DNA from: Fretibacterium sp.
GTDB taxonomy: Bacteria; Synergistota; Synergistia; Synergistales; Aminobacteriaceae
Direction: 5' to 3'
NCBI GenBank assembly: GCA_012520235.1
Contig: JAAYOR010000115.1
Location: 1-34,396 of the forward strand
DNA: 34,396 nt
Notes under the pieces: generated by a model
Seen by the model: the letters and a program-made list of their open reading frames with translations, nothing else
What the model was told of the DNA's origin: nothing
Database searches by the model: none
Shown: one piece after another, positions 1 to 34,396 of the stretch
Numbering within the stretch: the stretch's first letter is position 1
Layout: every line of letters begins with the position of its first letter
Position numbers and translations under genes: made by a program

Positions 1-398
1 GCACCGATTATGACTACTCTCTTTGTCATTTGATCACTTCCAGGTTTATGTAATAGTGTCGTTGTGTACCCATAGAATATCAGATTACTGTCAGACAGGT
101 TCAGACAGGTATAGATGCTAAATGACGCTGAAATAAAGGCGTTTAGAAATAAAAATGCATAACCGGGAATTTCTTTTGTATTGATTGTCTGATACAGGAG
201 AAATAATTGATATCCATGTTCTGGTTCTGGCCCTTTTTAAATAAACACACTGCATCTGTTATTTCTGAGTGTTGCACTTAGACTGTAAATCCAAGAGTCG
301 TTTTTCTGTCTTCTAGCCGGTTTTGCATTATAGCATTTTGAAAGAAAATAAGAAGCCGGGGAACGCTCTGAACTTCTTTACCTTTGTTTTGCGCTTTA
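1..398. other. AT-rich intergenic stretch, no gene seen
   Basis: I see no convincing coding region here. The stretch is visibly richer in A and T than the operons that follow. The only structure noted is a perfect 10-bp tandem duplication (TCAGACAGGT twice) at 91-110. It probably belongs to the same accessory region as the methyltransferase downstream. Confidence 0.5.
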
Positions 399-500
399 AT
401 TGTACACGAAAAACATTAAATCAGCGACTTTCCTCTGAGCCTCAGGGCTGCTTGTGAGGATGCGCGAAGCCGGAATGGGTTGCTTGGAACTTTTATCGGC
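399..500 (+). repeat. Direct repeat, left copy, upstream of the methyltransferase
   Basis: This aligns with 1503-1605 almost end to end. Both copies start ATTGTAYACGAAAARCAT, continue with an AGCGACT block, share the 17 bases GAGCCTCAGGGCTGCTN, and end near TTATCGG. By eye, identity is about 75-80% with small indels. The right copy sits in the region just before tolC. The left copy therefore looks like a duplicated tolC leader. Confidence 0.75.
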
Positions 501-603
501 CGGGCGGGGTGGGGAGGAGGGTGCCTCGTGCTCGGCCAGCGTTTCGGCAGGCCTTAATATCTTTGACTCAAACCGCAACCGTTTGGGAGGGGCAAAAGGA
601 TGA
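475..603 (+). pseudogene. tolC-derived fragment (short open remnant)
   Basis: Bases 501-581 match 2020-2100 inside tolC at 73 of 81 positions, counted by eye, with no gaps. The tolC reading frame is kept: both encode a G-R-G-G-E-E-G-A-S start and end in the shared stretch IFDSNRNR. An open frame of 42 codons runs from ATG 475 to TGA 601-603, and that stop overlaps the methyltransferase ATG as ATGA. The rest of tolC is missing, so this is a relic of a second tolC-like copy rather than a working gene. It may still be translated as a leader that couples to the next gene. Confidence 0.75.
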
Positions 604-1445
604 ATCCAAAAATCAAAATCGAGAAGAATACGGTGCAGGAGACACTGGTCATGCCCCTGTACGGAAAGGCGTGGGCGATTAAAAATTACCCGGATCTGTT
701 CCATGATACGGATTGTCAGAAGATCATGGATCGGCTGGACTACGATTTCTCTACCATGCAGCTGCAAGAGGGTGGTATTAAAATGAAGATTGGCGCTCTT
801 GCCGCCGCCATAAGGCAGTATGCCCTGGTGTACGAGGTGCGGGAGTATCTGAAAAATCATCCCAAGGCATTGGTGGTCAACTTGGGCTGTGGGCTGGATA
901 CCTCAGGTCGTCAGGCGGATAACGGAGAGTGCCGCTTTGCCAATGTGGATTTTTCCAATGTCATTGAGCTTCGGGAGCAGCTCGTGCCGTCCACAGATCG
1001 GGAGAAAAATATCGGCTCTGATCTGAATGATCATTCGTGGTTTGACAAGATTGATTTCCATGAAGAGGACGGCGCGGTCTTCATTGCCTCCGGCGTTTTC
1101 ATCTACTTTAAAAAGGAAGATGTAAAAAAGCTCTTTTGTGCCATGGCCGAGCACTTCCCGGGTGGACGGCTTGCTTTTGATGCGCAAAACCGTTTGGGTA
1201 TAAAGATAGATCTGAAGGCAATAAAGGCCTCCGGCATCGACATCAGCACCAATTTCTACTTGGATGATCCGGAAAAAGAGCTTACCTCCTGGAGCGACAG
1301 GTTTGCCCGCGTTCAGTGGAAAGGGATGTCCACTGGATATATCAAACTTGACAAGCGATTTGGAATCTTTTTTAAGCTGTTGGCACGCTACGCCGACAAA
1401 AAGGGTATGTCCCAGCTGAACGTGATCGACTTCCGAAAGGACTGA
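600..1445 (+). CDS. Class I SAM-dependent methyltransferase, leucine carboxyl methyltransferase/Tcmp type
   Basis: The 281-residue product resembles the LCM/TcmP family of O- or carboxyl methyltransferases, which includes polyketide O-methyltransferases and leucine carboxyl methyltransferases. The SAM-binding glycine motif is visible as VVNLGCGLDT near residues 93-102, followed by the acidic strand end FANVDFSNV and a later post-motif FIASGVFIYF. Length fits the family. The start is supported by GGAGG at 586-590, nine bases upstream. The gene stands alone between two direct repeats, has a lower GC feel than tolC, and overlaps the stop of a tolC remnant. Horizontal acquisition is likely. The substrate cannot be predicted. 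Confidence 0.85.
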   Translation: MNPKIKIEKNTVQETLVMPLYGKAWAIKNYPDLFHDTDCQKIMDRLDYDFSTMQLQEGGIKMKIGALAAAIRQYALVYEVREYLKNHPKALVVNLGCGLDTSGRQADNGECRFANVDFSNVIELREQLVPSTDREKNIGSDLNDHSWFDKIDFHEEDGAVFIASGVFIYFKKEDVKKLFCAMAEHFPGGRLAFDAQNRLGIKIDLKAIKASGIDISTNFYLDDPEKELTSWSDRFARVQWKGMSTGYIKLDKRFGIFFKLLARYADKKGMSQLNVIDFRKD

Positions 1446-1502
1446 TGAAAAATGGGCTTTCGATATATCGCTCGGGATATGATCCGACGCAGTGGCTGCT
1501 AG

Positions 1503-1605
1503 ATTGTATACGAAAAGCATGGAACCAGCGACTCCTCTCTGAGCCTCAGGGCTGCTCGTTAGGTGTATAAAGCCGGGACGGGTCGACTGGGCTCTTATCG
1601 GGTTG
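1503..1605 (+). repeat. Direct repeat, right copy, upstream of tolC
   Basis: Right-hand partner of the repeat at 399-500. It begins in the 3' flank of the methyltransferase gene and ends about 130 bases before the tolC start. It is probably the original tolC upstream region. Confidence 0.7.
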
Positions 1606-1735
1606 CTGGGTCTGGCACGTTCAGCTTTTGTTTGGTCTATATTTATTTTGTTTCCGGTGCGGTTTAAGGCTCCCTCTTGAAAACCACCCGGGCCCGGCGA
1701 AGGCCGACTCTCAGACCCATCATGAAGGAGCGAAA

Positions 1736-3100
1736 ATGACTATGAAGCGATGCGCCTGGCCCTCAGAGGGTCGGAGGATTCTGGTACCTGCATGGGCTCT
1801 TTTCTTTGCGCTTTTTGTGAGCTTTGTGAGCCTTTTGGGCGCCCTTCCCGCCTGTGCGGTCCCGGTCCTAAACCTTGAGGACTGTCTGCGCCTTGCGGAC
1901 GAGAACAGCCCGACCCTTGCAGGGGCCGAGGCTCAGAGGGATTCGGCGCGCGGGCTCCTGAGCCAGAGCGCTGTCGCGGACAGGGTGACCTTGTCCGGCA
2001 CGGTCACGGCCGAGCGCTCCGGGCGGGGTGGGGAGGAGGGGGCCTCTTACTCGGCCGGCGTTTCGGCAGGGCTGAAGATCTTTGACTCAAACCGAAACCG
2101 ATATAGAATTGAAGCCCGAAGGCAAAACCTTTCCAAGGCCGATGCCGATGCCGAGAACACGCTCCTGAGCGTCCATGCGGCCGTGAAACAGGCTTACGCG
2201 GCGCTGCTCCTGAAGCTGAGGACACAAGAGCACCGGGAACAGTCTGTGATGGCTCACGAACAGCGTCTGGAACAGGCTCAGGGGTTCTATGATGCCGGCT
2301 CCAAACCCTGGTATGACGTCACGAAGGCGAGGGTCGATCTTGGGAACGCGCAGCTGGCCCTCGTGGAGGCTCAGGGCAGCGTGAGCCTCGCGAAAAAGGA
2401 GCTGTTGAACGCGATGGGCATCAAGCGGGACGAGGATTTTAGCGTGGTCCCGGTCAGCTTTGACGTCCCGAGTGAGCTCCTGGCTTCGGCGCCCTCTTTG
2501 GCCCTTGAGAACAGGCCGGATTACAGAGCGTCGGAGCTGAGCCTCCTGGGGGGCGAGGCCAGTCTCAAGGCCGAGGCCCGGGGCTCCTCTCCCACACTCT
2601 CCCTGTCGGGCGGCTACAGCGCCAGCGGCTCTCAGGCCTTTGACCTGACCCAAGGCTGGAACGCGGGGCTGAAGATGACGGTCCCCGTCGTGGATGGCGG
2701 CGAGGTCAAGGCGGGCGTTGCTGTGGCCTGCGCTCAGGTCCGGTCCCTTGAGGCCTCTCGTGAACAGCTCCGACAGAAGATCCTGCTGGAGGTCGGCAAG
2801 GCCCTTGTGAGCCTGGAGAACGCACGCGAGCAGGTCCGCATCTCGGGTCTGACCTTAGAGAGCGCTGAGGAGAATTGCAGGATAGCGGAGGGGCGCTATG
2901 AGACGGGAGTGGGGGCTCCTCTGGAGGTGACGGACGCCCTTTTGAACCTCACGGAGGCGCGCCTGGCTGCCGAGAGCGCGCACTATGCCCTGCACACGGC
3001 CGTGATCGAGCTGGAGAGGGCCGTGGGATTGGAGTTCCACGGGCTGAGCTCTTCGGACAGGGCGCCGGCCAAGACGCCGGAAGCCTGGCGGCTTCCGTAA
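1736..3100 (+). CDS. tolC: TolC-family outer membrane efflux protein
   Basis: This is the outer-membrane channel subunit of a tripartite exporter; family members form a trimeric barrel and periplasmic coiled-coil tunnel. The ATG at 1736 is preferred over the upstream in-frame ATG at 1628 because GAAGGAG lies at 1724-1730 and a signal peptide follows directly: basic residues, a long hydrophobic run and a cleavage-like LPACA near residue 42. The mature part opens with LEDCLRLADENSPTL, typical of the first outer-membrane-efflux repeat. Alanine/glutamate-rich helical segments recur in both halves. The product is 454 residues, normal for the family. It is first in an operon with macA-macB. Part of its 5' region is duplicated at 501-581. 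Confidence 0.9.
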   Translation: MTMKRCAWPSEGRRILVPAWALFFALFVSFVSLLGALPACAVPVLNLEDCLRLADENSPTLAGAEAQRDSARGLLSQSAVADRVTLSGTVTAERSGRGGEEGASYSAGVSAGLKIFDSNRNRYRIEARRQNLSKADADAENTLLSVHAAVKQAYAALLLKLRTQEHREQSVMAHEQRLEQAQGFYDAGSKPWYDVTKARVDLGNAQLALVEAQGSVSLAKKELLNAMGIKRDEDFSVVPVSFDVPSELLASAPSLALENRPDYRASELSLLGGEASLKAEARGSSPTLSLSGGYSASGSQAFDLTQGWNAGLKMTVPVVDGGEVKAGVAVACAQVRSLEASREQLRQKILLEVGKALVSLENAREQVRISGLTLESAEENCRIAEGRYETGVGAPLEVTDALLNLTEARLAAESAHYALHTAVIELERAVGLEFHGLSSSDRAPAKTPEAWRLP

Positions 3101-3143
3101 GTTGACCGCTCGCCATGCCTCTGCCCCATACCCCTGAAAAGGG

Positions 3144-3202
3144 TCAAGGGAACTTGTTCCCTTTGGGTGCGGGTGTGGGCGTGGGGAAAACCCACGGTTT
3201 TT
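3144..3202 (+). terminator. Hairpin pair, possible attenuator between tolC and macA
   Basis: A perfect 8-bp stem (AAGGGAAC/GTTCCCTT) lies at 3146-3163. A second hairpin has stem CGTGGG 3180-3185 with CCCACG 3191-3196, followed by GGTTTTTAA. The second looks like a weak intrinsic terminator. It could reduce transcription into macA rather than end the operon. Confidence 0.45.
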
Positions 3203-3261
3203 AACCTGAGGTTTGGGGGAAAAGGAAACGTGAAGCGAAGGACGTTTGGAGGAAGAGGCGG

Positions 3262-4527
3262 ATGAAGAAGAGGAGAAGGGGAGGGACGATGAAGTACGTC
3301 GTCATCCTCGCTCTTTTGGCGTTGGCAGGTTACGGGGCCCGGCTGTATCTGAGTCCGGCTAAGGCTTCCTATCAGTACCGCACGCAACCGGTCACCCGGG
3401 GACGCATCACGGCCTCCATCAGCGCCACCGGAACGGTGAACGCGGTGGAGATGGTCGAGATAGGGACCCAGGTGTCCGGCACCATTCAGGAGCTTTACGT
3501 GGACTTCAACAGCCCCGTCAAAAAAGGGCAGCTCCTGGCGCTCTTGGACCCTGACGTGCTCCGCTCCCGGGTGGAGGAGAGCCAGGCGAGCCTTGCCCTC
3601 GCTCAGGCAGGGGCAGCACGGGCCGGAGCGGAGATGACGGATGCCAAGCGCGGTGCGGCGCGCAGCCGGGAGCTCTGGGAACGCAAGCTCATAGCCAGGA
3701 GCGAGATGGAAACTGCGGAGACGAGGCTCATAACGGCCCAGGCCGGCCTCGCTGAGGCTGACGCCAGGGTCGTTCAGGCACGTGCCTCTCTCAAACAGGC
3801 TCAGACAAACCTGAGCTACGCAAGGATAGTCTCCCCTATCGACGGCATTGTGGTCTCGCGTCAGGTCGACGTGGGCCAGACCGTGGCCGCGAGCTTCCAG
3901 ACGCCCACCCTCTTCTCCATAGCAAAGGACCTAACTAAAATGCAGGTGGAGACCGATATCGACGAGGCAGACATCGGGCGCATCGTCGAGGGGCAGAGGG
4001 CTGTCTGCAAGTTTGACGCGTGGCCGGAGGAGTCCTTTGAGGCGACGGTCACGCAAAAACGCCTGAAGCCTGAGACGGTCTCCAACGTCGTGACCTACAA
4101 GGTCATCCTCCAGATAGACAACAAGGAGAAGAAACTGATGCCCGGCATGACCGCCAACGTCTCGGTTGTTGTGGAGGAGCGGGATGACGTCTTGCGCGTC
4201 TCGACGGCAGCCCTGCGCTTCTCGCCTCCTCCCGAGGTGCTCGCGGCCCTCACTCCTCCGACTTCCTCGGATGCTTCGGACGGGACCTCCGGCCTGATAG
4301 CCTTTCCCCGCCGCCGTGGCCCGGGTGCTCAGCCCGACCCCAGGGCCGGCAGGACGGTGTGGCTTGTGGACGAGGAGGGGAACCTGTCAGGCAGCGTGGT
4401 CCTCGACGAGACGGGCGTGAGCGACAAGACCTGGGTGGAGGTGCGCGGAGAGGCGGCCAAATCCCTTGCCGAGGGGCAGGAGCTGGCGGTCTCCTTCAGC
4501 AAAAGTGAAGCCGGGTCGGGGATATAG
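3262..4527 (+). CDS. macA: MacA-like periplasmic adaptor (membrane fusion protein)
   Basis: The adaptor links an inner-membrane MacB transporter to TolC. The product has an N-terminal membrane anchor (KYVVILALLALAGYGARLYL), a lipoyl/barrel-sandwich half beginning around RGRITASISATGTVNAVE, a long Ala/Gln/Arg-rich coiled-coil hairpin at about residues 100-180, the second lipoyl half (IVSPIDGIVVSRQVDVGQTV), and a beta-barrel region. Near residues 325-360 is a Pro/Ser/Arg-rich stretch before the membrane-proximal domain, which looks like a lineage-specific insertion. Two starts are possible: ATG 3262 with GGAGG nine bases upstream, or ATG 3289 with GGGAGGG close upstream. Its stop is three bases before the ATPase gene. 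Confidence 0.9.
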   Translation: MKKRRRGGTMKYVVILALLALAGYGARLYLSPAKASYQYRTQPVTRGRITASISATGTVNAVEMVEIGTQVSGTIQELYVDFNSPVKKGQLLALLDPDVLRSRVEESQASLALAQAGAARAGAEMTDAKRGAARSRELWERKLIARSEMETAETRLITAQAGLAEADARVVQARASLKQAQTNLSYARIVSPIDGIVVSRQVDVGQTVAASFQTPTLFSIAKDLTKMQVETDIDEADIGRIVEGQRAVCKFDAWPEESFEATVTQKRLKPETVSNVVTYKVILQIDNKEKKLMPGMTANVSVVVEERDDVLRVSTAALRFSPPPEVLAALTPPTSSDASDGTSGLIAFPRRRGPGAQPDPRAGRTVWLVDEEGNLSGSVVLDETGVSDKTWVEVRGEAAKSLAEGQELAVSFSKSEAGSGI

Positions 4528-4530
4528 GGC

Positions 4531-5241
4531 ATGAAGGACGTTTTGATTGAAGTTCGGGACCTCGTCAAGACCTACCGGTCCGGGGAAGAAAAGCTGAACG
4601 CGCTTGACGGGGTCTCCTTCTCCATCGAGCGGGGGGAGTTTGTGGCCATCATGGGCCCCTCCGGCTCGGGGAAGTCGACTGCCATGAACATGCTGGGCTG
4701 TCTCGACTCCCCCACAAGCGGCGTTTATCTGCTGGACGGCGAGGACGTCTCGGACCTCTCCGGCGACGAGCTGGCCCACATCCGTAACGTCAAGCTGGGT
4801 TTTGTCTTTCAAGGGTTCAACCTGCTGCCCAAGCTGACGGCGCTGGACAACGTGGCCCTGCCGCTCCTCTACATGGGGGTGAGGCCGGAGGAGCGCCGTC
4901 AGCGCGCGGAGCAGGCGCTTGAGCGAGTGGACCTCACCTCGCGCCTGCACCACAGGCCGAACCAGATGAGCGGGGGGCAGCAACAGCGAGTGGCCATAGC
5001 GCGAGCTCTGGTCGGGCAGGCTCCGGTCATCCTGGCCGATGAGCCGACGGGCAATCTGGACACGAAGACGAGCTACGAGATCATGGGGCTTCTGTCGAGC
5101 GTGAACCGGGAGGGGCGCACTGTCGTCCTCGTGACCCACGAGCCGGACATAGCGGCCTACGCCTCCCGGGTGCTCCGCTTCAAGGATGGCAAGATCGTTG
5201 AGGACGTGAGGCAGTCCCCCAGACAGGGTGAGGAGGGATAG
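4531..5241 (+). CDS. macB: MacB/LolD-type ABC transporter ATP-binding protein
   Basis: This 236-residue ATPase would power the MacAB-type exporter. Walker A is GPSGSGKST at about residues 42-50, the Q-loop follows as VFQGFNLL, the ABC signature is [15 protein letters not shown], and Walker B is [12 protein letters not shown], with a switch His in VTHEPD. This is the classic MacB/LolD/FtsE-like subfamily. The nucleotide-binding domain is a separate gene from the permease, unlike E. coli MacB, where they are fused. It lies 3 bp after macA and 3 bp before the permease, so the genes are surely co-transcribed. Confidence 0.92.
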
Positions 5242-5244
5242 GGC

Positions 5245-6465
5245 ATGTATGAGCTTCTGCGCACCAGCGTCTTATCCCTCTGGGCGAACAAGACCCGATC
5301 GCTCCTGACGATGCTGGGGGTTGTCATCGGCGTTGCCGCCGTCATCGCCATGATCGCCATTGGGAACGGGGCCAACAGGCAGATGAGCGAGATGATGTCC
5401 GGGCTGGGCACGAACATGATCTTCATCCGGGCCGGGGCGCCGCGCACCGGAGGGGTCCGTCAGAGCGCCGGGAGCGGCGCCAGGTTGACTCTGGACGACA
5501 TCCGGGCCATCGAACGGGAGTGCTGGGCCGTCGGGGCGGTCGCGCCTCAGGTCAGCACTCCCTCTCAGATCATCTGTGAAAACCAAAACTGGATGACCCA
5601 GGTCATCGGTTCCACGCCGGGCTTTTTCACGATACGTAACTATGCGCCTCAGTCGGGGCGGCTTCTGGACGAGGAGGATGAGCGCGCGGCCTCGAAGGTC
5701 TGCGTCATAGGGAGCACGGTTGCCTTTGAGCTGTTCGGAGGGCTGGACCCGGTGGGCCGCTCCATCCGCATCCGCAGGATCCCGTTTGAGGTGGTGGGGG
5801 TCCTCGCCCCCAAGGGCGAGTCGGGCATGGGACAGGACCAGGACGACCTCATCGTCGTCCCTATCACGACGGCCCAGAGACGGCTGGTTCGCAGTCAGAT
5901 AGCTGGCTCCATCGGGGCCGCTTTTGTTCAGGCCCGGGATGCGAGCATGATCGACTCGGCCATTGCGGAGATGCGCGCTCTGCTGCGGCAGCGCCATCGG
6001 CTCTCGGACGATGAGGACGATGACTTCATCCTGAGCAACATGACTCAGATGGTCGAGAGCATGCAGAAGTCAACTCAGATAATGACGCTGCTGCTCGGTG
6101 TCGTGGCCTCTATCTCCCTCCTCGTCGGCGGCATCGGGATCATGAACATCATGCTGGTCTCCGTCACGGAACGGACCCGGGAGATAGGCATCCGCATGGC
6201 TGTCGGGGCACGGGCGCGTGACATCCGCAGCCAGTTTCTTCTGGAGGCGGTGCTGCTCTCCATGACCGGCGGGATCTTTGGGATCCTGCTCGGGGCCCTG
6301 GCCTCTTTTGCGGTTACGCACTTCCTCAAGTGGCCGACCTCGGTCTCCGGCGGTGCTGTGGCTCTTGCTGCGGGCTTCTCCTGCTGCGTGGGGATCTTTT
6401 TCGGGCTTTATCCGGCCTGGAAAGCGTCGCTGCTCCGCCCGATTGACGCGCTGCGGTTTGATTAA
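5245..6465 (+). CDS. MacB-like ABC transporter permease (FtsX family)
   Basis: A 406-residue permease with the MacB architecture: one N-terminal transmembrane helix (SLLTMLGVVIGVAAVIAMIAIG), a large periplasmic MacB-PCD domain from about residue 45 to 275, then three C-terminal helices starting at IMTLLLGVVASISLLVGGIGIMNIM. The conserved cytoplasmic loop VTERTREIGIRMAVGAR, which contacts the ATPase, is present. It is last in the tolC-macA-macB operon. The cargo is unknown; related systems export macrolides, peptides, lipoproteins or siderophores. Confidence 0.92.
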   Translation: MYELLRTSVLSLWANKTRSLLTMLGVVIGVAAVIAMIAIGNGANRQMSEMMSGLGTNMIFIRAGAPRTGGVRQSAGSGARLTLDDIRAIERECWAVGAVAPQVSTPSQIICENQNWMTQVIGSTPGFFTIRNYAPQSGRLLDEEDERAASKVCVIGSTVAFELFGGLDPVGRSIRIRRIPFEVVGVLAPKGESGMGQDQDDLIVVPITTAQRRLVRSQIAGSIGAAFVQARDASMIDSAIAEMRALLRQRHRLSDDEDDDFILSNMTQMVESMQKSTQIMTLLLGVVASISLLVGGIGIMNIMLVSVTERTREIGIRMAVGARARDIRSQFLLEAVLLSMTGGIFGILLGALASFAVTHFLKWPTSVSGGAVALAAGFSCCVGIFFGLYPAWKASLLRPIDALRFD

Positions 6466-6530
6466 CGGGCTTTGTCGCTTGAGTTGAGATGAGCACGGGG
6501 AATGTTTGGAGCGCGGAGGGCCTCATAATC

Positions 6531-6559
6531 TTGACTGTAAAAATAGGGTATGATATTCT
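6531..6559 (+). promoter_or_regulatory. Sigma70-type promoter for the rrf2-nifSU operon
   Basis: TTGACT at 6531-6536 and TATTCT at 6554-6559 are separated by exactly 17 bases, close to consensus. The predicted start of transcription is about 20 bases before the first start codon's Shine-Dalgarno region. Rrf2/IscR regulators usually repress their own promoter. An operator overlapping this promoter is likely by analogy, but I could not identify a clear palindrome. Confidence 0.65.
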
Positions 6560-6583
6560 TTTTCGAGACCGGAGGTGAGGATC

Positions 6584-7063
6584 ATGAAGTTATCGACCGT
6601 GACACGATATGGCCTGCGGGCTCTCAGCGACCTTTGCTCTCAAGGTCATGGGAAGCCCGTCACTGTGAGCGACATCTCCAGGCGGCAGGACATCTCTGCC
6701 AGCTACTTAGAGCAGCTCTTTGCCAAATTACGTCGCGGCAACATCGTCAGGAGCGTGAGGGGCGCGCGGGGTGGATATCTCTTAACCCGTCCCGCCTCGG
6801 AGATTACGGTTGCGGAGGTGGTTCGTGCCCTGGGCGAGTCCATCGTCTTTGGGGACTGCCAGACGGAGGCGGGCTGCTCCAATCTCCCCCATTGCCGCAC
6901 TTCCAGGCTGTGGGGGAAGGTGAAGGACTCCATCGACACGATCCTGGAGAGCACAACTCTTGACGAGATTACCGAAGGAGGGGAGACCTCTTTCATCTCC
7001 GAGGATGAAGTTCTGTCCCCGAAGCTTTCAGGAGGGATTGACAATGCAAAGCGTGTATCTTGA
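6584..7063 (+). CDS. iscR: Rrf2-family, IscR-type Fe-S cluster regulator
   Basis: A winged-helix transcription factor of 159 residues. The Rrf2 N-terminus MKLSTVTRYGLRALSDL and the recognition/wing segment SYLEQLFAKLRRGNIVRSVRGARGGYLL are clear. Three cysteines fall at residues 92, 98 and 104 (C-x5-C-x5-C), the same numbering as the [2Fe-2S] ligands of E. coli IscR. The fourth ligand, His107 in E. coli, is Ser here. ATG 6584 is chosen over GTG 6575 because GGAGGTG at 6571-6577 precedes it at good distance. The gene overlaps the cysteine desulfurase start by 20 bp. It probably represses the nifSU operon when Fe-S clusters are plentiful. Confidence 0.9.
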   Translation: MKLSTVTRYGLRALSDLCSQGHGKPVTVSDISRRQDISASYLEQLFAKLRRGNIVRSVRGARGGYLLTRPASEITVAEVVRALGESIVFGDCQTEAGCSNLPHCRTSRLWGKVKDSIDTILESTTLDEITEGGETSFISEDEVLSPKLSGGIDNAKRVS

Positions 7064-8234
7064 TTACGCGGCGACCACCCCCATGGACCCTGAGGTCCTG
7101 GAGGAGATGATGCCGTATTTCACGGAGATGTTCGGCAACCCGTCCTCGGTCTATTCTCTGGCCTCCCGGAGCCGCAAGGCCATTGACAGGGCCCGGGAGC
7201 AGGTAGCGTCGGCCCTGAACGCGGATGTGTCCGAGATTTTCTTCACGAGCAGCGGGACCGAGGCCGACAACTGGGCTCTCAAGGGGATCGTTGAGCGCAG
7301 CGGCGTGCCGGGCGCTCACGTCATCACCACCAGGATAGAGCATCACGCCGTTCTGCACACGGCGGAGTACCTGCAAAAATTTGAGGACGCCTCGGTGACG
7401 TACCTGCCGGTGGACGCGGAGGGACGGGTGAGCCTTGAGGACCTGAAGGCAGCCTTCACGGACAAGACGGTCCTGGTCTCGGTGATGTTTGCCAACAACG
7501 AGGTGGGGACGATACAGCCCATTGGGGAGATAGGAAAGCTGTGCCGTGAGCGGGGTGTGCCGTTCCACACGGATGCCGTGCAGGCGGCGGCGCAGCTGGA
7601 CATCGACGTCAAAGCCCTGAACATCGACATGATGTCCATGTCGGCTCACAAGATGTACGGGCCTAAGGGCACGGGGGCGTTTTTTGTGCGCCGGGGCCTG
7701 AAGCTTGAAAACCTGGTGCATGGCGGAGGTCAGGAGAAGGGGCGTCGGGCCAGCACGGAGAACATCGCGGGCATCGTTGGGATGGGAGCGGCGATAGAGC
7801 GGATGAAGGCCCGGCTGCCACAGGAGAGACCGCGCCTCACAGCCCTTCGTGACCGTCTGATTGAAGGAGTTCTTAAGACCGTCCCTCACGCCAAACTGAA
7901 CGGCGCGAGGGGTGAAGAGCGTCTGCCCAACAACACCAACTTCAGCTTCATAGGCGTTGAAGGGGAGACTCTGCTTCTGGACCTGGACTCCAAGGGGATA
8001 TCCGCCTCCACGGGCAGCGCCTGCTCCTCAGGCTCTCTGGACCCCTCCCATGTCCTGATGGCTATGGGACTTTCTCACGAGCAGGCCCATGGCTCTTTGC
8101 GCATGACCCTGGGGCGGGGCACCTCGGACGAGCAGGTAGACTACGTCCTGGCGACCCTGCCGGAGGTCGTGGCCAAACGGCGTGCCATGTCCCCGTTGTG
8201 GGATGAGAGGCTTGGTTCTGTCCCGGGTAGGTGA
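7044..8234 (+). CDS. nifS: Cysteine desulfurase (NifS/IscS family, class I)
   Basis: This PLP enzyme removes sulfur from cysteine to give alanine and a persulfide for Fe-S assembly. It opens with VYLDYAATTPMDPEV. The PLP-binding region is seen as HTDAVQAAAQ, and the Schiff-base lysine lies in SMSAHKMYGPKG. The catalytic cysteine sits in STGSACSSGS with the longer mobile loop typical of class I enzymes. The product is 396 residues, normal for NifS/IscS. ATG 7044 has AGGAGGG at 7030-7036; an in-frame ATG at 6960 inside rrf2 has no such support. It overlaps the regulator gene and is followed 85 bp later by the scaffold gene. Confidence 0.95.
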   Translation: MQSVYLDYAATTPMDPEVLEEMMPYFTEMFGNPSSVYSLASRSRKAIDRAREQVASALNADVSEIFFTSSGTEADNWALKGIVERSGVPGAHVITTRIEHHAVLHTAEYLQKFEDASVTYLPVDAEGRVSLEDLKAAFTDKTVLVSVMFANNEVGTIQPIGEIGKLCRERGVPFHTDAVQAAAQLDIDVKALNIDMMSMSAHKMYGPKGTGAFFVRRGLKLENLVHGGGQEKGRRASTENIAGIVGMGAAIERMKARLPQERPRLTALRDRLIEGVLKTVPHAKLNGARGEERLPNNTNFSFIGVEGETLLLDLDSKGISASTGSACSSGSLDPSHVLMAMGLSHEQAHGSLRMTLGRGTSDEQVDYVLATLPEVVAKRRAMSPLWDERLGSVPGR

Positions 8235-8319
8235 GCTGCCGCGCGGGGCATAGGCGCCGGGAAGATTTGTCCTCAACCTGAAGGCGTCAATACAGTACAC
8301 ATGAGGGGATCGATACAGG

Positions 8320-8751
8320 ATGGCGTTGGATTACAGTGAAAAAGTGATGGATCATTTCAGCAACCCCCGTAACGTTGGGGAGATAGAGAATCCGGATGGG
8401 GTGGGGGAGGCCGGCAACCCCAAGTGTGGGGATATCATGAAAATTTATCTGAGGGTCCGGGACAACGTGATTGAGGATGTCAGGTTCAAGACCTTCGGCT
8501 GCGCCTCAGCAATCGCCTCGTCCAGCATGGCGACGGAGATGATCAAGGGCAAGACGGTGGATGAGGCCTGGGACCTCACCAACAGAGCGGTGGCCGATGC
8601 TCTGGACGGGCTTCCTCCCATCAAGATGCATTGCTCCGTTCTGGCGGAGGAGGCCATCCACAGGGCCCTTAACGACTATCGGTCCAAGCACGGTCTGGAG
8701 GTCCTCCCCATCGAGGAGTTTGACCACGAGCATGACCATTGCTCCGTCTGA
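8320..8751 (+). CDS. nifU: Fe-S cluster scaffold protein (NifU N-terminal/IscU family)
   Basis: A 143-residue U-type scaffold on which [2Fe-2S] and [4Fe-4S] clusters are built. All three cluster cysteines are present: Cys36 in GNPKCGD (with the conserved Asp38), Cys61 in FKTFGCASAIASSS, and Cys105 in KMHCSVLAEEAI. The IscU chaperone motif LPPVK appears as LPPIK. The C-terminus HEHDHCSV is His/Asp-rich, common in short clostridial-type NifU proteins. GAGGGG at 8303-8308 gives a ribosome site. It is partner to the desulfurase just upstream, and its end overlaps the glycosylase start. Confidence 0.95.
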   Translation: MALDYSEKVMDHFSNPRNVGEIENPDGVGEAGNPKCGDIMKIYLRVRDNVIEDVRFKTFGCASAIASSSMATEMIKGKTVDEAWDLTNRAVADALDGLPPIKMHCSVLAEEAIHRALNDYRSKHGLEVLPIEEFDHEHDHCSV

Positions 8752-9322
8752 GGGGGAAAAAACCCGCTGCCCCTGGTGTGGGACGAACCCGCTTTACGTG
8801 CGCTATCACGATGAAGAGTGGGGGGTGCCCCTCCGTGACGATCAGAAGCTTTTCGAGTTCCTGATCCTGGAGGGCGCTCAAGCCGGTCTCTCATGGCTGA
8901 CTATCCTGAGGCGACGTGAGGGGTATTGCTCCGCTTTTGCGGGCTTTGACCCTGAGGCTGTGGCCCGTTTCCAGGAGCGCGACGTCGCGCGTCTCCTGAA
9001 GGACGAAGGTATTATCCGAAACAGACGGAAGATTGAGAGTGCGGTGAACAACGCCCGGGCATTCTTGGAGGTTGCCCGGGAGTTTGGAAGTTTTTCCGAC
9101 TACATCTGGGGTTTCCTTGAGGGGAGGCCGCTCGTAGGGAGTTGGAGAACAGCTCAGGAGGTTCCGGCCTTCACGCCCCTGGCTGAGACTATCAGCCGGG
9201 ATATGAAAAAACGGGGGTTCTCCTTCTTCGGGCCGACTATCTGCTACGCGTATATGCAGGCTGTGGGCATGGTCAACGACCATCTGCTCTCCTGCTTTCG
9301 ACGTCGAGAGCTCCTTTCCTGA
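8732..9322 (+). CDS. tag: DNA-3-methyladenine glycosylase I (Tag)
   Basis: A 196-residue base-excision repair enzyme that removes 3-methyladenine from DNA. Recognised from the N-terminus RCPWCGTNPLYVRYHDEEWG, close to the E. coli Tag start with its zinc Cys and His, the pocket region EGAQAGLSWLTIL, and the C-terminal GFSFFGPTICYAYMQAVGMVNDH, which carries another conserved His. The ATG at 8732 lies inside the nifU 3' end (20-bp overlap), so translation is coupled to the Fe-S scaffold gene. Upstream in-frame codons are nifU shadow. The enzyme itself needs no Fe-S cluster, so the pairing may only be operon economy. Confidence 0.9.
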   Translation: MTIAPSEGEKTRCPWCGTNPLYVRYHDEEWGVPLRDDQKLFEFLILEGAQAGLSWLTILRRREGYCSAFAGFDPEAVARFQERDVARLLKDEGIIRNRRKIESAVNNARAFLEVAREFGSFSDYIWGFLEGRPLVGSWRTAQEVPAFTPLAETISRDMKKRGFSFFGPTICYAYMQAVGMVNDHLLSCFRRRELLS

Positions 9323-9405
9323 ACGCCTTTTGCGCGTAAAGCGCGCCTGGCTGACAGAAAAGAGGGCCTACTCCGGGGCTGAAACATTCAGGGGGGATGT
9401 GCATT

Positions 9406-9681
9406 ATGAAGCCCATAGCGTATCTCATCACCAATTTTATTGAGAAGACGGTTGAGTCAAAGGGATTGAGCCTCTACGTCACCTCGGATGGCAAGTATTT
9501 GGCGATGGATGAGGACTTCAACACTCACTACAAGTTCGACCTCATCGTTTCGGGCAGCGATTTCAGCTGTCAGGTGTTGACTCCCGAGGGAGAGGCACTG
9601 GTGACGCGCCTCTCGGTGAACATCCCCTGGACCAACGGAGCGGCTCTGCGCGACTTCATGGAACAGGTGAGGGCGCTCTGA
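9406..9681 (+). CDS. Small protein of unknown function
   Basis: A 91-residue product, not recognised. It starts MKPIAYLITNFIEKTVESKG and appears to be a compact, soluble alpha/beta protein without signal peptide or cysteine motif. ATG 9406 is preferred to ATG 9397 because the G-run at 9391-9396 then sits at normal Shine-Dalgarno distance. It lies 83 bp after tag and before a strong terminator, so it is probably the last gene of the rrf2-nifSU-tag operon. Confidence 0.65.
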   Translation: MKPIAYLITNFIEKTVESKGLSLYVTSDGKYLAMDEDFNTHYKFDLIVSGSDFSCQVLTPEGEALVTRLSVNIPWTNGAALRDFMEQVRAL

Positions 9682-9824
9682 GCGGAGTTGGTGGGGAGGA
9701 GATAGGAGGGAAAAACGCAAGGGCTGAACGGAAAAGCTTCCCCGCAGCGCTACAGCGTTCTCTCTAAAGGCCCACGAGGGGAGTGTTTCCTGTCGTGTTT
9801 TATTTTTATCCTGGAAATTCAGGT

Positions 9825-9868
9825 GATGAAGAGGCCCGAAGGGTGTACACCCTTCGGGCCTCTTCATC
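9825..9868. terminator. 44-bp perfect palindrome, bidirectional terminator
   Basis: The two 22-base arms are perfectly complementary with no unpaired loop (centre GT/AC). A T-rich stretch follows on the plus strand at 9875-9881. It lies between two convergent transcription units, the nifSU operon on plus and cstA on minus, and probably ends both. Confidence 0.85.
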
Positions 9869-9941
9869 AGTACGCCTTTTTGTTTCCTTGGGCTCCGGAG
9901 AAGCTGAGCGCTGAGCGGGAGCCTTCGTAGCTGGGGTTAAT

Positions 9942-11831
9942 CTAATCTCCCGCTGCCCCTCCCTGGAGGGGGTTCGTATCGCGGAGGGCCTTGAAGGACT
10001 GGAGCACCATCAAGAGGGCCAGGACCAGCAGGGCTATCGACATGCCGCCCAGCACCCAGTTGGGATGCTCGACGCCGATGAGGTTGTCCTTGATCATCAG
10101 GCCCAGGGCTGCAACTGTCGTCACCAGCATGAACCACATGGGGAGCATCAGCCAGGAGTTCGGTTTCTTCAGGCCGCGGGCTACCCACACGGCCAGGGCC
10201 AGGAGCACGAGAGCTCCGACCAGCTGGTTGGCAGCTCCGAACACTGGCCAGATGGCTGCCCAGGTGGGTATCACGGCGCCCGTGGCTGTCCGGGTCTTCG
10301 TCAGCAGGAGTCCCATGGCAGCTGCCACGGCGACGATCGTCGCGGTGTAGCGGTCTACCTTCATGTTGAAGAGCTCCTGAATCTGGTAGCGGGTGAGGCG
10401 CGTCGCCGTGTCCAGCGAGGTCAGCAGGAAGCTGTTGAGCGCCAGGAGCCCCAGGGATTTGCCGATCTTCGGGTCAATGCCGATGAGGCTTGCAAATTGG
10501 CCGAACCCGGTCGCGTAGGTGTTGTTGGGGTCGCCCAGGACCTTGCCGGAGATCATGACCGTCCCCAGCGCTATAACGGCGACGAGGCCCTCAATCAACA
10601 TGGAGCCGTAGCCCACAAGCACGGAGTCCGACTCCTTGCGGATTTGCTTGGAGGTCGTGCCGCTGCCGACCAGGGCGTGGAACCCGGAGAGGGCACCGCA
10701 GGCTACGATGATGAAGAGCATCGGCCACAGGTACTGGTTGCCGACGGCAAAGCCCTTGAAGGCGTCCAGCTTGACGGTGAACTGGCTGCTGCCTTTTATC
10801 ATGCCGATGGTGCCGATGATGACGGCAAAGTAGAGGAAGTAGGAGGCCAGGTAGTCACGCGGCTGGAGCAGGAGCCAGACTGGCAGGATGGAGGCCAGGA
10901 AGATGTAGACCACCAGGAACCATCTCCAGTTCTCCATGTTTCTTGTATTCAGGCTTTTCTTAGCTGCCAGGAAATCGTCATAGGTTGCGGGGTTGTTCTT
11001 CTGGAGGACGGGATCCGTGACCTTGAGTTCCTGGAACTTGGCCTCGCGCGCAGCCTTGTAGTCAGCGAAAGTGGCGTAGGCGCCCAGGGTGGCAGCGTTC
11101 TGAGCCTTGTCCGCCTCAAAGGATTTCTCGTCAGTCAGAGGCATGCCCAGATCCACCTGGTGGAACTCCAGGATCGGGTTGCCGGACAGGGAGAAATACT
11201 CGGAGATCCACTTGTTCTGGTTGCCGAACCAGCAGGCGTAGATGACGATGGGGAGCATGATGACCGTCATCAGCCACAGGGGGCAGTTCATGCGATAGAT
11301 GAGGATACCGAAGACCACGGCCATGAGGATGTAGAGGGTTGCGGCAAAGGCCACGGCGGGGTCGGAGGCGAAGGAGTTGGCGGAGAGCTGCAGGAAGACG
11401 GCCACCACGAGGATCAGGGCCAGGATGGTGAAGCAGAGGAACAGAATTTTACCGGCCCGGCCAATCCAGCGATCGACCACCTCTCCGACGGATTTGCCCT
11501 CATGTCTCATGGAGGAGACGAGCCCGCCCATGTCGTGAGGCCCTCCCAGGAACGCGGAACCGATCACGCACCAGAGGTACGTGGGCAGCCAGCCGAATAT
11601 CCCCGCTGCTGTGATGGGGCCGACGATGGGGCCCGCACCTGCGATGGAGGAGAAATGGTGGCCCAGCAGGACGGCCGGATGTGCGGGACAGTAGTCCACT
11701 CCGTCATAAAGCGCCTCGGCAGGCGTTTTTCTGGAGTCGTCCAGGCCGTAGATGTCGGACATGTACTTGCCATAGATGAAGTAGCAGGCGAGAAAGAACA
11801 CGATAGCTCCGACCAGTAAACCCAGTAACAT
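9942..11831 (-). CDS. cstA: CstA-family carbon starvation protein, peptide/pyruvate transporter
   Basis: An inner-membrane transporter of 629 residues with about 14-16 hydrophobic segments. CstA hallmarks are clear: HPAVLLGHHFSSIAGAGPIVGP at residues 51-72, GGPHDMGGLVSSMRHEG, WLLLQPRDYLASYFLYF, and the C-terminal GAANQLVGALVLLALAVW. Characterised members import peptides or pyruvate. A polar stretch of roughly 95 residues (about 206-302), rich in Lys, Ala and Asp, separates two membrane segments and looks longer than usual. The start at 11831 is set by GGAAAGGAGAG at 11838-11848; upstream in-frame codons lack this. It is convergent with the nifSU operon and ends with TAG. Confidence 0.92.
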   Translation of the reverse strand: MLLGLLVGAIVFFLACYFIYGKYMSDIYGLDDSRKTPAEALYDGVDYCPAHPAVLLGHHFSSIAGAGPIVGPITAAGIFGWLPTYLWCVIGSAFLGGPHDMGGLVSSMRHEGKSVGEVVDRWIGRAGKILFLCFTILALILVVAVFLQLSANSFASDPAVAFAATLYILMAVVFGILIYRMNCPLWLMTVIMLPIVIYACWFGNQNKWISEYFSLSGNPILEFHQVDLGMPLTDEKSFEADKAQNAATLGAYATFADYKAAREAKFQELKVTDPVLQKNNPATYDDFLAAKKSLNTRNMENWRWFLVVYIFLASILPVWLLLQPRDYLASYFLYFAVIIGTIGMIKGSSQFTVKLDAFKGFAVGNQYLWPMLFIIVACGALSGFHALVGSGTTSKQIRKESDSVLVGYGSMLIEGLVAVIALGTVMISGKVLGDPNNTYATGFGQFASLIGIDPKIGKSLGLLALNSFLLTSLDTATRLTRYQIQELFNMKVDRYTATIVAVAAAMGLLLTKTRTATGAVIPTWAAIWPVFGAANQLVGALVLLALAVWVARGLKKPNSWLMLPMWFMLVTTVAALGLMIKDNLIGVEHPNWVLGGMSIALLVLALLMVLQSFKALRDTNPLQGGAAGD

Positions 11832-11980
11832 ATTATTCTCTCCTTTCCAGTACAAATGCAGATGGTTCTTGAGTTGGTGTTTCCCTTTGTTTCGTTCTGC
11901 GCGCCTTCAACACCAAATGGGAGCGGCGCCTGAGACAAAATCTGCTTTCCCGATGTCCACCCTCCTTCCTTATTGTGAGG

Positions 11981-12442
11981 TTACGAGCATTGAGCTCTGG
12001 CGGGCTCCGTGTGGGGGCCGTGCCAGGCAAAATCAACCGCCGGGGTGAGGTCCCGGATCCTCTTGTGGTGGGCCTCGCCCGGCGTGTAGGCGTAAATCTC
12101 CAGAAAACCCCTGAAGCCGAAGCAAAAACTTCGGACCTTGCGTTGGGGCTCAGACAGTCCTATGAGGACAAACCTCTGTGTGACGACGTCCGGGAGAGGA
12201 GCCCAACGCGTCAGGAGATAGTCGACATCATGCTGCCCTGCGTGATGCCACAGGATATAATCCCAGGCGTAATAGACGGCCACCGGGCCCAGAAAGCTGG
12301 TTTTTTTCATGGTGATCTTACGGGAGACCCCCTGCATACCCTGATGCTGCCAGGGTTCGAAACCCAGATGACTCCACATTTCCCCGCTCTCCGATAGTTT
12401 ATCGTAACTCAGGATGCTCGCCTCCTGGATGTCTGTTTTCAA
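11981..12442 (-). CDS. Hypothetical protein upstream of cstA
   Basis: A 153-residue open frame, not recognised. It is rich in Trp, His and aromatic residues (for example WSHLGFEPWQHQGMQG) with one moderately hydrophobic stretch, FLGPVAVYYAWDYILWHH. A TTG start at 12442 has only a weak ribosome site. An ATG at 12379 follows a better GGAGAGCGGGGAA and would give a 132-residue product. It is on the same strand as cstA with about 150 bp between, so the two could be co-transcribed. The opposite-strand frame here looks like shadow. Confidence 0.5.
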   Translation of the reverse strand: MKTDIQEASILSYDKLSESGEMWSHLGFEPWQHQGMQGVSRKITMKKTSFLGPVAVYYAWDYILWHHAGQHDVDYLLTRWAPLPDVVTQRFVLIGLSEPQRKVRSFCFGFRGFLEIYAYTPGEAHHKRIRDLTPAVDFAWHGPHTEPARAQCS

Positions 12443-12598
12443 AAATTAGCTTTTCTCTATCTTTCTTTTATCTTTCGATTATACCGCAGACGTTGGGAAA
12501 GTCCACGTTAGAGCCAAAATTTTATCCGCGTTTCCTGAAATAAAAGTCGAAAATAAATCCGCTAAAAAAAGAACCACGGATGAACACGAAAAAGAACA

Positions 12599-12703
12599 GT
12601 TCAAAGTTATCAAGTTTGTAAAGTTCAAATTAAGGGTGGGAATATCTTTGAACTTTGAACCTTGAACTTTGAACCTTGAACCTTGAACTTCGAACTTTGA
12701 ACT
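12599..12703 (+). repeat. Dispersed intergenic repeat, copy 1: conserved core plus 8 heptamers
   Basis: The core at 12599-12660 matches the reverse complement of 27391-27452 at 59 of 62 positions, counted by eye. It runs into eight tandem 7-bp units TTGAACY at 12648-12703, one with a single change. Together with the other copy, which has only three heptamers, this defines a dispersed element with a variable repeat tail. Confidence 0.85.
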
Positions 12704-12771
12704 TTCTTTAAAACACGATGGGCAAACGATTGAGGCCTTATCTTACCGCAAGGTTAAGGAGATGGATGGGG

Positions 12772-12777
12772 TATAAT
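12772..12777 (+). promoter_or_regulatory. -10 element for the riboswitch-nrdDG transcript
   Basis: A perfect TATAAT lies about 100 bases before the cobalamin aptamer. No good -35 hexamer is seen at 17 bases. This is the most likely start region for the nrdDG leader. Confidence 0.4.
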
Positions 12778-12873
12778 AAAGTCTAGATCCTCCTCCCCTT
12801 CACAGGCCGGGCCTTTGCCCTCCGTTCTGCCGGGGGAGAGGGTGTAACGATGCGAGATCACAACTCAATTGAG

Positions 12874-13032
12874 TGAGGTGCCGGTTCCGAAAATCCGGTG
12901 AAAAGGGAAGCGGGTGAGAATCCCGCGCGGTCCCGCCGCTGTGAGGGGGAGGTTTTTTGCAATACCACTGGACGAGCCTTGTCCGGGAAGGGCAAAAAAA
13001 CCGAAGAACCCGAGCCAGAAGACCTGCCTGCA
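12874..13032 (+). ncRNA. Cobalamin (B12) riboswitch
   Basis: The order of conserved blocks is diagnostic: GAGGTGCC, then GAAAAGGGAAGCGGGTGAGAA, then the CCGCTGTGA loop block, then GGGAGG, CCACTGG and CCGGGAAGG, and finally the B12 box AGCCAGAAGACCTGCC at 13013-13028. It lies in the leader of nrdDG on the same strand. In known cases, cobalamin binding lowers expression of the downstream gene. Confidence 0.95.
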
Positions 13033-13093
13033 TCTCAGTCGCAGAACTCTACGGACGATAGAGGGCGCGGGTTTTGTCATGTCATGTCATGCG

Positions 13094-13124
13094 CCCCCTT
13101 CGCACGCCGTGCGGAGGGGGTTTT
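13094..13124 (+). terminator. Intrinsic terminator, expression platform of the B12 riboswitch
   Basis: A 12-bp stem (13094-13105 with 13109-13120, one G-T pair, loop GCC) is followed by TTTT. It lies between the aptamer and nrdD, so control is most likely by transcription termination when cobalamin is bound. Confidence 0.75.
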
Positions 13125-13181
13125 GCACTGCCGCAAGAGCGCTCCTGACCCTTCTCTCGTCCCCGAATAAGGGAGGCAATC

Positions 13182-15470
13182 ATGTTTGTCAGGATAAAAA
13201 AGCGGGACGGCCGGGAGGTCCTTTTCAATGGAGAGAAGATAGCCTCCGCCATTCTCAAAGCTCTGACCGCCGCTGAGGGGGCCGGGGACCCGGCCCTGGC
13301 TCTGAGCCTTACGGAGCAGGTTATCCGGCGCATGGAGAGGGACCTGACCGGGGTTCCGGAGGTGGAGGAGATACAGGACATTGTCGAGAACGTCCTGGTC
13401 GACTCCGGGCGTTCCAGGACGGCGAAGGCCTATATCCTGTATCGCGCGCAGCGCAGTCGGGCGCGGGAGATGAAGAGCCATCTGATGAACATCTACGGGG
13501 ACCTCACTTTCCACGCAGCCAGCGAGAGCGACCTGAAGCGCGAGAACGCCAACATCGACGGGGATACCGCGATGGGCGTGATGCTGCGCTACGGCTCCGA
13601 GGGGGCCAAGCGCTTCAACGAGATCTTTGTCCTGAGGCCCGAGCACGCTGCGGCCCATCATGATGGGGACATCCACATTCACGACCTGGATTTCCTGACT
13701 CTCACCACGACCTGCTGCCAGATAGACCTTGCCCGGCTCTTCAAGGGAGGGTTCGGGATGGGGCACGGAGCTTTGCGTGAGCCGAGCGGCATCCGCAGCG
13801 CTGCGGCTCTGACTGCCGTCGCCATCCAGGCCAACCAAAACGACCAGCATGGCGGGCAAAGCGTCCCTGCCTTTGACTGCTTCCTGGCCCCTTACGTCGC
13901 GAAGACCCGCGCGGCCCTGTATCGGGAGAACCTGATCCGGGCCCTGAGCCTTTTGTCCGGTCGCGACCCGGCCAAGCTTGACTTCCTGAGAAAAGGGGCC
14001 CTTCCTGAGGGCCCCGAGGCTCTGAAGGAGCTCTGCTTCCTGAGCGAAGAGGACTGGCGCAGGGCTGAGGCCTTTGCCCGGGCTGAGGCCGACAGGGGCA
14101 CGGAGCGGGAGACGATGCAGGCCATGGAGGCGCTAGTCCATAATCTCAATACCATGCACAGCCGCGCCGGGGCTCAGGTCCCCTTCAGCTCGCTGAACTA
14201 TGGCACGGACACCTCGCCCGAAGGGCGCCTTCTGACGCGTTGCCTGCTGCTGGCCACTGAGGCCGGGCTGGGGAAGGGGGAGACGCCCATTTTTCCCGTC
14301 AGCATCTTTAAGGTGAAGGAGGGCGTGAACTACAATCCGGGCGACCCCAATTACGACCTGTTCCAACTGGCCTGCCGCGTGAGTGCCAAGAGGCTTTTCC
14401 CCAATTTCGCCTTCCTCGACGCGCCCTTCAACCTGCGCTATTACCGGCCCGGTGAGGTGGGGACGGAGGTCGCTTACATGGGCTGTCGCACCCGCGTCCT
14501 GGGCAACGTGGTGGACCCCTCGCGTGAGGTCGTGACGGGTCGCGGGAACCTGAGTTTCACGACGGTCAACCTGCCCCGGCTCGCCCTCCTGCACCGGGAG
14601 GATCCGGGGGCCTTTTTTGCCGGGCTCGACGAGAAGATCGACCTGGTGATCGCTCAGCTTCTGGAGCGCCTTGAGATTCAGTCGCACAAGAGGGTCAGGA
14701 ACTTCCCCTTCCTCATGGGGCAGGGGATCTGGATGGACTCCGAGAAGCTCAGCGAGGAGGACGAGGTAGGCCCTGTGCTGCGGCACGGCTCCCTGTCCCT
14801 CGGGTTCATCGGGCTGGCCGAGTGTCTCAAGGCTCTGACAGGCAGCCATCACGGCGAGAACCCTGCCTCTCAGGCCCTGGGGCTCGATATCGTGAGGCGC
14901 ATGAGGCATCGCATGGACGAGGCTTCGCGCAGGTATGCCCTGAACTTCACACTTCTGGCGACCCCGGCCGAGGGGCTCTCAGGCCGCTTTGTCCGGATGG
15001 ACCGGGAGCGTTTCGGCAACATTGAGGGAATCACGGATCGGGATTACTACACCAACAGCTTTCACATCCCCGTCCACTACAAGCTCAGGGCTTTCGAGAA
15101 GATAGCGCTGGAGGCGCCCTATCATGAGCTGACCAACGCGGGGCACATCACCTACGTGGAGATGGACGGAGACCCCAGCCAAAACCTCCCGGCCTTTGAG
15201 AAATTGGTTCGGGCGATGAAAGAGGCGGGCATCGGCTACGGGGCTATCAATCACCCGCTGGACCGCGACCCTGTCTGTGGGTACACGGGCATCATCGGCG
15301 ACCAGTGCCCCTGCTGCGGTCGGGCTGAGGGAGAGGACGTCCATTTTGAACGCATCCGGCGTATCACCGGTTATCTGGTTGGGACGCTGGACCGCTTCAA
15401 CAACGCCAAGAGGGCGGAGGAGCACGACCGAATTTATCATGCGCACACGTGTCGGGGTGAGGGGGCGTGA
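13182..15470 (+). CDS. nrdD: Anaerobic (class III) ribonucleoside-triphosphate reductase
   Basis: This glycyl-radical enzyme makes deoxyribonucleotides without oxygen or B12. The 762-residue product has an N-terminal ATP-cone at about residues 1-90 (VRIKKRDGREVLFNGEKI) and the catalytic barrel with DGDIHIHDLDF. The C-terminal zinc-type region has CGY (Cys699), CPCCG (Cys709, 711, 712), then RRITGYLVGTLDRFNNAK; the radical glycine is probably Gly730. The usual first zinc-ligand position of a CxxC pair appears to be Asp696. GGGAGG upstream of ATG 13182 supports the start. It overlaps nrdG by 4 bp and is controlled by the upstream cobalamin riboswitch. Confidence 0.95.
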   Translation: MFVRIKKRDGREVLFNGEKIASAILKALTAAEGAGDPALALSLTEQVIRRMERDLTGVPEVEEIQDIVENVLVDSGRSRTAKAYILYRAQRSRAREMKSHLMNIYGDLTFHAASESDLKRENANIDGDTAMGVMLRYGSEGAKRFNEIFVLRPEHAAAHHDGDIHIHDLDFLTLTTTCCQIDLARLFKGGFGMGHGALREPSGIRSAAALTAVAIQANQNDQHGGQSVPAFDCFLAPYVAKTRAALYRENLIRALSLLSGRDPAKLDFLRKGALPEGPEALKELCFLSEEDWRRAEAFARAEADRGTERETMQAMEALVHNLNTMHSRAGAQVPFSSLNYGTDTSPEGRLLTRCLLLATEAGLGKGETPIFPVSIFKVKEGVNYNPGDPNYDLFQLACRVSAKRLFPNFAFLDAPFNLRYYRPGEVGTEVAYMGCRTRVLGNVVDPSREVVTGRGNLSFTTVNLPRLALLHREDPGAFFAGLDEKIDLVIAQLLERLEIQSHKRVRNFPFLMGQGIWMDSEKLSEEDEVGPVLRHGSLSLGFIGLAECLKALTGSHHGENPASQALGLDIVRRMRHRMDEASRRYALNFTLLATPAEGLSGRFVRMDRERFGNIEGITDRDYYTNSFHIPVHYKLRAFEKIALEAPYHELTNAGHITYVEMDGDPSQNLPAFEKLVRAMKEAGIGYGAINHPLDRDPVCGYTGIIGDQCPCCGRAEGEDVHFERIRRITGYLVGTLDRFNNAKRAEEHDRIYHAHTCRGEGA

Positions 15471-15961
15471 GGCTGCGGGTTGCGGGTCTGGTGGAAGAAT
15501 CGGTGGCGGACGGGCCGGGGCTCCGCTTTACGGTGTTTGTCCAGGGGTGTGGACACGGTTGCTCGGGGTGCTGGAACCCTCAGACCCATCAAAGGGATGG
15601 AGGGACGCTCATGGAGGTCGGGATGTTGGCGGAACGGATACGGGAGAACCCCCTTCTGGACGGGCTCTCCCTGAGCGGCGGGGAACCCTTTGACCAGCCT
15701 GAGGCCTGCGGCGAGTTGGCCGAGTGGGCGCGGGCGGCAGGGCTGCACGTCATGGCCTGGACGGGTTACACTTTTGAGCAGCTGACAGGGCCCGAAGGCA
15801 CCTCGGACCGCCTCCGGCTCCTGAGGAGCCTTGATCTTCTGGTGGATGGGCCCTTTATCCTGGAGCTGAGGAGCCTGGAGCTGCCCTGGCGAGGTTCCGC
15901 GAACCAGCGCGTGCTCGACGTCCCTCTTTCCCTGGCCCGGGGAGCTCCGGTCGCCTGCTGA
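15467..15961 (+). CDS. nrdG: Anaerobic ribonucleotide reductase activase (radical SAM)
   Basis: This enzyme installs the glycyl radical in NrdD using SAM and a [4Fe-4S] cluster. The cluster motif is present as CGHGCSGC (C-x3-C-x2-C) near residue 28, followed by the SAM-binding LSGGEPFDQPEA and the C-terminal region VDGPFILELRS and RGSANQRVLDV typical of NrdG. Length is 164 residues, normal. The GTG start is fused to the nrdD stop as GTGA, so translation is coupled. The last ~24 bases of the gene and its flank are repeated at 16605-16628. Confidence 0.93.
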   Translation: MRLRVAGLVEESVADGPGLRFTVFVQGCGHGCSGCWNPQTHQRDGGTLMEVGMLAERIRENPLLDGLSLSGGEPFDQPEACGELAEWARAAGLHVMAWTGYTFEQLTGPEGTSDRLRLLRSLDLLVDGPFILELRSLELPWRGSANQRVLDVPLSLARGAPVAC

Positions 15962-15971
15962 GTTAAAGGCG
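15948..15971 (+). repeat. Direct repeat at the nrdG 3' end (left copy)
   Basis: Matches 16605-16628 at 22 of 24 positions and contains the nrdG stop codon. A second short match (ACAGACTCCTG at 15981-15991 and 16578-16588) lies just inside. The pair brackets the brnT/brnA genes. Confidence 0.8.
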
Positions 15972-16019
15972 TATTGTCCGACAGACTCCTGGTAGGGTGC
16001 TATATAATAAAGAAGATAC

Positions 16020-16355
16020 ATGGATGAGAAGGGTCGGCGTGGCGTGAGCAATAAAGTTAACTACACTTATGGAGGAATCTTTTTTGTTTGGGATCCGGAG
16101 AAAGCAAAGAGCAACATGGAAAAGCATGCTGTTTCGTTTAAGATGGCTGCTGAAGTGTTCTTTGATGAGCGCTCATTCATATCCACTGACCCGTTTGAGG
16201 AAGAAGAACGTTTGCGCATGATTGGGCGGACCGAGGACGGCACGATGATTCTTTTTGTTGTCTACGTTGAGCGTCTTCATGATGAAGTTTTTGTTTATCG
16301 AATAATCTCAGCTCGAAAAGCTACCCGAAAGGAGCGAGAGCAATATGGAGCATGA
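16020..16355 (+). CDS. brnT: BrnT-family toxin (type II toxin-antitoxin)
   Basis: A 111-residue RelE-like ribonuclease toxin of the BrnT family. Family features are clear: FVWDPEKAKSNMEKHAVSF near the start, the AAEVFFDERSF region, EEERLRMIGRTEDG, and the C-terminal YRIISARKATRKEREQY, which carries the conserved Arg/Ser/Arg residues. Toxin first and antitoxin second is the usual order. A TATAAT at 16003-16008 would give a start very near the ATG, so a real start further in (GTG 16044, giving VSNKVNY) is possible. Base composition is more AT-rich than nrdG. The gene sits between nrdG and what seems to be the nrdG terminator. Confidence 0.85.
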   Translation: MDEKGRRGVSNKVNYTYGGIFFVWDPEKAKSNMEKHAVSFKMAAEVFFDERSFISTDPFEEEERLRMIGRTEDGTMILFVVYVERLHDEVFVYRIISARKATRKEREQYGA

Positions 16356-16530
16356 ACCGACTCGTGCGGAACTGATGGAACGCCTGCAGGCGATGACAGA
16401 TGAAGATATCGATCTTTCCGACATCCCCGAGGTCACTGACTTCACTGGTTGGGAGCGTGCCGGTGACAAGTTCAAAAAAGTTGCTGAGCGCAACCTGGAT
16501 TTTTTGAACAGGAAACTGAACGTAGGATGA
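16345..16530 (+). CDS. brnA: BrnA-like antitoxin, short form
   Basis: A 61-residue product overlapping brnT by 11 bp. The N-terminal half, with MTDEDIDLSDIPEVTDFTGWERA, is typical of BrnA proteins. Full-length BrnA continues into a ribbon-helix-helix DNA-binding domain, often with a VTLRLD-like strand. Here the C-terminus is only a short Lys/Arg-rich helix-like segment (KFKKVAERNLDFLNRKLNVG). It may neutralise the toxin without autorepressing, or it may be truncated. A 14-codon open frame overlaps its stop as ATGA at 16527. Confidence 0.75.
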   Translation: MEHEPTRAELMERLQAMTDEDIDLSDIPEVTDFTGWERAGDKFKKVAERNLDFLNRKLNVG

Positions 16531-16604
16531 AAACCAAGTACCCCGATGATTACCCGATTTTGAGGAATTAAAGCCCTACAGACTCCTGACGGCCCCAAAG
16601 TAGT

Positions 16605-16628
16605 CGGTCGCCTGCTGAGTCAAAGACG
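16605..16628 (+). repeat. Direct repeat of the nrdG 3' end (right copy)
   Basis: Second copy of 15948-15971, located after brnA and just before the terminator at 16639. It is consistent with duplication of target DNA when the toxin-antitoxin block entered. Confidence 0.8.
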
Positions 16629-16638
16629 AAGCCGTTGA

Positions 16639-16684
16639 GATATGAGAAAACCCCCGGTCATCAGGCCGGGGGTTTTCTCATATC
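16639..16684. terminator. Bidirectional terminator, 19-bp perfect stem
   Basis: Arms 16639-16657 and 16666-16684 pair perfectly around an 8-base loop. An A-run and a T-run inside the stem let it work on both strands. It lies between brnA/nrdG on plus and the aldolase gene on minus. Confidence 0.85.
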
Positions 16685-16706
16685 AATTTGAAGGGGCAGG
16701 GAGCTC

Positions 16707-17576
16707 TCAGGCCCTGTCCGGGCGCCAGCCTTTTGCGTGCCTCAGGGTGCGGAAGTTTTCCGCTTTAGCCCGGACCACATCCTCTATTTTCTCGCGTCCG
16801 GCCAGGAGGGGTTTGCGCAGGTCCAGACAGTCGGTCGGGACCTCTCTCATGCCTTGCAGGAAGGCTCGCATGATTTCCGTGCCGACGTTGATCTTTGCCA
16901 CTCCGTTCTGCACTGCCTCTTCCATCTGCTCCCAGGGCGTGCTGGAGCCGCCGTGGAGGACCAGGGGCAGAGGGACTGCCCGGGCTATCTCCTTCAGCAG
17001 GTCGATGCGCAGCCGGGGCTTACTCTTGTAGTCTCCGTGTACCGTGCCGATAGAGACGGCCAGAAAGTCCACGCCCGTCTTTTCGACGAAGTCGGCGGCG
17101 ACCTTTGGGTCCGTATAAGCCAGGGCGGACTCGTCCTCCTCCTCCGGGGTGTTTTCGCCACCGGGCACGTGACCTATCTCAGCCTCGATGGGGGTGTGGA
17201 AGGCGTGAGCCATACGCACGGCCTCCGCCGTCCTGGCCAGGTTCTCTTCGTAGGGCAGGAACGAGTAGTCTATCATTACGGAATCGTAGCCCAGCTTGAG
17301 GGCCAGAGCTACCTCCTCAAGGTTGCGGCCGTGATCCAGATGGAGCGCTACCGGCGTGGCAGACTGACGCGCCAGCACCTCAAGGGCCCCATAGGCTGTC
17401 TCCATCCCCAGGTGGTCCAGGCAGTCGTAGGCGGTCATCAGCAGGATGGGGATGTCCAGTTTTTCAGCCGCTCGGACGATGCCCCAGGCCGTCTCGACGT
17501 TGAGCGTGTTGAAGCCCGGCACGGCATACCCCCTCCGCCTTGCGTCCTGCAACAGGGCGCTTACGGAAACTCTCAT
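16707..17576 (-). CDS. Class II fructose-bisphosphate-type aldolase (FbaA/GatY/KbaY family)
   Basis: A zinc-dependent aldolase of 289 residues that would split a ketose phosphate into DHAP and an aldehyde. Key residues are visible: Asp81 and zinc ligand His82 in ALHLDHGRN, the EAEIGHVPG loop, His180 in SIGTVHGDY and His208 in LVLHGGSS, then KINVGTE. Length and the VSALLQDARRRGYAVPGFN start match GatY/KbaY/FbaA enzymes. Substrate could be fructose-, tagatose- or another ketose bisphosphate. Its ATG overlaps the kinase stop as ATGA, so it should act on the product of that kinase. Confidence 0.9.
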   Translation of the reverse strand: MRVSVSALLQDARRRGYAVPGFNTLNVETAWGIVRAAEKLDIPILLMTAYDCLDHLGMETAYGALEVLARQSATPVALHLDHGRNLEEVALALKLGYDSVMIDYSFLPYEENLARTAEAVRMAHAFHTPIEAEIGHVPGGENTPEEEDESALAYTDPKVAADFVEKTGVDFLAVSIGTVHGDYKSKPRLRIDLLKEIARAVPLPLVLHGGSSTPWEQMEEAVQNGVAKINVGTEIMRAFLQGMREVPTDCLDLRKPLLAGREKIEDVVRAKAENFRTLRHAKGWRPDRA

Positions 17577-19108
17577 GTGTTTTTCTCCTTTCCGGTTGCT
17601 CCGGTTTTTTCCGGGGGGTTGCTTCTCTCGTTTTCAATCCCTCGGAAGAGCTTCAGGTGTCTTTGGTATTTTTCCTCCAGGTAATCCGAGAGACCGGGGA
17701 CGGGCGACGGCGGGACCGTCGTCCCGGCATGGCGTTGGAGAGGCCAGCCACGCCCGCAAGCACGTGCAGCGGACAGGGCTGCTCCCCGGGCTGTGGCCAG
17801 GCGGGGGAAGGGAGGAACCTCCAGAGGCGAGCCCAGGACTGAGGCGATGAGTTCTGCCAGGAGGCTGTTGACGGCTGCGCCTCCCAGAACGACGACTCGT
17901 CCGGGCTTTTCCGGCGCTTTCCCTCCGCTCTCCTCACCGGCTTTTCCTCCGAGTCTTGCGCGGAAGGCCTCCTCAAGGGTCACCCGGCATTCAAAAGCTA
18001 AAGCTTCCATAATCGCCTGCAAGAGGCTCTCTCCCGTATCCTCGTCGGTGAGGTCCGTGAAACCGCCGGAGGGGAAGGCGTCCATCTGAGCTCTCAGGTT
18101 GGGCAGAAAGAGGGTGCGGGTCCTCCCGAGATTCATGCCCGAGAGCATTAAATAGCCGCGCCCCAGGACGCGGTTCACAAACCAGTCGACGCAGAACCCT
18201 CCGGCCGAGAGGCCGGTCAGGATGTAAGAGTCTCCCGGGAAGGCGGAGTACCCCCCGGCGAGGTAAAAGCGCTTCAGGAAGGCGTCTGTGAGATAACAGG
18301 CCCTGTCTGCAGGGATATAAAAAGCTGCCGAGGTGCCGATGGAGACCATCGCCTCGTCCTCTCTTTGGACATCGGCCCCATAGGCCGCTGCGATGTGGTC
18401 CTGTCCGCTTGTGACGACGATGGCGGCAGGGTTCAGCCCCAGCTCCCGTGCTACCGTCGGCCTCAGGCGCCCCCGGACCTCGCCCGGGGCCTTCAGGGGA
18501 GGAAACTTGTCCATGTCCAGCCCGGCCGCGACAAAGAGTTCCGGGGACCATCGGGCGTTCTGGACGTCCAGCAACAGGGTCCTGCTGGCCAGGGACAGGT
18601 CAAAGCCCGCTTCCCCCGTCATCAGCCAGGCCATGAAGCTGGAGACGTCGAGGAAGGCCCGGGTCTTTTCGTAGATGTCAGGGCGCTCATCCCGGAGCTT
18701 CATCACCTTGGATGCCGAATAGATCCAGCTCGGGTTCAGGGCCGTCAGGCGATGGATCTCCCTGGGGTCAATCCGGGTGCGGAGCCGATCGAACTGGGGC
18801 ATGGTGCAGGTCTCATACCAGTAGATGCCTGGGGCAAGAGCCCCCTGTTCCACGTCGGAGCCGACCGGAAGCACGGTCTCCCCCATGGAGGAGAAGCCCA
18901 GGGCCGCCACCTCGGAGCCTTGATCCTGACAAACTTTCCGGATCAGGCTCTTGATGGAGTCAGCCAGAGCATTGGCGTCCATCGCGTCCCAATTCAGGGG
19001 GCGCACGGCCCGGTTGGGCATCGTGTCTTCTGCTATCTGCTCCCCGTCCTCTCCGAACAGGGCCGCTTTAATGTTCGTCGTGCCGATGTCCACGCCCAGG
19101 TAATACAC
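17573..19108 (-). CDS. FGGY-family carbohydrate kinase
   Basis: This enzyme phosphorylates a sugar or sugar alcohol with ATP. The N-terminal actin-like phosphate loop is VYYLGVDIGTTNIKAALFGE. The catalytic Asp lies in TSGQDHIAAAYG at about residue 237, and the second FGGY domain has VVVLGGAAVNSLLAELIASVLG. At 511 residues the size is normal. GTG 19108 is chosen because GAGGAGG sits eight bases upstream; GTG 19117 would overlap that site. It forms a two-gene operon with the aldolase, divergent from the ABC importer. Xylulose, fuculose, ribulose or polyol kinases are all possible; specificity cannot be read from sequence. Confidence 0.9.
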   Translation of the reverse strand: MYYLGVDIGTTNIKAALFGEDGEQIAEDTMPNRAVRPLNWDAMDANALADSIKSLIRKVCQDQGSEVAALGFSSMGETVLPVGSDVEQGALAPGIYWYETCTMPQFDRLRTRIDPREIHRLTALNPSWIYSASKVMKLRDERPDIYEKTRAFLDVSSFMAWLMTGEAGFDLSLASRTLLLDVQNARWSPELFVAAGLDMDKFPPLKAPGEVRGRLRPTVARELGLNPAAIVVTSGQDHIAAAYGADVQREDEAMVSIGTSAAFYIPADRACYLTDAFLKRFYLAGGYSAFPGDSYILTGLSAGGFCVDWFVNRVLGRGYLMLSGMNLGRTRTLFLPNLRAQMDAFPSGGFTDLTDEDTGESLLQAIMEALAFECRVTLEEAFRARLGGKAGEESGGKAPEKPGRVVVLGGAAVNSLLAELIASVLGSPLEVPPFPRLATARGAALSAARACGRGWPLQRHAGTTVPPSPVPGLSDYLEEKYQRHLKLFRGIENERSNPPEKTGATGKEKNT

Positions 19109-19464
19109 GCTCTCCACCTCCTCTTGCCCGTCCGCTTCGCCCTCTTGAGGAGCGGATTCGGCATTTTCAAGATCTTACACCAGCAGAGCGGGAAAGTACA
19201 CGGTTGTTTTTTTCTAGTATACCCGTATAATAAAAAGTATAGGTGTATGTAGTAGTAGATGTATAGATTGATTTTTCTATGTTCCATGTCTTTGTTGTGA
19301 TAATGAGGCAAGGTGGAGGCGTTCCTTTGCGGGGATTGTGAATCCTTATTTTTTATGTTTGCAGAGCCTTTGATTTAACAACGCTTCCTCAGGGCTTTGC
19401 CGAACGGCAGGCTCTTTTCTGTAATCAGGACGAGCACAATATAAGATGGGGAGGTATGAGTTTT
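19109..19464. promoter_or_regulatory. Divergent control region between kinase and ABC importer
   Basis: An AT-rich 356-bp gap carrying the promoters for both arms of the sugar locus. An imperfect inverted repeat, GTATACC at 19217-19223 against GGTGTAT at 19242-19248, could be an operator, but the support is weak. No regulator gene is adjacent and no strong -35/-10 pair stands out. Confidence 0.4.
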
Positions 19465-20391
19465 ATGCGTATGAAGAAGGTTCTTTGTGTTTTGTTGGCT
19501 GCGGCGCTTTTGTTGGTTTCGGGTTCGGCCGCCATGGCGAGTCTGGAGAAGCCCAAGGTGGGAATAACGGTCATGGTGATGAACAACCCCTTCTTCGTCT
19601 CAATGGTTGAGGCGGTCAAGGAGGAGGTTGCGAAGCTCGGGGGCGAAGTGCTGGTCGTGGACGGAAACATGGATGTCCAGAAGCAGACGGCCGGCGTGGA
19701 GGACATGCTGCGCCAGAAGATAGACTTTCTGCTCTTCAACCCGGTCGACTCCGATGCGGGGGAGGCTGCGGTGTCCATGGCTAAAGAGGCCGGAATTCCG
19801 GTCATCTGCCTGGATGCGGACTCCAGTGGCCCGCGCGATCTTTTCATCGTCTCCAATAACGTTGGGGCCGGAGAGCTTTGCGCCGAGTACGTCGCAGAGC
19901 GCACAAAAGGTAAAGCCAACGTTGTCATCATCACCGGTAACCCTGTCAGTTCCACTCGCGACCGCTACAACGGTGTAATGAAGGTATTTGAGAAATATCC
20001 GGACATCAAGGTTGTGGCCGAGCAGAACGGTGAAGGGCTCCTGGAGCGCGGCATGGCGGTTATGGAGAACATCCTTCAGGCCCAGCCCAAGATAGACGCG
20101 GTCATCGGCATCAACGACCCCATGGGTCTGGGTGCTCTGGCTGCTGTGGAGTCCGCCGGACGCCAGGACGAGATCTTTGTCGTGGGTGTGGATGGCTCTC
20201 CTGACGCTCTCAAGGCCATCCTCAAGCCCTCCTCGTATGTGATGAGCGCAGCTCAGGAGCCGGCCAAAATAGGCCGCATGGGAGTGGAGTACGGCATGAA
20301 GATGCTCAGGGGTGAGGAGATAGCGGAGAAGGAGATCTATGTCCCCGTTAAGACCATCACCATTGAGAACGCCAAGGACTTCAGCTGGTAG
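19465..20391 (+). CDS. Sugar ABC transporter substrate-binding protein (RbsB-like)
   Basis: A periplasmic binding protein of 308 residues in the ribose/galactose (Peripla_BP_4) group. The signal peptide is MRMKKVLCVLLAAALLLVSGSAAMA, followed by mature KVGITVMVMNNPFFVSMVEA. Further family marks are LLFNPVDSDAG, SNNVGAGELCAEYV, and INDPMGLGALAAVE with VVGVDGSPDA. ATG 19465 is chosen because GGGGAGG at 19448-19454 is too close to ATG 19456. The ligand is unknown; the neighbouring kinase and aldolase suggest a pentose, hexose or polyol. A hairpin after the gene would keep its expression above that of the ATPase and permease. Confidence 0.9.
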   Translation: MRMKKVLCVLLAAALLLVSGSAAMASLEKPKVGITVMVMNNPFFVSMVEAVKEEVAKLGGEVLVVDGNMDVQKQTAGVEDMLRQKIDFLLFNPVDSDAGEAAVSMAKEAGIPVICLDADSSGPRDLFIVSNNVGAGELCAEYVAERTKGKANVVIITGNPVSSTRDRYNGVMKVFEKYPDIKVVAEQNGEGLLERGMAVMENILQAQPKIDAVIGINDPMGLGALAAVESAGRQDEIFVVGVDGSPDALKAILKPSSYVMSAAQEPAKIGRMGVEYGMKMLRGEEIAEKEIYVPVKTITIENAKDFSW

Positions 20392-20478
20392 ACTTCCGGT
20401 TTTAAATGTGCGATAGCGGCGTCTTCCATCCTCCGGGTTGGGGGACGCCCCTTTTCAGACCGCTATGAAAAGAACAAC

Positions 20479-20508
20479 AAAAAAGCCTGCTTCAGAGCGG
20501 GCTTTTTT
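20479..20508 (+). terminator. Internal terminator after the binding-protein gene
   Basis: Stem AAAAAAGCCTGC 20479-20490 pairs with GCGGGCTTTTTT 20497-20508 (one G-T pair) and ends in a T-run. A partial stop here fits the common pattern of high binding protein and lower ATPase/permease expression. Confidence 0.75.
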
Positions 20509-20529
20509 GCCCAATAGGGAGGTGATGTT

Positions 20530-22053
20530 TTGAACGTCCCGAACAATGGGGATAAGATTTTGGAAATGAAGAACATCAGCAAATCATTCTTCGGGGTCAA
20601 AGCTCTGGATGATGTCAATTTCGACGTTCGTCGGGGCGAAGTTCACGTCCTTATAGGCGAGAATGGGGCGGGCAAATCCACCCTCATGAAAATTCTCTCC
20701 GGCGCTTACTCAAAAGACAGTGGCCAGATATTCTGGGACGGTCAGGAGGTTGAGATCAACAACCCCTTTGACGCGCAGAAGATGGGCGTCAGCATTATCT
20801 ATCAGGAGTTCAACCTGATACGCGGCATGAGCGTCTCCGAGAACATGTACCTGGGACGTGAGCCTATGGGGGCCATGGGGTTCATCAACGCGGCCGAACG
20901 CGACCGCCTGACTCGGGAGTGGCTTGGCAAGATGGCGGTCGAGGGCATCAGCCCCGGGGCTCTGGTGCAGGACCTCAGCACGGCTCAGAGCCAGTTTGTC
21001 TCCATCGCGCGGGCCCTTTCTTACGGAGCCAGGCTGATAGTCATGGACGAGCCGACCGCCAGCCTCACGGTCCGGGAGACGGAGCGCCTCTTCAAGCTGG
21101 TGCGCGACCTGAAGGCTCACAATGTCTCGGTCATCTTCATCTCCCACCACCTGGACGAGATCTTTGAGATAGGAGACAGGATCACCGTCCTGAGGGACGG
21201 TGGCTATGTGGCGACGCTGGACGTTGATAAGACGTGTAAGGATGAGCTCATCCGCCTGATGGTGGGACGCGAGCTCTCAGAGGAGTTCCCTTCGAGGGAG
21301 AACAAACCGGGGGAGGTCATCCTGACCGTAAAAAACCTGTCGCGCAGGCGCGTACTGAAGGACATCAGCTTCGAACTGAGGCGCGGCGAGATTTTAGGAG
21401 TGGCCGGGCTCGTCGGTTCCGGACGCACCGAGATGGTGCGCGCCCTCTACGGCGCCGATGCGTGCGACTCCGGGGAGTTTACGCTCTTTGGCAAACCGCT
21501 TGGAAACCTCTCTCCTCACGACAGCATCCAGTGCGGGCTGGGGCTTCTTCCCGAGGAGCGAAAGCTCCAGGGCATCATCCTGGGCATGTCCCTCCGCTAC
21601 AACATCACGCTGGCGAAGCTGGATAAGCTCTTGAAGGGGCGGTTTATCAACGAGCGGAAGGAGAAGATGTCCGTCCTGGATTTCATCAACAATCTGAACA
21701 TCAAGACGCCATCGCCTCAGACGCTGGTCCAGAACCTCAGCGGGGGCAACCAGCAGAAGGCCGTCCTGGCCAAATGGCTCTTCACCGACGCGGACATCCT
21801 GATCTTCGACGAGCCCACCAGAGGCGTGGACGTTGGAGCAAAGTATGACATTTACAAACTGATGAACGAACTCACGGCTGCCGGCAAGGCTATTTTGATG
21901 GTCTCGTCCGATCTGCCGGAGATCATAGGAATGAGCGACCGCGTCCTCGTCATGCATCAGGGCACGATCGCTGCTGAATTTGACAAGGCGAAGGCGCCTT
22001 TTGACCAGGAGCTCATCATGCGCGCCGCCGCCGGTGAAGGGGAGGCAGCCTGA
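20530..22053 (+). CDS. Sugar ABC transporter ATP-binding protein, two tandem domains (RbsA/MglA-like)
   Basis: A 507-residue double ATPase. Domain 1 has Walker A GENGAGKST, a signature region LSTAQSQFVSIARAL and Walker B LIVMDEPTASLT. Domain 2 (from about residue 255) has a degenerate Walker A (GLVGSGRTEM), as usual in RbsA, the intact signature LSGGNQQKAVLAKWL and Walker B ILIFDEPTRGVDVG. The TTG at 20530 is used: GGAGGT lies six bases before it, and the nearer ATG at 20525 runs into a stop at once. It overlaps the permease start by one base. Confidence 0.93.
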   Translation: MNVPNNGDKILEMKNISKSFFGVKALDDVNFDVRRGEVHVLIGENGAGKSTLMKILSGAYSKDSGQIFWDGQEVEINNPFDAQKMGVSIIYQEFNLIRGMSVSENMYLGREPMGAMGFINAAERDRLTREWLGKMAVEGISPGALVQDLSTAQSQFVSIARALSYGARLIVMDEPTASLTVRETERLFKLVRDLKAHNVSVIFISHHLDEIFEIGDRITVLRDGGYVATLDVDKTCKDELIRLMVGRELSEEFPSRENKPGEVILTVKNLSRRRVLKDISFELRRGEILGVAGLVGSGRTEMVRALYGADACDSGEFTLFGKPLGNLSPHDSIQCGLGLLPEERKLQGIILGMSLRYNITLAKLDKLLKGRFINERKEKMSVLDFINNLNIKTPSPQTLVQNLSGGNQQKAVLAKWLFTDADILIFDEPTRGVDVGAKYDIYKLMNELTAAGKAILMVSSDLPEIIGMSDRVLVMHQGTIAAEFDKAKAPFDQELIMRAAAGEGEAA

Positions 22054-23084
22054 TGTCTGAGAACAGGGGATTTTTTAACTTTCTGCCGGGGAGCTACTAC
22101 AAGCCCGAGATCTATGCGTCCTTGGCGCTCATTGCCGCAGCCGTAGCGCTGGGTTTCATCAGCCCCTATTTTTGGGAGACCAAGAACATCGTTAACGTCT
22201 TTCGCCAGGTCTCCTTAAACACCATCATCGCCTGCGGCATGAGTTTTGCCATCCTCACCGGGGGTATTGACCTTTCCGTGGGCTCCGTCGTCGCCATCAC
22301 CGGCATGATGTTTGCCGGGGCTATGAAGAACGGAACCCTCTTCGCCGTGCCCATCCCGTTCCCCGAGTTCTTTGGGGAGAACGGCAACATCATCGCGCGG
22401 ATTTGCATCTCCTTTGCTCTGGCCCTCTTCTTCGGGACCCTTTTCGGCCTGTTCAACGGGATCGTCATCGCCTACACGCGCATCCCGCCCTTTATCACGA
22501 CTTTGGCGACCATGTCCGTCGGCAGCGGCGCGGCTCTTCTTTATTCCAACGGCTACCCCATTTCCGGCCTTCCCGACGCTTTCACCTGGCTGGGGCGCGG
22601 TTATCTGGACTCTAATGACCTCATCCCCATACCCGTCATTGTCATGATCCTGGTCGTGATCGTTTCCTGGATCCTTTTGAATAAGATGCGGTTCGGGCGC
22701 TACGCCTATGCGCTTGGGGGCAGCGTGGAGACGGTGCGGCTGTCAGGCATCAACGTGAAGTCGGTCTATGTCAGGATCTATGTATTTGTAGGTTTCCTGT
22801 CCGCGCTCGCGGGGACGATTCTCTGCTCTCGCCTGAACTCGGGTCAGCCTCTGGCGGGCAAGGGCTGGGAGCTGGATGCCATTGCGGCCGTCGTCGTGGG
22901 AGGCGGTAACATAGCGGGAGGGCGGGTGACCATCTTCGGGACGGTCATCGGCGCCTTCATCATCGGGCTGCTGAACAACGGTTTGAACCTCATGAACGTC
23001 TCTCCCTACCTCCAGCTCGTCGTCAAGGGTTTTGTCATTCTGGGGGCCGTGCTGCTGAGGAGTGGGTTGAACCGCGACCGTTAA
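22053..23084 (+). CDS. Sugar ABC transporter permease (RbsC-like)
   Basis: A 343-residue inner-membrane permease of the BPD_transp_2 group with about 8-10 hydrophobic segments. Conserved stretches are MSFAILTGGIDLSVGSVVAITG and GRVTIFGTVIGAFIIGLLNNGLNLMNVSPYLQ. The EAA-like contact region appears as ALGGSVETVRLSGINVK. It starts at the base that ends the ATPase gene (TGATG). It completes a binding protein-ATPase-permease importer. Confidence 0.93.
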   Translation: MSENRGFFNFLPGSYYKPEIYASLALIAAAVALGFISPYFWETKNIVNVFRQVSLNTIIACGMSFAILTGGIDLSVGSVVAITGMMFAGAMKNGTLFAVPIPFPEFFGENGNIIARICISFALALFFGTLFGLFNGIVIAYTRIPPFITTLATMSVGSGAALLYSNGYPISGLPDAFTWLGRGYLDSNDLIPIPVIVMILVVIVSWILLNKMRFGRYAYALGGSVETVRLSGINVKSVYVRIYVFVGFLSALAGTILCSRLNSGQPLAGKGWELDAIAAVVVGGGNIAGGRVTIFGTVIGAFIIGLLNNGLNLMNVSPYLQLVVKGFVILGAVLLRSGLNRDR

Positions 23085-23131
23085 GCCCCTCAGACCGTCA
23101 GGGCACATCTTTATTTTGCTCCGGCATGAGG

Positions 23132-23137
23132 TATAAT
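23132..23137 (+). promoter_or_regulatory. -10 element for tRNA-Ser
   Basis: A perfect TATAAT ends 11 bases before the tRNA 5' end. The -35 region is weak (TCTTTA at 17-bp spacing). It gives the tRNA its own promoter separate from the sugar operon. Confidence 0.5.
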
Positions 23138-23148
23138 GGTTCGCGTGC

Positions 23149-23236
23149 GGAGGGCTGGCCGAGTGGTCGAAGGCGGCTGACTTGAAATCAGTTAGAGTTC
23201 ATGCTCTCAGGGGTTCGAATCCTCTGCCCTCCGCCA
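23149..23236 (+). tRNA. tRNA-Ser, anticodon TGA
   Basis: An 88-base tRNA with encoded CCA. The acceptor stem GGAGGGC pairs with GCCCTCC, G is the discriminator base, and the D arm contains GGCCGAGTGG. The anticodon stem CTGA/TCAG encloses loop CTTGAAA with anticodon TGA at 23183-23185. A long variable arm typical of serine tRNAs and a GGTTCGAAT T-loop follow. Confidence 0.96.
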
Positions 23237-23265
23237 AGTTTTTCTACTTAAGTTGAAACCAACAC

Positions 23266-23292
23266 AAAAACCCGCTGTGAAGCGGGTTTTTT
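23266..23292 (+). terminator. Intrinsic terminator after tRNA-Ser
   Basis: AAAAACCCGCT pairs with AGCGGGTTTTTT around a short GTGA loop, ending in six Ts. Confidence 0.85.
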
Positions 23293-23399
23293 GATTCCCC
23301 TGCCCCCGGCCGGAGGGCCGAAGTTTTTGTTTTTAAGGGGCCTGACTTCCGACCTGACCGGCTCCTCTGATGATAAGGCTCCCGCAGATTGTTACTTTT

Positions 23400-23428
23400 T
23401 TGTCACTCATCCGACAGCTCCTTTAAAG
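23400..23428 (+). promoter_or_regulatory. Possible promoter for the alkaline phosphatase gene
   Basis: TTGTCA at 23400-23405 lies 16-17 bases before TTTAAA/TTAAAG at 23422-23428, about 55 bases ahead of the start codon. No convincing Pho box is seen, so phosphate control is not shown. Confidence 0.35.
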
Positions 23429-23479
23429 GCTCACCGGTTATCCTATAAACAAACCTTTCAAGGAGGGGGAAACACGGTA

Positions 23480-25048
23480 ATGAAAAAGAGGTTTTTTACG
23501 CGATTTGTGTCTGTAGTTCTTTTCCTGTTCCTGATGACTGGCTCAGCCATAGCTTCGGGACAGGGAGCGGGGCCTGGAGCACCTTCCAACACCTGGACGG
23601 GTGATGCGGCGAAGTACGTGTTCATGTTCATCGGCGACGGTATGGGTTTGCAGCAGGTCAGCGCTGCGGAGATTTTTTCGGGCTCTCACGAGAAGGGCGA
23701 GATGCCCCGCATCCAGAAGCTGAGCTTCACTCAGTTCGAAGGGCAGGGCATGAGCACGACCTACTCGGCCAACTCCTTCATCACGGACTCCGCTCCGGCG
23801 GCCACCTCTCTGGCCTCGGGCTACAAGACGGACAACGGCATCATTGGCATGGACCCTGCCAAGAAAGTGCGCTACTTCAGCGTTGCGGACGCGGCTAAAG
23901 AGAAGGGGATGAAGGTGGGCATCGTCTCCTCCGTCTCCATCAACCACGCGACCCCGGCGGCCTTCTACGCTTACGTTCCCTCCCGCAACGACTACTATGG
24001 CATTGGGATGCAGCTGATCGACAGCAAGGTGGACTACTTTGGCGGCGGCGGTTTCCATCAGCACCAGGGCAAGGAGAAGGACAAGAAGAGCCTCTATGAG
24101 ATAGCTGCCGAGAAGGGAATAACGGTGCTACGCGACAGAGATTCCATCATTAACTACAAGGGTGAGGGCCGCGTGTTTGCGGTGAACCCTGTCCTGGACT
24201 CCAGCAGCGCCATGCCCTACGCTATCGACAGGGGGGAGGGCGAGCTCTCCCTGGCGGAGTTCACCCGGAAGGGCATTGAGCTCCTGGACAACCCTAACGG
24301 CTTCTTTATGCAGGTTGAGGGCGGTAAAATAGACTGGGCCTGCCACGCCAACGACGCGGCGACCTCCATCAAGGATGTCTTTGACTTTGACGAGGCGGTC
24401 CAGGAGGGCATCGCCTTTGCCAAGGAGCACCCGAATGAGACCCTGATCATCGTCGTGGGTGACCATGAGACCGGTGGGATGAGCATTGGGTTTGCCGGCA
24501 CCCAGTACGTCACCTTCTTTGAGAAGATAGAGTCTCAAAAGGAGTCCTACACCGCCTTTGACAAGAAGATAGCGGCTTGCCGCGAGGACGGCAAAAAGAG
24601 CTTCTGCGACTTCTTCCCCTCCATCACCGAGAGCTTTGGGCTCCTGAACCTTCCCGAGGCAGAGGTTGTCTCTCTTAAGGAGGCGGCGGAGAAGGGTGAT
24701 GAGTCGGCGAAGAAGAAGCTCTCCATGAACGTCTCCCCTCTGGAGCTCCAGGATCTTCAGAACGCCTTCGAGCGCAGCATGAAGGCCGAGAAGGAGAGGT
24801 CGAAGGACGAGCAGACCTTCCTGCTTTACGGCGGCTACGAGCCTCTGTCCATCCAGGTGACCCATATCCTCAACAACAAGGCCGGCATCGGCTGGACCAC
24901 CTACGCCCACACCGGTATCCCCGTACCCGTCTATGCTCATGGGGTTGGAGCCAAGCTCTTTGAGGGCTATTACGACAACACGGACGTGGCCTGGAAGACC
25001 TTCTCCGTCATGAACCTGACCCCGAAGGAGCCTCTGCAGGTCAACTGA
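23480..25048 (+). CDS. phoA: Exported alkaline phosphatase
   Basis: A periplasmic metal-dependent phosphomonoesterase of 522 residues. The signal peptide MKKRFFTRFVSVVLFLFLMTGSAIA is followed by the core. Asp53 in MFIGDGMG and the nucleophile Ser104 in TDSAPAATS match the E. coli PhoA pattern. Metal ligands continue in EGGKIDWACHANDAA, VVGDHETGG and the C-terminal AHTGIPVPVYAHG. ATG 23480 follows AGGAGGGGG at 23461-23469 and starts the signal peptide. About 60 in-frame codons upstream lack coding character. It stands alone between the tRNA terminator and its own terminator. Confidence 0.93.
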   Translation: MKKRFFTRFVSVVLFLFLMTGSAIASGQGAGPGAPSNTWTGDAAKYVFMFIGDGMGLQQVSAAEIFSGSHEKGEMPRIQKLSFTQFEGQGMSTTYSANSFITDSAPAATSLASGYKTDNGIIGMDPAKKVRYFSVADAAKEKGMKVGIVSSVSINHATPAAFYAYVPSRNDYYGIGMQLIDSKVDYFGGGGFHQHQGKEKDKKSLYEIAAEKGITVLRDRDSIINYKGEGRVFAVNPVLDSSSAMPYAIDRGEGELSLAEFTRKGIELLDNPNGFFMQVEGGKIDWACHANDAATSIKDVFDFDEAVQEGIAFAKEHPNETLIIVVGDHETGGMSIGFAGTQYVTFFEKIESQKESYTAFDKKIAACREDGKKSFCDFFPSITESFGLLNLPEAEVVSLKEAAEKGDESAKKKLSMNVSPLELQDLQNAFERSMKAEKERSKDEQTFLLYGGYEPLSIQVTHILNNKAGIGWTTYAHTGIPVPVYAHGVGAKLFEGYYDNTDVAWKTFSVMNLTPKEPLQVN

Positions 25049-25090
25049 TAAGATACCATAAGGCTGTGTGTTTATCATCCGCAGCAGACA

Positions 25091-25130
25091 GACGGGGCTT
25101 CCGCTTTTTTCAGGGAGGCCCCGTCTTTTC
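25091..25130 (+). terminator. Intrinsic terminator after alkaline phosphatase
   Basis: GACGGGGCTTCC pairs with GGAGGCCCCGTC (one mismatch-type pair) and is followed by TTTTC. Confidence 0.75.
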
Positions 25131-25255
25131 GATAGGAGGGCCGGCCGACGGGAGAGCTGAGGCCCTCTCGCAAAAAGGAGCCGCTGTAGATTGGTTTGGC
25201 GCTACCCTGAGAGGCTCGAGATGCGGTTGCGCGGACGCTGAAGGAGGAAAAGTTA

Positions 25256-25384
25256 TTGTACATAGATGAAAGTCAAGCGAAGAAAAAAGTTTTCAGAGGC
25301 AAGAGCATGGTTCTCGCCGTCGTGCTCTTCACCATCGGGGCCCTGTTTATACCCACTGGCTTTGAGCGGACTCATCCGGGGTAG
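25256..25384 (+). pseudogene. N-terminal part of the YibE/F gene, cut off by an in-frame TAG
   Basis: From TTG 25256 (AAGGAGG at 25241-25247) the frame encodes a short charged head with AKKKVFRGKS, a membrane segment MVLAVVLFTIGALFIP, and TGFERTHPG. It then reaches TAG at 25382-25384. The same frame continues without shift into RVKVEVLSTNDAN and the rest of YibE/F. YibE/F proteins normally carry exactly this N-terminal helix, so the two pieces are one gene with a nonsense codon. Confidence 0.75.
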
Positions 25385-25393
25385 AGGGTCAAA

Positions 25394-26431
25394 GTGGAAG
25401 TCCTCTCGACTAATGATGCGAACATCCGCCAGTTCGGGATCGTGAAGACAGGAGAGCAGTCGCTCAAGGTCCGGGTTTTAAGCGGTGAGAAGAAGGGAGT
25501 CGAGGCGGAGGCGGTCAACCTCATGATGGGGCGCCTGGAGTTCGACAGAGTTTATCAGGCCGGAGATATCGCTTTGGCCACCATTGATTCATCCGGTGAT
25601 CGTGTCCTTCAGGTGACCCTGGTGGACTACTACAGGGTGGATAAAGAGGCCTGGCTCCTGGTTATCTTTGCCGTGCTGCTGGTAGCGTACGGGGGCTGGA
25701 CGGGCGCTCGGTCGCTTTTGTCCTTCCTGTTCACGGCGATGCTCCTTTGGAAGGTCCTCCTGCCGGGGCTGCTTAAAGGTTGGGATCCGGTGCTCTCCTC
25801 ACTGTTGATCTCCGCGATACTCTGCGTCGTTATCATCCTGCTCGTCAGCGGGATAGACAGAAGAGGGATAACGGCGATGCTGGGCTCCCTGGCGGGGGTT
25901 GCCGTCACCTGCGTTATGGGGGTGATTTTCGGGGAGCTGTTCTCCGTGCACGGGGCGGTCAAGCCCTTCTCGGAGACTCTGCTCTACAGCGGTTTTGCGC
26001 ACCTGGACCTGACCAGGATCTTTTTGGGCGGGATCTTCCTGGCCTCCTCGGGCGCCGTCATGGACCTTGCCATGGACATCTCCTCTGCCCTCAACGAGTT
26101 GATTGAGAAGAGGCCGGACATCCCGCGGGGAGAGCTGATCCGCTCTGGCATGACCGTGGGGCGGATGGTGATCGGCACCATGACCACCACTCTGCTCCTT
26201 GCCTATACGGGAGGTTTCACGACGCTTCTCATGGTCTTCATCGCTCAAGGGACCCCTATAATCAACATTCTGAACATCCAGTACGTGGCTGCAGAGGTCC
26301 TGCACACGATGGTCGGCAGCATCGGGCTGGTCACAGTCGCGCCGCTGACCGCTGTTCTGGGCGGCTATTTCTTGACGGCCGGAAGGAAGCTCCCGCACGG
26401 GAGCGAGGTCGAGCCGGCTGGCGCCGATTGA
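25394..26431 (+). CDS. YibE/F-family membrane protein (main part of the amber-interrupted gene)
   Basis: A multi-pass membrane protein of the YibE/F family, function unknown. From GTG 25394 it has 345 residues: an N-terminal soluble beta-rich domain (about residues 1-85, with GIVKTGEQSLKVRVLSGEKKG), then about seven or eight helices. Conserved family stretches include YGGWTGARSLLSF and SSGAVMDLAMDISSALNEL. Frame and similarity run upstream through an in-frame TAG to TTG 25256. A stop-restart at GTG 25394 is possible: AGAGGG lies just before it, overlapping the TAG. The restarted protein would lack its first membrane helix. Confidence 0.85.
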   Translation: MEVLSTNDANIRQFGIVKTGEQSLKVRVLSGEKKGVEAEAVNLMMGRLEFDRVYQAGDIALATIDSSGDRVLQVTLVDYYRVDKEAWLLVIFAVLLVAYGGWTGARSLLSFLFTAMLLWKVLLPGLLKGWDPVLSSLLISAILCVVIILLVSGIDRRGITAMLGSLAGVAVTCVMGVIFGELFSVHGAVKPFSETLLYSGFAHLDLTRIFLGGIFLASSGAVMDLAMDISSALNELIEKRPDIPRGELIRSGMTVGRMVIGTMTTTLLLAYTGGFTTLLMVFIAQGTPIINILNIQYVAAEVLHTMVGSIGLVTVAPLTAVLGGYFLTAGRKLPHGSEVEPAGAD

Positions 26432-26511
26432 GCGGTTTTGATTTTAGCCTCTGATTTTAGCCTCTGTCTGCTGCCTGACAGCACTCACTCATGAAGAGCC
26501 CTGAAGGGCAA

Positions 26512-26551
26512 AGAGCTCAGGAGGCGTCCGACCGGACGCCTCCTGAGCTCT
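26512..26551. terminator. Bidirectional terminator between YibE/F and Memo-like genes
   Basis: Perfect 19-bp arms (26512-26530 and 26533-26551) enclose a two-base loop. It lies between two convergent genes. A tandem 13-base repeat, GATTTTAGCCTCT, occurs just upstream at about 26439-26465. Confidence 0.85.
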
Positions 26552-26559
26552 TGGGGCTT

Positions 26560-27324
26560 TTACGGCTGCGGGTTCGGAGGACTGAAGAGCATCGTCGCGT
26601 GTCCCGTGGTGCGGGTTGCGTTTGAAAGGGTGTCTGAGGAGTTGCCGCGCTCCATCAGGAGCGTCTGGGTTGCGTCCAGGGCCTTCATCAGCGAGAGGAA
26701 GAGCCGCGCCCCTCTGGGAGAGTCGATGTCCAGGCTGTTCAGGCGGTTCAGCTCAAAGTTTTGGATCGCTCTCAGGCTTTTTTCGTCCTCAGCGTCAGAC
26801 TGGGCCCTTGGTTTGTAATGGGAAAGGTCCATGCTCAGGACGACGATGCCGCCGTCCTCAAGGAGGAGCTCCAGGATGCGCCGGACCCGGAGGACCTGGA
26901 GGTCGCTCGCGCTGCTGCGGACGAGGAGGGGCAGCACCGGGACGTCTCCAAAGAAGCGTCGGACCCTCGGGATGTGCTCGGTGATCGAGTGATCACGCGA
27001 AAAGATACTGTCGTGGCTCAGGGCGGCCCCGGTCCTCTGAAGGCGTTCCGCTCCCTCCCGGTCCGCTCTCAGAGGGCCGGAGGGCGTCGACCAGTCGTGC
27101 CCGCAGTGGACGATATTGCGTCGCGCTCGCAGGTAGTGATCCGGGCCTATCAGGACGACGCGCGGCGGGTTGGGGCAGAGCTCCGCAAGCCGTACGTACA
27201 ACGCATCGATCATGGGGGCTGCAATGTCGTGGTGGGGGCTCAGGGCCCCGATGAGAGGCGCGGCCTCAAGGAGAGCAGCCTTAAAAGAAAAAAGGAGAGT
27301 CAGGAGGAGGATACCTTTTTTCAT
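26560..27324 (-). CDS. Memo-like protein (AmmeMemoRadiSam system protein B family), exported
   Basis: A 254-residue member of the Memo/AMMECR-B family, which share a fold with LigB-type extradiol dioxygenases but have no settled function. Characteristic pieces are SPHHDIAAPMIDALY, VVLIGPDHYL, SRDHSITEHIPRVRRFFGDVPVLPLLV, and VVLSMDLSHYKP, with histidines in the expected metal-site places. ATG 27324 is chosen because a signal peptide follows at once (MKKGILLLTLLFSFKAALLEAAP), with AGGA upstream. Most Memo proteins are cytoplasmic, so the signal peptide is unusual. No AMMECR1 or radical-SAM partner is adjacent. Confidence 0.85.
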   Translation of the reverse strand: MKKGILLLTLLFSFKAALLEAAPLIGALSPHHDIAAPMIDALYVRLAELCPNPPRVVLIGPDHYLRARRNIVHCGHDWSTPSGPLRADREGAERLQRTGAALSHDSIFSRDHSITEHIPRVRRFFGDVPVLPLLVRSSASDLQVLRVRRILELLLEDGGIVVLSMDLSHYKPRAQSDAEDEKSLRAIQNFELNRLNSLDIDSPRGARLFLSLMKALDATQTLLMERGNSSDTLSNATRTTGHATMLFSPPNPQP

Positions 27325-27382
27325 GTCGGTTTCTGTCCTTGTAATAAGGCTCTTTTTGAAGGGGCAGCGGCGTGAAAAAGAA

Positions 27383-27452
27383 AGTTCAAAGTTCAAAGTT
27401 CAAAGAAATTTCAACCCTTAATTTGAACTTTACAAACTTGATAACTTTGAAC
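27383..27452 (-). repeat. Dispersed intergenic repeat, copy 2: core plus 3 heptamers
   Basis: The inverted partner of 12599-12703. The 62-base core at 27391-27452 differs at three positions from the reverse complement of copy 1. The heptamer AGTTCAA occurs three times at 27383-27403, against eight units in copy 1. Confidence 0.85.
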
Positions 27453-27480
27453 GGTCCTTTGCCGCCGCCCCGTCTGAGCT

Positions 27481-29970
27481 CTAAGGGTTGAGCTTGCCGT
27501 GCCAGGAGGGCAGGAAGTCCTTCAGGGCCTTCTGGTTCTCGGTGTCGTAGACAATCGCCTTCCAGTCGTCGTCGTTCATGCGCCCTTCGTCCAGTCCACG
27601 GACGAAGGTGTAGTAGGAGAACATGTAGCCCTCCGTCAGACGGAACCCGCCCGAGCGGTCGTTGACGTAGACCTGGAGTTTGCGGGGGGTCCCCACGGCC
27701 ATGTAGAGGGCTGAAGAGCCGTTAACGACGTTTGTGGCCACGTCGGCTGTCAGGGCCATCTTCGCCTGGTTTTGTGCCTCCTCCCCGAAGAGGTCATAGA
27801 CCCCCTCCGGCAGGACGTCGGGTAGCCTGAGGTCGCGCAGGGCCAGGAAGTCCTCTTGGGTCATCGCGTCCTCAAGAGCCCGGTCTGCGATGGCGGCCAG
27901 GTTGTCCATCTGGTCTGCGAATTCGGAGAGCCTGGAACTGTAGTACTCATACTCCTCCTGGAACATCGCTCCCAGGAGGGCCTTCGTCCTTCTGGCGCAG
28001 GCAGCTATGGCCTTGAAGAGCTCCGGTTCCGGCTCCAGATAGCCTCGGGGGATGGGGAGCGCGTAAGGGGCCGCAATCCAGCCGTTTCCTCCGTCTCCCA
28101 TCTCGGCCCCGCTCTGTTCGGCGTAGAGGATGGTGTCGTGCTTCAGCTCGGCCATGGAGCCCTCCGCCGTCGTCAGTTTTTTGTAAGCCCAGGCCGGGGA
28201 GAGCGAGAAGAACTGCTCAGAGGATGTGGGGCGAAAATAAGTCTCAAAGAAGGAGAGCCAGGCGGTATAGACGTTGTCCCCATCTTTGGAGTCCCGGAAC
28301 GAGGGCCACGAGGCGGCCCGCTCCTGAAGGAGCTGGGTGTAGTTTTCATAGCCCGCAAAGGTCTTTGCCTCCTCAAGCGCCGCAGAGGAGCCCAGGGCGG
28401 CCATGACGTCCAACGGGTCGGGCAGCGCGCGGGGCTTCTCCTGGGTCCCGACCTCCGGGAAGGTCAGGGCGTCGAAGAGCATCGCGTCAAAGGTCAGACG
28501 GCGCGGCAGGACGGCGAACTTCTTGCCCGGCATTTTCTGGACGGCGCTCTCTTTGCCTGCCTTATCCAGGGCGGCGAGGAGCGCTTTGACCTTGCTTGGG
28601 TCTCCCAGGTCGCCGAGCCGGAAGCCCTTGAGCGCAGAGGCAAGGTCGTCCCAGGTGTTGACGTTGGAGCTTCCTACCAGATAGAGGATTGGGTCCACCA
28701 GCGCGCGCCACTTCTCCTGCACCTGAGGGGTTGAGAGTATGTGGCAAAGTAGCAGGGTTGCGGCGGCGCCCTCTGGCTTGTCCAGTGGGAAAGGGTTCCC
28801 CAGCAGGTAGGTGGTGCGGAAGTAGGCCTTCAGATCCTCGTTCAGAGTGTAGTGTCCGCGCGGGGCGAAGAGGGTGAAATCCTGAGGCCGGTCTGTGAAT
28901 GTGAAGGGGTTGAAGCCGGTGCCGGAGCCCTCCAAGGCCATTGCCGCGAACTCCTCCGCACTGTGGAGCTCAGAGCCTCCGTTCGTCAGAAGGTGCATGG
29001 CTACGGCCAGAAAATCGACGACCGTCGAAGCTGCGCCACGCCCCAGCTCCGACGTCTCCAGATCGTGAGGCAAGTCCGCAAGGGCCTCGTTCATCGCGCT
29101 CAGGAGCTCAAAAGTGCGAGGGATGAGGACCTGTCCCTCCATCTTCTGAAGCATCCGGTCGAAGTAGAGGTGGAAGGCGTGCAGCGGGAGATCGACCGTG
29201 ATGAAGCGGGGGGTCAGCGAAGGGATGAAGGCGTAAGCGTCTATCAGGTCGTCCTGATTCAGGTAGTCAAAGAAGACCGGTGTCGGGTCGACGTAAAACC
29301 CGTTTTTCAGCACTGCGGTGCGGGCCGCGCCCTCCAGGGTCGCTGGCAGCTTGTTCTCCTCGACGCGGGAGAGGTCCGGAGTGGAGGCGGCCAGGTCGAC
29401 GGCCGTCTCCTCATCAATCCAGCCGCAGCGCTTGTCGGAACCTGTACCCCCGTCCTCGAAGCTGAAGAAGTCCGTCCCGAAGACGCAGAGGAGCCAGGTC
29501 TTGCCCTCGGCCTGAGCTTTCCCGATGGCGGAGACCACGGTCCCGTAGGGCAGGGAGAAGGAGTCAAAGTCTGAGAGCGGCTTTTTGCCGGGCAGGAGGA
29601 ACGGGACGACTTTTTCCTCCATCACCTGATACGAACGTGCTTCCATCGGATCGTAGTCGGGGAACGGGGTCAGAGCTGATTCATGGACCCAGCCCAGCTC
29701 GTTCCCCTCCGTGTCCGTCAGGATGAGCCATCCCTTTTCTGAGGAAGGGCTAGCCTCCAGCATGTCGCCATAGACCACCGAGGCCAGCTCCATCTCCTTC
29801 AGAAAGGTCTCCCAGTTCTCGTTAGTCGGGGCGGATCTGGCCTGATCCAGGCTCTCGAAAACGGGTACGATCCTCGCTGTGGTCACGTACGGAGCTGCCT
29901 GTGCCGGGCCGCATAGGGCCAGGCACAGGAGCCCCATCCAGAGTAGCGATAGTTTCCATTGTCTTTGCAT
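27481..29970 (-). CDS. Large exported protein, DUF3160-like with an SH3-like N-terminus
   Basis: An 829-residue secreted protein of unknown function. The signal peptide is MQRQWKLSLLWMGLLCLALCGPAQA. Residues ~60-100 (with GWLILTDTEGNELGWVHESAL) look like a bacterial SH3 domain. A second SH3-like pass may follow near 135-185. The remaining ~600 residues are helical, beginning FITVDLPLHAFHLYFDRML, which I associate with DUF3160. There are no membrane helices after the signal. ATG 29970 is chosen because GAGGTG precedes it by seven bases. It is not in a tight operon: the gap upstream is 378 bp and holds an inverted-repeat element. Confidence 0.75.
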   Translation of the reverse strand: MQRQWKLSLLWMGLLCLALCGPAQAAPYVTTARIVPVFESLDQARSAPTNENWETFLKEMELASVVYGDMLEASPSSEKGWLILTDTEGNELGWVHESALTPFPDYDPMEARSYQVMEEKVVPFLLPGKKPLSDFDSFSLPYGTVVSAIGKAQAEGKTWLLCVFGTDFFSFEDGGTGSDKRCGWIDEETAVDLAASTPDLSRVEENKLPATLEGAARTAVLKNGFYVDPTPVFFDYLNQDDLIDAYAFIPSLTPRFITVDLPLHAFHLYFDRMLQKMEGQVLIPRTFELLSAMNEALADLPHDLETSELGRGAASTVVDFLAVAMHLLTNGGSELHSAEEFAAMALEGSGTGFNPFTFTDRPQDFTLFAPRGHYTLNEDLKAYFRTTYLLGNPFPLDKPEGAAATLLLCHILSTPQVQEKWRALVDPILYLVGSSNVNTWDDLASALKGFRLGDLGDPSKVKALLAALDKAGKESAVQKMPGKKFAVLPRRLTFDAMLFDALTFPEVGTQEKPRALPDPLDVMAALGSSAALEEAKTFAGYENYTQLLQERAASWPSFRDSKDGDNVYTAWLSFFETYFRPTSSEQFFSLSPAWAYKKLTTAEGSMAELKHDTILYAEQSGAEMGDGGNGWIAAPYALPIPRGYLEPEPELFKAIAACARRTKALLGAMFQEEYEYYSSRLSEFADQMDNLAAIADRALEDAMTQEDFLALRDLRLPDVLPEGVYDLFGEEAQNQAKMALTADVATNVVNGSSALYMAVGTPRKLQVYVNDRSGGFRLTEGYMFSYYTFVRGLDEGRMNDDDWKAIVYDTENQKALKDFLPSWHGKLNP

Positions 29971-29984
29971 CACAAGTCACCTCA

Positions 29985-30256
29985 TTCATTAAGTTCATTA
30001 AAAGCTTGGGTTTACAACCTAAACGCAACACCTAAAAGATTATCCGTGCAAGCATCACCTCCCTGTCCAGCATTTCCGCATCTTGCCCGAAATTATCTCC
30101 GCACAGTAACAGGATACAGAACTCCGTTCGAATGCGCATCACCCGTCCGGGTAGTTTTTTTAACTGGCGGTGTGTCTCTCCTCTATCACAGAGCGATGAC
30201 GTAGTGTTGCGTTTAGCTTGACAATCTGGCGTTCATGTTCATTAAGTTCGTTAAAA
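29985..30256. repeat. Small inverted-repeat element with flanking direct repeats
   Basis: Perfect 13-bp inverted repeats, CTAAACGCAACAC at 30019-30031 and GTGTTGCGTTTAG at 30204-30216, bound a 172-bp centre without an obvious gene. Outside them lie 19-bp direct repeats TTCATTAAGTTCRTTAAAA at 29985-30003 and 30238-30256, differing at one base. It fills the leader region of the DUF3160-like gene. Size and layout resemble a miniature mobile element. Confidence 0.65.
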
Positions 30257-30309
30257 ATTATCAACGGTTGGAAACAGAATGTGGAACGGGACGAGAAAAT
30301 TCCTTAAAA

Positions 30310-30340
30310 CTCAGCCTCTGCCGAAGGGACAGAGGCTGAG
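30310..30340 (-). terminator. Intrinsic terminator of the TMEM43-like gene
   Basis: CTCAGCCTCTG and CAGAGGCTGAG pair perfectly over 11 bp. On the minus strand the hairpin is followed by TTTT. It lies just after the stop codon of the minus-strand gene. Confidence 0.8.
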
Positions 30341-30348
30341 AGGGGCAG

Positions 30349-31656
30349 TCAGGCTGCCTGACGTTGTTTGCGTGCCCTTATGGCTGGGAGCAGGGCCAGC
30401 ACGACCGAGACTGCAATCAGGCTGCCTGCGAGGACGGGACGGAAGCGCAGCCATGCGATGGCGATGACCAGGAGCGACCAGGCGAGCCCCAGCAGGAAGG
30501 AGACGAGGCCGGTCCCCACGCCGACGAGAGTGCCGAGGATGGGGATGACGTCGGCCAGGACCGAGAGAGGGGCGAGGACCTTGCCCAGCCCTATGATGAC
30601 GAGGAGAGTTCCAACAACACGCAAAACCCAGGCTATGACGGTGTTTTCGGTCTTGGCATCGGCAAACATCTTTTCGATTCCGACCTTTCCCATGTTCAGG
30701 CGGCTGAAGGTGTAGCCGTTGGAGGCGGTGAACTCCTCAAACGTGTCGCCGACAACCTGAGCGATGATCGTGATCTCTGCAGGAGGAACGTGCTCAAAGG
30801 TCACCTTAACGTCGCCGATGCGGGGGGAACCGGGGGTCAGGCCGACGTAGACGGTGTTGTTCTCGACATGGATGAGTTTGTTTTCGGGCTCTGGCGCCTC
30901 ATCGGAGGAGGCGGGCGCCAGGGCGGGCTTTCGGATCAGGTTTGGGTCCAGCCTTTCAAAGATGCTTTTCTTCTGCTCTGCGCTTATGGAGAGGGTCAGG
31001 GGCGTCGAGCCTCCGACGCCGCGTTTCTGGCTCTCCGAGAGCTTGTAAGCTCCGAAGGAGACCTCAGGAGCGTAGAAAGTCTCGTCATCAAAGCGTGCCA
31101 GGACAAAGTTTGCCCCGACCTCGGAGAGAAGAGCGTAGTCCCCGCCTATAAGGGCGCGAGTGATCCCCTGAGCCGCCAGGTTTGAGAAAGATTGACGGTA
31201 CTTCGGGTCGCGAAATTGACTGGAGTCGACGGGTTTTGAGGTCCACTCCTTTTTATAGGTGTAGGTGGTCACCGTCTCCTCTCCGCCGCCAACCTTCTTG
31301 CGCGTTTCACTTTTAGAGTGCTCAACCCACTGATAGTACTGGGTTTTTCTGGAGAGGCGTATGGCGTTGAGGCTGACTCCAAAGATAGGGTCCACGACCT
31401 CACCCTGAGGAACGGCCTGTCCAAACGCGTGCACCAGTTTGCCCGAGAAGGCAGGGTCCACCTTTGAGATGTCGGGCATTGCCACTGTCACAAGCTTGGC
31501 CTCGTTGATGGCTCCTCCTGTCTTGACGGTCCGGCCCTCGTTCCAGTAAAGGAGGAATGTTCCTGCAAGGAACAGCACAATGCCGACGATGACCCCTCCA
31601 AACGCTCCCTTAATCCGATCTCCCCAACTTCTCTGGGTTGTCTCCGTGTAGCTCAT
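30349..31656 (-). CDS. TMEM43/LUMA-family membrane protein
   Basis: A 435-residue membrane protein of the TMEM43 family, known in animals and scattered bacteria, with unknown bacterial function. It opens with the family pattern SWGDRIKGAFGGVIVGIVLFLAGTFLLYWNEGRTV, one helix then NEGR. Next comes GKLVHAFGQA with DPIFGVSLNAIRLSRKTQYYQWVE, a long soluble domain to about residue 330, and three C-terminal helices. ATG 31656 follows AAGGAGAGGG; about 46 in-frame codons upstream lack a ribosome site. The soluble middle region should face the periplasm. It stands alone with its own terminator. Confidence 0.85.
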   Translation of the reverse strand: MSYTETTQRSWGDRIKGAFGGVIVGIVLFLAGTFLLYWNEGRTVKTGGAINEAKLVTVAMPDISKVDPAFSGKLVHAFGQAVPQGEVVDPIFGVSLNAIRLSRKTQYYQWVEHSKSETRKKVGGGEETVTTYTYKKEWTSKPVDSSQFRDPKYRQSFSNLAAQGITRALIGGDYALLSEVGANFVLARFDDETFYAPEVSFGAYKLSESQKRGVGGSTPLTLSISAEQKKSIFERLDPNLIRKPALAPASSDEAPEPENKLIHVENNTVYVGLTPGSPRIGDVKVTFEHVPPAEITIIAQVVGDTFEEFTASNGYTFSRLNMGKVGIEKMFADAKTENTVIAWVLRVVGTLLVIIGLGKVLAPLSVLADVIPILGTLVGVGTGLVSFLLGLAWSLLVIAIAWLRFRPVLAGSLIAVSVVLALLPAIRARKQRQAA

Positions 31657-31879
31657 AACACCCTCTCCTTTCGTTTCTCTCTCGATATTATTCAGGATGA
31701 CAATAAAGACTGTCGCTGCGTCTGCATTATACACAAACAAGCGGTTCAACGCGACGGATGCCCTTGCCCCATGGAGCGGGGACCTCTCCTCCACGCGGAT
31801 ATCATGCCATAAAAAAGGCGCGGGATCACCTACCCTGAGGGGTGGTTTTTACCGGATTTTTTGTAATGTTCAGGGCTGG

Positions 31880-31885
31880 TATAAT
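31880..31885 (+). promoter_or_regulatory. -10 element upstream of two small exported products
   Basis: A perfect TATAAT with a T-rich, weak -35 region (TTTTTG at 16-bp spacing). It is the likely promoter for the short open frame at 31937 and the gene at 32037. Confidence 0.45.
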
Positions 31886-31936
31886 GCAGTTGCAGTGGAA
31901 GCGCTTGCACACACTGTTCTGCATGAGGAGCGGAAG

Positions 31937-32020
31937 TTGAAGAAAAGAAGGCTCATGGTGCTATCGTTGCTCTTGGTGGCTTTGGCTGTAATGTCCGCTC
32001 AGGCGGCGACGGAATATTGA
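31937..32020 (+). CDS. 27-residue signal-peptide-like small ORF
   Basis: TTG 31937 is preceded by GAGGAG. The product has a basic head (MKKRRLM), a hydrophobic run (VLSLLLVALAVMS) and an AQA cleavage-like site, then stops after ATEY. It is either a tiny secreted or membrane peptide or the 5' remnant of an exported protein. It lies 16 bp before the next gene and shares its promoter. Confidence 0.4.
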   Translation: MKKRRLMVLSLLLVALAVMSAQAATEY

Positions 32021-32036
32021 CGATGGAGGTAGAAGC

Positions 32037-32522
32037 ATGAAAAAGATTTATTTCTCAATGGGAGGAGCTCTGGCCCTTCTCCTCTTCCTCACCGCTGGTG
32101 CTTTGGCGCTTGGCTGGAACGTCTACGAGAACGGACGCTTTGGGTACCGAATCGAGTACCCGGCCCTTCTGGAGGTTCTTCAGGAGAGCGAGAATGGTGA
32201 TGGGGTGATCCTGAGGTCTTCGGATGGCCGGAGCGAACTCACGGTTTGGGGCGGCTACAACGTGCTGGAGGAGTCCATGGACGGCATCCTTGAAGCGTCG
32301 CAGGAGGCAGCCCTTGAGCGTGGCTGGAAGGTTCTGGATGGCTCTGTGGACTTGGCGGAGGATTCCTGCTCTGTCTCGTACCGGGACGGGAACTCGCTCG
32401 TGGCTGAACGCCACATCATGAAGGGCGATGTTGTGGCGGGCTTTATAATGCGCAGCCCGGAGGCGGAGGACTTTGACACCCTGATCGAGCGCATGACAGC
32501 CAGCTTCAGGCTCTTGGATTAA
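32037..32522 (+). CDS. Exported protein of unknown function
   Basis: A 161-residue product with a signal peptide (MKKIYFSMGGALALLLFLTAGALALG) and a single compact domain: ENGRFGYRIEYPALLEV, then LRSSDGRSELTVWGG, and the end FDTLIERMTASFRLL. The pattern resembles small periplasmic proteins that begin with YGFSIEYP-like strands. No catalytic motif is seen. GGAGG before ATG 32037 supports the start. It is followed by a bidirectional terminator. Confidence 0.75.
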   Translation: MKKIYFSMGGALALLLFLTAGALALGWNVYENGRFGYRIEYPALLEVLQESENGDGVILRSSDGRSELTVWGGYNVLEESMDGILEASQEAALERGWKVLDGSVDLAEDSCSVSYRDGNSLVAERHIMKGDVVAGFIMRSPEAEDFDTLIERMTASFRLLD

Positions 32523-32591
32523 GGGGGACGCTGCTTCCGTGAGGAGCACTGATATTGGCTGATATACGGCCCGGGGCGCCTTGTGCCAAGG

Positions 32592-32632
32592 CATGAAGAG
32601 GCCTGCGCGAGACTCGCGCAGGCCTCTTCATG
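32592..32632. terminator. Bidirectional terminator, 19-bp perfect stem
   Basis: Arms 32592-32610 and 32614-32632 pair perfectly around GAC. It separates convergent genes. The outer arm ATGAAGAGGCC is identical to that of the palindrome at 9825. Confidence 0.85.
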
Positions 32633-32659
32633 GTATGGATGGAAAGGCTTAAGGCTGTT

Positions 32660-33376
32660 TTACTTCAGGGCCGCGTTGAGCCAGTCCACAATCAGCTTGG
32701 TCTCTTCCATGGTCCCCTCCTGCCAGCGCCTCAGCCAGAAGGAGTAGAGCCAACCCTCGATGGAGGAGTCCATCTCGTAGAGTTCAAAGGCGCCATCCCC
32801 CAGGCGGATGTACAGTGGCTGAGTCCATTCTGCATTGATCTCAGGGAAGTCGATCAGGTGGAAGAAGGTCCCCCCGTCAAGTGAGACGTAGTCGCGGGAG
32901 AGGATTTTATTGAACTTCTTCTCCCAGTTCGTGGTGCTGACGATCCCCTCGTAGTAGCGGGGGAGTTCTTTCAGGACCGCTTCGAGCTCCAGGGGTTTCA
33001 CGATGAGGTTGACGGTCCGTTCAGCCAGAGCAACGGCGTCCAGGGGTGGGAGCTTCTCCCCCTGGGCGAGCAGGGCAAAGATCGTTCCGATGAGTTGATG
33101 AGGGGGGATGTCCCAGCCCTGATATTTTTCCTCCATGGAGTCTTTCAGGCGCGCCATGCGGATTTTGCCGCGAACCAGGTTCAGGAACCTCTCATCGGAA
33201 GGGGGCGGTTCATCGGCGTTGGATAGTGAGATGATCAGGTTTTCCTCGCTCAGGTTCAGTGAGGCTGCCTGTTGGATGAGCTCCTCCAGGGCTTTGGGCG
33301 TCAGACAGTGAGCGGGGGCGGCGGAAAGGGCGAAGACCGCCAGAAGAATGCAAAGGAAGACGACCGTTTTCTTCAT
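32660..33376 (-). CDS. Exported protein of unknown function
   Basis: A 238-residue product, not recognised. The signal peptide MKKTVVFLCILLAVFALSAAPAHC could end in a lipobox-like SAAPAHC, but the positions are not ideal, so simple secretion is more likely. The mature part is mostly helical with conserved-looking ALEELIQQAASLNLSEENL and a C-terminal Trp/Tyr-rich stretch (IEGWLYSFWLRRWQ). ATG 33376 has AGAGGAA upstream. It lies 161 bp after the SH3b gene on the same strand and may be co-transcribed. Confidence 0.7.
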   Translation of the reverse strand: MKKTVVFLCILLAVFALSAAPAHCLTPKALEELIQQAASLNLSEENLIISLSNADEPPPSDERFLNLVRGKIRMARLKDSMEEKYQGWDIPPHQLIGTIFALLAQGEKLPPLDAVALAERTVNLIVKPLELEAVLKELPRYYEGIVSTTNWEKKFNKILSRDYVSLDGGTFFHLIDFPEINAEWTQPLYIRLGDGAFELYEMDSSIEGWLYSFWLRRWQEGTMEETKLIVDWLNAALK

Positions 33377-33537
33377 TGAGATTCCTCTTTTCTTTTGAAT
33401 TTTCTCCCGAACTTTTTCCTGACACAGATGTCGGGGTCGCTGAAAAAGCGTTAGCTGAAAAAGCGCCGACCCATTCACAAAAGCTCAAATGACTAAGTGG
33501 GGAGACGGCGCTCTGAGAGGCCCTCGGCTCAGACGCT

Positions 33538-34236
33538 TCAGTCGAGTAAAGTGGTGTAGGTCATGGTGGCTATCCGGTCGTCCTCAATCTCAAAGATCAG
33601 CTCTACCCTCTCGGTCAGGGAGTACGTCCAGCCTTTGGACTCATCGTCAGGGTCGCCCAGCTCGTTCAGCAGCTTATCGGAGTCATCCCCTATTTTGTAG
33701 GGGCCGAAGGCTCTTTTCCCTTTGCGGACAGACACGGACGACAGCCGGTTCTCAATGTAGCTGATGGTTACGTCGGGATAGGTTAGGGTTATTGTTACTA
33801 AATCTTTCCCCGCCGGCTCAAAGAAGCTTTTTTTCTGGGTCTCCTCCTGAGGTTTGCCCATCAGCGCGCGGGCCCTTCTGATGCTGTAGCCGAAATCTCT
33901 GTGGATGCTCAGGATCAGGTGCTCTTCGGGCGACTGGCTCTCCCGGGACAAAGGCTCCACGTACTCGCCAAAGACCCAGCCTGAACCCTTCTTCCGATCG
34001 GGGTGTTCGATTTTGTACCAGACGCCGTCGTTCCCCTCTTTTTCATCTAATACACAGATCATCTCATTGAGGTCCAGGCGACCCAGCACCTCCGAGTTTG
34101 TGGAGGACTTTGCTCGGATGCGCACGGAGCTGCCCGTGCAAAGCGCCAGGCAGGGGTAAACATCGGCCCAGGCCGCGGTCAGTCCGGACAGGGTCAGGGT
34201 CAGAAGGGCGCAAACACTCCAGAAAGTTCGTCTCAT
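33538..34236 (-). CDS. Exported SH3b-domain protein
   Basis: A 232-residue secreted protein. The signal peptide is MRRTFWSVCALLTLTLSGLTAAWA. Residues ~33-95 form a bacterial SH3 domain: VRIRAKSSTNSEVLGRLDLNE, then VWYKIEHPDRKKGSGWVFGEYVEP. SH3b domains often bind peptidoglycan peptides. The C-terminal half (~110-232) is an unrecognised beta-rich domain with repeated YPDVTISYIENRLSSVSV-like strands. AAGGAGAG lies 15 bases before the ATG, a slightly long spacing. Confidence 0.75.
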   Translation of the reverse strand: MRRTFWSVCALLTLTLSGLTAAWADVYPCLALCTGSSVRIRAKSSTNSEVLGRLDLNEMICVLDEKEGNDGVWYKIEHPDRKKGSGWVFGEYVEPLSRESQSPEEHLILSIHRDFGYSIRRARALMGKPQEETQKKSFFEPAGKDLVTITLTYPDVTISYIENRLSSVSVRKGKRAFGPYKIGDDSDKLLNELGDPDDESKGWTYSLTERVELIFEIEDDRIATMTYTTLLD

Positions 34237-34292
34237 TTCTTCTTCTCTCTCCTTTCAGGTCTTTGTTGTTCACGGCTTCTTGTGGGGGAGGC

Positions 34293-34396
34293 TCAGTCCG
34301 TTGCCAGAGTTTCCCACTCAAAGGCCGCGAGCTTCTGATCGCGCAAGGTGAAGGTCATCCTGAGAGACCCTTCGCCGTGGGTAAAGGCATTATTCC
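34293..34396 (-). CDS. Partial CDS, C-terminus of an unknown protein
   Basis: An open frame enters from the right edge and ends at TGA 34293-34295. Only 34 C-terminal residues are seen, including GEGSLRMTFTLRDQKLAAFEWE, which looks like beta-strand pairs. It lies 56 bp before the SH3b gene on the same strand, so the two are probably in one operon. Confidence 0.5.
   Translation of the reverse strand, partial: NNAFTHGEGSLRMTFTLRDQKLAAFEWETLATD

Follow-up and report, generated by a model that had tools for sequence, protein, structure and literature searches.

A yibE/F-like membrane protein gene interrupted by a single in-frame amber codon in an uncultured Synergistaceae bacterium

Background

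Recent pseudogenes created by a single substitution occur in bacterial genomes. They carry one nonsense codon in an otherwise undecayed frame, and their orthologs are intact. In pyrrolysine or UAG-selenocysteine recoding, an in-frame TAG is likewise followed by a conserved reading frame. Here we examine such a TAG in a 34,396-nucleotide stretch of DNA (the window) from an uncultured Synergistaceae bacterium. The interrupted gene is an ordinary yibE/F-like membrane protein gene, so far uncharacterised. Like other members of the YibE/F-like family (PF07907), it encodes a complete domain, and the N-terminal transmembrane helix, the hydrophilic segment and the part with multiple transmembrane helices are arranged as in the orthologs. 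It differs from them in a premature TAG at residue 43, whereas the genes of the relatives are intact.

With the recent pseudogenes the locus shares the single nonsense codon, the undecayed frame and the intact orthologs, and we see no notable difference from them. With the recoding systems it shares the TAG and the conserved frame downstream, but here no PylS was found, the tRNA-Sec reads UGA, the relatives have glutamate at the site and TAG is a normal stop. The interruption has an ordinary origin. We consider it very probable that the TAG is an isolated recent nonsense mutation or else reflects strain variation or an error in the assembly consensus.

Results and discussion

Structure and neighbourhood of the gene

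The initial annotation had described an AAGGAGG motif and a TTG start at 25256, a TAG at 25382-25384, and a frame that continues behind it with similarity to YibE/F. All of these are present as described (positions are those of the window):

25241..25247, + strand: Shine-Dalgarno site AAGGAGG of the TTG start, anti-SD duplex -11.7 kcal/mol
25256..25381, + strand: 5' part of the yibE/F-like gene, 42 codons with TTG start, N-terminal transmembrane segment and linker
25382..25384, + strand: in-frame TAG at residue 43; GAG or GAA (Glu) in relatives
25385..26431, + strand: remaining frame with an extracytoplasmic-type segment and the whole YibE_F domain, stop TGA at 26429-26431

Downstream of the TAG, the same frame stays open without interruption up to this TGA, and the one stop is the only damage found over 391 codons. 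When the stop is read as X, the 391-residue product matches PF07907 with 3e-79; the part behind the stop alone reaches 2e-79. At 267 bits, the match lies far above the curated cut-off of 27.2, and it covers positions 3-239 of 241, all of them after the TAG. Hydropathy predicts a multi-span membrane protein with an N-terminal transmembrane helix. The peaks place this first helix (TM1) at residues 18-36, before the stop, at about 25307-25363.

The next gene upstream proved to be a syntenic neighbour:

23291..25048, + strand: alkaline phosphatase gene (PF00245, 1.7e-71)

The name that the initial annotation had given to this neighbour thus seems wrong. An alkaline phosphatase match was found beside yibE/F at 23 of the 24 loci searched in relatives, with some loci representing the same genome twice, which suggests that the locus is inherited vertically in the Synergistota. 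The order of the two genes is conserved across Synergistota families, and this may be a hint that the uncharacterised YibE/F protein is functionally linked to its neighbour. Directly 3' of yibE/F, on the opposite strand (26560-27396), lies a gene for a Memo-like protein (PF01875).

Codon at the site in related genomes

A search for orthologs, covering 61 genomes within the same family and order, found them in many genera. Ahead of the stop, the 42 codons can be aligned with the N-termini of the relatives' proteins (14-16 identical residues of 36-38, including the FERxHPG stretch), and the parts before and after the TAG therefore belong to one ancestral frame. Both TM1 and the 'PTGFER.HPG' stretch of the pre-stop segment can be aligned to intact orthologs, as can the segment behind the stop. 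The closest orthologs pass the site without a stop (...PTGFEHEHPGERVKIEV, ...SSGFEREYSGERVGVEV, ...SSGFEREHSGERAKVQV), while the window reads ...PTGFERTHPG*RVKVEV, the asterisk marking the TAG.

Among the nearest relatives compared, none has a stop at the equivalent codon. G020 has GAG there, G030 and G001 have GAA, and all three belong to genus g2; in G034 and in the genomes of genus g3 it is GAG, again before Arg-Val. Since the nearest relatives carry these glutamate codons, the TAG is one substitution away, a single change being enough to turn GAG into TAG. A sense codon one substitution from TAG, together with intact orthologs, is what is expected of a recent pseudogene. A comparison of this codon with relatives had been proposed in the initial annotation, and the answer is glutamate, one base from TAG. 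Taken together, the evidence reduces the origins suggested there to a mutation or an error in assembly or consensus. Only one ortholog, that of G030 (L005), was flagged for an internal TAG; a shared amber codon was rejected here, as this TAG is the ordinary stop at the C-terminal end.

Behind the stop, the yibE/F frame is about 70% identical to its relatives, and the neighbouring phosphatase 65-70%. The differences in yibE/F fall mostly on third codon positions (0.54-0.61, versus 0.17 for second positions). Such a third-position bias, along with an identity like that of the phosphatase, indicates that selection acted on the frame until a short time ago. This is compatible with a new mutation, a strain allele or an error in the assembly.

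One branch of our preferred explanation is that the TAG might stem from an error in sequencing or in the consensus, or be the allele of a minority strain, with the gene intact in most cells. The genome is fragmented into 196 contigs, its nearest relatives are metagenome-assembled genomes, and the gene is undamaged elsewhere, all of which would be in keeping with such an origin. However, the site lies in the middle of a contig, where edge artefacts are unlikely, and the change is a substitution rather than a homopolymer indel. We regard this version as a serious possibility, at somewhat less than an even chance.

Internal stops and decoding capacity of the genome

As a background sample, 589 kb, about a quarter of this genome, were compared by tblastn with the ORFs from 971 kb of the family relative G030. 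This yielded 105 stretches of at least 40% identity with 35,886 residues in total. Apart from the yibE/F TAG, no stop in them was flanked by truly conserved sequence on each side. Three other stops were flagged, all of them TGA codons in one locus (L110), but they arise where a glmU-like gene is overlaid by an alternative frame: the relative's stop-to-stop ORF extends upstream of its real start and over this gene in the other frame. Nothing pointed to internal stops being widespread in this genome, and because the TAG is the sole true internal stop in the sampled conserved frames, it looks sporadic. Scanning for interrupted genes by codon usage gave no useful information: most of the flags fell on adjacent genes that share a frame, and the stop in yibE/F itself went undetected.

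Suppression of the amber codon, or its decoding by a dedicated tRNA (pyrrolysine, selenocysteine or suppressor), would account for the frame that is intact past the TAG, and the genome does have a tRNA-Sec gene (L082, G000:C9:359-452). The anticodon of this tRNA is UCA, however, which reads UGA, and not the CUA that UAG-selenocysteine would call for. A CUA anticodon was not found in any of the 33 tRNAs above cut-off, a set that is incomplete and drawn with a model (RF00005) that tRNA-Pyl can escape. In this fragmented genome, the tRNAs for Ala, Ile, Asn, His and Tyr are among those missing from the recovered set, and a suppressor tRNA could therefore have been missed as well. PylS (TIGR02367) did not exceed the curated cut-off in any of 61 genomes, this one and 60 relatives; one of 14 control genomes passed it. 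Weak matches to the profile lay far below the cut-off and were similar in nearly all control genomes. From their lengths, these are probably ordinary class II aminoacyl-tRNA synthetases.

RF1 is intact, TAG ends 56 of the 243 long ORFs (23%) in the 589 kb sampled, and several genes of the window terminate in it. TAG is thus not depleted, nor is RF1 lost, as would be expected if the codon had been reassigned. Further in-frame TAG codons were absent from the sampled conserved genes, and the glutamate found in relatives also speaks against a decoded amber codon. A literature search on Synergistota and pyrrolysine gave nothing relevant, and one on YibE returned unrelated words only. General recoding had been called unlikely from the outset, and the intact RF1, the lack of a PylS above cut-off, the lack of a CUA anticodon among the tRNAs recovered and the normal use of TAG as terminator agree with that judgement. 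Suppression, another of the options raised initially, loses ground with no recoding parts found; we regard suppression or dedicated decoding as extremely improbable.

The UCA anticodon of the tRNA-Sec also means that internal TGA codons in this genome should be read with selenocysteine in mind. As the tRNA is encoded, the genome likely encodes UGA-selenocysteine proteins.

Restart behind the stop

A possible restart codon follows shortly after the TAG:

25394..25396, + strand: GTG with GAGGG 5 nt upstream; not conserved, ordinary strength

Translation restarting here, nine bases past the TAG, would produce 345 residues with the whole YibE_F domain. The short distance, the GAGGG and the position of the entire PF07907 match behind the TAG favour such a restart. 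On the other hand, the product would be without TM1, and the predicted anti-SD pairing of -6.3 kcal/mol (compared with -11.7 for the TTG start) is equalled or surpassed at 58 of 217 internal start codons (27%) in the long ORFs of the window. Moreover, the GAGGG run stems from ancestral Glu-Arg-Val codons and is shared with G020, where the start codon is absent. Among the relatives compared, the GTG is not conserved. For the restart proposed in the initial annotation, an ordinary ribosome site and a GTG that is not conserved give no positive support, and we judge it unlikely. It is highly improbable that the amber codon yields two functional products, a membrane peptide of 42 residues and a YibE_F core restarted without TM1, in a lineage-specific stop-restart arrangement. 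If true, a functional stop-restart gene would amount to a minor oddity in a single lineage.

Conclusions

We prefer to read the TAG as an isolated nonsense mutation of recent date, with strain variation or an erroneous consensus base as the alternatives. The yibE/F-like gene would have been inherited vertically behind the alkaline phosphatase gene in the Synergistota until a single substitution changed the GAG codon of a conserved glutamate to TAG. Translation would then end after 42 residues, just beyond the first transmembrane helix, and the gene would only recently have become a pseudogene, either in this strain or in some of the population sampled. Alternatively, the TAG base may be an error of the assembly consensus. 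We infer the loss of the full-length product and its recent origin, as well as any choice between mutation and error.

The same genome carries a second yibE/F paralog that is intact and about 32% identical (L002, G000:C152:10940-11641). This copy could lower the cost of losing the interrupted one.

For annotation, the yibE/F gene is best labelled interrupted, or flagged for a probable base error, and not treated as a case of recoding; the finding means little beyond that.
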